Shown here: positions 1 through 46,287 of the stretch, piece after piece | How positions within the stretch are numbered: the first letter of the stretch is position 1 | Layout: every line of letters starts with the position of its first letter | Virus record (IMG/VR): IMGVR_UViG_3300015194_000003 | Location: 1 to 46,287 of that record | Length of the DNA: 46,287 nt | Source of the DNA: a virus | Strand: one strand, 5' to 3' | Translations under genes and position numbers: made by a program | The notes under the pieces: generated by a model | The model's database searches: none | What the model saw: only the letters and a program-made list of their open reading frames with translations | Told to the model about the DNA's origin: nothing

Positions 1-1
1 T

Positions 2-121
2 CGCAACTCCTGGGCGGACGAACTGCTGGAGGACGACGACGTGGGGGAGAAGTTCATTTCCGCGACCATGCGCAAGGGCCTGCTCCAGATATCCAAGAAC
101 CGCCCGCTGGTCCGCCCGTAG
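2..121 (+). CDS. 3' end of a truncated gene, function unknown
   Basis: An open frame enters from the left edge and stops at TAG 119-121, giving 39 residues. The piece is acidic in the middle (LLEDDDVGEK) and ends ISKNRPLVRP. No family is recognisable from this short tail. A tail-fibre-like gene follows after a 164-bp gap, so it may be part of the structural module, but that is context only. There is no in-frame start that would make it a complete gene. Confidence 0.6.
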   Translation, partial: RNSWADELLEDDDVGEKFISATMRKGLLQISKNRPLVRP

Positions 122-141
122 AGCCCCTCGCAGCGACTGGC

Positions 142-230
142 GGCCCACCGGGACCACTCCGGGCCTGCTAGCCGCTACTGGGCGCTGTGTGCGAGCCCTG
201 GACGGGCCTCCCGCCGCAACCCGGTGGGCC
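142..230. repeat. 11-bp perfect inverted repeat in the 122-285 gap
   Basis: GGCCCACCGGG at 142-152 is the exact reverse complement of CCCGGTGGGCC at 220-230. The 67-nt interior is itself G+C-rich and could fold further. The 122-285 gap has no convincing gene. The element could be a U-less terminator or structured leader between the truncated gene and the tail-fibre-like gene. Confidence 0.45.
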
Positions 231-285
231 TGTCTGCGCGGCGGAGTCTCCGCCCAAGGGGTGACCGACCTCTGACTGGAGCCCG

Positions 286-705
286 ATGACCGCAATCTCC
301 GTCCCCGCCGACGGCACCCTGAACTGGGCACCTCCGCTCCGGCAGGCCATCTTAGACATCAACGCGGGCAAGATGGATCAGACCGAGACCATCAACCTGG
401 TCGCGGATTCTGGGGTTGCGCAGATCATTCCTCTACCCTCGGTCGCGTCGATCAGCCGGATCACCCTGACGGCCTCGTGCACGCTGACCTTCCCGGCCGC
501 GACGGCAGGACGTTCTTTCCGGCTAGTCCTGATCCAAGACGCCACCGGGTCTCGACTGGTCACCTGGCCCGTCTCCATCCTCAAGTGGGTGGGCGGCACC
601 GCACCAGTTCTGAGTACCGGCGTGGGAAAGATCGACTACCTCTGGTTCGTCTGCACCGACGGCACCAACTGGGCCGGGTTCACCACCGGGTTGGACGTGC
701 GTTGA
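286..705 (+). CDS. putative phage tail fibre / receptor-binding-type protein
   Basis: 139 residues. The start ATG has a GGAG ribosome site about 6 bases upstream. The N-terminus ends a short collar-like stretch (NWAPPLRQAILDIN), followed by alternating beta-strand segments, and the C-terminus ends with WFVCTDGTNWAGF. The 'DG..W...' ending after a beta-rich body is common in the distal domains of phage tail fibres and baseplate-associated proteins. No catalytic motif is visible. It is the last rightward gene before the leftward cluster, which would fit the end of a structural operon. A minor tail protein is the alternative. Confidence 0.6.
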   Translation: MTAISVPADGTLNWAPPLRQAILDINAGKMDQTETINLVADSGVAQIIPLPSVASISRITLTASCTLTFPAATAGRSFRLVLIQDATGSRLVTWPVSILKWVGGTAPVLSTGVGKIDYLWFVCTDGTNWAGFTTGLDVR

Positions 706-723
706 GTTCTCTCGGCTGAGCGC

Positions 724-1212
724 TCAGCAGGAGGACCGGCGCGGGTGCGGCACGGTCTGCCAGCCGCTCATGGTCAAGCACATGGATCCGGCCGGGGCTC
801 CACACCCAGAGCAGCCCCCCAGCAGCCCCAGGAACACCCCGTCCCACCCTGGGGGCAGGTAGTGCCCGCTGGTGCGTCCACCGGGCAGCCGGGCGTCGAT
901 GCTGGCCTGTTTGAGAACGAGCGCGGCGTAGTGCTTGGCCTTCTTCGCCGTGACCATGGCCGGGTCGTGCGCCAGGCACACGACCTTGCCCCAGGGCGCG
1001 AGGTTCGCGCACTGACGTCCGGACACGCTCATGGCCGGGCAACGCACCCGCGCAGGCCGTGCCGCCAGCACCGCACGCTCACTCTCGCGCCGGGCCGCGA
1101 TGATCGCCTTGTCGGCGTCGTCGGTGTGCCAGGCGCACCGGGCCACCCCGGTGGTGGCCTTGAGGCGGCACACCGTCCCGGCCGCCGTCAGTCCGGTGCA
1201 CAGCGTGCTCAC
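724..1212 (-). CDS. Cys/His-rich (zinc-binding) protein of unknown function
   Basis: 162 residues. The start chosen is GTG at 1212, because GTGA overlaps the TGA stop of the upstream leftward gene (1209-1211), indicating translational coupling. Two similar modules of the form Cx7-8Cx9CxxH are visible (CTGLTAAGTVC...CAWH and CPAMSVSGRQC...CLAH), then a third cysteine cluster (CSGCGAPAGSMC). This pattern suggests structural zinc binding. A helical, Ala/Arg-rich segment lies between the modules. It forms an operon with the two genes to its right. No enzyme motif is visible, so a DNA- or protein-binding accessory role is only an inference. Confidence 0.7.
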   Translation of the reverse strand: MSTLCTGLTAAGTVCRLKATTGVARCAWHTDDADKAIIAARRESERAVLAARPARVRCPAMSVSGRQCANLAPWGKVVCLAHDPAMVTAKKAKHYAALVLKQASIDARLPGGRTSGHYLPPGWDGVFLGLLGGCSGCGAPAGSMCLTMSGWQTVPHPRRSSC

Positions 1213-2207
1213 GCCATCACCTTCGCCCGCCGGTCGAGCATCCCGCCAGTGCCGTTCCACCATGGGTCGTCCGCCCGGGACTTGGACAGAACGGCCTCCC
1301 GGTTCCGGTAGACGTTCTTGAACAGCCGCAGCGGGCCGTCCTTGGAGTCCCAGACGTACTCCGCCCGGTCACCCATCAGCATCTCCCGGTGCGCCTTACG
1401 GGCATCCTCGGCGCTCTTGATCCGCACGGCGACCTTGGACTGGCTGGACCCGTTGCCCAGCACCTCACCGTAGAAGGTGCCTCGGCACACCGGGGATCCC
1501 TCCATCTCGACCACCGCCTTCATCATCCGGAACGCGGTGCGCCGTTCGACGCCCACGGTGGACATCAGGATCTCGACCGAGATCGGCACGGTGTTGCAGC
1601 CGGTCAGTGCAGCGAACCTGCGCCAGAGATGACGTCGTTGTCCGAAGGCAGCCCAGACGTCGTTGTCCGGTCGGAGCAGTTCGGCCAGGTCGTATCGGCT
1701 CAGCGTCTGCGAGTGGGCCAGCGGTTCGTCCAGTGTCACATCGCCCACACAGCCTAGAGACCTGTGTACTGCTATATGCGCCCTGGAGGGAGTAGAGGGA
1801 GTAGTAGGTAGTACAGAGGTAGTAGTAGGCAGTACACAGGGTCTGGGTACTGTGTGGGCGATGTGACGCTCCAGGTCCAGGGCGAACTCACCAGCCACAC
1901 CGACCCGGCCACCAGCCTCGGTCTCAATGAAGCCACACGGCGACCCAGCCTCTAGCCGGGAGATCAAACCGGTGGCCTCGATGGACTCCCAGGACGGGAA
2001 GCGGCTGTGGTCGAGAGTGGTGGCCATCTCGAAGGCCCGCTGGCCGACAAAGGCCGAGCCGGACTTCATCATCTTGGACGCAATCAGCGGCACGGCCCCG
2101 GACAGGAACGTCCACAGCACCGGAGAGATCGAAAGATCTCGGGTGGTCCGGACGAGCCAGGGGGCTGGCTGATCCCGGGGAGAGTCGGCCTTATACATCG
2201 AGGGCAT
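1209..2207 (-). CDS. hypothetical protein with winged-helix-like C-terminal region
   Basis: 332 residues from ATG 2207. Its first 17 bases overlap the end of the GIY-YIG gene, and its stop overlaps the start of the Cys/His protein. The C-terminal half contains a segment resembling a winged helix-turn-helix (SVEILMSTVGVERRTAFRMM, about residues 210-229), as in phage replication or regulatory proteins. Around residues 114-158 the protein is encoded by a long DNA inverted repeat (1735-1867) and becomes Thr/Pro/Ser-rich, unlike the flanking sequence, so that segment is probably a linker or an insertion. A second ATG three codons in could also be the start. DNA binding is an inference. Confidence 0.65.
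   Translation of the reverse strand: MPSMYKADSPRDQPAPWLVRTTRDLSISPVLWTFLSGAVPLIASKMMKSGSAFVGQRAFEMATTLDHSRFPSWESIEATGLISRLEAGSPCGFIETEAGGRVGVAGEFALDLERHIAHTVPRPCVLPTTTSVLPTTPSTPSRAHIAVHRSLGCVGDVTLDEPLAHSQTLSRYDLAELLRPDNDVWAAFGQRRHLWRRFAALTGCNTVPISVEILMSTVGVERRTAFRMMKAVVEMEGSPVCRGTFYGEVLGNGSSQSKVAVRIKSAEDARKAHREMLMGDRAEYVWDSKDGPLRLFKNVYRNREAVLSKSRADDPWWNGTGGMLDRRAKVMA
1735..1867. repeat. long imperfect hairpin inside a coding sequence
   Basis: The outer arms are perfect over 18 bp: 1735-1752 (GTCACATCGCCCACACAG) and 1850-1867. Inner arms CCTGTGTACTGC (1761-1772) and GCAGTACACAGG (1829-1840) continue the pairing, joined by AGA/TCT at 1758-1760 and 1842-1844. The loop (1773-1828) is a purine-rich run of GTAGTAG and GGGAGTAG units on the plus strand. 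The element lies wholly within the leftward gene at 1209-2207 and keeps its frame open. Confidence 0.85.
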
Positions 2208-2820
2208 CCAGGCAGATACGCCGAGGAGCCAAGGTCGCAGTCTTCATGTCTGGCCGGAAGTCGAGCGTGCCATTCAGGCCAGTGAGGTTTCGACGAACCT
2301 CTCCGCTCATGGAGAACATGACACCTCGGTGATTTTCCGAGGCAACTCGTCCAACAGTGGTGCTTCCCAATAAAACACGGATGGATCCGGGAATGTCAAT
2401 CCGGATGTACCGAATGACGGAACAATCTTGAATCTGGGTACTGAAAATAGTCAATCCACAGGTTGATAATGAGCCTTGGACTCGGAGTCGCGGAGTCCCT
2501 GTTGACATTATCTTAAAAAACGACAGCGTCTGGGGAACGTCCCTGGTGTGCCGGTACAATCGCTCCATCGCAATGTGGTGTGGGTTGTGTTGTGAGTTAA
2601 AAGGGGGTTGATTTTTCTGGATTAGTTCGATCTCACGCAGATGTGCGGCAGGTGAAGAAGGAAAGTGCTCGACACTCTGGCGAGCCACGAACGGCCACCA
2701 TGCCTTGTCGTTGTTATGTTCCCGCTGGCGCTGCATACCTCGGGAAGTGATGCCCACGTAAATCAAAACTTCGTTGTCATCGAAGTACGTGTAGACCGAG
2801 GTGGCTGTAGGCTCTGACAT
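2191..2820 (-). CDS. GIY-YIG nuclease domain protein (possible homing endonuclease)
   Basis: 209 residues from ATG 2820, preceded by AAGGAA. The N-terminal ~70 residues carry the GIY-YIG signature: YTYF near residue 12, IYVGIT near residue 21, then R....EH and a conserved glutamate (HLREIELIQ) before PPFN. GIY-YIG domains cut DNA with a Tyr/Arg/Glu site. The C-terminal ~120 residues are unassigned and may bind DNA. Its DNA is noticeably less G+C-rich than its neighbours, which suggests recent acquisition. It is first in a leftward three-gene cluster. Free-standing homing endonuclease is the likeliest role; a host-type repair nuclease of the same fold is the alternative. Confidence 0.8.
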   Translation of the reverse strand: MSEPTATSVYTYFDDNEVLIYVGITSRGMQRQREHNNDKAWWPFVARQSVEHFPSSPAAHLREIELIQKNQPPFNSQHNPHHIAMERLYRHTRDVPQTLSFFKIMSTGTPRLRVQGSLSTCGLTIFSTQIQDCSVIRYIRIDIPGSIRVLLGSTTVGRVASENHRGVMFSMSGEVRRNLTGLNGTLDFRPDMKTATLAPRRICLDALDV

Positions 2821-2857
2821 GGCGGCTGGCTTCCTTTAGGGAGGAGATCGGTTGTCT

Positions 2858-2896
2858 GGTCCCCAGGGCGTGGATGACGCTCTGGGGACCTCTTTT
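2858..2896 (+). terminator. rho-independent terminator (plus-strand orientation)
   Basis: A 13-bp stem (2858-2870 with 2878-2890, one G-U pair) has a 7-nt loop and is followed by TCTTTT. On the minus strand no U-run follows, so it should act on rightward transcription. It sits between the divergent GIY-YIG gene and the small rightward genes, where no rightward gene precedes it for 2 kb. Confidence 0.8.
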
Positions 2897-3049
2897 CTGT
2901 CTGCCTCGAACCCTAGGCCCGGCCCGGCACCCGCCAGACCACCGACGCGCACTCTAGGCTTTCCCGCTAACGCCATGGTACGATGGTCCCCTGGCCCAAC
3001 CGTGGGCCACCCGGCCCGCCAGCCGGTCGCCTCAGGAGGTCCACCGTGA

Positions 3050-3064
3050 CCCCCCCCCCCCCCC
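3050..3064. repeat. 15-base poly-C tract at a gene start
   Basis: Fifteen consecutive C residues follow GTGA at 3046-3049. AGGAGG at 3035-3040 is ideally placed for GTG 3046, but with 15 C that start is out of frame with the downstream Cys-motif protein. With one more C it would be in frame. Confidence 0.9.
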
Positions 3065-3068
3065 GCCC

Positions 3069-3386
3069 ATGGCACCCGAGTGCCAGCCCTGTTCCGGCAC
3101 CGGGCAGGTGTACGCCGAGGTCTCCATCGGCCCCGGCATGGACCCGCAGGAGGTCGACTCCTGGACCTGCCTGGACTGCGACGGCACCGGCCTGGCGCTG
3201 GTCTACCCCGGTGTCCCGTCCCCTGCCGCCGCCAGCGGCCTGCTGGCCGGGCTTGGGTCTCCCAGTGCCGCCGCGCCCTACCAGGTCGCCCCTGGGGCCA
3301 CCACGTCCGGCTGGGACATCCTCCCGGCGGACGTCCTCCCGGCGGTGGACGCCGATGCACTCCTGGGCTCACCGGAGCCGTTCTGA
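3069..3386 (+). CDS. small protein with two DnaJ-type CxxCxGxG motifs
   Basis: 105 residues from ATG 3069. It has CQPCSGTG near residue 5 and CLDCDGTG near residue 36, the paired motif of the DnaJ zinc-binding centre, which probably folds round one zinc ion. There is no J-domain; the rest is Ala/Pro-rich. The best ribosome site (AGGAGG, 3035-3040) points instead to GTG 3046, which would add a Pro-rich N-terminus if the intervening C tract were 16 rather than 15 bases long. Its stop overlaps the next start (TGATG at 3384-3388). It could be a zinc-finger adaptor; function unknown. Confidence 0.7.
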   Translation: MAPECQPCSGTGQVYAEVSIGPGMDPQEVDSWTCLDCDGTGLALVYPGVPSPAAASGLLAGLGSPSAAAPYQVAPGATTSGWDILPADVLPAVDADALLGSPEPF

Positions 3387-3592
3387 TGGCCCGCCCGCTC
3401 CTGGACCTCGGCGACGTGGTCACCGGCCGGGTGGTCCGCGACGACGGCAGTGGCCACTTCCCGCTGGTGTGGCCCAAGGCCGAGGTCACCGGTGAGGTGA
3501 TCGGGGTGTACCCGAACGCCCCCACCTTCGCCCTGGTCCGCGACGGCGAGGAGATCGTCGTGATCAAGGTCTACGGGACCAGTCGCCGATGA
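3386..3592 (+). CDS. small hypothetical protein, beta-rich
   Basis: 68 residues starting at the ATG inside the TGATG overlap with the upstream stop, so translation is likely coupled. The sequence alternates short hydrophobic strands with charged turns (GDVVTGRVV, GEVIGVY, EEIVVIKVYG), suggesting a small all-beta, SH3- or OB-like fold. No catalytic residue pattern is visible. It lies in a run of six small rightward genes. Confidence 0.55.
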   Translation: MARPLLDLGDVVTGRVVRDDGSGHFPLVWPKAEVTGEVIGVYPNAPTFALVRDGEEIVVIKVYGTSRR

Positions 3593-3642
3593 CGACGTCT
3601 AGCGCCAACTACGCACCGACGAACCGTTCAACAGGAGGACCG

Positions 3643-3834
3643 ATGGATCAAGCGATGGCCGGACCGAAGCGCTGGACGGTCGGTGAGTACACCCTCGAAT
3701 GGTGGGGGCCCGAGTCTGCGCCGAAGCGCTGGGGCCTATCCGCGCACGGTAAGGGCGTTCAGGGTTGCCGCACCCCGTTCGGCGCTTTCCTCGCCCTCAG
3801 GCGGTGGCGTCGAGTGCCAAACCAGCCGATCTGA
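3643..3834 (+). CDS. small basic hypothetical protein
   Basis: 63 residues. ATG 3643 is chosen over an earlier in-frame ATG at 3589 because AGGAGG lies at 3633-3638, four bases before it. Tryptophan- and arginine-rich (KRW, LEWWG, RRWRR). No family recognised. The stop overlaps the start of the next micro-gene (TGATG, 3832-3836). Confidence 0.55.
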   Translation: MDQAMAGPKRWTVGEYTLEWWGPESAPKRWGLSAHGKGVQGCRTPFGAFLALRRWRRVPNQPI

Positions 3835-3914
3835 TGAGCAGAGCCAACAGACTCCTGGGTCTCGCCGTTCTGGTGTGGGTCGGGACCCTGGTGATGATCG
3901 CCGTGACGCGATGA
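3834..3914 (+). CDS. 26-residue single-pass membrane micropeptide
   Basis: ATG 3834 overlaps the previous stop, and the TGA stop (3912-3914) overlaps the next start (ATG 3911). The peptide has a positively charged N-terminus (MSRANR) and then about 18 uninterrupted hydrophobic residues (LLGLAVLVWVGTLVMIAV) ending TR. This is a plausible single transmembrane helix. It is too short for standard gene calling, but the double stop/start coupling supports it. A small membrane effector or holin-like accessory role is possible but unproven. Confidence 0.55.
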   Translation: MSRANRLLGLAVLVWVGTLVMIAVTR

Positions 3915-4147
3915 TCAGCCACAGCCTTCGACCAAGGGGCGCTCCTGCGTGGTGGCGCGACAAGGACGCCTGCCCGAACAAGGCGGCGCACACCCCCGGC
4001 GTGACCATGGGCGGAGGTTCGGCCCCGCACTGGGACGGCCGGTTCATCTGGTCGAAGACCGGCGTCCGGTGCGACAAGACGCACACCTGTACCCAGTGCC
4101 CCGACTGCGAACTCTGGTGCATCTGGATACCCAAGACCGGCGCATAG
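3911..4147 (+). CDS. small Cys/Trp-rich protein
   Basis: 78 residues from ATG 3911 (ATGA overlap with the micropeptide stop). The C-terminal half has a cysteine cluster (CDKTHTCTQCPDCELWC) typical of a zinc ribbon or knuckle, with several Trp residues. No known family recognised. The overlap arrangement indicates co-translation with the membrane micropeptide. Confidence 0.6.
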   Translation: MISHSLRPRGAPAWWRDKDACPNKAAHTPGVTMGGGSAPHWDGRFIWSKTGVRCDKTHTCTQCPDCELWCIWIPKTGA

Positions 4148-4190
4148 CGCCTGCTCAGCCCACCATGCACCGACCGAAGGATGGATCGTG

Positions 4191-4409
4191 ATGATCGAGG
4201 ATCAGGCGGCCCGGGCCGTGCTCGCGGCGTGGGCCAACCCAGGCGCGAACTCCGCCTATCACCGGAAGATGCAAGCGGAACTCCGTCGCGCGTGGCCGGT
4301 CCTCGCCGGAGCGCTCGATCGTCTGGCGGCTGGCGAGGATCGTCAACCCGCCGACCGGGTGGTCCCCATCCGTGCCAGCCGAACCCAAGATGTCTCCAAG
4401 GATGCTTGA
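4191..4409 (+). CDS. small helical hypothetical protein
   Basis: 72 residues; GTG 4188 immediately upstream would add one residue. AAGGA at 4177-4181 fits either start. Predominantly helical and Ala/Arg-rich (AARAVLAAW, RKMQAELRRAW). The stop codon overlaps the -35-like TTGACA of the next transcription unit (4406-4411), so it probably ends the small-gene operon. Confidence 0.55.
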   Translation: MIEDQAARAVLAAWANPGANSAYHRKMQAELRRAWPVLAGALDRLAAGEDRQPADRVVPIRASRTQDVSKDA

Positions 4410-4436
4410 CAGGGGGTAGGCTCGCGCGGGTACCGT
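4406..4436 (+). promoter_or_regulatory. candidate promoter for the helicase operon
   Basis: TTGACA (4406-4411) and TACCGT (4431-4436) resemble -35 and -10 boxes of a housekeeping actinobacterial sigma factor. The 19-nt spacing is longer than ideal. The helicase start follows 50 bases after the -10 box. Confidence 0.4.
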
Positions 4437-4486
4437 GATCTCGTCTCACCATGAGCCACCGACCAACCCGTCTGGGAGAATAAAAG

Positions 4487-6499
4487 ATGTCATCTAGAAC
4501 GTTCGAGCAGGCTGAGGACATCCTCGCCGCCACGCTGGCCAACTACGAGCCCCGGGAAAACCAGAGGGCTTTCGCCCGTGCGGTGCAAGGCGCATTGACA
4601 GACAATGTCCATTTAATCGCCGAGGCCTCGTGTGGAACGGGAAAAAGCATAGGCTACCTGATCCCCGCCATTCTGACGGCCGTCTCGGAGCAGAAACGAA
4701 TCATTGTCTCCACCGAGACAAAGGCTCTGCAAGATCAGATTGCGAACAAGGACCTCCCTTTTCTTGCCGAGCACCTGACTCCCCCTTTCCTGGCGCGCCC
4801 GTTCACCTACGCGCTGCTCAAGGGACGCACCAACTACGCTTGCTTCGCCCGGGTGATGGACCCCGAGGTGCAGGTGGAGATCCCCGGCGCGGCAGCCATG
4901 GGTACGACCATGAACGACCGGGCGGGCGAGCCCGGCTTCCTGGGCGAGCGGGACGACTTCCCCACCCTGGCCGACCGGGACTGGCACAAGGTCACCACCA
5001 GCGCGGACCAGTGCCCAGGTAAGCGGGAGTGCCCGTTCGGGGAGGTTTGCTTGAGCGAGAAGGCCAAGGCGAAGGCCCGGGCCTCCGACATCGTGGTGGT
5101 CAACCACGCGCTGTACTTGACCGACCTCAAGATCCGGATGGCCTCCGAGGGTGCGGGGTCCATGCTGGACGCCCACGACGCGGTGATCGCCGACGAGTGC
5201 CACGGCCTGGAAAGTGTGGCAGGGAACGTGTTCGGGGTGCAGGTCACCGAGGCCGGGATCCGGGACACCTGCTCCAAGGTGACCCACTTCGTGCGCCGGT
5301 CCAACCCGGACCTGATCTCCGCCGCCGACCAGGTGGTCTCCGCAGTGACCGGGGCGATGGCCGGGCTGTGGGCGGTGCTGGCGAACGGCCGGGTGCGGGA
5401 GGGGGACGTGCTGGATCACGCCGATGAGTTCATCGACCTGGTCAACACCCTCGGGGACTTGGCCGAGTTCACCTGCCGGGCGGATCTGATGGAGATGGTC
5501 CCGGCCGCCACGAGGACCAAGTCCGCTGCCGCCTTGACGCTGCTGATCGCCGCCGCCCGGGGCCAGCACGGGAAGGTCAAGACCTTCGTGCTGAGCGACT
5601 TCACCGAGTACGTGCGCTGGGTGGAGGAGGAGAAGATGAACTCCGGCGGCACCCGCAAGGTGCTCAAGGTGGCCCCCATCTCGGTGGCCAAGATCCTGCG
5701 GGACAACCTGTTTGCCCCGGCCGGGGTGGACCACCCGGTGACCGCGATCATGGTCAGCGCCACCGCCTCGGTCGGCGGGTCGTTCGACTACCTGACCTCC
5801 CGGCTCGGAGTGGACCACCCCCGCACCCTGGACGTGGGATCCCCGTTCGACTTCACCACCCAGGCCGCGATCTACGTCCCCCGGCACCTGCCGGACCCGG
5901 GCAAGGAACGGGCCGCCTGGGCTTCTATGGCCATCTCCGAGATGGGTGGGCTGATCAAGGCGTCCCGGGGCCGGGCGCTGGTGCTGTTCACGTCCTACTC
6001 GGCGATGAAGATGGCCTACGAGACCCTGGCCCCCCGGCTGCCGTACACCTGCCTGATGCAGGGTCAGCAGTCCAACAAGGCGTTGGCAGCGGCATTCGCC
6101 TCCGACACCCATTCGGTGCTTTTCGGAACTAGGTCCTTTATGACAGGGTTCGACATACAGGGAGAGGCTTTGTCCCTGGTAGTCATCGACCGGCTTCCGT
6201 TCCCGGTGCCGACCGAGCCGATCACCGAGGCCCGGTGCGAGGCCATCAAGGACCGGGGTGGCAGCGACTTTTCCGAGTACACCGTCCCGGTGATGTCCCT
6301 GGTGCTCCAGCAGGCGTTCGGCCGCCTCATCCGGCACCGGGACGATCGGGGGGTGGTGGCCATCTTGGACCCGCGCGTGCTGACCAAGGGTTACGGGAAG
6401 AAGATCCTCGCCTCCCTGCCGAAGGCACCTCTGCTGCTGACCATCGAGCAGGTCCAGACCCAGTTCGCCAACTTCGACGCGGAGGTTCAGACGTCATGA
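4487..6499 (+). CDS. XPD/DinG-family superfamily-2 DNA helicase
   Basis: 670 residues. The ATG has a strong GGGAGA site. Walker A is CGTGKS within EASCGTGKS (46-54). The DEAH box appears as DECH (236-239). Motif VI is QAFGRLIRH (about 609-617). Cysteines at 119, 176, 182 and 188 have the spacing of the 4Fe-4S cluster of XPD, DinG and Rad3 helicases. The family unwinds DNA 5' to 3' from ssDNA and resolves D-loops and R-loops. Length matches DinG. Its stop overlaps the next start (ATGA, 6496-6499). It probably acts in phage replication or recombination. Codons around Walker A are unusually A+T-rich for this DNA. Confidence 0.9.
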   Translation: MSSRTFEQAEDILAATLANYEPRENQRAFARAVQGALTDNVHLIAEASCGTGKSIGYLIPAILTAVSEQKRIIVSTETKALQDQIANKDLPFLAEHLTPPFLARPFTYALLKGRTNYACFARVMDPEVQVEIPGAAAMGTTMNDRAGEPGFLGERDDFPTLADRDWHKVTTSADQCPGKRECPFGEVCLSEKAKAKARASDIVVVNHALYLTDLKIRMASEGAGSMLDAHDAVIADECHGLESVAGNVFGVQVTEAGIRDTCSKVTHFVRRSNPDLISAADQVVSAVTGAMAGLWAVLANGRVREGDVLDHADEFIDLVNTLGDLAEFTCRADLMEMVPAATRTKSAAALTLLIAAARGQHGKVKTFVLSDFTEYVRWVEEEKMNSGGTRKVLKVAPISVAKILRDNLFAPAGVDHPVTAIMVSATASVGGSFDYLTSRLGVDHPRTLDVGSPFDFTTQAAIYVPRHLPDPGKERAAWASMAISEMGGLIKASRGRALVLFTSYSAMKMAYETLAPRLPYTCLMQGQQSNKALAAAFASDTHSVLFGTRSFMTGFDIQGEALSLVVIDRLPFPVPTEPITEARCEAIKDRGGSDFSEYTVPVMSLVLQQAFGRLIRHRDDRGVVAILDPRVLTKGYGKKILASLPKAPLLLTIEQVQTQFANFDAEVQTS

Positions 6500-6759
6500 C
6501 CGATCCCAAGACCGAACCGGAGCAGGTCACCGATACCGAGGTGCGCTACCGGCGGCTGTCGGTGTCCCGGACCACCGACCGGGGCGCCGGTAGCGTCGTG
6601 CCGCCTGCCGTCACCGAGGCTGACCTGGTGAGGGAGATCAAGGCGTATGCCGCCAGCGTCGCCGGGCAGACCGACCGGCTCGCGGTCCGGTGGATCTGCC
6701 GGGTGGACGCCGACCTGATCCTCGACTCGGAATCTGATCCAGAACAGGTCAAAGCCTAG
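6496..6759 (+). CDS. small hypothetical protein co-translated with the helicase
   Basis: 87 residues from ATG 6496, sharing ATGA with the helicase stop. The N-terminus is acidic and polar. A helical segment (ADLVREIKAYAASVAG) is followed by WICRVDADLILD. No family recognised. The coupling suggests a helicase partner or simply shared expression. Confidence 0.6.
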   Translation: MTDPKTEPEQVTDTEVRYRRLSVSRTTDRGAGSVVPPAVTEADLVREIKAYAASVAGQTDRLAVRWICRVDADLILDSESDPEQVKA

Positions 6760-6764
6760 AGTCG

Positions 6765-6783
6765 CTATAGGAAAAGTTCTGTT
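6765..6783. promoter_or_regulatory. recurrent intergenic motif CTATAGG..AAGTT
   Basis: CTATAGGAAAAGTTCTGTTA lies just after a stop codon. Related copies occur at 33871 (CTATAGGTCAACTTGACA) and 46211 (CTATAGGTAAAGTTGACA), and AAAAGTTCTGTCA recurs at 29754. GCCTAGAGTCG at 6755-6765 recurs at 29789. Likely a promoter or operator; the exact elements are not resolved. Confidence 0.4.
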
Positions 6784-6831
6784 ACGCTCGGCGTGTTCGC
6801 TGATCCATCTACCTCCCGAGGAGTCCCCGCC

Positions 6832-7557
6832 ATGACCGTCCCGACCACCACCGTCCCGCGTACCGGCACCGATCTCACCGCCACCACCGACCCGGCGCTG
6901 CTGGCCCGGGTCACCGACGGCGCGATCACCCTGTCCGACCTGGTCAAGGAACTCGCCCCCGTCCAGGTCTCCGCCCCGGCCCCGGCGGTCATCCCCACCG
7001 CGAAGACGATCACCGAGGCCCAGCGCGCGGCGATGGCCCGGGTGCCGGAGGTGTTCGGCCAGGTGGTCCCGGCCGTGCGGCGCAAACTGACCGTCGGCGA
7101 GGTGGAGTCGCTGATCACCGAGCGGACCACCTTGGATGAGGTCAAGACGATGGCCGAGAAGCGCATCGAGGACATCAAGGTCACCGTGCACAACCACCTG
7201 GACACCCTGATCGAGGCGACCGTCCCGGACGACCAGCGCCCGCTGCTGGACTCCTCCGGGCACTACATCTCGGCGGGCCGGGCCGGGTCCAACGACCTGG
7301 ACCGGGAGTTCTCCCGGGAGCCGCGCACCACCTCGGCCAGCCTGAACGTCGCCGCCTTGGCAGCGCTGGACACCGGCGAGCCGGACGCCCTGCTCAGCCA
7401 TGAGCAGTACCTGGCTCTCACCACCCAGGTGCGGCAGGTGGACGAGGCCAAGATCATGATCGCGCTGCGCAAGGACCCGGGCCTGATCCGGGCCCTGGCC
7501 GCCGCAACCACCCCGGGCAAGGCCAGCACGTCGATGTTCCTTCGCCCGCGCAAGTAA
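6832..7557 (+). CDS. hypothetical phage protein, coiled/helical
   Basis: 241 residues. ATG 6832 is chosen because GGAG precedes it; an in-frame TTG at 6793 is poorly supported. The first 60 residues are Thr/Pro/Ala-rich, then a helical core follows (EVESLITERTTLDEVKTMAEKRIEDIK, discussed as one segment near residues 95-120). The tail ends SMFLRPRK. No enzymatic motif is seen. It is the only gene between a regulatory-type motif (6765) and a strong hairpin (7567-7600), so it is probably a monocistronic, well-expressed unit. A structural or DNA-associated role is possible. Confidence 0.6.
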   Translation: MTVPTTTVPRTGTDLTATTDPALLARVTDGAITLSDLVKELAPVQVSAPAPAVIPTAKTITEAQRAAMARVPEVFGQVVPAVRRKLTVGEVESLITERTTLDEVKTMAEKRIEDIKVTVHNHLDTLIEATVPDDQRPLLDSSGHYISAGRAGSNDLDREFSREPRTTSASLNVAALAALDTGEPDALLSHEQYLALTTQVRQVDEAKIMIALRKDPGLIRALAAATTPGKASTSMFLRPRK

Positions 7558-7566
7558 CCGCCATCT

Positions 7567-7600
7567 GCCGCAGGCCGGTCCACCCAAACCGGCCTGCGGC
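7567..7600 (+). terminator. perfect 13-bp hairpin, U-less terminator
   Basis: GCCGCAGGCCGGT (7567-7579) pairs exactly with 7588-7600 across an 8-nt loop. It begins 10 bases after the stop of the preceding gene. No U-run follows, which is common for actinobacterial terminators. Confidence 0.75.
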
Positions 7601-7627
7601 GTGATCGAAAAATGAAGGTAGGGAGTC

Positions 7628-8113
7628 ATGAGCATCGAGTCCGTGGTGGTCCAGGACGCTCGCCTGGACCCCGATCACTTCCTCCTCGACCGGGTGGACA
7701 CTTCCGCCGGGCCGCACTTCTCCGTCTCCCAGGTCGGCAAGATCTTCTTCGCCCGGACGGCGTTCTGGATCCGGTGGCTGGAGGACGGGCACCGGACCAT
7801 CCTCGACGGGGACCCTGCCTGCCCGCACTTCACCCCGTCGACCCGGATCATCGAGGTGATCACGGCCGAGGGTGAGCAGACTCGGGAGGTCAAGAGCAAG
7901 GACTCCTGGCTGGTGGACGGGGTCTGCTCACGGTGCGGAGGCCGCCAGGTCGGGGTGACCAAGACGAAGACCGGCTCGCGGATCTACACCCTCACCGACG
8001 TCGAGGAGGTCGTCCACGCCCTGGCCGGTGCGGGGGCGATCAGCGGAGCCCAAGCCACCAACGCGCTGCACCTGGTCCAGACAATGGCTCGCATCCATGG
8101 ATTGCTCGCCTGA
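7628..8113 (+). CDS. putative MerR-like helix-turn-helix protein
   Basis: 161 residues from ATG 7628, with AGGTAGGGAG just upstream. Residues about 31-50 (FSVSQVGKIFFARTAFWIRW) look like the winged helix-turn-helix of MerR/excisionase-type proteins, where S/T-x-x-x-V begins the first helix. A CxxC pair (CSRCGG, near residue 99) suggests a small metal site, and a helical tail follows. This layout occurs in conserved actinophage DNA-binding proteins. A transcription regulator is likely; its target is unknown. Confidence 0.6.
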   Translation: MSIESVVVQDARLDPDHFLLDRVDTSAGPHFSVSQVGKIFFARTAFWIRWLEDGHRTILDGDPACPHFTPSTRIIEVITAEGEQTREVKSKDSWLVDGVCSRCGGRQVGVTKTKTGSRIYTLTDVEEVVHALAGAGAISGAQATNALHLVQTMARIHGLLA

Positions 8114-8133
8114 CTATGAGGAGCCCCACCCCG

Positions 8134-9003
8134 ATGTCCACCTGTAACGCCCGCGTCGGCGCGAACACGATCACCTTCGCCTGCTCGCTGGTCTCCGGCC
8201 ACGCTGGCCCGCACTACGCGATCGAGAACGGGGTGAGCGTGCGCAAGCGCCAGCGTTGGGAGGCCGAGCAGGCGCACCAGGCCTCCGGCCTGGGGCAGTT
8301 CCAGGGCGTGGCCCAGACCACCGCCGAGCGCTACACCGACAACGCCACCGAGGTCCCGCAGTCCCCGGCCATCCAGCGTCAGGACGCCGAGAAGGCCCGC
8401 GCCATGGAAGCCGCCCTCGCTGCCGTCGCAGCGTCCCGCCAGGCCGTCGCAGCGTCCCGCCAGGCTCAGGTCGAGCCCGCCCAGCCGTCACTGGACCGGT
8501 TGCTTTTCGCCGACGCTCACATCCGCATCATGGATTCCCCCACCGGGCAGGTGACCTTGGAGGACCTCACTACCGGTGGCATCAAGCAGTTGGACTTGCG
8601 CCCCATGGAGAGCGACGAGGCGGCGCCGACCAAGCAGCGCCCCGGCGACCAGGTGCTGCCGACCGTCAACTCCCACCAGGACTCCTACACGACGCTCATC
8701 GCCGATCTGGACGCCCGCCGGAAGGTCGGTGTCCAGCGGTACGGAATCGCGCTCCAGCCGTTCAACGACCGCAGCACCCTCCAGGACGCCTACGAGGAGG
8801 CGACGGATCTCACGGTCTACCTGCGGTCCCTGCTGACCATGCAGGCTGACACTCGGGTGGCGCTGATCCGCGAGATCACCGAGGTGATCAACTCTGTGGA
8901 CGGCATCCGGATGCGGCCCGGCTTCAATGAGCACCTGGCCGACAAGATCACCACCCGCATCCTGGACATGTTCGCCGGGCAGCAGTCCGTCGAGAGGTCA
9001 TGA
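8134..9003 (+). CDS. MazG-like nucleotide pyrophosphohydrolase domain protein
   Basis: 289 residues. ATG 8134 has GGAG 10 bases upstream; ATG 8116 is an alternative. The C-terminal half (about residues 190-240) shows ARRKVGVQRYGIALQPF, then DAYEEATDLTVYLRSLL. The helical EE..D pattern is typical of all-alpha NTP pyrophosphatases (MazG/dUTPase-like), which hydrolyse (d)NTPs to monophosphates using Mg2+ held by acidic residues. The N-terminal half is unassigned and holds a short tandem repeat. Its end overlaps the exonuclease start (ATGA, 9000-9003). Role may be nucleotide-pool control or alarmone removal; substrate not predictable. Confidence 0.65.
   Translation: MSTCNARVGANTITFACSLVSGHAGPHYAIENGVSVRKRQRWEAEQAHQASGLGQFQGVAQTTAERYTDNATEVPQSPAIQRQDAEKARAMEAALAAVAASRQAVAASRQAQVEPAQPSLDRLLFADAHIRIMDSPTGQVTLEDLTTGGIKQLDLRPMESDEAAPTKQRPGDQVLPTVNSHQDSYTTLIADLDARRKVGVQRYGIALQPFNDRSTLQDAYEEATDLTVYLRSLLTMQADTRVALIREITEVINSVDGIRMRPGFNEHLADKITTRILDMFAGQQSVERS
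8422..8463. repeat. perfect 21-bp tandem duplication in coding DNA
   Basis: Two identical 21-bp units (8422-8442 and 8443-8463) encode AVAASRQ twice in the linker of the MazG-like protein. It keeps frame, and looks like recent slippage. Confidence 0.85.
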
Positions 9004-10013
9004 CCGCAACGGGTCTGACCCGCAGGACCCTCCTCATTGACGCGCCCAACCTGCTCGTCCGCTCGGTCTTCGCGATGCGTGGGTCGCCTCTGTCGGCTGA
9101 CGGGGTGCCCACCGGCGCGCTGCACACATTTATTTTGATGCTGAGCCGATACATCCGGGCCGAGCGTCCGGACAACGTGGTGGCCACCTGGGACGGCGGC
9201 CGGTCGGTGCACCGCACGGCCCTGTACGACGGCTACAAGGCTGCCCGCCGGGAGCCGGGTCCGGACGAGCCGTTGCGCCCGTTCGCTCAGGCCAAGGCGT
9301 TCTGCACCCTGGCCGGGATCCACCAGGTAGAGCACCTGGGGGTGGAAGCCGACGATCTGATCGCCGCCTACTGGCGGGGCAAGCACTCCGCCGAGCGCGT
9401 GACGATCCTCAGTGCCGACAAGGACTTTCTCCAGTTGCTCGACGGCTGGGCCGAGCAGATCCGACCCGGCACCGGGGTGAACGAGCGCTGGACGGCCAAC
9501 CGGGTGCGTACCGAGATGGGTTGCAAGGCGGAGCAGATCCCGGCCGTCATGGCCCTGACGGGGGACGCGATCGACGGGATCTCAGGAATCCCGGGCTTCG
9601 GGACCCGGACGGCCGTGAAGATGCTGCTGGCGCACGACTGGGACCTGGAGCGCGTGATCGCTCATGGCGTGCACCGGGGGCTGCCGATGAGCGCGCACGC
9701 GGTCACCATCCGGCGCAACCTGGCGCTGGTGGACCTGCGCACGGCGATCCCCGGCATCGACGTGGCTCCCGCCCCCCGGTTCGTGCCCACCACCCCTTCC
9801 TCGGCGGCCTTCCCGCTGCTGGACCGGTTCCTGGACCGCTACGAGTTGAACGCGGTCCGCGCCCGGCTGGTGGGCGGCACCTTGTGGACGGACCCTCTGG
9901 CGCAGGCGGTCGCCCCCGCTCAGATCCAGGGCGACCTGGGGTTGCCGTTTCGTCGCCTGGGCTCGCCTGACCCGCAGGCCCCACCATTCTTGTCAAGTGA
10001 CCTAGGTCACTAA
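9000..10013 (+). CDS. 5'-3' exonuclease / flap endonuclease (PolA N-domain type)
   Basis: 337 residues from ATG 9000, overlapping the previous stop by ATGA. Family motifs in order: LLIDAPNLLVRS near residue 10, ATWDGG near 62, VEADDLIA near 117, LSADKDFLQLL near 138, and the helix-hairpin-helix LTGDAIDGISGIPGFG near 185. These provide the acidic metal-binding cluster. The family removes RNA primers and 5' flaps. It is a free-standing exonuclease without a polymerase domain, as in many phages that use a different polymerase; here the polymerase is the DnaE protein at 16666. The last codons form part of a palindromic hairpin (9996-10011). Confidence 0.88.
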   Translation: MTATGLTRRTLLIDAPNLLVRSVFAMRGSPLSADGVPTGALHTFILMLSRYIRAERPDNVVATWDGGRSVHRTALYDGYKAARREPGPDEPLRPFAQAKAFCTLAGIHQVEHLGVEADDLIAAYWRGKHSAERVTILSADKDFLQLLDGWAEQIRPGTGVNERWTANRVRTEMGCKAEQIPAVMALTGDAIDGISGIPGFGTRTAVKMLLAHDWDLERVIAHGVHRGLPMSAHAVTIRRNLALVDLRTAIPGIDVAPAPRFVPTTPSSAAFPLLDRFLDRYELNAVRARLVGGTLWTDPLAQAVAPAQIQGDLGLPFRRLGSPDPQAPPFLSSDLGH

Positions 10014-10019
10014 GTTTTT
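9996..10019 (+). terminator. 16-bp palindrome followed by T-run
   Basis: AGTGACCTAGGTCACT (9996-10011) is a perfect palindrome overlapping the last codons and stop of the exonuclease gene, followed by AAGTTTTT. It can act as a short-stem terminator. A repressor-binding operator is the alternative. Confidence 0.6.
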
Positions 10020-10074
10020 CTCACCGTATTACTCGGTGATTGCGCTGATTCGACCATTTCCCCCTTTTCCACCA

Positions 10075-10083
10075 TTGTCCACA
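10075..10083 (+). other. DnaA-box-like sequence in a candidate origin region
   Basis: TTGTCCACA matches the preferred DnaA box of Streptomyces and mycobacteria. It lies in the 10014-10233 gap, whose first 90 bases are much more A+T-rich than the surroundings, directly ahead of the helicase-loader/DnaB/primase genes. Only one copy is seen. Confidence 0.4.
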
Positions 10084-10088
10084 GCCGT

Positions 10089-10118
10089 TTGTTCCGGTGC
10101 CCATTTGCAGGCTAGGGT
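10089..10118 (+). promoter_or_regulatory. candidate promoter upstream of the replisome operon
   Basis: TTGTTC (10089-10094), an 18-nt spacer and TAGGGT (10113-10118) fit a sigma-A-like promoter. Transcription would start near 10125 and run through the hairpin at 10166-10204 before reaching the first gene. Confidence 0.45.
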
Positions 10119-10165
10119 TCGGTACCGGCGACAGATTTCCGCTGGTCGGCAGTGATGGCGGCCCG

Positions 10166-10208
10166 GTCTCGGCCCCTCGTTGCTGGCTATGAGCGGGCCG
10201 GGACTTTT
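10166..10208 (+). terminator. leader terminator / attenuator hairpin
   Basis: Arms 10166-10178 and 10191-10204 pair with one bulge and one mismatch around a 12-nt loop, followed by TTTTCTC. It stands in the untranslated leader, 30 bases before the GTG start at 10234, so it may attenuate transcription of the replication operon rather than end an upstream one. Confidence 0.55.
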
Positions 10209-10233
10209 CTCGACTACAGAGAATGGATGATTT

Positions 10234-10623
10234 GTGCCTATCCCCGCGCGTCGCACCGAGTCCCGCCGTCAAGGCGCGGTCACGAGCACGCGCCAGATGG
10301 TCCGCACCGTCATGGACGGCCGTCAGGTCAGGCTCCAGACCCTCGTGGGTGAAGCCGTTGGCTACCTCGCCGGGATGGACGACTTCCACTGGATGATCGT
10401 CTCCCCCGACGGCCAGGTGATCCTGGTGCACAAGGGGTCGACCCCCGTCATCTCCTTCGACCAGGGGTGCGCCTACGCTGCCGAGGACAACCTCGATGCG
10501 CTCGAAAAGATCATCGGCCCGTTCCGTAGCCACGTCCAGCAGACGTACTTCGGCCGGGCCGCTGCTGTGTCCGCCACCACTCGTGCGCCGCGCGCGCCCT
10601 CTGAGGAGTTCCGTCCATGCTGA
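10234..10623 (+). CDS. hypothetical protein at the head of the replisome operon
   Basis: 129 residues from GTG 10234, preceded by the weak site AGAGAATGG. The N-terminus is strongly basic (PARRTESRRQG) and the remainder is mixed alpha/beta (MDDFHWMIVSPDGQVILVHKG). Nothing matches a family I know. The end overlaps the next start by 7 bases. A DNA-binding or regulatory function is suggested only by the charge and position. Confidence 0.5.
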   Translation: MPIPARRTESRRQGAVTSTRQMVRTVMDGRQVRLQTLVGEAVGYLAGMDDFHWMIVSPDGQVILVHKGSTPVISFDQGCAYAAEDNLDALEKIIGPFRSHVQQTYFGRAAAVSATTRAPRAPSEEFRPC

Positions 10624-11075
10624 GAAACTTTGACACCGACCTGGACCGGGCCGGGGTCGCCCGGATGCACACCCGCAGGCCCGTCGTGAGCGCGCCGGTC
10701 GTGAGTGCGCCTGCCGCCCGGGTGGTGCTCACCGAGACCGTGACGGTCATCCCGGTGCGGTCCGTGGCCAAGGCGTTCGTAGCCAAGGCGGACGCCGCCT
10801 GGGAGTGGCGGGACCTGCGTGACTTCGTGGTCACCTCTATCGAGGCCCGGTTCGGGGTGTTCCCCCGAGACGAGCGCAAGGAGGCGTCCATCTTCAAGGC
10901 GTTCCTGTCTCGCCAGCCCAAGGCCGTGGCCATTGCCCGGTACTCCTTCGAGGTGCTGGACGGACACTGGGGCGGGGCCCCGATCAGCGTGAACCGGTTC
11001 TGCCTGGCCAGTGACGTCTACTACGCCGACGTGATCGCGGCGCGCCTGGTCGACTCTCCCGTCGCAGGCTGGTAG
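10617..11075 (+). CDS. hypothetical helical protein next to the helicase loader
   Basis: 152 residues from ATG 10617. The first 50 residues are low-complexity (VVSAPVVSAPAARVV) and the rest is a compact helical domain (WEWRDLRDFVVTSIEARFG, then RKEASIFKAFLSRQ). No catalytic signature. It lies immediately upstream of the DnaC-like ATPase, so a replication accessory role is reasonable, but it is not shown by the sequence. Confidence 0.55.
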   Translation: MLRNFDTDLDRAGVARMHTRRPVVSAPVVSAPAARVVLTETVTVIPVRSVAKAFVAKADAAWEWRDLRDFVVTSIEARFGVFPRDERKEASIFKAFLSRQPKAVAIARYSFEVLDGHWGGAPISVNRFCLASDVYYADVIAARLVDSPVAGW

Positions 11076-11128
11076 ACCGTCACTCTCACCCGCCGTCCGC
11101 CAACGGCCTAGCCCCAGGAGAACTAAAA

Positions 11129-11965
11129 ATGCTTCGACAGCCCGACCTGCCTGCTGGGGTCCGGATCCTCGGCAACACCGAGTCAGGGCGGCTCAAGGCC
11201 AAGCACCCGCAGTTGTCCAGCGACCCTTTCACCGGCTGCATCACCTGCCATGATCGGCGTTCCTACCGCTGGTACCTGCCCGGTTCGCGGACCCAGGTGG
11301 GGGAGTACGAGTGCGAGTGCGCCGACCAGTGGGTCGCCCACCGGGCCATGCTCAGCGCCAACATCGGGCTGACCTACCAGCGGCTCTCATGGATGGACCT
11401 GACCGGCACGGAGCCCGCTGCGATCGACATGGCCCAGGGGTACCTGGAGTCAGCCGAGGCGTATGTGGCCGCCGGGGTGGGACTGATCTACTACGGGACA
11501 ATGGGTTCCGGCAAGTCGTCGTTGAGTTCGCTGCTGCTGCGTGACCTGCTCGGGCAGGGGTACGACACCTACTTCACCACTTTCTCGGCGATGATCGACG
11601 CCTACACCGGCGGCTGGAACGACGCGGCGGAGCGGGCCTGGTTCCACAAGCGGATCAAGAACGCCGGGGTCCTGGTGCTGGACGACATCGGCAAGGAGTT
11701 CGCCGGGCGCAAGTCCTCCGGCCTGCCGGAGTCCACCTTCGATGAGGTGCTCCGGCACCGGGTGGCCGCCTCGATGCCGACCATCGTCACCACCAACTAC
11801 GACCTGGCCAGGTTGCAGGAGGGGTACGGCGGGGCGGTCCTGAGCCTGCTGCATGAGCGCAGCAAGACCTTCGGGTTCACCGGCGAGGACTTCCGTCCTT
11901 CCTCCAACCACCGGTTGATGGACGAGATCAACGCCGGACTGACTCGACCGATCGTGATGTCATAG
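11129..11965 (+). CDS. DnaC/IstB-like AAA+ ATPase, probable helicase loader
   Basis: 278 residues; ATG preceded by AGGAGAACTAAAA. A Cys cluster in the N-terminus (CITC near 37, CEC near 63) probably binds zinc. Walker A is GTMGSGKS (123-130), Walker B is VLVLDDIGKE with Asp185 and Asp186, and the sensor-1-like TIVTTNYD lies near 218. This is the architecture of DnaC/DnaI-type loaders, which place the hexameric helicase on ssDNA. It ends directly against the start of the DnaB-like gene (TAG then ATG at 11966), making the functional pairing very likely. An IstB transposase helper is unlikely because no transposase is nearby. Confidence 0.85.
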   Translation: MLRQPDLPAGVRILGNTESGRLKAKHPQLSSDPFTGCITCHDRRSYRWYLPGSRTQVGEYECECADQWVAHRAMLSANIGLTYQRLSWMDLTGTEPAAIDMAQGYLESAEAYVAAGVGLIYYGTMGSGKSSLSSLLLRDLLGQGYDTYFTTFSAMIDAYTGGWNDAAERAWFHKRIKNAGVLVLDDIGKEFAGRKSSGLPESTFDEVLRHRVAASMPTIVTTNYDLARLQEGYGGAVLSLLHERSKTFGFTGEDFRPSSNHRLMDEINAGLTRPIVMS

Positions 11966-13267
11966 ATGTCCGCTTTAGGCCAGCGCGCCCTGATTTCCCT
12001 GCTGGTGGACCCGGAGGCCCTGGACCTGCTGACCCGGGAGGGCCTGGACCCGGAGTGCATCCCGGACGAGGACCTGCGCAAGGTGGTCGGCTTCTCCCTC
12101 GCCTACTACCACGACTCCGGCCGGGTGAAGGCTCCCACCGAGGCGGTGCTGCGCCAGTATTACGGCGACCTGCTGGACGACCGGGAGATGACCCTGGGTG
12201 ACGCCGAGGAGTCCATCGAGTGGGCCGTGGACGACCTGCGGGCCACCTTCGTGCACCGGGAGGTCTCCGGCTTCAACAAGCGCCTGGCCACCTCCATGTC
12301 CGAGGTGGAGATCACCGAGCGGGTGGAGGTGCTCTCCGGGGCTGCCAGCGAGTTGGTCTCGCTGTCCATGCGGATGGAGTCCCGGGAGTTCGCCGTGGAC
12401 GGCCGGGAGGGGATGACCGATCGGCTGTCTGCCTACCACGCCCGAGCCGCGTCCACCTCCGCCTTCGACGGGATGGCCTTCGGGTTGCGCCAGATAGACG
12501 AGTACACCCTGGGTATCCGGCCCGGGGAGATGGCCGTGCTGGCGGCGCCTCCCAAGGCTGGGAAGAGTTTTTGGCTTGCCTGGGTGGCTTTGTGCTCCTG
12601 GCGGGCCGGTCGCACCTGTGCGCTGTTCACGCTGGAGAACAGCGTGGATATGACCCTGGACCGGATCGCCTGCATGGCCACCGGGGTGGACTCCCGGAAC
12701 TGGTCCCGGGGTCAGTGCACCGATGACGAGGTCGCCCTGATGACCCGGTGGACCACCGACATGCAGTCCTCCCCCAACCCGCTGTGGGTGCTCCAGCCGG
12801 ACGAGGGGAACCGGTCCGCCGAGCAGATCGTCCGCCAGGCCCAGATGCGTGGCGCCGACGATTTGATCATCGACCAACTCTCCTGGGTGGAGGCGGGCTA
12901 CGACACGAAGAACCAAGCCCGCCACGAGGTGGTCCGGGATATCCTGCGCACGCTGCGGGTGATGATCTCCACCGGACGGAACCGGATGCCCTGCCTGATC
13001 GCCCACCAGATCAACCGAGAAGGGGCGAAGGCCGCAGATAAGGACGGGTACCTCTCCATGTGGCATTTGGCCGAGTCTGCGGAAGTCGAGCGGGCGTCCG
13101 ACTGGGTGTTCGGCCTGTATGCCTCCAACGACGAGCGCGCCGCCCTGACCACCAAGTTTCAGACCCTCGCCAGCCGTCGGGAAGACATCAAGCACTTCCT
13201 GCTCACCTGGCGGATCAACGCCGGGATCATCTCCGTGCGCTCCGAGATCACCTTGGACCGGGTCTGA
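11966..13267 (+). CDS. dnaB: DnaB-type replicative DNA helicase
   Basis: 433 residues, slightly shorter than cellular DnaB. An N-terminal helical domain (about 1-140) precedes the RecA-like motor. Walker A is PPKAGKS (195-201), Walker B is LIIDQLSW with Asp303, and a late motif is IAHQINREG near 345. This ring helicase would unwind the fork for the DnaE polymerase and recruit the primase two genes downstream. It starts directly after the loader stop and ends in a TGATG overlap with the next gene. No intein is present, although the Walker A codons are locally A+T-rich. Confidence 0.88.
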   Translation: MSALGQRALISLLVDPEALDLLTREGLDPECIPDEDLRKVVGFSLAYYHDSGRVKAPTEAVLRQYYGDLLDDREMTLGDAEESIEWAVDDLRATFVHREVSGFNKRLATSMSEVEITERVEVLSGAASELVSLSMRMESREFAVDGREGMTDRLSAYHARAASTSAFDGMAFGLRQIDEYTLGIRPGEMAVLAAPPKAGKSFWLAWVALCSWRAGRTCALFTLENSVDMTLDRIACMATGVDSRNWSRGQCTDDEVALMTRWTTDMQSSPNPLWVLQPDEGNRSAEQIVRQAQMRGADDLIIDQLSWVEAGYDTKNQARHEVVRDILRTLRVMISTGRNRMPCLIAHQINREGAKAADKDGYLSMWHLAESAEVERASDWVFGLYASNDERAALTTKFQTLASRREDIKHFLLTWRINAGIISVRSEITLDRV

Positions 13268-13572
13268 TGGGCATGGTTGAGGTCGAGCAGCGCTGGGCGG
13301 ACTCGATCACCCACGCCGTCCAGACGTCGAACGCCGTGGCGACGCAGGTGTTGTGCGGGTTCGCGAGGCAGACGGAGTTCCCAGTGCCGGACCCGGTGGA
13401 CTGGCTGCTAGAGCACACCGACCTGCTCACCGACCGCCGGTATGACGCCACCTGGGTGCTGCGGCTGGTCTGGATAGCCTTCGCGGCGTTCCCGCGTGAG
13501 TCCATCGACTGCCACGTCTTCGCCCTGGCGGCACGGGAGCAGATCAAGGCATGGCGGCGGACCCATGGTTGA
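13267..13572 (+). CDS. small hypothetical protein between helicase and primase
   Basis: 101 residues from the ATG in TGATG (13265-13269). Helical and Trp-rich, with no known motif. The end overlaps the primase start by 8 bases, so it is embedded in the replisome operon. A DnaB- or primase-interacting accessory is an inference from position. Confidence 0.55.
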   Translation: MGMVEVEQRWADSITHAVQTSNAVATQVLCGFARQTEFPVPDPVDWLLEHTDLLTDRRYDATWVLRLVWIAFAAFPRESIDCHVFALAAREQIKAWRRTHG

Positions 13573-14677
13573 CTTCCGCACCGGGGTGCAGGCCCCTCGG
13601 GCCTTCGAGCAGTCCGCGCTGCCTGACACCGAGAAGTTGCGCCTGTGCCGGGCGCTGCTGGCCGAGTTTGGGGTGACCCAGGTTCAGGTCACCAGCGCCG
13701 GGGAGATGATCCACTCCTGCCCGCTTCCGTTCGGTGGGCACAAGAACGGGGACGCCTCCGCCAGCGCATCATTAAATTATCTCAAACTCTCGTTCAACTG
13801 CTTCGGGTGCGGGAGTTCGGGCGGCCTGCTCTGGCTGATCGCCACCTGCCGGGGGGAGAACACCGACGACTCTCGCCGGTGGCTGGACGACCAGACCGGC
13901 TCCGGCCCGGATGAGCAGTCCCTCGCCTCCCTGCTGGAGTTCTTCGACGCCGTCTACGCCAGCGGCGCCGTCCACCAGGCTGAGCCGATCCCGAAGATGA
14001 GCCCGATGGTGCTCAAGCCGTGGGCCCGGATCCACCCCTACCTGACCGACCCGATCGCCGAGGGTGGCCGGGGGATCAGCGAGGAGTCCCTGATCCGGTT
14101 CCAGGTGGGCTACGCCGAGGCGTATGCGATGGGGCCGTCATCACCGGTGTCCACCAGCCCGCGCATCGTGGTGCCGCACTTCTGGAAGGGAGACCTGGTG
14201 GGTTGGCAGACCAGGCGGCTGGTCAACGACGGCACCCCCAAGTACGTGTCCTCACCCTCGTTCCCTAAGGACTCCACCGTCTACAACTACGACCCCAAGC
14301 GCAAGGTCGCGGTGATGGTCGAGTCTCCGATGTCCACCCTGGCCCGGGCCGATGACGTGCCGCACATGGAGGCCACCTTCGGGGCCAAGGTCACCGACCG
14401 GCAGTGCTCGCTGCTGTCCATGCACCCCAAGGTGATCCTGTGGATGGACAACGACCAGGCAGGCTGGACCTCCACGACGCGCCTGGGGGACTACCTGGAG
14501 CCCTACAGCGACGTCTGGGTGGTGGACAGCCCCTGGAACGAGGACGCGGGCGGGGTGGACTCCACCGAGGCCCTGCGGCTGCTGGCCAGTCCGGTCCCGT
14601 ACGCGCTCTGGCGCCCACCGTCCCGGCTCTCGTGCTGGGTCTGCAAGGCCACCGCCCACGAGGGCAGGTGCCCGTGA
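13565..14677 (+). CDS. DnaG-like primase with zinc-binding and TOPRIM domains
   Basis: 370 residues from ATG 13565. The zinc site is C52, H59, C79 and C82 (SCPLP...FNCFGCGSSG), close to the CHC2 type. The TOPRIM core shows MVESPMS with Glu253 and then ILWMDNDQAG with Asp295 and Asp297, the metal-binding acid cluster. A second Cys motif (CWVCKATAHEGRC) closes the protein. Primases of this type lay down RNA primers at the fork. The central RNA-polymerase part is shorter than in bacterial DnaG, as is usual for phage primases. The stop overlaps a GTG start (GTGA, 14674-14677). The zinc-finger codons are unusually A+T-rich. Confidence 0.82.
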   Translation: MVDFRTGVQAPRAFEQSALPDTEKLRLCRALLAEFGVTQVQVTSAGEMIHSCPLPFGGHKNGDASASASLNYLKLSFNCFGCGSSGGLLWLIATCRGENTDDSRRWLDDQTGSGPDEQSLASLLEFFDAVYASGAVHQAEPIPKMSPMVLKPWARIHPYLTDPIAEGGRGISEESLIRFQVGYAEAYAMGPSSPVSTSPRIVVPHFWKGDLVGWQTRRLVNDGTPKYVSSPSFPKDSTVYNYDPKRKVAVMVESPMSTLARADDVPHMEATFGAKVTDRQCSLLSMHPKVILWMDNDQAGWTSTTRLGDYLEPYSDVWVVDSPWNEDAGGVDSTEALRLLASPVPYALWRPPSRLSCWVCKATAHEGRCP

Positions 14678-14829
14678 TCGAGCAAGGCGAGGAGGTGAAC
14701 GACGCGATGGGGTTAACCAAACACGGCCGAGGTGAAGTGCTGCCCGAGCCGGAGGAGACGGTCAAGACCGCAGCCAAGGACTGGTCTGAGGAGGACGAGG
14801 CCGACCTGGACGAGGAGAACAAGGCGTGA
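14674..14829 (+). CDS. small acidic protein
   Basis: 51 residues from GTG 14674 (GTGA overlap with the primase stop). A GAGGAGG site at 14689-14695 could instead serve ATG 14707, giving 40 residues. The C-terminal half is very acidic (EEDEADLDEENKA). The stop overlaps the next GTG start. An acidic peptide at this place could be a DNA mimic or a replisome-interaction peptide, but there is no direct evidence. Confidence 0.5.
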   Translation: MIEQGEEVNDAMGLTKHGRGEVLPEPEETVKTAAKDWSEEDEADLDEENKA

Positions 14830-16577
14830 GCCCGCACCTGGTCGGTGACGGCCCGGCGACCTGCTCGACCTCGCTCGTCCTGACGCGCAGCCCGGAGGTG
14901 ATCTTCGATGTCAACGGCTACTACCGAGACCTCGGGGTGGACCCCCGGGCTGCACGCGGGGCGGTGTCCCGTGCCTACCAGGCCAGGGGCCTTGATGACC
15001 CGCATCTGACCTTCGTCGTCAAGCAACTGCTCAACCCGGTGACCCGCCGCGCCTATGACCTGACCCCGCTGGGGTCGATATTTCTCGACGCGGAGATCCG
15101 GGCTAGGATCCGGCGATTCCGGGCACATTCCCGGGCGGTCGCTGGAATCCCGGTGAAGACCGTGGAAGAAACTGCCGTAAATCGACCCTGCGACACACCG
15201 GATCACACGGTAATTGACACCGGCAGACCGGCGCGGCAGGATTCACCCAGCACCTCCGACTGGCCCTATTCCCACTACTTGTGGAAATCCGACCAAACGG
15301 ACGCAGAACGGCTTCGTCGCTGGCAGGAGGACCTCACGGTCGCCCTCGGTCGCGTCGGGGTCTCGATGCAAATCGCCGTCGGGTCCTCCGGCGGGCCCGG
15401 CCCTGAGGTCGAGGTCCGTCAGGTGGGGTCGAGGACGGTGATCTTCCTGCACGAGAACCACCGCAGTACCGACGTGCTCGTCCAGCGAGTGGTGTCATCC
15501 CTTCATCCCGAAACACAGAAACGAGAACAAAAAATGTCTGTTGCCACGTTCCGCAAGGGTGCCGAGGCCGCGCAAGAGGCCAGCAAGGGCGGCGGGCAGT
15601 TCGCCAAGACGCACTACTTCGGCCTCAACGGCGAGCCGAGTAGCCCCGACAACACGGCGATCCTGCGGTTCCTGACCGACAAGGACGCCTGGATCGTCGT
15701 GGACCAGCACATGAACATCCGGACCAAGCCCGCCCCGGCGGACTACTCCAAGGACTCCCGCTGGCCGGAGCGGATGGGCTCGGTGTGCCGCGCAGACATC
15801 GCCTTCAAGGGCGTCTACGACGACTGCTTCATCTGCACCCACCTGGTGGACGGCAAGGCCGTCAAGCGCCCCGGTGCGCGGTCCTGGGCGTTGGCCTGCC
15901 TGCGCGAGGAGGTCATCGAGGACGGCCAGGTGGTCGGCATCCGGGACAAGGTCCGTGAGGTCATCAAGACGGACAAGACTGGCAAGTCGACCGGCGAGAC
16001 GATCCAGGAGAAGGCGATCGTCGTCGTCAACATGGGGTTCAAGAACTTCTTCGGGATCCTCCAGGGCTTCGCCGGGCACTACGGCACTGTGTTGGACCGC
16101 GACTACCTGGTGCGCCGCTCCGGCACCGATGAGACGACCACCTACAGCCTCATCCCGCTGGACCCGATCGTCGTGGACGACCAGGGCACCAAGTTCGACC
16201 TGCGGCTGCCGCAGTTCGCCGACCGGTACCAGCCGAACGAGACCCTTGATCAGATCGTCACCGACAAGTCCTCGGACGACTTCTACGCCCGGTTCTTCGA
16301 CACCCGGGTGGAGGCCCCGGCGAGGGCACAGTCCGGCAGCCGGGACGGGTCTGCCACCCCCACCCCGGAGCGGTCCAGCAACGACGCCGACACCGATCGC
16401 CTGGCGGCACTGGCGCTGCGGGTCAAGGACTACGGCAAGACGGGCGCTACCTCTGCCCCCAAGGTGCCGACCCCGATCGCCGCCGGTGATGCGGCCGACC
16501 GGACCTCCGACACCGCCGAGCCCGCCCCGGTCCCCCCGAAGGCCAAGGCCGCCGCCGGGATGCGCAACTTCGAGTAG
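14826..16577 (+). CDS. J-domain-like protein fused in frame to an ssDNA-binding-like protein
   Basis: 583 residues from GTG 14826 (GTGA overlap). Residues about 28-80 resemble a degenerate J-domain (NGYYRDLGV, AYQARG, LNPVTRRAYD) but lack the HPD triad needed to stimulate DnaK. A linker encoded by less G+C-rich DNA follows, then a beta-rich segment. From residue 237 the sequence is a different protein with its own ATG and ribosome site (see the entry at 15534). No stop separates the halves, so translation can yield both a fusion and a separate C-terminal product. If a stop were missed by a sequencing error, these would be two genes. Confidence 0.65.
   Translation: MSPHLVGDGPATCSTSLVLTRSPEVIFDVNGYYRDLGVDPRAARGAVSRAYQARGLDDPHLTFVVKQLLNPVTRRAYDLTPLGSIFLDAEIRARIRRFRAHSRAVAGIPVKTVEETAVNRPCDTPDHTVIDTGRPARQDSPSTSDWPYSHYLWKSDQTDAERLRRWQEDLTVALGRVGVSMQIAVGSSGGPGPEVEVRQVGSRTVIFLHENHRSTDVLVQRVVSSLHPETQKREQKMSVATFRKGAEAAQEASKGGGQFAKTHYFGLNGEPSSPDNTAILRFLTDKDAWIVVDQHMNIRTKPAPADYSKDSRWPERMGSVCRADIAFKGVYDDCFICTHLVDGKAVKRPGARSWALACLREEVIEDGQVVGIRDKVREVIKTDKTGKSTGETIQEKAIVVVNMGFKNFFGILQGFAGHYGTVLDRDYLVRRSGTDETTTYSLIPLDPIVVDDQGTKFDLRLPQFADRYQPNETLDQIVTDKSSDDFYARFFDTRVEAPARAQSGSRDGSATPTPERSSNDADTDRLAALALRVKDYGKTGATSAPKVPTPIAAGDAADRTSDTAEPAPVPPKAKAAAGMRNFE
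15534..16577 (+). CDS. ssDNA-binding-like protein from an internal start
   Basis: 347 residues from ATG 15534, preceded by CGAGAACAAAAA, which matches the initiation context of four other strong starts here (4487, 11129, 29833, 33994). The body has IRFL early, an invariant-looking CRADIAFKGVYDDCFIC segment with two cysteines, RSWALA and NMGFKNFF. This recalls T4 gp32-like phage SSBs, where RFL and a Cys/His site lie in the OB fold. The Pro/Ala-rich tail ends in MRNFE, possibly a protein-docking tip. Its place between primase and polymerase fits an SSB. The family call is tentative. Confidence 0.6.
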   Translation: MSVATFRKGAEAAQEASKGGGQFAKTHYFGLNGEPSSPDNTAILRFLTDKDAWIVVDQHMNIRTKPAPADYSKDSRWPERMGSVCRADIAFKGVYDDCFICTHLVDGKAVKRPGARSWALACLREEVIEDGQVVGIRDKVREVIKTDKTGKSTGETIQEKAIVVVNMGFKNFFGILQGFAGHYGTVLDRDYLVRRSGTDETTTYSLIPLDPIVVDDQGTKFDLRLPQFADRYQPNETLDQIVTDKSSDDFYARFFDTRVEAPARAQSGSRDGSATPTPERSSNDADTDRLAALALRVKDYGKTGATSAPKVPTPIAAGDAADRTSDTAEPAPVPPKAKAAAGMRNFE

Positions 16578-16665
16578 GTTCCCATCCGGTCCCGCCCCCA
16601 CGTCGTGCCTGACTGTGGGGGCGGGTTCGCGCGACCGCCATCGCTGCTCTCTCCTAAGGGACCTC

Positions 16666-19600
16666 ATGCAACTGATCGAGACCTACCCCCAGTCCGGCGA
16701 CGACCCCCAGGTCGCCGAGGTCGACGGGCGCACCTTCGCGCTGCCCTGCCTGGTCGAGGACGACCACGGGGTGCGGCTGCTGCTGACCTTCATCGCCGAC
16801 GACGCCGTCGTCCTACGGGTGCCGGTGCACGTCTGGGCCGCTGCGCACGCGGCCGGGGCCGCTGCCCTGGTGGACTCGCGTACGAACCGCTGGATGCTCG
16901 CCGAGACGTTCATCGCAGGACGCGCCGAGCATCCGGCCAGTGCGTCCTACCTCGCCCCGGACGACTGGAGTGCCCCGCAGGACACCCTGCCCACCTCCTA
17001 CGTCCAGATGCGCTCCCGGGCCGCCCAGCGGGCCGCCACGCAAGCCACGGAGGCCGTTGCGGACCCAGCCGGGTTCGTGCACCTGCACCTGCACTCCGAG
17101 GCATCGCCGATGGACGGCTTGAGCACGGTCACCGAGATCGTGGCCCAGGCGGTCCGCCATGGCCAGCATGCCGTCGCGGTCACCGACCACGGCGTGTGCG
17201 CCTCCCACCCGCACCTTCAGATCGCCGCCGCCAAGGCGGGCATCAAGCCGATCTTCGGGATCGAGAGCAACTTTGTCGAGGACCGGTTCCTGCGGGGGGA
17301 CCCGGAGTTCGCCAAGATGCCCGAGGACCCGCGCAACTCCCGCAAGATCCTCGGGGACTACCGGCACCTGGTGCTGTGGGCGATGGACGACGCGGGGCTG
17401 CGCAACCTGTGGGCGATGAGCACCGAGGCGAACCTCGACGGCTTCTACGGCCGCCCCCGGATGGACTGGGACACCCTGGTCAAGCACAACGCCGGGGTGA
17501 TGGCCTCCACCGCCTGCCTGCGCGGGCCGCTGGCACAGGCGCTGCTGGCCGGGGACGAGATCGGGGCTAGGTCCACCCTGGCCCGGTTGATGGAGATCTT
17601 CGGCGACCGGCTGTACGTGGAGATCCACACCAACCAACTGCCTGACCAGATCCGGTTGAACCATCTGCTGGTGGCCCTGGCCGCCGAGTACGACCTGCCG
17701 CTCATCGCGGCGGTGGACTCCCACTACCCGTGCAAGGAGGACGCCGAGACCCACCGGGTGTGGCTGGCGGCCCAGACGAACACCGACCTGACCGACGACA
17801 CCGGGCTGTTCACCGGCGCGCAGGACTACTCGATCATGAGCGAGACCGAGGTGCGGGAGGCACTGGCCTACCTGGGTCCGGAGGTGGTGGATCTGGCCAT
17901 CGCCAACACCGCCGTGGTTGCGGCCCGGTGCACCGCCGTGGTGGCGGGCAAGACCTCCACCCCGGTGTACTCCAAGGTCGGCGGCGAGCAGCGCGACGTC
18001 GAGCGGCGGGTCGACCTGTGCCTGAGCAACTGGGACGCCAAGGTCGTCGGCAAGGCCCGGCCCGAGGCGGAGTACGCGGCCCGGTTCGAGCGTGAGATGA
18101 AACTGCTAGTAGAAAAAAAGTTCTGCGGATACTTCTTGATTGTGTCCGATTACTGCACCGCTGCTAAGGCCGGGCGGATCGGTGGAAAGCCCATCATCAC
18201 TGGGCCCGGTCGGGGTAGCGGAGGAGGGAGTTTGGTCGGCTTCCTGAGTTCCATCACCGATATCGACCCGGTGGACGCGGATCTGTTGTTCGAGCGGTTC
18301 ATGACCGACGGCCGGGTGGGCCTGCCTGACTTCGACGTCGACTTCCCGGCGTCCGGGCGGGAGCCATTGATGGGGTACCTGGCCGAGAAGTACGGCGAGG
18401 ACCACATCTTGAAGGTGGGCACCCACATCCGGCTCCAGAACAAGGGAGTGGTCCGGGACCTGGCCCGGGTGCTGAAGAACACCATCGACATCCACTACCC
18501 AGACATCGACGCGGTCTGCAAGATCATCGAGGCGGCCGAGGCGGACTCCGCCGGGCTGGGCATGGCCTGGGAGGACCTGTGGGCCCAGCACGGGGACCTC
18601 CTGGGTCCCTACCGGGTGAAGTACCCGGTGCTGTTCCACCACGCCGACAAGATGGTGGGGCGGCTGAAGGCGTACGGACAGCACCCGTCCGGGGTCATCA
18701 TCTCCACCGACACCGCGCTGGTGGGCTCGTTGCCGATGCGGATGGCAGGGACCAGCAAGGCGGACCGCAAGGCGGTGGCCGAGTTCGACCTGGACGCACT
18801 GGAGGCCTTGGGCTATGTGAAGTTCGACCTGCTGACGCTGCGCAACCTGGACTCGATCCAGGTGGCGGTGGACCTGATCCACGACACCCACAGCACCGAC
18901 ATCGACGTCTACGACTGGACGCAGGAGTATCTGGACCCGCAGGTGTGGGGGGAGATATCCGACGGGCACACCCTGGGCATCTTCCAGATCGAGACCAGCA
19001 CCGGAACCCGGATGGCCAAGCGCTTTCGCCCGCAGAGTCTGCAAGACCTGGCCGACGTGATGACGCTGGTCCGCCCGGGCCCGATGAGGTCCGGGCTGAC
19101 CGAGACCTACCTGCGCCGCAAGGAGGGCCTGGAGGAGATCACCTACGCCGACCCGAGGATGGAACCCATCCTCGCTAAATCGCTGGGTTGTATGTTGTAT
19201 CAAGAGGATATTATGGCGGTTTGTATGGTTTTGGCGGGGTATGACTCCAATGAGGCCGACACGGTCCGCAAGATCCTCGGTAAAAAGCAGGTCGAGAAGG
19301 TGGCTGCTGCGGGCCTAAAGTTCGTCGCAGCGGCAGTCAAGAACGGCATGCAAAGAGAGGTGTCTGAACACCTTTGGGAGCAAATGTCCGAGTTTGCCAA
19401 GTATTGCGTATCTGGTGATACTTTGGTGCATTTGGCGGCATCCGGTAGGTACAGCGATGGGACCGTCACGGTGAGCGAACTGCACCGGCGGATCAATGCA
19501 CCGCTGCTACCCGCCACTCGGAGGGGGGCAAGGCCCTACGCCGGGCCCTGTGTGGTCTGCGGGGCCACTGCCGGACAAGGATTCACTCGGGGCGCATGCG

Positions 19601-21321
19601 GTCGGTGCTACGTCTGGCGGCAGAAGTTCCGGGCACCAGACCGAGGGACATACGGACTGACGGTGGAGGCCGACGGACGGATCAGGCCGTGCCGGATCCT
19701 CGACGTGATCGCCCAGGGCGACGCCCAGACGTTCACCGTCACCCTCGCCGACGGCAAGCACCTCACCGCCACGGCCGACCACAAGCACTTGACCCCTGAC
19801 GGCCTGCGTCGGGTGGACGAGTTGGCCGTGGGAGACCTGCTGATCACCGACGCTGGTTACGAGATCCGCACCTATGAGCCCACCGATGCTCGCACGACGG
19901 TCGGTGAACGACGGGGGGTCGGAACCGTCAACGGTGCGTTCGGTTCGGACAACTACGGCTACATCGACGGTGGGTTCGCGGCCTTAGAGGCTTGGACCGC
20001 CCAGGCTCCAGATCACTGCGAGGACTGCGGGGTCAGTGCCTCAACCCACCTGATGGAGCGAGCCCACCTGGACGGCAACCACGCCAACAGCCACGACTGG
20101 TCCAACCTGCGGATGCTCTGCCTGTCTTGCCACCGCAAGCACGACTATGCCTACAACGGTCGGCAGCGACGGTGGGGCAAGGGACACCCCATCTCAGCCG
20201 TGCAGATCGTCTCCATCGAGGCTCGTGCGGTCGAGCCGGTCTACTCGGTGGTGATGGACGACCCGCACCTGTGGATTGCCAACGGGATCGCCACCTCCAA
20301 TTCCTTCGGCAAAGCCCACGCATACGGCTATGCCGTGTTGGGTCATTGGACTGGATGGTTGAAGATACATTACCCGGCGCAGTTCCTGACCGCTTGGCTC
20401 TCGACAGTGGACAAAGCCCGGATCCCGGAGTTCGTCACCGAGGCCCGCCGGATGGGCTACGCGGTGCGCCCGCCCGACGTGAACCTCTCCGGGGTGGGGT
20501 TCGCCACCGACGGGGTCCACGTCCGGTACGGGCTGAACTCGGTCAAGGGCATCGGGGATTCCGGGGTCAAGGCCGTCATGGCCGGTCAGCCGTACACCTC
20601 GTTCGCGGACTTTATGGACCGCAAGGGCTCCGGGGCCAACGCCGGGGTGATCAAGACCCTGGCCGCCGTCGGCGCGTTCGACTCCCTGGAGCCGGACCGC
20701 AAGGCGCTGGAGCGCCGGATCGACTTCGCCACCTCCGGGGAGGCCGACCGTTGCCTGCACCAGAACGACTCCGCGCTCGGACCGGGTGGTCTGCCGTGCA
20801 CCTTCGACTGGGCCACCGAGGTGGACCCGCCGATGGTCTCCAAAGGCCGGGGCAAGGACAAGGTGGTCACGGCCAAACCGCCACCCAAGCGCTGCACCCG
20901 GTCCTGCCGGAACTTCACCGCTCCGCTGCTGTCCGCCAGCACCGACGTGGCCTACACCGCCAAGGAGATCCGGGACCGGGAGATGGACCTGCTGGGGATC
21001 CACCTGTCCTCCACCCCGTTCGACGTCATCCCGGCGGAGATCCTGGCGAACGAGTGCGCCGACGCTGAGCAGATCGACCAGGGGCCGTCCGGGGCCTACC
21101 TGGCAGCGGTCACGATCAGCCGGGTGAAGGCGCACACCACCAAGACCGGCAAGCCGATGGGGTTCTTGACCATGCTGGCCCAGACCGGGGAGATCGACGT
21201 CACCGTCTTCACCGAGGAGTGGCACCGGCTGGCTGATCTGCTCAAGCCCGGGGTGCTGGGGTTCGCCTACCTGAACAAGAACGACCGGGGGATCACCCTC
21301 ACCGACCTGCTGCCCATCTGA
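16666..21321 (+). CDS. dnaE: DnaE-like DNA polymerase III alpha subunit, split by an HNH intein
   Basis: 1551 residues from ATG 16666 (AAGGGA upstream), about 1252 after splicing. The PHP domain begins at HLHLHSEASPMDG near residue 144, with TDHG. The polymerase core has GRGSGGGSLV near 516, PDFDVDF near 560 carrying two catalytic Asp, and FDLLTLRNL near 720. The intein interrupts the conserved FAKY/SFGKAHA motif. After it come helix-hairpin-helix-like sequence and a C-terminal OB-like region (AAVTISRVKAHTTKTGKPMG). A Cys set (CLHQ, LPC, CTRSC, about 1363-1417) is an unusual zinc-knuckle-like insertion. It copies phage DNA with DnaB and primase; no epsilon or clamp gene is seen here. Confidence 0.92.
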   Translation: MQLIETYPQSGDDPQVAEVDGRTFALPCLVEDDHGVRLLLTFIADDAVVLRVPVHVWAAAHAAGAAALVDSRTNRWMLAETFIAGRAEHPASASYLAPDDWSAPQDTLPTSYVQMRSRAAQRAATQATEAVADPAGFVHLHLHSEASPMDGLSTVTEIVAQAVRHGQHAVAVTDHGVCASHPHLQIAAAKAGIKPIFGIESNFVEDRFLRGDPEFAKMPEDPRNSRKILGDYRHLVLWAMDDAGLRNLWAMSTEANLDGFYGRPRMDWDTLVKHNAGVMASTACLRGPLAQALLAGDEIGARSTLARLMEIFGDRLYVEIHTNQLPDQIRLNHLLVALAAEYDLPLIAAVDSHYPCKEDAETHRVWLAAQTNTDLTDDTGLFTGAQDYSIMSETEVREALAYLGPEVVDLAIANTAVVAARCTAVVAGKTSTPVYSKVGGEQRDVERRVDLCLSNWDAKVVGKARPEAEYAARFEREMKLLVEKKFCGYFLIVSDYCTAAKAGRIGGKPIITGPGRGSGGGSLVGFLSSITDIDPVDADLLFERFMTDGRVGLPDFDVDFPASGREPLMGYLAEKYGEDHILKVGTHIRLQNKGVVRDLARVLKNTIDIHYPDIDAVCKIIEAAEADSAGLGMAWEDLWAQHGDLLGPYRVKYPVLFHHADKMVGRLKAYGQHPSGVIISTDTALVGSLPMRMAGTSKADRKAVAEFDLDALEALGYVKFDLLTLRNLDSIQVAVDLIHDTHSTDIDVYDWTQEYLDPQVWGEISDGHTLGIFQIETSTGTRMAKRFRPQSLQDLADVMTLVRPGPMRSGLTETYLRRKEGLEEITYADPRMEPILAKSLGCMLYQEDIMAVCMVLAGYDSNEADTVRKILGKKQVEKVAAAGLKFVAAAVKNGMQREVSEHLWEQMSEFAKYCVSGDTLVHLAASGRYSDGTVTVSELHRRINAPLLPATRRGARPYAGPCVVCGATAGQGFTRGACGRCYVWRQKFRAPDRGTYGLTVEADGRIRPCRILDVIAQGDAQTFTVTLADGKHLTATADHKHLTPDGLRRVDELAVGDLLITDAGYEIRTYEPTDARTTVGERRGVGTVNGAFGSDNYGYIDGGFAALEAWTAQAPDHCEDCGVSASTHLMERAHLDGNHANSHDWSNLRMLCLSCHRKHDYAYNGRQRRWGKGHPISAVQIVSIEARAVEPVYSVVMDDPHLWIANGIATSNSFGKAHAYGYAVLGHWTGWLKIHYPAQFLTAWLSTVDKARIPEFVTEARRMGYAVRPPDVNLSGVGFATDGVHVRYGLNSVKGIGDSGVKAVMAGQPYTSFADFMDRKGSGANAGVIKTLAAVGAFDSLEPDRKALERRIDFATSGEADRCLHQNDSALGPGGLPCTFDWATEVDPPMVSKGRGKDKVVTAKPPPKRCTRSCRNFTAPLLSASTDVAYTAKEIRDREMDLLGIHLSSTPFDVIPAEILANECADAEQIDQGPSGAYLAAVTISRVKAHTTKTGKPMGFLTMLAQTGEIDVTVFTEEWHRLADLLKPGVLGFAYLNKNDRGITLTDLLPI
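19405..20301 (+). other. DnaE intein with HNH endonuclease (299 residues)
   Basis: It begins at Cys914 (CVSGDTLVHL), has block B as ATADHKHLT, and ends VYSVVMDDPHLWIANGIATSN before Ser1213. The penultimate residue is Ser where most inteins have His. An HNH-type endonuclease lies inside (CEDCG, then AHLDGNHAN, NLRMLCLSCHRKH). Removing it restores FAKY-SFGKAHAYGY, the DnaE motif normally written as FxxYxFNKSHA. Confidence 0.9.
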
Positions 21322-21344
21322 CCGCCACCCGATTGGACTCTGTA

Positions 21345-22595
21345 ATGCCCTCGGCAACGTCCGTCCCCACCCAGTCCGGCCCACCGGTGCTGCCTGCCCC
21401 TGCTGTGGCGGCCAAGGCCCCCAAGGCTGCCCCCAAGGCTGCCCCGAAGGTGGCCCCGAGGAAGAAGTCGCCCGCCAAGCCGACCGCCGCCGCCACCCGG
21501 GCGATCACCGACTTCGAGGCCCGGTTCGCCAAGACCTTCGGGGCGGGCACCCTGGAGGACGTCACCGTCCGTCCCTACGAGGTGATCTCCTCCGGCTCGC
21601 TGTCCTTGGACTACGCCCTCGGGGTGGGCGGTTTCGTGGAGGGCCGCCTGGTCGAAATATGGGGAAATGAGGCAATCGGGAAGTCGACGCTGGGCCTGTA
21701 CCACCTCGCCGCCGCCCAGCAGAAGCACCCGGCCAAGAAGGTGGCCATCATCGACGTGGAGCACAAGATCGACCTGGCCTGGGCCGAGGTGCACGGGGTC
21801 AACCTGAGGGGTCTGTACCTGTACCACCCGGCCAACGCCGAGGACGTGGCCGACGCGCTCAAAGAGTTCATCCGGTCCGGGATCGTCAGCGCCGTGCTGG
21901 TGGACTCCATCGGGGCGATGATCCCGGAGGCGGAGAAGGAGAAGGACGCCGACAAGGTGGTGATGGCCCTCCAGGCCAAGATCGTCACCCGGATGGTCAA
22001 GATCGCCGCCTCGGAGGCCCCCAAGACCGGGGTCTCGGTGGTGGTCATCAACCAGGTCCGCGCCAACCTGGCCTACGGCGGGACCACCACCACCAGTGGG
22101 GGGTTCGCGCTCAAGCACGCGACCACGATGCGGTTGAAGGCCAAGCGCACCGGCACGCTGCCGTTCAAGGCCAAGGTCGGTGGGGAGGACATCATCGTCG
22201 GGCACGAGGTGGCCATCTACGTCGAGCGCAACGGCGTCGCCCCGGCGTACAAAACAGCCATCGTGACATTATTTAATCAAGAGACGGAAAAGTACGGACC
22301 GGTGGGGATCGACAAGGCCGACGAGACGGTCACGATGGGTCTCAAGACCCACGCCATCGCCCAGCGCGGGGCCTGGTACGACACCCCGGACGGGAAGTCC
22401 TACCAGGGCCGCCCGGCCCTCGTGGACGCCGTGCGCGGGGACCTGACCCTCCAGGACCAGATCTCGGACCTGGTGCTCGCCACGGTGGCCTCCACCATCA
22501 CCGAGGAGGTGGACCCCGAGGAGATCGACCCAGACCCGGAGGCCGTCATCTCCCCGAAGTTCCGCACCACCGCATCCGTGGAGGCGGCGTCGTGA
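21345..22595 (+). CDS. recA: RecA-family recombinase with basic N-terminal extension
   Basis: 416 residues from ATG 21345; an in-frame TTG at 21333 is the alternative. Walker A is GNEAIGKST (107-115), Walker B is AVLVDSIGAM near 183, and loop/sensor sequence VVVINQVRAN lies near 230. The core is RecA-like ATP-dependent strand exchange. The first ~50 residues are a low-complexity Ala/Pro/Lys tail (KAPKAAPKAAPKVAPRKK), like histone H1 or actinobacterial nucleoid proteins, probably adding nonspecific DNA binding. The end overlaps the next GTG by GTGA. No intein is present at the Walker A site, where mycobacterial RecA inteins sit, but that stretch is A+T-rich. Confidence 0.88.
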   Translation: MPSATSVPTQSGPPVLPAPAVAAKAPKAAPKAAPKVAPRKKSPAKPTAAATRAITDFEARFAKTFGAGTLEDVTVRPYEVISSGSLSLDYALGVGGFVEGRLVEIWGNEAIGKSTLGLYHLAAAQQKHPAKKVAIIDVEHKIDLAWAEVHGVNLRGLYLYHPANAEDVADALKEFIRSGIVSAVLVDSIGAMIPEAEKEKDADKVVMALQAKIVTRMVKIAASEAPKTGVSVVVINQVRANLAYGGTTTTSGGFALKHATTMRLKAKRTGTLPFKAKVGGEDIIVGHEVAIYVERNGVAPAYKTAIVTLFNQETEKYGPVGIDKADETVTMGLKTHAIAQRGAWYDTPDGKSYQGRPALVDAVRGDLTLQDQISDLVLATVASTITEEVDPEEIDPDPEAVISPKFRTTASVEAAS

Positions 22596-24685
22596 TCGCT
22601 ACCGACGATAACTTCGGCCGGTTCGTGTTCGTTGCCCCACCGGCACCCGCCATCACCACGAGGCCCGTCGTCGCCCCGGCGGCGGAGGTGGTTGCCGTCC
22701 TGCCGGTCCAGCGCTCCCCTGAGGTGATCCGGGTGCCCCTGGCGCCCATCGCGGTCATCGAAGTGCCAGCGGTCACCATCGCGGCGCCGGTAGACCCGAT
22801 GCCGTTCACTGAGCCCGACCCGGTCCTGGTGATCGAGGTCGAGGAGGCGCTGGTTGAGGTCGTCGTGGCTCCCACCGAGCCGTACTACGCCGACGACCAG
22901 GTGACGCTTTGGCACGGCGACTGCCTCGACGTGCTCCGCGCCATGCCGGACGCCTCGGTCGACTCGGTCGTGACCGACCCGCCCTATGAACTGACCAGCG
23001 GCAAGAAGGGTGGCTCGGGCATCGCGTCCCTCAACCTCAATTCGCCCGCTGGTCGAGCGCGTATCAGCACGGGTTTCATGGGCAATGCCTGGGACGGGAC
23101 GGGTATCGCGTTCCGGCCCGACCTGTGGGCTGAGTGCCTGCGCGTGCTCAAGCCGGGCGGGTATTTGCTCGCGGCGGGAGGCTCGCGCACGTTTCACCGG
23201 CTCGCGAGCGCGGTCGAGGATTCAGGTTTCGAGATTAGAGACTGCATCACTTGGCATTTCGGGTCGGGTTTTCCGAAGTCGCGGAATATCACTAGGGACT
23301 TGCATTCACTCCCACCGTGTTCGTGTGATGTTCCGAACCAGTCCGGGACCGTAAATACCGGTATTCCATCTAGCCTTGTTCGAGCAGGAGTAGGAACAGA
23401 AGATGGAGCGGTGTCGCTTACAGGGCCTTCCGCAGACAGCACAGGCGGGGTACGGGCGCAGGTGGTCCCCGCTAGTGCGGCGGACCAACGGTGCGTAAAT
23501 GTGAATACCCTGGACGAACAGAGCGTCGGGGAGAGCCCTCCAGTAGTGCTCAGGGCGTCTACCATGACAAGTGGCGCAGAGAGTGAGCAGATTTGCGGCA
23601 GCGTTAGCCGAGTCAAGGTCGATCCAGAAGCGCTGAGGGATGAGGTGGTGCGCAATCAAGCCATCCTCCGTGCCGCAGTCACCACACCTCCCGTCGCGCT
23701 CGATGATTCCAGCGGAGACGGTGGCCCATTGCCTGCCCTTGTACTTCCACGTTCCGCCGCGCCAAGCGGGGTTACCGTCGCTGACCATGCGGGTTCTGTA
23801 GTCAGCGGACATGCACGCCCGACCGCAGTAGACACCCCGGTCGGTCCAGTTCCGGAACGCGACTCCGCAGACAGTGCAGACATGGACCCGGTTGCCCTTA
23901 CTTCTCATGTAGTCAAGGTTACCGCCAAGCGCGCATTCCGGTGCGAGGTGTGTGGCGGCGTGGCTGGTCAAATCACAGAGGGGCTGGGGACGGCACTTAA
24001 GCCCGCTACCGAGTTCTTTACCGTCGCTCGCAAGCCTCTGATCGGCACAGTCGCGGCGAACGTGCTCGCGTTCGGGACCGGGGCGCTAAACGTGGACGGG
24101 TGTCGGGTGGCCACGGCCACGGATGACGATATTCATGCGAAGAACCCACACACCACAGGTGGTTTTGGGCACGCTGATGCCTTGGTGTACGGAACCTCTA
24201 GGGGTGCAGATGCCTATGACCCCTCCAAGGGCCGCTGGCCGACCAACGTCCTCCTGGACGAATCTCAAGCCGCCGCACTGGACCTACAGACCGGCACGAG
24301 TGTGTCGCGCACTGGCAAGCCGCGCGGAGCAGCGTCCGGGGAGGGCTGGGGCATGACGGCTACGGGTGCCGAGTACGCGGACTCTGGTGGGCCATCACGC
24401 TTCTTTCCCACATTCAAATACCAGGCAAAAGCGCCCACCAAGGAGCGCCCCAAGGTGGACGGAGTAGCACATCCCACCGTAAAACCACTCGAATTGATGA
24501 AATGGTTGGTGCGGCTGGTCACCCCTCCCGGAGGGGTGACGCTGGACCCGTTTGCCGGGTCCGGTACCTCGGGCGAGGCGGCCATCGCGGAAGGCTTCCG
24601 GTCGATCCTGATTGAGCGGGACCCCACCTACCTGCCGCTGATCGTGAAGCGGCTGGATTTGACGATCGAGGAGAAGGACCTGTGA
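22592..24685 (+). CDS. DNA N6-A/N4-C methyltransferase (beta class), interrupted by an antisense HNH gene
   Basis: 697 residues from GTG 22592 (GTGA overlap). The first 95 residues are Pro/Val/Ala-rich. The enzyme begins at VTLWHGDCLDVLRAMP. Catalytic motif IV is DPPY (129-132), followed by VLKPGG, then HPTVKP and SAM-binding motif I FAGSG (654-658), the order of beta-class amino-methyltransferases. Between residues ~233 (FPKSRN) and ~461 (GLGTALKPATEF) an atypical stretch appears with different codon use. It is the antisense of an HNH endonuclease gene. Whether this stretch is translated, spliced out, or kills the enzyme is unknown. Confidence 0.85.
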   Translation: MIATDDNFGRFVFVAPPAPAITTRPVVAPAAEVVAVLPVQRSPEVIRVPLAPIAVIEVPAVTIAAPVDPMPFTEPDPVLVIEVEEALVEVVVAPTEPYYADDQVTLWHGDCLDVLRAMPDASVDSVVTDPPYELTSGKKGGSGIASLNLNSPAGRARISTGFMGNAWDGTGIAFRPDLWAECLRVLKPGGYLLAAGGSRTFHRLASAVEDSGFEIRDCITWHFGSGFPKSRNITRDLHSLPPCSCDVPNQSGTVNTGIPSSLVRAGVGTEDGAVSLTGPSADSTGGVRAQVVPASAADQRCVNVNTLDEQSVGESPPVVLRASTMTSGAESEQICGSVSRVKVDPEALRDEVVRNQAILRAAVTTPPVALDDSSGDGGPLPALVLPRSAAPSGVTVADHAGSVVSGHARPTAVDTPVGPVPERDSADSADMDPVALTSHVVKVTAKRAFRCEVCGGVAGQITEGLGTALKPATEFFTVARKPLIGTVAANVLAFGTGALNVDGCRVATATDDDIHAKNPHTTGGFGHADALVYGTSRGADAYDPSKGRWPTNVLLDESQAAALDLQTGTSVSRTGKPRGAASGEGWGMTATGAEYADSGGPSRFFPTFKYQAKAPTKERPKVDGVAHPTVKPLELMKWLVRLVTPPGGVTLDPFAGSGTSGEAAIAEGFRSILIERDPTYLPLIVKRLDLTIEEKDL
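23306..23908 (-). CDS. HNH homing-type endonuclease gene inside the methyltransferase gene
   Basis: 200 residues from ATG 23908; an upstream TTG at 23971 would add 21. Three zinc-type Cys clusters are visible: CTVCG...CGRAC at the N-terminus, the HNH core CGDCG...LIAHHLIPQRF...LLTLCATCHGRRPEH, and CAVCGRPC...CSYSC at the C-terminus. HNH enzymes cut DNA with a His-metal site and are typical mobile genes of phages. The gene lies entirely on the opposite strand of the methyltransferase with codons in exact register, so the sense frame stays open as long as TTA, CTA and TCA codons are avoided. The base composition is less G+C-rich than the flanks. Confidence 0.82.
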   Translation of the reverse strand: MRSKGNRVHVCTVCGVAFRNWTDRGVYCGRACMSADYRTRMVSDGNPAWRGGTWKYKGRQWATVSAGIIERDGRCGDCGTEDGLIAHHLIPQRFWIDLDSANAAANLLTLCATCHGRRPEHYWRALPDALFVQGIHIYAPLVRRTSGDHLRPYPACAVCGRPCKRHRSIFCSYSCSNKARWNTGIYGPGLVRNITRTRWE

Positions 24686-25062
24686 GGGGCACGACCAGGG
24701 ACATGTCAAACGCCCATGAACTCCATCTCGTGAAGGTGCTGGGTGGTCGCCGGACCCCGGGGAGCGGCAACGGGTTTGCGAACCCCATGGACGGGCGGCT
24801 GAACCGGTACACCGACGCCTTCGCCGTGGCCTGGGATGGGAAAGCCACATTGGGCAAGAGCGTCGGGGTGACCCGGTCGATGTGGGACAAGGCCGTCGAG
24901 CAGGCCCTCGGTGAACGCCCGATGCTGGCGCTGCGGTTTTACGACACCGAGCGATTGCACGTCGGGCTGGACCTGGCCGTGGTCAGCCTGGACGACTTCG
25001 CCGAACTGCTGGACCTGGCCCGCGAGGGTGCCCTGCACCGCGCCGAGTGCGGGAGGCAATGA
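24682..25062 (+). CDS. putative small PD-(D/E)XK-like nuclease (Holliday-junction-resolvase-like)
   Basis: 126 residues from GTG 24682, with GAGGAGAAGGA upstream and GTGA overlapping the methyltransferase stop; ATG 24703 is an internal alternative. The sequence LGGRRTPGSGNG...MDGR followed by a strand and DGKATLGKSVG matches the layout of small phage/archaeal Hjc-type resolvases, where an early Glu/Ser region precedes D and E-x-K. The canonical E-x-K reads D-G-K here. It would cut branched DNA. The assignment rests on a pattern, not a clear catalytic set. Confidence 0.5.
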   Translation: MRGTTRDMSNAHELHLVKVLGGRRTPGSGNGFANPMDGRLNRYTDAFAVAWDGKATLGKSVGVTRSMWDKAVEQALGERPMLALRFYDTERLHVGLDLAVVSLDDFAELLDLAREGALHRAECGRQ

Positions 25063-25871
25063 TGCTCATCACCCAGAAGCCGTCCGTGAACTTCCGCAAG
25101 TTGCTCGCCGGGGCCAGCGCCGGGGAGGTGCTGATCCCGATCATGCGGGCAGCGCTGTATGACCCGGACTTCAAGAGTTTCGACGTGCACATCGACGGCT
25201 TCACCGCCCGCCCGCCGGACCCGTGGTTCCACCCGAGCACGCACCCGATGATGCACCCGAGGCAGTTGTACTACTACCTGGCTCATCCGGATGCGCTGCT
25301 ACCGGAGATCTTCGACCCGCACTCCACCATGGCAGTGACCCAGGGGACCTTCTGGCACGAATTTTTCCAGCACATCCTGTTGGAGGTCGGCGCGATCTTG
25401 CCCAACCCGACCCCGACGCCTGGACGCAACGTCGCCGAGTGGGGCTGGGTGCACGCCGTGACCCAGGCCCGGGGGCACTCCGACGGGCTCACCCCGGACC
25501 AGGAGATTTTTGAACTTAAGAGCATGAATCAGGCCCGGCTGTCCAAGTTGGCTCCCGGGGCTCCGGCCGACCCGGCGGTGCTGGCCTCCTTCCGCAAGAT
25601 GTGCCCGGACTACTACGCCCAGGGCCAGGAGTACATGCGCCTGTCCGGGCGCCGGTCCTGGCGCTGCGTGCTGATGGCCATCGAGTACCCCTACCCGATG
25701 CGGGAGATCGTGATGGCCTACGACCCGATCTACGCCCAGGGCATCGCGTTCAAGTACGAGACGGTCATCCAGGCCGTCGCCGACCAGCGCCCACCCCGGC
25801 CGTGCTGCGGCGGAGGGGCTGCGGCCTCCACCTGCTTCGCCCGGGCGATCTGCCCGCTGGGGTCGTTGTGA
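25059..25871 (+). CDS. Cas4/RecB-like exonuclease with four-cysteine cluster
   Basis: 270 residues from ATG 25059 (ATGA overlap); ATG 25062 is equally possible. PD-(D/E)XK residues are His100 (FWHEFF), Asp142 in GHSDG, Glu152 and Lys154 in EIFELKS, and a QxxxY-like helix (YAQGQEYM) near 190. Cysteines 249, 250, 259 and 265 near the C-terminus could hold a 4Fe-4S cluster as in Cas4 and AddB. These enzymes degrade DNA ends; in phages they sit with RecA for recombination. No CRISPR array or cas1/cas2 is present, so it is not a CRISPR adaptation gene. Confidence 0.82.
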   Translation: MMLITQKPSVNFRKLLAGASAGEVLIPIMRAALYDPDFKSFDVHIDGFTARPPDPWFHPSTHPMMHPRQLYYYLAHPDALLPEIFDPHSTMAVTQGTFWHEFFQHILLEVGAILPNPTPTPGRNVAEWGWVHAVTQARGHSDGLTPDQEIFELKSMNQARLSKLAPGAPADPAVLASFRKMCPDYYAQGQEYMRLSGRRSWRCVLMAIEYPYPMREIVMAYDPIYAQGIAFKYETVIQAVADQRPPRPCCGGGAAASTCFARAICPLGSL

Positions 25872-26464
25872 GTGCCAGCCCCCTGGCGGCCTTCCGGGTG
25901 GACGTCCCCATCCCTCGGCCGGTCCCGGCTCCCACCACGCCTGGGCTCGGGCAGGTGCTCTGCTTCGACCAGTCCCTGGCGGCGCTCGGGTGGGTCTGGC
26001 TCCAGAGCACCGCGCAGGGCCTGCGGGTGCTCGCCCTGGGGTCGATCACCACCAACCCGAAGGACTGGCCCACCGGGCACGAGGGGACGCTCCAGCGGGC
26101 CGTACACGTCGCCACCGAGATCCGCCAGGTGGTGCAGGGCGCCCTCGGTCCTGAGACCCTCCTGGGCAACCTGGACGCCATCGCGCACGAGACCCCGCCG
26201 GTGGCCAGTCACATGTCCCGGCCGGAGTCCTCCCTGCTGGCTGCTCTCGGGGTCCGGCTGCTGGCGGAGACCTTTGCGCTGCCGGTGGTGATGATCGCCA
26301 ACCAACACTCCAAGTCGGTGCTGACAGGGCATCCGAACACCGACAAGAAGGGCTGGCACCTCGCCTTGTCCGGCTACGACATCGCCGGACCCGTCCCGAA
26401 GAACGAAGGCCAGCGCGATGCGGCGTGCCTCGCCGTGACGTATTTCCTCGACAGGAGCATCTGA
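25868..26464 (+). CDS. RuvC-like Holliday junction resolvase
   Basis: 198 residues from GTG 25868 (GTGA overlap). RNase H-fold acids are visible in order: Asp34 in LCFDQSLAALGW, Glu108 in AHETPP, Asp159 in DKKGWH, and Asp184 in EGQRDAACLA. This is the RuvC arrangement for cutting four-way junctions, here likely to resolve branched replication intermediates before packaging. The first 30 residues are a Pro-rich lead. The stop overlaps the next start (TGATG). Confidence 0.78.
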   Translation: MSASPLAAFRVDVPIPRPVPAPTTPGLGQVLCFDQSLAALGWVWLQSTAQGLRVLALGSITTNPKDWPTGHEGTLQRAVHVATEIRQVVQGALGPETLLGNLDAIAHETPPVASHMSRPESSLLAALGVRLLAETFALPVVMIANQHSKSVLTGHPNTDKKGWHLALSGYDIAGPVPKNEGQRDAACLAVTYFLDRSI

Positions 26465-27150
26465 TGGTGGCAGTGGGCAAGACCCGGGCGTCGGGGCAGA
26501 CCGGGGCAAGCACGGAGGCCAAAGAGGCCGCCAGGACCGCCGAGGACCCGATCGAGATCACGATGCCGGAGGATAAGCCTCGCAGCATGCACCGCACCCC
26601 CGGCTTCGCCCGGATGCGCACCGACTGGCGGGGGGAGGACCGGGCCATTCTGACGCGGGCCCAGGCGGCGGTGCAGGGCCGGATCTCCACCACCTTCGCC
26701 GGGGCGTTCGAGGTGATGAACCAGATCTACGACATCGTGCGCACCCCCCAGGTGGACGCCCAGGGGGAGATCAAGGTGGACCAGTATGGCTGGACGATCT
26801 GGGTCACCAACGAGTTCGGCGGACACGATGAGGACTTCACCCGGCTGACGTCGGCCCAGAAGGAGGACCTGCTGTTCAAGATCACCACCCGGATCTTCGG
26901 CTGGGAGCAGGATGCGGCCGATGCGTGGGGAGAGGCGATGCTCGCCAAGGCGGTCTTCGAGGAGCGGTTCGCGCTCGGCTTCGACGCCCCGATGTCGGGC
27001 ACCGTGGACGACCGCAAGGCCGCCGGTGCGCTGGACGCCCGGGACGAGCGTTACTTCGCCATACTGCAAAGTCAGTACAGCCGCCGCGCCGAGTCGCTGG
27101 TCCGCAGCATGGCTCTGCTGGGCCAACGGATTAAGGACACAATGGTCTAA
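26464..27150 (+). CDS. conserved-type helical phage protein, function unknown
   Basis: 228 residues from ATG 26464 (TGATG overlap). The first 45 residues are a polar, charged lead. The rest is helical with regular hydrophobic spacing (TWR-like DWRGEDRAILTRAQAAV, then FLF-like LLFKITTRIFGWEQ and ADAWGEAMLAKAVFEERF). No catalytic motif. It is the last gene of the recombination cluster. I recall similar sequences in actinophages as hypothetical proteins, without a known role. Confidence 0.6.
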   Translation: MVAVGKTRASGQTGASTEAKEAARTAEDPIEITMPEDKPRSMHRTPGFARMRTDWRGEDRAILTRAQAAVQGRISTTFAGAFEVMNQIYDIVRTPQVDAQGEIKVDQYGWTIWVTNEFGGHDEDFTRLTSAQKEDLLFKITTRIFGWEQDAADAWGEAMLAKAVFEERFALGFDAPMSGTVDDRKAAGALDARDERYFAILQSQYSRRAESLVRSMALLGQRIKDTMV

Positions 27151-27175
27151 AACAGCGCACGCTATCCCAAACTAG

Positions 27176-27228
27176 GACGGTCCCCGGCGAGCCTTAGAGT
27201 GAATCTAAGGACCTGGCGGGGGACCGTC
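27176..27228 (+). other. compound hairpin in the 27151-27339 gap
   Basis: Outer arms GACGGTCCCC (27176-27185) and GGGGACCGTC (27219-27228) are perfect. An inner hairpin CCTTAGA (27192-27198) / TCTAAGG (27204-27210) has a 5-nt loop. No U-run follows. It may be a terminator for the recombination operon or a structured leader. The rest of the gap contains a short GGCGA/TCGCC hairpin (about 27266-27280) and no gene. Confidence 0.65.
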
Positions 27229-27339
27229 TGTGCCGAATACGGTCAGGGGTACTACGCTGCTGACCGGCGATAATGTCGCCACTGGCGACCACAGCCAGGA
27301 TCCCTCAGGACGCCAGGGAAGGGGTGCGTGTAGCGCGAG

Positions 27340-27702
27340 GTGCCAACGGTCGTCCCGACTGTCCTAGCGGTTCCTTTGCTCCGTGAACTTTTCCGCCACC
27401 ACCAGGCGTGGCATAGCGCGTATGAGGCCCGAGACGTCGAGGACGTCCTGGTCTCCCACGGCTTCTCGATCTCCCTGTGGGACCTCGACTACCTGGTCTC
27501 CGCCATTAGTTGTCTGCCGACCCGACAACGCCAAGCGATCCAACTGTGTTTCCTGGACGGCCTTCGCGAGGAAGACGCCGCGATCGCCATGGGGGTCTCC
27601 CCCACCAATCCCGTCTCGATGTATGCCAATGCCGGATTGGTCAAGATCTTGGCCATGATCGAGCGCGGCGACCTGGTCCGGTACACGAAGGAGATCATCT
27701 GA
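27340..27702 (+). CDS. sigma-70 region-4-like helix-turn-helix protein
   Basis: 120 residues from GTG 27340 with no strong ribosome site (GGGAAGGGG is 17 bases away). The C-terminal half reads like sigma region 4.2: LPTRQRQAIQLCFLDGL, then EEDAAIAMGVS and MYANAGLVKILAMI, the two helices that contact a -35 box. The sigma region-2 part is missing, so it would be a partial sigma, an anti-sigma-like or a simple HTH regulator. TGATG couples it to the next gene. It may control the late genes that follow. Confidence 0.5.
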   Translation: MPTVVPTVLAVPLLRELFRHHQAWHSAYEARDVEDVLVSHGFSISLWDLDYLVSAISCLPTRQRQAIQLCFLDGLREEDAAIAMGVSPTNPVSMYANAGLVKILAMIERGDLVRYTKEII

Positions 27703-29060
27703 TGGCGTCGATGCCGCTGCGGCGGGGGCTCTGTGCGAGCCTGGAGGCTGAAAGCAACCGGCTGATCAAGGAGAGCCTGGTTGGCGTCACGAAGCATAGC
27801 GACAAAGCGGACATTCTGACCCAGTGGAAGGAGCAGGAGCGATACCGGCGTGAGGTGTACGTGGCCTCCGGTACTCCTGATCCCAGCGTCCGGCTCGGCA
27901 TGTTCGGCCGAGTCCTGAATCCCACCCGCCCGGAACTCAATTGCCTTGGCGGCGAGACCGAGGTCGTCGTGCGCGACCGGGGGTCAGTGAGGATCGAGGA
28001 CCTGGCCGACACCACCCAGGAGATCTTCACCTCCAAGGGGTGGAGCAAGGGCGAGTTTCGGTCCTATGGCGTCGGCGACCTCCAGCGGATCGTGCTCACT
28101 CGCGCCGGTGTCGAGAAGGTGGTGTGGGCGACTCCCAACCACAGGTGGCTCGTCAACGGAAAGGGTCAGGGGGTTTACAAGAGCGGCGCCCGCAAGGGTC
28201 GGCCGTACGCGCAACTTCACTGTCCCTCGGTCGTGCTGGAGGTGCCCACCTCCGGTCTCGTGGCCGGACAGCGGATGGCTACCAAGTACCTCCCCATGTT
28301 GATTGGACAGACGACACCCTCCGCCTTCGGGGTGGCGCATGGTTTCAGTTTCGGAGATGGCTCTCGCGTATCTAGCAAGCGAGGTATCGAAGGAGGCAGT
28401 TCCACTGACCTGTTCGGGGAGAAGGAGTTCTGCTTGTTGCCGTACTTCCCCAATCCGGCCCTGGCCTACTACCCGAGGCCAGACGTCTCAGTGAGCACCG
28501 TGCGAGTGACCGGACTACCGGGCTACTTCAAGGACCTGCCGAGCATCAGCGAGAGCGTGCCCTACCTCTACGGCTGGCTGGCGGGGTATGTGGCTGCCGA
28601 CGGCGACGTGACCGTCAATGGGTACTGCCGACTGTCCTCGCACTCCTTGTCTAACCTGCTGTTCGCGCGGGACGTGTGCTACCGACTCGGTATCACCGTG
28701 TCGAGTCCGACGGTTTCGCATGGGCAAAACCCCTTCACCGGTGAGCCGTACACCATGTACACCCTCCAGATTGACAAGTGGTCCTTGACCGAGCCGTTCT
28801 TCATCCTCGACTCCCATCGGGCCAGGTGGGTGAACTCTCGCCTCAGGACGACGGCCGCCACCAAGGATCGTTGGCTCGTGCAGTCGGTTGACCCCGTATC
28901 TGAGTCCAGAGAGGTCTACTGCGCCGTCGTTCCGACGACTGAGGACTTCCTGCTGACTGACTACTTGCTCACGGGCAACTCCCGCAGTGGTGTGTCCAGG
29001 CCCCGCACCATGATGGGCACGATGGGTCTGCTGGCCCACATGGATTCGGACGTGGACTGA
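27702..29060 (+). CDS. small unknown protein (106 residues after splicing) carrying a LAGLIDADG intein
   Basis: 452 residues as translated from ATG 27702 (TGATG overlap). Residues 1-80 and 427-452 form the mature protein: a charged helical N-part (ESNRLIKESLVGVTKHSDKA, then WKEQERYRREVY) and a basic C-part (SRSGVSRPRTMMG). It matches no family I know. Inteins usually occupy essential conserved motifs, so its place in a tiny unknown protein implies that the junction TRPELN-SRSGV is functionally critical. Position just before a putative small terminase suggests a packaging or head role. Confidence 0.7.
   Translation: MASMPLRRGLCASLEAESNRLIKESLVGVTKHSDKADILTQWKEQERYRREVYVASGTPDPSVRLGMFGRVLNPTRPELNCLGGETEVVVRDRGSVRIEDLADTTQEIFTSKGWSKGEFRSYGVGDLQRIVLTRAGVEKVVWATPNHRWLVNGKGQGVYKSGARKGRPYAQLHCPSVVLEVPTSGLVAGQRMATKYLPMLIGQTTPSAFGVAHGFSFGDGSRVSSKRGIEGGSSTDLFGEKEFCLLPYFPNPALAYYPRPDVSVSTVRVTGLPGYFKDLPSISESVPYLYGWLAGYVAADGDVTVNGYCRLSSHSLSNLLFARDVCYRLGITVSSPTVSHGQNPFTGEPYTMYTLQIDKWSLTEPFFILDSHRARWVNSRLRTTAATKDRWLVQSVDPVSESREVYCAVVPTTEDFLLTDYLLTGNSRSGVSRPRTMMGTMGLLAHMDSDVD
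27942..28979 (+). other. LAGLIDADG intein (346 residues)
   Basis: It starts at Cys81 (CLGGETEVVV), has block B as ATPNHRWLV, a LAGLIDADG motif as WLAGYVAADGDV, and ends CAVVPTTEDFLLTDYLLTGN before Ser427. The penultimate Gly replaces His, as in several phage inteins. The second LAGLIDADG helix is not clear, so it may act as a dimer or be degenerate. Confidence 0.88.
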
Positions 29061-29062
29061 CC

Positions 29063-29749
29063 ATGCACCTGGCTTCGTCTGGAGATGCAGTCCCCGTCCC
29101 GGGCACCGGCGCCCGGGTGGTGCGCAGCGCAGTGGTCTACCGCCTCGGTGGGCGCCAGTACCCGATGATGACGGCGAGCCAGTGCCTGACTTGCAACTCG
29201 CCCTACCGGGTCGAGATCGAGCGGGCCCTGATCCGGTCCTACTCTGCGGCCTCGATCCACCGGTCGTTGCCCGCTGCCGGGCAGAGCGCCTTGAGCGTGC
29301 ACAACATCCTGGAGCATGCCCGCAAGCACCTGCCGGTGGACCACTCCATCCGCCAGGCCGCCATCGAGGCCCGCAGCCGGGAACTGGGGATCGACGTGGC
29401 CAGCGCCGAGGGCGCCCTGGTGGACCACATCTCCTTCGCCCGACTGGGTCTCCAGCAGGTCTACGAGGCGATGGTGGAAGGCAAGGTGCACCCGGACGTC
29501 AAGGACGGCATCGCCTTCGCCAACGTGCTGCTGAAGGTGGAGGAGCGGTCCGGCGGCGGCATGGACGAGGAGATGATGGCCCGGGGGTTCTTGGCCTACA
29601 TGTCCGCGCTGCGTCAGGTGTGCACCCCAGGACAGATCCAGTCGATGAACGACCTGATCCAGGCCGACCCGATCATGAAGTCCCTGCTGGGTCGGTCTGA
29701 GCGGGTGATCGAGGTCGGCGTGGTGGACCCCGAGGCAGTCGTGGCGTAG
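29063..29749 (+). CDS. putative DNA-binding protein, possible small terminase
   Basis: 228 residues from ATG 29063, two bases after the previous stop. A CxxC pair (CLTCNSPYRVEIE, near 38) begins a segment with a helix-turn-helix feel (AASIHRSLPAAGQSALSVHN) and HARKHLPVD. A long helical C-part follows, suggesting oligomerisation. Size, HTH-like part and position upstream of the large terminase fit a small terminase subunit, but two genes intervene and the family is not certain. Confidence 0.5.
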   Translation: MHLASSGDAVPVPGTGARVVRSAVVYRLGGRQYPMMTASQCLTCNSPYRVEIERALIRSYSAASIHRSLPAAGQSALSVHNILEHARKHLPVDHSIRQAAIEARSRELGIDVASAEGALVDHISFARLGLQQVYEAMVEGKVHPDVKDGIAFANVLLKVEERSGGGMDEEMMARGFLAYMSALRQVCTPGQIQSMNDLIQADPIMKSLLGRSERVIEVGVVDPEAVVA

Positions 29750-29766
29750 ATAAAAAGTTCTGTCAG

Positions 29767-29796
29767 TTGCACATCGTTGTCAATCGGGCCTAGAGT
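29767..29796 (+). promoter_or_regulatory. promoter for the DUF932-like gene
   Basis: TTGCAC (29767-29772), an 18-nt spacer and TAGAGT (29791-29796) fit an actinobacterial sigma-A promoter. Upstream AAAAAGTTCTGTCA (29753-29766) matches the motif at 6773-6784. The leader carries CATCTACCTG before GGGAGAAAAA, as also seen (CATCTACC) before the starts at 6832 and 30944. Confidence 0.6.
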
Positions 29797-29832
29797 CGGG
29801 GCACCCGCTTCATCTACCTGCTGGGAGAAAAA

Positions 29833-30849
29833 ATGTTCCTCCGTTCCGCCCCCTCTGAGACCCTGACCGACGTCATCGACCGGATGGAGACCGACGTGTC
29901 GGCCTCCCTGACCTTGTCCTCCAACGACATCGTGGTGGACCTGGCTCAGAACTCCATCGCGCTGGGCACCGTAGAGGTGCCGGTGACTCCCGAGGGCCTC
30001 AAGGCCCTGAGCACCTCCCTGGACATCCCGTCGGCGTTCCTGCTCCGTCAGGACCCCGACCTCCAGCAGGTGCTGCTGACCACGTTGCTCTCGCGCCAGC
30101 CCGGCAACGCCGTCTACGGCTACTCCGAGGCCGGGCTCAAGGAGGTCCGCGACCCGCGCACCCAGGTCATCTCCCCCTCCCGGTTGCTGCACGTCGCTTC
30201 CCGGGTGATCGACCCGCTCGCCCCGGTCCGGGACTTCTGGACCACCGGGGCGGAGTTCCGCCTCGACGTCACCGTGCCCGAGGGATCCGACCGGGGCGTA
30301 GGCGGGGACAACGCGGTCGGGGACCTGTCGGTGGCCGGGATCCGGATCATTCAGGACCGCAAGCACAACCTGGCCCCGGCGGTGCAGCCGTTCCAGTACC
30401 GGCTGTTCTGCACGAACGGGATGAGCACCCGCTACGACGGGGCCCAGGTGGACGCCCGGGGGTCCTCGGTAGAAGAAGTCCTTGCCGAGTTCGAGACGAT
30501 CGCGGACCTGGCCTTCCGCCGGGCCGAGGCTGACATGGAGGCGTTCTACTCCCTGCGCTCGGAGCGGCTGGAGCACCCGGAGCGCACCATGCTTCGGATG
30601 GCCCAGGACGCGGGTCTGCCGACCCGGACCACCACCCGGCTGTTGGAGCAGATCCCGCTGATCTCCCAGCAGGAGGGGCACTCAGGCGACGTGACTACCT
30701 TCGACCTGATCAACCTCATGACCAACATGGCCAACGACCCGTCGGCGACCCGCCCCGGGATCCGGCTGGCCCTGGAGCAGGCAGCGGGGAAGGTCGTCTC
30801 CGAGCACGCCGAGCGGTGCAACTCCTGCCAGTCGCGTCTGGTGCACTGA
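29833..30849 (+). CDS. DUF932-like phage/plasmid protein
   Basis: 338 residues; ATG preceded by GGGAGAAAAA, a strong site, and its own promoter. The layout resembles DUF932/LGT-type phage proteins: an N-terminal LAxNSIALGTVEVPVT region, a central block (LVPAxFQYRLFCTNGM-like, here VQPFQYRLFCTNGMS near 180), and a helical C-part. The function of that family is not established; members are often highly expressed in phages and plasmids. The end has a CNSC pair. It is followed by a strong hairpin, making it a single-gene unit. Confidence 0.6.
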   Translation: MFLRSAPSETLTDVIDRMETDVSASLTLSSNDIVVDLAQNSIALGTVEVPVTPEGLKALSTSLDIPSAFLLRQDPDLQQVLLTTLLSRQPGNAVYGYSEAGLKEVRDPRTQVISPSRLLHVASRVIDPLAPVRDFWTTGAEFRLDVTVPEGSDRGVGGDNAVGDLSVAGIRIIQDRKHNLAPAVQPFQYRLFCTNGMSTRYDGAQVDARGSSVEEVLAEFETIADLAFRRAEADMEAFYSLRSERLEHPERTMLRMAQDAGLPTRTTTRLLEQIPLISQQEGHSGDVTTFDLINLMTNMANDPSATRPGIRLALEQAAGKVVSEHAERCNSCQSRLVH

Positions 30850-30865
30850 CCGGCGCACCGCATCG

Positions 30866-30904
30866 CCGGGGCCCGGCCTGTCGCGCAGACGGGCCGGGCC
30901 CCGG
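30866..30904 (+). terminator. strong 17-bp hairpin, U-less terminator
   Basis: Arms 30866-30882 and 30888-30904 pair with a single G-U mismatch around a 5-nt loop, 16 bases after the DUF932-like gene stop. Confidence 0.8.
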
Positions 30905-30943
30905 TCAGCACCCACCATCTACCCCCTGAAGGAGCACCACCTC

Positions 30944-31318
30944 GTGGGCACCGGCATCGACATGAGCAACTCCGGCATGACCGACCTCAACGACGCAGAC
31001 ATCCTGCGTCTGGAGGGGGTGCTGCGTCACCTGCACGCGCGGCAGGGCACCAGCGTGTCCCTGGAGGGGTTCCGCAAGGAGGCCCGGGACCGGTTTGCCG
31101 AGGTGGGCTTCCGGGTGGAGGTCAAGACCTACGACACCCCCACCGCCGGGATCTTCGCCTTCGAGATCGAGATACGGGAGCGGCTGGAGGGGGAGTTCGA
31201 CCCCGATCAGATGGTGCACGAGGCCACCAACGACCTGCTCGGCCTGGGCACCAAGGGGGTCATCACGACCAACGGCGGTCTGTGGACCCCGCCGTCGCAC
31301 ACCCGCGTCTCCCGCTGA
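30944..31318 (+). CDS. hypothetical protein next to the large terminase
   Basis: 124 residues from GTG 30944 with AAGGAG 10 bases upstream. It is alpha/beta (ILRLEGVLRHLHARQG, FRVEVKTYDT, FAFEIEIRERL) with a DQMVHEATNDLLG helix near the end. No family recognised. Its stop is immediately followed by the terminase GTG start, so the two are probably co-translated. Confidence 0.55.
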   Translation: MGTGIDMSNSGMTDLNDADILRLEGVLRHLHARQGTSVSLEGFRKEARDRFAEVGFRVEVKTYDTPTAGIFAFEIEIRERLEGEFDPDQMVHEATNDLLGLGTKGVITTNGGLWTPPSHTRVSR

Positions 31319-33850
31319 GTGGCCTTTCACTCCGCCGTCAAAGCCAACCGGTTCCCGATCCCGGTTGGCTTCAACCCGTTGCGCGCCATCGAGTTGAGTG
31401 CGGGGTTCCGGGACCAGGTCCCGGACATCATGGAGTTCGCCATCTCCGACCGGTACCTGAACCGGCCGTACATGTTTCCTCGCCAGGCGACCCTGCTGAA
31501 GATCATCTTTTTGCAGACAGAATTGTTCACCCAGTACGACCATGACGTCATCGGGGAATGGACCGAGTCCTACATCCACACCGCCGACAACAACGGTCAG
31601 GGCAACAGCGGGATCCAGCCCGACATCATGGCCCGGATCGCAATCTGCAAGGCCGAGGGTCGGCCCTGGTTCCGGGAGACGTTGAACGTCTCCGGCCGAC
31701 GCGGCGGCAAGGGGCACATCGGGGCCTACGCCGGGGCCTACGTGCTATGGAATTACATGAGTTGGGGTGACCCGCAGGGCCACTTCGGGATCGACCGGGA
31801 CAAGAAACTGGAGATGCTGGTCTTCGCGGGCAAGAAGGAGCAGGCCAAGACCAACCAGTGGAAAGACCTCACCAACGTCATCATCGGTGCGCCGTGCTTC
31901 AGTCCGTACATCTCCCGCTCGCTCAGCGAGATCCTGACGGTCTACGCCCCGCATGACTTCGAGCGATTGTTCGAGCGGTGGCAGCGCGGGGTGGACTCCG
32001 AGGCAGACCTGGCCACCTTCGAGATCAAGCCCAAAGAGTCCACCCTGATGGCCGCCCGTGGCCCGGCGTCCATGTGCCTGGACCCCTCCACTCCGGTGCT
32101 GACCTCTGACCTGCGCTGGGTGCCGATCGGTGACCTGCGCCCAGGTGACGGCGTGGTCGGTTTCGATGAGCACCCCATCAAGGGGTCTCAGCGCAAACTG
32201 CGTGACGCCCAGGTGGTGGGCACCCGGACCGTGCGCAAAGAGGCTGTCCGACTGACCTTTGACGATGGCAGTTCCGTCGTGTGCTCGCTCGATCACCCCT
32301 GGTTGTTCAAGGACTTCGGCAAGGGTGGGACTTACCTGTGGCGTGAGACCCGCAAGTTGCGGGTGGGGGGTGCGGTCCAGCGCCTCGCTTCGTCGTGGTC
32401 GGGGCTGGCGTCGCCACCGGGATGCGACTTCACTACCCTCACCAAGATCGAGGCTCTGCCCCGGCAGGAGTTGGTCGATATCCAGACGACCAGTCACACC
32501 TTCATCGCCAATGGGCTGTTTAGCCACAATTGCCAGATGTATGACGAGATGGCTCACGTTATTGCCACCGGTGGGAACCGAGCAGCAGCCGATGTCTACG
32601 AAGCCGCGACCCCAAGCCTGGACCAGTTCAAGACCTGGGCGTTCTTGTACGAGCCGTCGAGCCCCTGGCAGCGCACCGGGCAGTTCTACAAGAACTACGA
32701 GCGGGCGTTGCAAAAGGAGGCTGACGGGACCCCCTCCTACCCCGAGATGCTCATGGTCCAGTTGGCTTCCTGGTCGATATACAAGGATTGGGAGCGGGCC
32801 AACGACCTGCTGGATTCCCCGGGCGGCATGAGGCTGATGCCGCTCAAGGGCGCGATCCAGGAGTACGACACCCAGATGCAGCGCCTGGAGCGGGCCAACG
32901 ACCTGCTGGATTCCCCGGGCGGCATGAGGCTGATGCCGCTCAAGGGCGCGATCCAGGAGTACGACACCCAGATGCAGCGCCTGGAGCGGGCCAACCCGGA
33001 GACATTTAATGTTGAGCGGCGGGCCTGGTGGGCAACCACGATGAACGCTTACTTGGCCGAGGAGAAGGTCAAGGCGATATGGGCTCCGTACCAGGGCGAG
33101 GTGCTTACCCAGCAGACTGAGGGGCGCCTGAACATCAACTACCGGGCCCACGGAGACCCGAGTAAGAGCGGCGCAGGCTTCGGCTACTCGATCGCGCACA
33201 TCGCGGGCTACGACGAGCGAGGTCTCCCGCACGTCGTCTTCGACAAGATCCACTCCTGGAACCCCGCCGACTTCCCCGGGCACGAGGTGGACTACTCGAT
33301 GATCCAGGGCGACATCGAGAAGGACCTGGATGCCTTTATGCCAGTCGAATTGACATTCGATCAGTTTAATAGCGTGAATGTCATTCAGAGTCTCCGTAAA
33401 TACGTGGCAAAATCCACCCGTCCCAAGAAGACGAACGTCTACGAGCGCACCGCCACCGCCAAGTTGAACTGGCAGACCTCGGAGACCTTCAAGACGGCCC
33501 TGAACATGGGCCTGATCCATGGCCCCTACCACGAACTGGCCGACCTGGAACTGCGCTACCTCCAGGACTTCGGCGGTCGGATCGACCACCCCACGTCCGG
33601 GCCTGTGCAGACCAAGGACATCGCCGACACGCTGTGCATCAACGTCTTCGAGTTGATCGGCTCGCAGATGTCCTCCTTCATCGCCCAGCAGTTGAGTGAG
33701 ACCCCGCTGGGGGCGACCGCCCAGGGCGGCTTCGACCCGAGCACCTCCCGCAACTCCACCGAGGCGGTCATCCAGCAGATGTCCGGGTTCGGCCGTGCCC
33801 GTCGAGGCCCCGGCGGCATGGGCTCCGGTGGGCGGTTCCGCCGTGGCTGA
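31319..33850 (+). CDS. terminase large subunit, with mini-intein and internal duplication
   Basis: 843 residues from GTG 31319, about 691 after splicing. The Walker A-like motif is GRRGGKG (126-132). Walker B QMYDEMAH carries Asp409 and Glu410 directly after the intein. The nuclease part has an acidic FDQFNS motif with Asp681. This is the packaging motor that cuts and translocates phage DNA. A perfect 32-residue tandem repeat (ERANDLLD...) near 491-554 is not expected in the family. The start follows the previous stop with no gap. The usual portal gene is not downstream within the window. Confidence 0.85.
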   Translation: MAFHSAVKANRFPIPVGFNPLRAIELSAGFRDQVPDIMEFAISDRYLNRPYMFPRQATLLKIIFLQTELFTQYDHDVIGEWTESYIHTADNNGQGNSGIQPDIMARIAICKAEGRPWFRETLNVSGRRGGKGHIGAYAGAYVLWNYMSWGDPQGHFGIDRDKKLEMLVFAGKKEQAKTNQWKDLTNVIIGAPCFSPYISRSLSEILTVYAPHDFERLFERWQRGVDSEADLATFEIKPKESTLMAARGPASMCLDPSTPVLTSDLRWVPIGDLRPGDGVVGFDEHPIKGSQRKLRDAQVVGTRTVRKEAVRLTFDDGSSVVCSLDHPWLFKDFGKGGTYLWRETRKLRVGGAVQRLASSWSGLASPPGCDFTTLTKIEALPRQELVDIQTTSHTFIANGLFSHNCQMYDEMAHVIATGGNRAAADVYEAATPSLDQFKTWAFLYEPSSPWQRTGQFYKNYERALQKEADGTPSYPEMLMVQLASWSIYKDWERANDLLDSPGGMRLMPLKGAIQEYDTQMQRLERANDLLDSPGGMRLMPLKGAIQEYDTQMQRLERANPETFNVERRAWWATTMNAYLAEEKVKAIWAPYQGEVLTQQTEGRLNINYRAHGDPSKSGAGFGYSIAHIAGYDERGLPHVVFDKIHSWNPADFPGHEVDYSMIQGDIEKDLDAFMPVELTFDQFNSVNVIQSLRKYVAKSTRPKKTNVYERTATAKLNWQTSETFKTALNMGLIHGPYHELADLELRYLQDFGGRIDHPTSGPVQTKDIADTLCINVFELIGSQMSSFIAQQLSETPLGATAQGGFDPSTSRNSTEAVIQQMSGFGRARRGPGGMGSGGRFRRG
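32075..32530 (+). other. terminase mini-intein (152 residues, no endonuclease)
   Basis: It runs from Cys253 (CLDPSTPVLTSD) with block B CSLDHPWL, to HTFIANGLFSHN before Cys405. It is too short for an endonuclease, so it is fixed or relies on another enzyme for homing. It sits exactly before the Walker B motif. Confidence 0.9.
32792..32995. repeat. perfect 96-bp tandem duplication in the terminase gene
   Basis: Units 32792-32887 and 32888-32983 are identical, followed by a 12-base partial third copy (32984-32995). It keeps frame and doubles 32 residues. Confidence 0.92.
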
Positions 33851-33870
33851 GGTTTGAGTTGTCTGTCTCT

Positions 33871-33912
33871 CTATAGGTCAACTTGACAGCGCTTCATCGG
33901 TTCGGACACCAT
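33871..33912 (+). promoter_or_regulatory. CTATAGG / TTGACA regulatory site before the GHKL gene
   Basis: CTATAGGTCAACTTGACA at 33871-33888 matches 46211-46228 at 15 of 18 positions. TTGACA (33883-33888) with CACCAT (33907-33912, 18-nt spacer) is a possible promoter. The gap 33851-33993 has no gene. Confidence 0.45.
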
Positions 33913-33993
33913 GTCGTCCGACTCGCTGACCGTCGACTTCAGGCGTTCGGCACCGCGTCCTCCACTGGGGGGACAGACTCGGGAGATAAAAAG

Positions 33994-35976
33994 ATGCCCA
34001 CCATTTTGATGACGGCGGCTGCCATCAAGCCCCAGGTGGATCGTGCCTACGGCGGAACCCATGCGTTCCAGTGGGTGCGCGAGGCGTACGTGAACTCCGA
34101 CCAGGCCGGGGCACGCAAGATCGAGTTCACCACCGAACCTCAGGGCGTGGTGGACTTTGACGTCCATCGGCGGATGATCGTGGACGACGGCTGCGGGATG
34201 GACCCCGACGAGATCGCCGGGTTCATGAACAAGTTCGGCGGCTCGGGCAAGTCCATCGGGGCCACCTACGGCAACTACGGCTACGGCTGCAAGGTCAGCC
34301 TGCTGCCCTGGAACCACCACGGCCTCGTGGTGATCTCCCGGGGCGCGGCGGGGGCGCTCAGCCTGATCTGGATGCACCTGGACGTCGATCACGACGACTA
34401 TGGCGCGAGGATGTTCGACCTCAACGCCGGGACCGGCGACGACCCCGACTGGTCGGACGTCGTCCCGCTCGATGAGTTCGACGCCTGGGACTGCGGTGAT
34501 GACACCCTGGACTGGAAGCAGGTCGGCAACGACGCCCTGGGCACCGACTCCAACGGACACCCGTGCACCGGCACCGTGCTCGTGCTGATGGGCAACGGCC
34601 CCGACCAGGACACCGTGCGCGGCGATCCGAGCCGCGAGGAGTTCGGCAAGTACGACATCGTGCAGTACCTCAACGGTCGGCTCTGGGAGGTCAACCTTGA
34701 CACCGAGGTCGCCCAGTACGAGTTCTGGTCCAACCGGGCTAAGTGGCCAACCCAGATCCCGCAGAAGCAGATCCGCCGCCCGCACGGGCTCCGCTCGGTG
34801 CTGGAAGGTGCGGCCCGGCCCACCGCTCTACACCCTGGACGCGGCATCGAGGCGTCCGGGACGCTGACCTTGTCCACGTCCGATAGCGGCATGAAGGTTG
34901 ACCTGGACTGGACCCTGTTCAAGGAGCCCACCCTCAATCGCGGCGATCTGGTCAGCCTGCCGCTGATCGGCGTGCTGTTCGAGGCCCACCCAGGACTGCC
35001 CGAGGTCTTCGACCTGCACGCCGCCGGGATGAACGGCATCGGCGTGCGCGCCCGGATGAGCAGGTTCGTGAAGGTGAGCGACGTGCAGGACCGGCTCGCG
35101 CTGATCATCCGGCCCCAGCCCAAAGCGGTCGACTCCCGGATCAACGTCTTCCCCGACGCCAGTCGCACCCGGTTGCTCTACACCGACCCGAAGTCGGGCG
35201 GCAAGGACCTGCCTTGGGACGAGTGGGTCACCGCCTGGCAGAACCACATGCCCACCGAGGTGAAGAAGGCCATCGCCGACCACTACAGCGCGCTGGCCAC
35301 CACGGCCCCGGATGAGGAGTCGGTGCGTCTGCTCGGGCAGCGGTACCTGCCGTTCCTGCGTCAGACTGTCACCCGACTGGTCCGCTCGCTCACCCCCACC
35401 GGGCTGACCGGTGCGACCAAGACCGGCATCGGCGGAACCGGCACCCCGGGCGTCACCCGTACTGGTCCCGTCACCGAGCGGCTGGTCAAGCCAGCGACCC
35501 GGATCCGGAGCAGGAGACCGACCCATCCGGCCGACTCCGGCGGGGACCAGGACCTCAAGGAGAGCAGCGTCCGGGGCGCCCTGGTGCAGGTGGTCGCCGA
35601 GTCCCGCCCTGACCAGTGGTACGGGGTCACCTACGACCCGGCCGCGCGGATCGCCACCGTGAACACGGCGTCGGAGTCCTACTTGCGGGTGATGAACTAC
35701 ATGCTCGACAAGGAGTCCAGCCGGGGCCGGATCACCGACGATGCGGAGAATCCCCGCCGCCGCGCCGTCACGGCCGCGATCCACGACACCATCGTTATGC
35801 ACGTCAGACTTGCGATGACCGAGACGGTGGTCGAATCCAACGCTCACCCCGACGAGAGGGACGAGATCTTGGCCGACCCCGCTGTGAGCACCTGCCTGCG
35901 GGGCATCCGCAACATCGAGGAGATGGCGTCCGGTCCGATCGGCGCTGCCTTGAAGGGCAAGAGGCTCGCAGCATGA
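33994..35976 (+). CDS. GHKL-superfamily ATPase (Hsp90/MutL/MORC-like)
   Basis: 660 residues. ATG 33994 has GGGAGATAAAAAG upstream; a TTG at 33883 is not needed. The Bergerat ATP fold is clear: N-box REAYVNS with Glu30 and Asn34, G1 box DDGCGM (64-69), and G2 GNYGYGCKVS (about 93-102). The middle part is beta-rich and the C-terminus is helical. Such ATPases act as clamp-like dimers in chaperones, mismatch repair, topoisomerases and MORC-type chromatin or defence proteins. No topoisomerase or endonuclease domain is visible. ATGA couples it to the Dam-type methylase, which suggests a DNA-directed function. Confidence 0.8.
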   Translation: MPTILMTAAAIKPQVDRAYGGTHAFQWVREAYVNSDQAGARKIEFTTEPQGVVDFDVHRRMIVDDGCGMDPDEIAGFMNKFGGSGKSIGATYGNYGYGCKVSLLPWNHHGLVVISRGAAGALSLIWMHLDVDHDDYGARMFDLNAGTGDDPDWSDVVPLDEFDAWDCGDDTLDWKQVGNDALGTDSNGHPCTGTVLVLMGNGPDQDTVRGDPSREEFGKYDIVQYLNGRLWEVNLDTEVAQYEFWSNRAKWPTQIPQKQIRRPHGLRSVLEGAARPTALHPGRGIEASGTLTLSTSDSGMKVDLDWTLFKEPTLNRGDLVSLPLIGVLFEAHPGLPEVFDLHAAGMNGIGVRARMSRFVKVSDVQDRLALIIRPQPKAVDSRINVFPDASRTRLLYTDPKSGGKDLPWDEWVTAWQNHMPTEVKKAIADHYSALATTAPDEESVRLLGQRYLPFLRQTVTRLVRSLTPTGLTGATKTGIGGTGTPGVTRTGPVTERLVKPATRIRSRRPTHPADSGGDQDLKESSVRGALVQVVAESRPDQWYGVTYDPAARIATVNTASESYLRVMNYMLDKESSRGRITDDAENPRRRAVTAAIHDTIVMHVRLAMTETVVESNAHPDERDEILADPAVSTCLRGIRNIEEMASGPIGAALKGKRLAA

Positions 35977-36941
35977 GCAAGCCGCTGCGGCTCCCCCTAG
36001 ATGTCGATCCGGATTTTGGCCCCCAACTGGTGCTCAAGCCGGTGCTCCAGTACCCCGGGTCGAAGGTGCGGATGGCGAGGACCATCATCGACCTGCTCGG
36101 ACCGCACACCACCTACGTCGAGCCCTACTGCGGCTCGGCGGCAGTGTTCCTGGCCAAGCCCCGGGCGAACGTGGAGATTCTCGGGGACATGAACAAACTC
36201 CTCATCATGTTCTACGAGACGCTGCGCGAGGAGGAGACGGCGTTCAAGTTGATCCGGGCGCTGACGTACACCCCCTATGCGCGCGCTGAGTTGGAACTCT
36301 GCGCGCATGACGACGCGGCCCTGGATCCGATCGAGCGGTCCCGCCGGTTCATGGTCCGGACCAACCAGACCTTCGTGGGCAGCGCAGGTAGTGGGAACTG
36401 GGTCATCACCTACGGCGGGTCCTCCGGCCACTCCAACGCGACCAAGTGGAACAACTACGTCACCCGGCTGTTCACCGTCCACGAGCGTCTGACCGGGGTG
36501 CAGATCGAGTGCCGGAACGCGGTCGAGATCCTCCAGCGGGCCTATCTCAAGCACGACGACCAGATCGCGGTCTACCTGGACCCGCCGTACATCATGACCG
36601 ACCGAAACGGCGCCAGGTACACCGAGGAGGCCGACCTGCGCCATCACCAGGACATGCTGGAGACGGTGGTCAAACTCACCGGGCCCGTGGTGATCTCGGC
36701 CTACGAGAACACCCTCTACGACGATGCGCTCGGTGAAGGCGGCGCGGGCTGGAAGAAGATCCTCGTCAAGGTGTCTGCTTCGTCTAGTGCGGGTAAAGGT
36801 TCGGTGGCTAAGCGCACCGAGGTGCTGTGGGCCTCACCGGCATGCCAGGGCGGCCCGCCTGAGTCGGTCCTGCTGGTCCCGTCTGACGTCGCAGACGTAG
36901 GTCTGCTGGATGTGCCCACCCAGGCCGCCCCCGGCGCCTGA
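35973..36941 (+). CDS. Dam/D12-class DNA adenine N6-methyltransferase
   Basis: 322 residues from ATG 35973 (ATGA overlap). SAM-binding motif I is YVEPYCGSAAVF near 50, after LQYPGSK (26-31). Catalytic motif IV is DPPY (203-206). The order (motif I first) is the alpha class typified by Dam and DpnM, which methylate adenine. Length is typical. It probably protects phage DNA from host restriction or marks it. The last ~40 residues are Ser/Pro-rich. The recognition site cannot be read from the sequence. Confidence 0.88.
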   Translation: MSKPLRLPLDVDPDFGPQLVLKPVLQYPGSKVRMARTIIDLLGPHTTYVEPYCGSAAVFLAKPRANVEILGDMNKLLIMFYETLREEETAFKLIRALTYTPYARAELELCAHDDAALDPIERSRRFMVRTNQTFVGSAGSGNWVITYGGSSGHSNATKWNNYVTRLFTVHERLTGVQIECRNAVEILQRAYLKHDDQIAVYLDPPYIMTDRNGARYTEEADLRHHQDMLETVVKLTGPVVISAYENTLYDDALGEGGAGWKKILVKVSASSSAGKGSVAKRTEVLWASPACQGGPPESVLLVPSDVADVGLLDVPTQAAPGA

Positions 36942-36993
36942 GGCGGTCGTCCTGGACCTGTCGGGTCATCCCCGAATCCCATGAAGAAGTGAC

Positions 36994-39900
36994 ATGACGA
37001 CACTGCGAGCGACCAAGCACATCGCCTCCCTGCCGGGTCTGCACCTGCACCTGCTGCCCGAGGACGACGCCGAGGCCCTGGCGCACCTGCTGCGGGTCCA
37101 CAAGCCCTCCAGGACGGCCTCAGCGGCCGACGACGCGGACCCGTTCAACCGGGCCGCGCTGCACGCCGTAGCGTCTGACGGTGGCTTCACGGTGCACGAC
37201 CACATGGGGGACGGGCCGACCTCCGGCTACATGGTCTCCCTGTCCAAGACCAGCGAGAAGTCGATCCCGCTGGCGAACCTGGCGGCGGCCGACATCACCG
37301 CCTACCGGACCAGGTATGCCACCGCGCTCAAACGGGCCGACTGCTACCTCGGGGCCTGGGTGTTCGAGGGCAACGTCTACCTGGACGTCTCCCAGCACGT
37401 CGGCGACCGTACGCATGCGATCGACCTGGCCCACCAGCGCGACCAGTTGGGCATCTTCGACCTGGGTTCGATGAGCACCATCGACACCCAGATAAAGTCC
37501 ACCGCCGGACGAAAGATCGCCACGATCACCGGTCGGGGCGCGGCCTGGAGCCAGCACACCGCCGGGGCTAAAGGCGAGGTCTTCGTCGCTGCGGACGGCC
37601 AGTCCTTCGACCTGGTCCGCACCCTTGGAGAACGTCTAGTCCAGGCCACTGTAGATGGGATCGAGGCTGGCTTCCTCGGGTGGACACAGCACGGCACCGT
37701 CGGCATGGTCATGGTCCACGACCCCTATCGCCGCCTCGGTATCGCTTCCGCCCTGCTCGCCTTCGCGCGCCGGGTCTCGGGGGAGAGCATCGAGCACTCC
37801 GAGTCCTTCACGCCCGACGGCGAGGCCTGGAGCCAGCATGTCGCCGGGGCTAACGGCTCGCTGCCCATGGACCTGCGCCTGGAGGTCAAGCCGAACCGTC
37901 GCGGCGTGCTCGCCTGGCTGCCTGGGGCCCAGATCAAAGAAATCACCGACTACGGAGCCGCCCCGACCGAGGACATCATGGTCGGGGAGTTGAACTGGAC
38001 CGACGACGGGATGATCTCCTGGGTCGTCGTCTACTACGAGGAGTTCCGCCGCCGGGGCCTAGCCGACGCCATGTGGGGACTGGCCAAGGCCACCGACCCG
38101 CGAGTGCACCACTCCCAGGCCCGCAGTGAGTCCGGCGACGCCTGGGCTCGCAGCACCGGCGACCGACTGCCCCGGCTGAACAACACCGCTGCATTGTCGA
38201 CGGTCTACTTCCACGCCTCCCCGACGGCGATGCCGGTGGGCACCGTGATGCATCCCGACCCGGACAAGCGGTTCCCGCAGGCCGATCCGCACCAGGTCTA
38301 CTTCACCCCTGACCCTTGGGTCGCGCTGCTGCACCACGGCGGCATCACGGCCTACATCGACGGTCGCACGCACCTGTACAAGGTCGAGCCCCTCGGTGAG
38401 ATCGAGGACGACCCCGAGGCTGTCGTGGCAGGCAAGCGGGGCCAGTCCTTCATGGCTTCCGGTGCGCGCATCTTGGCCGAACTGACCGGTGACGCGGGGA
38501 CAGCGCTTCTCATGAAGACCTCACTCCGGTCCATGGCGGTGTCCTGGCGAGATCGGGGAGCCCAGCCGACCGGCGTGGACGCCTTCATCTCCCCCGATAC
38601 CGGACGCTCCCGGGGGAACCTGTACAGCGTGTGGCTGTACGGCTCGATGGAGGCCCGGTTCCCCCGACTCAAGCAGGCCCGGGAGTACGTGGAGGCGATC
38701 TACGGACCGTTGACCTGGGAGAAGGTCAAGGGCGACCAGATGCCCCATTATGACCAAGTTTGGGGCCAAACAACCGAGTTCAACGATTCCTCTTACTTTA
38801 TGGTAGTTCGGCACCTACCCCGGCTCGGTGCGCAGGCATCGCTCAAGGTCGCCGTCGAGACCGGCGTCTGGTATCACACCGGTGATCCCAGCCGGTGGCA
38901 GCAGGGCCAGTATTCGCACCTCGGAACCATGAACTCCGTGCTGGATCGCCGGATGAAATACCCGACCCGGGGCGTCTGGAAGATCACCATCAACCCGCGT
39001 CACCCGCTGAACACCCCAGCCACCCCGCTGGAGGACTTCGAGGCGAACATCCTGGGCGAGTGGATGGTGATGTCCCACGGCTCGGGTGAAGCACCCGGGG
39101 ACAAGGTGCAGGGGCTGCGCTACGACGGCGACGTCAAGGACGTCATCGCCAAGACCGGCTGGACCCCCGCCACCGACGCGATCTACTACTCCAACTTCGT
39201 GGAGGGCAAGGGCGACGTCTCCGTGATGGTGCTCGCCTCCGCCGTGGTGGCCAAGAAGGAGATGATCGGCGACCAGGAACCTCTGTGGGGCAGCACCGAC
39301 CAGTTCGGCTTCGCCGCCGCCAAGACCGCCAGCACCCCGGGCAGCCTCATCGCGCGCGGGCTGACGATGGAAGTGGACCAGCACTGGCTCGCCCTCAAGG
39401 CCGAGGCGGGCACGCTCACCGCCCAGGACATCCTCGCCGCCCTGCACTTCATCGACGGCCGAGTCGGAGAGTGGTGGGGGATCGTCGGGTCCTTTGACGA
39501 CCTGGACGGCTGGAAGAACGACTGGGGTCACGTCGAGGACGACGAGACCGTCAAGACCCTCCTGGCGGAGTACGACGACTATCCGAACATCCACGGCACG
39601 ATGGGCATCGTGCTGGTCGCCAAGCGGCCGATCTTCAACGGCAAGCCGTGGGACCCCGACGACGTGGACGACGACGCTCGCGGGTACGAGATTCATCCGC
39701 TGATGGGCAACTCCGGCCTGCCTACTTCGGCCCGCGACGTCGACCTGGTCGAGATCCACTACAACGCCGGGTGGGGCTGGAAGACCCTGCCCGCCACCGG
39801 GATGCGCGCCAAGGCTGCCAAGGGCGACGGCATGGACACCTGCAAGTTCTGCGGGTCAAACGACCTGTGGGGCAACCACTTCGACGCCGACGGCAACGGA

Positions 39901-42900
39901 ACCGAAGGTGACCAGGGGGCCTGGGACCTGCTCTGCGAGCAGTGCGGCAAGTTCCAGATCCGCCGCAACCGCAAGACCACCGCGCTGACCACCACCGCCT
40001 ATGGTCCGCACCAGACCGACGTGTACAAGGCAATGGATTTGGTCCGCCCGTACGCCATGTCGGTGTCCGTGGACGGCTGCGAGGGGACCATCCGGCGAAT
40101 CCTGACCACGGAGGGCTACCCGGCCAAGCAGGCCGAGCAGGCCTACGCCGTCGAGCGGGGCACATACGGAACGTCCTCGGTAGCCTGGGATACCAGCGCA
40201 AACCCGGCCATCCCCTTGGTCGCCTTCGGCGACGGGATGAAGGACGAACTGACCCTGCTGCACGAGTGCGCGCACATCCTGCGCAACGGCCCGTCTTTCG
40301 CGGTCGAGGACAAGGTCAACGGTGGTCACGACGGACGGTGGATGGCGACGTTCTCCGCCCTGGTGCAGAAGTACGCCACCCGGCATCTGCGCGACCAGTT
40401 CAACGAGGTGTTCGGTAACGGCACCGGCGGCCTGGACGCCAAGTGGGCCAAGACGGCCGGGCTGACCACGACGGCGATCGGCACCTACCAGACCAGCATC
40501 TACCAGGCCCAGGTCGAGATCCGCGTGGTCGCCAAGAAACTGTCCATGGACCAGGCCGGGGATCTGGCCCGGCGAGTGCTGGTCGAGGCAGGCTTCCCCG
40601 ACGCCGACGAGGCCTACGCCGTCTCGCACCCGCATGGGGGTGGCCGGTCCTCGGTGGCCTGGGGTCGCGACGAGGACCGGCCCGGCATCATCATTCCGTT
40701 GGTGGCCCTGGCCACCGACATGATGGACGAATTGACCGTGCTGCACGAGTGCGCGCACATCCTCTACAACGGGGTGGCGCTGCGCGGCATCCAGAGCACC
40801 GACGTCGCCGAGGGCGGGCACAACGGGGGATGGCTCAAGGTCTTCTACGACCTGGTGCAGAAGTACGCCACCGCCAGGATGCGCGAGAAGTTCAACCAGG
40901 TCTTCGGCAACCACTTCATCGGCGGCGTGGACAGCCGGTGGGCAGCCAAGACGGCCGGGCTCGGCGACGACCTGCTGTTCCGAGGCATCAATCGCACCGT
41001 GCCGGTCGAGGTGTGGGAGCAGATGCAGGCCGGGAGCGCCGACGCGCTGCTCGACTTCCTATCCTTGGGCCGGGGGTCCATCGGCAACGTCGACAGCATC
41101 GGACTGCACTGGACCCCGTCGCCCGCGCGCGCCGAGTTGTTCGCCCGCCCCAAGGCTCCGTTCTGGCAGGACGGCTGTCCCTGGGTCTCGATGATGCTGA
41201 CCGCCCGGGTGCCGCTAGACCAGCGCCTGGACCGCAGCGACCCCCGCTGGAGCACCTTCGTGCCCGACGCGCTGGAGTACGACGTCGAGGACGAGGTCGC
41301 CCTCGCACCGGGCACCTCGATCACCATGGTCAACGTGCATTACTGGGACGAGCGCGGCCAGCGCAAGGTGCTGCGCACCTCTCAGCAGGTCACCTCCGCT
41401 CGGGACTGGACCGAGTTCCCGGACCCGGCGGGCATGGTCATCCAGGGCGGCGGTGACGCGGTCCCCGGCGGCTACAACGGTTTCTTCGCCGTCTTCGACC
41501 GCGCGTCCGGCAAGCGGATGGGGTACATCGACTACCAGAGCGCCCGCGAGGACGGCGTGGTAGACGTGAAGATCGGCATGGTCGAGGTCGAGCCGGAGTA
41601 CCGGCGCAAGGGCATCGCCACGCTGCTGTTCAAGCGGCTCCAGCACGAGTTTCAGGGCGTCAAGATCGACCCCGGCTACACCACCGACGACGGCACCGGC
41701 TGGTGGCGCGCGGTCGCCAAGACGGCCGCTCGGGTGCGCGAGCACGTCACCATGGTGGACGGCGGCGTCCGCCACGATATGCACACCGTGCTGGCCCAGG
41801 TCGAGGGGGAGACCATCGGTTACCTGCTGTTCGCCGACTGGGGCCCGGGGCTGGTCACCGACGACGTGGACGGCAAGCACGTCGACGTGCCCGGCAACAC
41901 CCTGCCGGTGGACGGCGTCATCACGTCCGTCGGTGTGGATGAGGAATTCCGTCGCCAGGGCATCGCCACCGACATGCTGGCCTTCGCCCGCACGCTGCTG
42001 CCCTCCGTGCACCACAACACAGACCTGACCCACGACGGCCGAGCCTGGAGCCAGCACGTCGGGGCGCTGGTGGACACCGACTTCGAGGGCACGGTCGGCA
42101 GCCGCAACCACATCACCCGCACCTCGACCGGCACCGTGCCCACCTCCTCGGTCGCGCACCTCCTCGGTCGCGCGGGGGAGAAGCCGGGCGAGCACCGCAA
42201 CAAGACCGGCCCGGTCTGGGACGCCTTCCTGGCCGACATCAAGGCCAACGGCATCACCAGCCCGATCTTCATCACGGTCGACTACTACCAGGAGCCGAAT
42301 ATCTCCGAAGGCAACCACCGTCGCGACGCCGCCGTGGAACTGGGCCTGGCTGAGGTGCCCGTCGAGGTCCGCTACTACGGGCACGCCGAGCAGTTGGTCA
42401 CCCTCGGGGCAAAGACGGCTGCGATGCCTGCTGGGATCGAGTTCGTCCAGATGTCCTGGGGCGGGACCGATGGCGTGCACGCCTACATCCCGGGGCCTGG
42501 GGAGACGCCGGGCATCCAGTCCTACATCGGTGGGCACTCGACCGGGCTCGGGCACCTGTACTGGTACCCACGCGCCGGGGTGGACGACAACGACATCCCG
42601 CACCAGGCCTTCGAGATCTCGCTGGTCGACGTCAAGGCGCAGTACCGCCGTCAGGGCGTGGCCAAGGCCATGTTCGAGTTCGCGTTGACCATCGAGCCCC
42701 GGCTGCACCACTCCCCGGTGCGCTCGGACTCCGGGGACGCCTTCGCCCGGTCGATGGACCCCTCGCTCGCCCCGCGTGCGTACACCTACGAGTACGGCGT
42801 CTCCGACCCGGTGAAGGTCACCGCAGCAAACTGGACGCGCGGTTTCAACGGCGACGGCAAGACCCAGTACGAGTTCAACAAGCCCTACATCGGCATCGGG

Positions 42901-45270
42901 CTCGACGGCCCGATGGGGCTGATGTTCGGCGACAAGACCCGCGCGCAGGTGCCGTGGCAGGGCGACCTGGCCAAGTCGATCAAGGAGGCCGAGGCGCTCG
43001 CGCAGCGATTCTTCGGCGAGGACACTTGGCAGCAGTCGGTGAAGAACTCGGACAACGGCTACGTCCTGATCGTCGGGTCGAACGACACCTCCCGCACCAT
43101 CGCGGTGGGCAAGGTGCTCGGCCAGTGGGGTCCGCCGGTGGAGATCCGGGGATCCCACAAGGAGGTCTGGCCCGGCTTCATGGATAAGATCCGGCGCGAC
43201 CCCAAGGGTGCCTGGACCGAGTTCTGCCAGGTGATCGCCGACTCCCAGCCGCCCGGCTTCGACACACACCCAGACCTCGGCTCCCAGCCGGAGAAGAAGG
43301 TACTGATCTACCGTGGCATCACGCTGATGCCCGGCGACAACCCGGCCACCGCCGTCAACACCGGCCGGGGCGGGTCCGGCATGGGTTCGTCCTGGACGCT
43401 GTCCCTGGACGCGGCCCAGTCCATCGCCGAGCGCGGCGGGGCGGGCTTCGGCAACGACAACGGCCGCCGAGGCCAGCGCACCTTGATGAAGGCCATCCCG
43501 GGCAGATCCAACCCGAGTGTCCCAGTGGTCATCCGCGCCGAGGTGGACCTCAACGCCCCCGGCATCTCGCTCTACACCGACGGCCGGATGTACTACGCCT
43601 CCGAGCAGGAGGTCAACGTCGATGCGGGCACCACGATCAAGGTGACCGGATACGCCGTGGCCGAGATCGTGCCGGAGTCCAAGGCCGACCAGGCCAAGGC
43701 GCTGGAGGTCGCCAAGGTGACCCCCTACGAGGACGGCGCCTCGTACTGGGCCTCCTACCGCTGGGGCTCGTTCTCCGGCGGCGGACGTCGGCAGGCCAAG
43801 ACGGCCAGCGCGGGCCAGTATGTGCGCGGCTTTCCTGGACGGCTGAACCCCGGGGAGGCAGTCAAGTTCCTCGCGATGATGAACTCCGGCGACCTGCGCG
43901 GTGCGGGCATGATGCTGGCCAAGTTGTTCGAGCAGGCCCGCGACCAGCCCGGCGGTTGGTCGCGGGGAGGGATGGGGCATTGGTGGGCCCCGATGTCCAC
44001 CGCCTACCAGGTGGAGGGCTTCGGCGGCGAGGGCACCCTCGGCATCCAGAAGGACGATACCTTCGGCGGGGAGACCTACCTCGGGCTCGACCTCGGGATG
44101 CTGTGGACCGGCACGCCGCAGGGGCCACCCGATTTCCAGGACACCTCATTCCCGTCCGGCACCGAGTTCGTGATGGACCAGGTCCGGGTCTGGTGCTGGG
44201 ACAAGCCAGCCTGGGGGTACACGACCCGCACCTCGGGCAAGTGGCTCACCCTGCCTCTCGGTGGGCTGCGCGTGAAGGCCGCCGAGACCGATTACAGCCG
44301 CCGCCACCAGCCGCAGGCCCCCGAGGACGAGGACTCTGAGCCGATCTGGGACATGGGCGCCGTGATGTACCCCAAGGACGTCTACGACCGCCCTGGGCTC
44401 TACCCCGACGGCAACGACCGGGAGTTGCAGGCCACCCTGCGCGCGGTGCGCGGCAAGCCGGACGCCACGCTCATGATCTACCGCGCGGTGCCCATGAGCG
44501 CCACCGTGATCGAGCACGGCAACTGGGTCACCATCTCTCGGGCCTACGCGCAGCGGCACGGCGAGGCGGGCAATGCCGGACCTTCCTGGCACATCATCGA
44601 GACTCGGGTGAAGGCATCCGACGTCTACGTCGGGGACGGCAACTCCCTCGCAGAGTGGGGATACTGGGGGCCTTCGATCACCGTGCGTACGGCGTCGAAG
44701 CGAACGGACATCGTCGTGCAGGCGACCGAGCGCGATACCGGGGTCATGATTTGTCTGACACCGCCGAAGTCGGTCAGCACCCTGCTGGTGAACCAGAAGA
44801 CCACCACCGAGGCCCTGGACGAGCAGCACATCACGCTGCTGTACCTGGGCACCACCGATGAGGTGGACCACGACGCCCTGATCAAGGGGGTCGAGGACTG
44901 GGCATCCACGGCCGGAGTGATCGCTGGGTCCCTCACCGGCTACGGCACCTTCGAGAACCCTGACGAGAACGTCCTGTACGCGGCGTGGGACCTGACCGGG
45001 GGCAAGGAATGGCGCACCTCCCTGGTGGACGCCCTGCGCGCGGTCGGGGTGGAGAGGGAGTCGGACTACGGCGAGTGGGTCGCGCACCAGACCCTTGCCT
45101 ACGCCGATGATCCCTTCACCCGACTCCCGACCCTGCCCAAGGGCCTGCCGGACGAGGTCGTGTTCGGGTCGGTCTCGGTCGCCTTCGGCCCGGACTGGAC
45201 CACGTACTCGCTAAAAAGCGGTCATACCTCACGGACGGCTCATCTTGTCAAGGGCCAATATCCCGCCTAA
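36994..45270 (+). CDS. giant 2758-residue polyvalent protein (GNAT, ADP-ribosyltransferase, peptidase, ParB-like and 2H domains)
   Basis: ATG 36994, with GAAGAAG upstream. Approximate domain order: GNAT-like around residues 190-290 (RRLGIA) and 290-390 (RRRGLA); Arr-like ADP-ribosyltransferase 402-500; a possible second ART 612-770; zinc ribbon 949-985; two HECAH peptidase-like repeats 1003-1312; ART-like 1320-1465 (LFRGIN); GNAT-like 1470-1575 (RRKGIA) and 1575-1690 (RRQGIA); ParB-like 1700-1800; GNAT-like 1808-1925 (RRQGVA); ART with YRG...SSWTLS...EQE 2100-2260; another ART-like 2425-2565 (IYRAVP, GNWVTISR); 2H phosphoesterase 2570-2740. Short AKTA linkers separate many units. This matches 'polyvalent proteins' of phages, which are packaged and injected with the DNA. 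Processing into parts is inferred. Confidence 0.82.
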   Translation: MTTLRATKHIASLPGLHLHLLPEDDAEALAHLLRVHKPSRTASAADDADPFNRAALHAVASDGGFTVHDHMGDGPTSGYMVSLSKTSEKSIPLANLAAADITAYRTRYATALKRADCYLGAWVFEGNVYLDVSQHVGDRTHAIDLAHQRDQLGIFDLGSMSTIDTQIKSTAGRKIATITGRGAAWSQHTAGAKGEVFVAADGQSFDLVRTLGERLVQATVDGIEAGFLGWTQHGTVGMVMVHDPYRRLGIASALLAFARRVSGESIEHSESFTPDGEAWSQHVAGANGSLPMDLRLEVKPNRRGVLAWLPGAQIKEITDYGAAPTEDIMVGELNWTDDGMISWVVVYYEEFRRRGLADAMWGLAKATDPRVHHSQARSESGDAWARSTGDRLPRLNNTAALSTVYFHASPTAMPVGTVMHPDPDKRFPQADPHQVYFTPDPWVALLHHGGITAYIDGRTHLYKVEPLGEIEDDPEAVVAGKRGQSFMASGARILAELTGDAGTALLMKTSLRSMAVSWRDRGAQPTGVDAFISPDTGRSRGNLYSVWLYGSMEARFPRLKQAREYVEAIYGPLTWEKVKGDQMPHYDQVWGQTTEFNDSSYFMVVRHLPRLGAQASLKVAVETGVWYHTGDPSRWQQGQYSHLGTMNSVLDRRMKYPTRGVWKITINPRHPLNTPATPLEDFEANILGEWMVMSHGSGEAPGDKVQGLRYDGDVKDVIAKTGWTPATDAIYYSNFVEGKGDVSVMVLASAVVAKKEMIGDQEPLWGSTDQFGFAAAKTASTPGSLIARGLTMEVDQHWLALKAEAGTLTAQDILAALHFIDGRVGEWWGIVGSFDDLDGWKNDWGHVEDDETVKTLLAEYDDYPNIHGTMGIVLVAKRPIFNGKPWDPDDVDDDARGYEIHPLMGNSGLPTSARDVDLVEIHYNAGWGWKTLPATGMRAKAAKGDGMDTCKFCGSNDLWGNHFDADGNGTEGDQGAWDLLCEQCGKFQIRRNRKTTALTTTAYGPHQTDVYKAMDLVRPYAMSVSVDGCEGTIRRILTTEGYPAKQAEQAYAVERGTYGTSSVAWDTSANPAIPLVAFGDGMKDELTLLHECAHILRNGPSFAVEDKVNGGHDGRWMATFSALVQKYATRHLRDQFNEVFGNGTGGLDAKWAKTAGLTTTAIGTYQTSIYQAQVEIRVVAKKLSMDQAGDLARRVLVEAGFPDADEAYAVSHPHGGGRSSVAWGRDEDRPGIIIPLVALATDMMDELTVLHECAHILYNGVALRGIQSTDVAEGGHNGGWLKVFYDLVQKYATARMREKFNQVFGNHFIGGVDSRWAAKTAGLGDDLLFRGINRTVPVEVWEQMQAGSADALLDFLSLGRGSIGNVDSIGLHWTPSPARAELFARPKAPFWQDGCPWVSMMLTARVPLDQRLDRSDPRWSTFVPDALEYDVEDEVALAPGTSITMVNVHYWDERGQRKVLRTSQQVTSARDWTEFPDPAGMVIQGGGDAVPGGYNGFFAVFDRASGKRMGYIDYQSAREDGVVDVKIGMVEVEPEYRRKGIATLLFKRLQHEFQGVKIDPGYTTDDGTGWWRAVAKTAARVREHVTMVDGGVRHDMHTVLAQVEGETIGYLLFADWGPGLVTDDVDGKHVDVPGNTLPVDGVITSVGVDEEFRRQGIATDMLAFARTLLPSVHHNTDLTHDGRAWSQHVGALVDTDFEGTVGSRNHITRTSTGTVPTSSVAHLLGRAGEKPGEHRNKTGPVWDAFLADIKANGITSPIFITVDYYQEPNISEGNHRRDAAVELGLAEVPVEVRYYGHAEQLVTLGAKTAAMPAGIEFVQMSWGGTDGVHAYIPGPGETPGIQSYIGGHSTGLGHLYWYPRAGVDDNDIPHQAFEISLVDVKAQYRRQGVAKAMFEFALTIEPRLHHSPVRSDSGDAFARSMDPSLAPRAYTYEYGVSDPVKVTAANWTRGFNGDGKTQYEFNKPYIGIGLDGPMGLMFGDKTRAQVPWQGDLAKSIKEAEALAQRFFGEDTWQQSVKNSDNGYVLIVGSNDTSRTIAVGKVLGQWGPPVEIRGSHKEVWPGFMDKIRRDPKGAWTEFCQVIADSQPPGFDTHPDLGSQPEKKVLIYRGITLMPGDNPATAVNTGRGGSGMGSSWTLSLDAAQSIAERGGAGFGNDNGRRGQRTLMKAIPGRSNPSVPVVIRAEVDLNAPGISLYTDGRMYYASEQEVNVDAGTTIKVTGYAVAEIVPESKADQAKALEVAKVTPYEDGASYWASYRWGSFSGGGRRQAKTASAGQYVRGFPGRLNPGEAVKFLAMMNSGDLRGAGMMLAKLFEQARDQPGGWSRGGMGHWWAPMSTAYQVEGFGGEGTLGIQKDDTFGGETYLGLDLGMLWTGTPQGPPDFQDTSFPSGTEFVMDQVRVWCWDKPAWGYTTRTSGKWLTLPLGGLRVKAAETDYSRRHQPQAPEDEDSEPIWDMGAVMYPKDVYDRPGLYPDGNDRELQATLRAVRGKPDATLMIYRAVPMSATVIEHGNWVTISRAYAQRHGEAGNAGPSWHIIETRVKASDVYVGDGNSLAEWGYWGPSITVRTASKRTDIVVQATERDTGVMICLTPPKSVSTLLVNQKTTTEALDEQHITLLYLGTTDEVDHDALIKGVEDWASTAGVIAGSLTGYGTFENPDENVLYAAWDLTGGKEWRTSLVDALRAVGVERESDYGEWVAHQTLAYADDPFTRLPTLPKGLPDEVVFGSVSVAFGPDWTTYSLKSGHTSRTAHLVKGQYPA
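38200..38490 (+). other. Arr-like ADP-ribosyltransferase domain
   Basis: Within the giant protein: YFHASPTAMPVGTV, then QVYFTPDPWVALLHHGG and YKVEPLGEIEDDPEAV followed by an alanine-rich ARIL. This is the pattern of rifampin ADP-ribosyltransferase (Arr), which transfers ADP-ribose from NAD+. Rifampin is not the likely target here. Confidence 0.65.
40000..40935 (+). other. tandem pair of HExxH metallopeptidase-like domains
   Basis: Two related ~150-residue units: TTTAYGPHQTDVYK...LLHECAHIL...GGHDGRW and TTTAIGTYQTSIYQ...VLHECAHIL...GGHNGGW. HECAH (His at about 1090 and 1251) fits the zinc-peptidase HExxH motif, with GGHxGxW offering a third ligand. They are diverged duplicates. Confidence 0.65.
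42090..42400 (+). other. ParB/sulfiredoxin-like domain in the giant protein
   Basis: FLADIKANGITSPIFI, then ISEGNHRRDAAVELG and VPVEVRYY match the ParB N-terminal layout, where GxHR binds nucleotide. It follows a GNAT unit and precedes AKTA. Confidence 0.65.
44690..45225 (+). other. 2H (LigT/RNA-ligase-like) phosphoesterase domain at the C-terminus
   Basis: Two HxTL motifs, HITLLYLG (His2612) and HQTLAY (His2698), 86 residues apart, mark a 2H phosphoesterase. The family opens cyclic phosphates of RNA or cyclic nucleotides. It is followed by only ~60 residues to the end. Confidence 0.75.
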
Positions 45271-45386
45271 CCTCTACTCACGAAGTCTTGACCGCTGCAA
45301 CCTGCGCCGCTGCTAGATCTTGGCGGAGACGGCAGCACACGCACCTCGCGCAAACCTGGGGCGTAGCGGTCGAGGACCTCGACGTA

Positions 45387-45428
45387 TCGGCCGCCTTGTC
45401 CCGCTCCTCAGACGGACAAGGCGGCCGA
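45387..45428 (+). terminator. perfect 15-bp hairpin after the giant gene
   Basis: TCGGCCGCCTTGTCC (45387-45401) pairs exactly with 45414-45428 across a 12-nt loop. No U-run. It is 116 bases past the stop, in a gene-free gap (45271-45506). Confidence 0.75.
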
Positions 45429-45443
45429 AGGCGTCTCTGGGCA

Positions 45444-45483
45444 CTCTAGGTAACCTTGAGGTAAGGTCGAGCCTATAGGTAAG
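45444..45483. promoter_or_regulatory. three AGGTAA direct repeats (candidate operator)
   Basis: CTCTAGGTAAC (45444-45454), TTGAGGTAAGG (45456-45466) and CTATAGGTAAG (45473-45483) share AGGTAA, just before the small-gene operon. The third copy equals the start of the motif at 46211. Confidence 0.5.
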
Positions 45484-45506
45484 CCTGAGAAGATTGAGGT
45501 GCCCCG

Positions 45507-45683
45507 ATGAGTCCCACCCGCGTGCGTCAACCGCTGTGCGTGACGTGCTCCCACCCCCGTTCATTCCACGGCGACGGCGGCCCGTGCCAAGCGCTGGGCT
45601 GCGTCGACTGCCCTGGGTATCTGTCCCCGTTCGCCCCGGTGGACCCCTCTGCGGAGAGCACGGTGAACAGCGATGCCCAGTAG
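45507..45683 (+). CDS. 58-residue Cys/His zinc-finger-like protein
   Basis: ATG 45507, preceded by GATTGAGGT (weak site). CVTCSHPRSFHGD (near 11) then CQALGCVDCPGY (near 27) provide Cys and His ligands for one or two zinc ions. This compact C..CxH....H..C....C..C pattern recurs in small actinophage proteins and suggests nucleic-acid binding. The stop overlaps the next gene by 11 bases. Confidence 0.6.
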   Translation: MSPTRVRQPLCVTCSHPRSFHGDGGPCQALGCVDCPGYLSPFAPVDPSAESTVNSDAQ

Positions 45684-45906
45684 CAGCGCACGGGTGCTGT
45701 TCGCCGAGAAGCGTGAGGCCCGCACCCTCCAGGCCAGGGCCACCGACGCCGGGCTGAACGTGGACGCCCGCGAGATTGGCGGCGGCGTGCCGCGACCGTC
45801 CGAGGTCAAGGTCTACGGCCGCCACAGCGCCGGGGTGTCCATCACGGGGCTGTGCGAGGGCCTGGACGCCCAGATCACCGACTTGGTCACCGACCCCAAT
45901 GACTGA
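45673..45906 (+). CDS. small hypothetical protein
   Basis: 77 residues from ATG 45673, inside the end of the zinc-finger-like gene. Mixed polar and Arg-rich (RVLFAEKREARTLQARAT), then a short beta-like part (EVKVYGRHSAGVSITG). No family recognised. The end overlaps the next ATG by 8 bases. Confidence 0.5.
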   Translation: MPSSSARVLFAEKREARTLQARATDAGLNVDAREIGGGVPRPSEVKVYGRHSAGVSITGLCEGLDAQITDLVTDPND

Positions 45907-46216
45907 CCTCACCGAGGCACCGCAGGAGTACCGCACCGAGTTGCACTACGTCCAGGTCGCCGGGCTGCTGCTGGCCGGGGGCGTGCAGGCACGGGTGATC
46001 CATGGCGGTGCGTTCACCGGGATCGAGGTCCGCCAGGACGCGCAGCGGATCGCCTGGGGCAACAGCACCGAGGTGTGGGGCTGGACCAGCGTCGACAGCG
46101 ACTCCGGGTCGGTGCACGTCGGGCGGTCCCTGATCTGCGCCAGCGCCAGCCCCGAAGACGTCGCCCTGGCGATCGCCACCGCCTACGACCGGCCCGAGGA
46201 CGGCCCTTCGCTATAG
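45899..46216 (+). CDS. small hypothetical protein, beta-rich
   Basis: 105 residues from ATG 45899. Alternating strands (LHYVQVAGLLLAGG, ARVIHGGAFTGIEV, SVHVGRSLICAS) with a helix at the end (EDVALAIATAYDR). No motif recognised. The stop TAG (46214-46216) lies within the CTATAGG motif. Confidence 0.5.
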   Translation: MTDLTEAPQEYRTELHYVQVAGLLLAGGVQARVIHGGAFTGIEVRQDAQRIAWGNSTEVWGWTSVDSDSGSVHVGRSLICASASPEDVALAIATAYDRPEDGPSL

Positions 46217-46251
46217 GTAAAGTTGACAACATGGTGGGTGGTATCCATCCT
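46211..46251 (+). promoter_or_regulatory. CTATAGG / TTGACA site, candidate promoter
   Basis: CTATAGGTAAAGTTGACA (46211-46228), then CATCCT (46246-46251) 17 nt beyond TTGACA. A frame from ATG 46231 runs off the window end, but it begins 3 bases after TTGACA, so it is not clearly a gene. Confidence 0.45.
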
Positions 46252-46287
46252 GGTGCCACCCGGATCCGCCGGTCCGCTGGAAGGCAC

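Follow-up and report, generated by a model that had tools for sequence, protein, structure and literature searches.

How does a phage make use of a single 2758-residue protein that strings together many unrelated enzyme-like units: as one multi-headed molecule, or as a precursor that is cut into its parts? The question is raised by a giant open reading frame (ORF) at the right end of a 46,287-base virus record, the whole of which we analysed and refer to here as the window. The best explanation that we can offer is that a phage with a head of the E3/Bixzunavirus/Stormageddon type encodes a giant polyvalent effector polyprotein.

Genomic setting and relatives

The window is a fragment of a large actinophage-like virus, and it contains a gene module for replication and recombination (helicases, primase, DnaE-type polymerase, RecA/UvsX-like recombinase, resolvase, Cas4-like exonuclease, and methyltransferases); capsid and maturation protease genes are absent from this 46-kb fragment. 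That the giant ORF is phage-encoded is seen from its virus record, from the phage replication genes in the window, and from relatives that have a major capsid protein (MCP) and maturation protease. The uninterrupted frame described in the initial annotation is intact (Table 1), with codon-position GC of 0.65/0.47/0.91, typical of coding DNA in the window. It follows a GHKL-like ATPase of 697 aa and a methyltransferase of the D12 class, previously noted as a GHKL ATPase and Dam; both are present, the ATPase as a match under Pfam's cut-off (HATPase_c_3, 9e-5) with no close relative found in an IMG/VR search, but a link of either to the giant protein was not found. Elsewhere, the DnaE-type polymerase probably contains an intein (window 19723-20292), where Pfam Intein_splicing matches below its threshold (3.6e-5) and PHROG hits to HNH endonucleases lie close by. 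A DNA methyltransferase of 697 aa (window 22592-24685) matches its profiles over residues of about 95-232 and again over 478-695, with a possible insert in between.

The giant protein has no close relative in IMG/VR. A polymerase search retrieved five IMG/VR contigs at about 50% identity. Two large ones among these, G003 (146,650 bases) and G005 (155,979 bases), encode MCPs about 60% identical to that of phage E3, and G003 also encodes an E3-type maturation protease (about 40%). Each has a giant ORF behind a 689-aa gene; these are positional counterparts of ours with shuffled domain order. The G003 protein (about 1.9 kaa) carries unit Q (Table 1), several GNATs and, judged by sequence, nucleotidyltransferase-like and ParB-like units, and the G005 protein (1494 aa; L035 8807-13291) carries NUDIX, HExxH, and 2H units together with units like ADP-ribosyltransferases (ARTs), ParB, and nucleotidyltransferases. 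The G005 NUDIX unit (4.6e-12) and its nucleotidyltransferase-like unit, 42% identical in G003, are both unseen in the window protein. Among isolated phages, Rhodococcus phage E3 gp70, annotated as a structural protein, resembles residues 197-310 of the chain; its gene (L015 29160-32319) is frameshifted in the public record, the frame changing in the C-terminal part. The cargo proteins of the relatives map to the head region.

Enzyme-like units along the chain

At least twelve enzyme-like units had been claimed for the chain, and this multi-enzyme reading holds: with several unrelated effector-type enzymatic domains in one polypeptide the protein is a polyvalent protein, and by sequence we distinguish about 18 units, counting the zinc ribbon. 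Not in the earlier list were two units (63-156 and 786-933), the zinc ribbon (940-993), and the [KR]TA motif at junctions discussed below. GNAT, Arr-type ART, twin HExxH, and 2H units are confirmed, the ParB-like and further ART-like units being weaker; profiles detect GNAT, Arr, and 2H similarity, and no known structural-protein family spans the frame.

The RR(x)G(I/L/V)A cores lie at residues 246, 352, 1537, 1653, and 1885, and the five GNATs are backed by profile (Pfam Acetyltransf_7, 1.6e-17) and by alignment of the five copies with one another and with GNATs of Cane17 and Kashi; as a search query this alignment was too diverse and was dropped. Upstream of GNAT 1, the stretch ITGRGAAWSQHTAGAKG (window 37525-37575) repeats the DGxAWSQHVAG tail seen behind GNAT domains, and it looks as if a GNAT had been lost there with its tail alone remaining. 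The 2H phosphoesterase, with HITLLYLG at 2612 and HQTLAY at 2698, scores 31.7 bits against a cut-off of 27 and is 36% identical to the G005 giant protein. The HECAH motif occurs at 1090 and 1251, as had been reported, and the YRG-type motifs take the forms FRG, YRG, and YRA at 1329, 2106, and 2496. The N-terminal phrog_3170 unit is 40% identical to E3 gp68 and 35% to Cane17 gp96.

Among the proposed ARTs, the Arr-type unit stands, barely passing the Arr-ms cut-off of 25 when searched alone (25.7 bits; 21.0 with the full chain); several of the other ART assignments come from motifs or from similarity to phage proteins that carry no annotation. No Pfam profile passed its cut-off for the two HExxH units or for units J, O, P, and Q, their basis being likewise motifs and phage-protein homology, and units O and P found no match in the phages searched. 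The proposed ParB domain is homologous to phage proteins, since together with GNAT 5 it forms a pair shared with the ParB-GNAT proteins of Cane17, Kashi, and Tonenili, but it scores 18.2 bits against the ParB_N cut-off of 26.3 and is hence called ParB-like only. Unit Q occurs by itself in Phabba gp212, and the G003 giant protein has it at its N-terminus. PHROG 2579, to which it belongs, is labelled "ParB C-terminal domain"; the shared part (window 44320-44670; L039 42092-42586) reads YRA..., G-[DN]-W-V-x-x-S, E, which looks like ART, and the ParB label may stem from fused proteins.

No stretch of the chain matches PDB sequences. AlphaFold gave pLDDT 42 for units J and GNAT 3 and 64.5 for unit F, the latter with no significant PDB fold; an ART fold is thus no more than a candidate for units E, F, J, O, P, and Q. 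Unit F was found among IMG/VR sequences only in Stormageddon and Tonenili, and in none of the bacterial genome contigs; plasmids matched only units Q and 2H of the chain.

Table 1. Features of the giant ORF (window coordinates), with leader-bearing proteins of isolated phages in the last row
Feature	Coordinates	Strand	Basis or remark
Giant polyvalent ORF, 2758 aa	36994..45270	+	ATG start, no internal stop
Putative N-terminal leader, aa 1-42	36994..37119	+	Ends PSRTA/S, the chain's first [KR]TA; inferred
Putative cleavage site RTA/S, aa 40	37111..37119	+	Before phrog_3170 unit, E3 gp68 reads RRTAS, Cane17 gp96 YRTAV
N-terminal unit, aa 63-156, phrog_3170 family	37180..37461	+	phrog_3170 4.5e-11
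GNAT 1, aa 209-285	37618..37848	+	Profile, GNAT alignment, phage homology
GNAT 2, aa 300-387	37891..38154	+	GNAT alignment, phage homology
Arr-type ADP-ribosyltransferase, aa 404-484	38203..38445	+	Pfam Arr-ms
Unit E, aa 618-776, possibly ART-like	38845..39321	+	Sequence only; no Pfam match
Putative cleavage site KTA/S, aa 777, before unit F	39322..39330	+	TAS invariant in three phages
Unit F, aa 786-933	39349..39792	+	Conserved in Stormageddon gp20 and Tonenili gp97
Zinc-ribbon-like unit, aa 940-993	39811..39972	+	CxxC...CxxC visible; weak Pfam
Zincin-like unit 1, HECAH, aa 1000-1145	39991..40428	+	Motif
Putative cleavage site KTA/G, aa 1153	40450..40458	+	Motif; G005 RSTAA at equivalent junction
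Zincin-like unit 2, HECAH, aa 1158-1304	40465..40905	+	Motif; 25% identity to HExxH unit of G005 giant protein
Putative cleavage site KTA/G, aa 1319	40948..40956	+	Motif
ART-like unit J, aa 1329-1455	40978..41358	+	ART-GNAT stretch resembles Tonenili gp97 (E 4e-4)
GNAT 3, aa 1497-1570	41482..41703	+	Profile, GNAT alignment
Putative cleavage site KTA/A, aa 1576	41719..41727	+	Motif
GNAT 4, aa 1596-1693	41779..42072	+	Profile, GNAT alignment, phage homology
ParB-like unit, aa 1735-1800	42196..42393	+	phrog_6218 2.8e-4; homologous to Cane17 gp71, Kashi, Tonenili
Putative cleavage site KTA/A, aa 1807, ParB/GNAT junction	42412..42420	+	Tonenili RTAG, Kashi and Cane17 RQAG
GNAT 5, aa 1840-1921	42511..42756	+	GNAT alignment, phage homology
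ART-like unit O, about aa 2090-2260	43261..43773	+	Motif only: YRG ... SSWTLS ... EQEV
Putative cleavage site KTA/S, aa 2269	43798..43806	+	Motif
ART-like unit P, aa 2272-2427	43807..44274	+	Motif similarity only
ART-like unit Q, aa 2443-2559, phrog_2579 C-terminal family	44320..44670	+	phrog_2579 7.1e-34
Putative cleavage site RTA/S, aa 2565, before 2H	44686..44694	+	Solo 2H proteins of Stormageddon and SCentae start with RTAD
2H phosphoesterase, aa 2580-2740	44731..45213	+	PF13563 (2_5_RNA_ligase2); two H-x-T/S-h motifs
Putative cleavage site RTA/H, aa 2747	45232..45240	+	Weakest: no G/S/A after A
Leader-bearing proteins (Phabba, SCentae, Cane17, Phrappuccino)	L039 42092-42586, 27449-29341; L038 37393-39522, 45095-46597; L010 3369-5252, 5245-6546, 15940-16563; L011 38600-41866		

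A recurrent motif at the junctions

The tripeptide [KR]TA occurs nine times in the giant protein (Table 1) versus 1.84 expected, a count of at least nine being reached in 0 of 20,000 shuffles, and AKT and KTA are within its top three over-represented tripeptides. All nine sites fall outside domain cores (chance 8e-4), which for this comparison were drawn conservatively and cover 55% of the chain, and in eight of them G, S, or A follows. With the same following residues, the permuted forms [KR]AT, T[KR]A, TA[KR], and AT[KR] are absent, and A[KR]T is found seven times because the sites read AKTA. Linker composition as a source of the motif was thus ruled out, permuted residue orders not being enriched. 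The 23 other window genes tested contain eight [KR]TA versus 6.8 expected, none of them followed by G/S/A.

Homologous junctions in other phages retain the motif. The entry to unit F reads KTAS, RTAS, and RTAS in the three phages, although their linkers are neither of one length nor of one sequence. Tonenili gp97 resembles the giant protein on a smaller scale and has RTA(G/S) at three junctions, and the G003 and G005 giant proteins keep KTA or RTA at some junctions, a few sites only. The strict motif stands at nine of about 18 junctions in our chain, the others showing variants (QHVAG, RQAG, KVA, KAA) or nothing clear, so that strict cutting would leave some multi-unit pieces, for example one of 737 aa. 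Substitutions at equivalent places, such as window VKAA for Phabba WRTA before unit Q, RQAG or RTAG for KTAA between ParB-like unit and GNAT, and RSTAA for KTAG before the zincin, suggest a looser rule, for example [KR]xA, at some junctions.

The motif in head proteins of isolated phages

In phages E3, Cane17, Stormageddon, and Phrappuccino, which have this head type in common, the four-residue form [KR]TA[GSA] occurs 38 times in head proteins versus 3.1 expected, and not once in their tail and other proteins (24,166 residues; 4.05 expected), with permuted motifs near expectation. The head set comprised the block around the portal, protease-scaffold, LysM protein, and MCP, plus cargo proteins; this split by gene position was made after part of the four-phage data had been seen, and the Fisher P value for the contrast (1e-12) overstates independence because homologous head proteins share sites at homologous places. 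As part of the data was known before the motif was fixed, SCentae and Phabba were then taken as additional phages: with the motif fixed beforehand, they have 14 sites in head proteins versus 1.5 expected and five in other proteins versus 2.35 expected, three of these five being in proteins that bear a common N-terminal leader. SCentae gp97 (1837 aa) was considered as another giant and rejected, being a collagen-like, tail-type protein instead.

Within the head set, the scaffold portion of the protease-scaffold fusion is rich in [KR]TA sites, and they also occur in the solo 2H protein, the protease, and the LysM protein, which need no inter-domain linkers. The relatives' MCPs are without the strict site, and the phage G MCP in PDB has a full-length N-terminus that gives no clue to processing.

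The leader, of the type TAREQ-x-x-x-L-x-PW, starts several cargo-like hypothetical proteins of Phabba, SCentae, Cane17, and Phrappuccino that are encoded away from the head block (Table 1), and in Phabba gp212 and SCentae gp108 it runs straight into RTA, reading LAPWRTA. By analogy with T4, it looks like a candidate capsid-targeting leader that would be removed at RTA. The window protein is without a leader of this type; it has SRTAS at residue 40.

Proposed processing and alternatives

That head proteins of related phages have this motif too suggests that the capsid protease releases the units, and with the motif at the junctions a processed polyprotein becomes more likely than a single multi-headed protein. 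We consider it probable, from these sequence patterns, that the giant protein is a head-packaged polyvalent polyprotein cut by the capsid maturation protease into effectors that are ejected with the DNA. It would be synthesised as one chain and taken up by the assembling prohead, where the protease would cut between units, behind K/R-T-A. GNATs, ADP-ribosyltransferases, zincins, the ParB-like unit, and the 2H phosphoesterase would then be present in the capsid as enzymes of their own, which upon ejection may modify host proteins and RNA, or counter defence. Counting against this are the junctions that lack the strict motif, the small number of sites in G003 and G005, and the MCPs: those of the relatives have no strict site, and that of phage G is not shortened at its N-terminus. 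With slightly less confidence, we lean towards a general form of this proposal: a true polyprotein strategy in a double-stranded DNA phage, by which the maturation protease would free at least nine effectors from one chain inside the head, and a (K/R)TA/(G/S/A) code that would mark head cargo in actinophages of the E3, Bixzunavirus, Myrnavirus, Stormageddon, and Phrappuccino types.

A conventional polyvalent protein would be packaged and ejected uncut, its [KR]TA stretches being mere linkers. There is precedent in P1 DarB (250 kDa), recovered as a head protein with an N-terminal packaging signal (PMC9024508), and in the polyvalent proteins with 2-15 domains already known (PMC5512222). Yet linker composition would not fix the order of the residues. 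The four-residue form is absent from non-head proteins of four phages, and the motif also occurs where no inter-domain linker is needed. We regard an uncut chain as unlikely. Less likely still is that the embedded HExxH units cut the chain themselves, either before it is packaged or once it has entered the host. Iyer et al. (PMC5512222) proposed such a processing role for metallopeptidases embedded in other polyvalent proteins; the chain has two zincin-like units, and the G005 giant protein has one as well. Against this, Tonenili gp97, Stormageddon gp20, and E3 gp68 have the junction motif with no HExxH unit seen, and head proteins that are not related to zincins are rich in it. We give equally little credence to a third reading, by which the motif would serve head retention or targeting through binding to scaffold or capsid, and would be repeated along the cargo and not cleaved. 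Its association with head proteins as a class, and the motif-containing leader that begins several cargo-like proteins, are what such a signal would predict, but it lies strictly between units, where targeting would not need it at every junction; the known T4 and P1 targeting signals are single and N-terminal; and the protease-scaffold fusion is rich in sites in its scaffold portion, a region that T4-like proteases cut repeatedly.

If the proposed cutting is correct, it would account for the working of a chain of 2758 residues whose targets are not all in one place, and (K/R)TA/(G/S/A) becomes a sequence rule for spotting ejected effectors. The motif would then predict packaged and ejected effectors throughout a large, well-isolated actinophage group in which most proteins are labelled "hypothetical", and proteomics on existing stocks of M. 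smegmatis and Gordonia phages could address the old question of what is injected.

Comparison with known systems

We found no description in the open-access papers searched of a capsid protease that frees multiple enzymes from one chain. T4-type proteases cut head cargo and scaffold at short motifs, and the T4 Alt and internal proteins and SPN3US ejection proteins are a parallel to the case proposed here: within the head, the prohead protease processes them at a short motif (AXE in SPN3US), and they are ejected; the identified SPN3US cleavages, however, the protease's own aside, all give N-terminal propeptides (PMC10052503), not several mature enzymes. P1 DarA, DarB, and DdrB are likewise large head-packaged proteins with antirestriction roles, some of them processed, and DarB has an N-terminal packaging signal (PMC9024508), but multi-site release of enzyme units is not reported there. 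Closer in content are Tonenili gp97 and Cane17 gp71 (Bixzunavirus, annotated as hypothetical), which have ParB, GNAT, unit F, and ART on a single polypeptide whose junctions read RTA(G/S) or RQAG, though at no more than 751 aa they have few units and are without HExxH, Arr, and 2H. Eukaryotic RNA virus polyproteins also carry several enzymes per chain, apparently separated by recurring protease sites, whereas here the virus is a double-stranded DNA phage, the protease is unrelated, and the cargo is thought to be delivered by the virion. The kind to which the giant protein belongs is that of the polyvalent proteins of phages and conjugative elements described by Iyer et al. in 2017, with 2-15 domains and embedded metallopeptidases proposed for release (PMC5512222): it shares with them the long, phage-borne mix of ART, GNAT, metallopeptidase, ParB, and 2H domains and the presumed injection. 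It differs in having about 18 units joined by a motif that head proteins of related phages share, and what is new here is a testable candidate cleavage code at the junctions.
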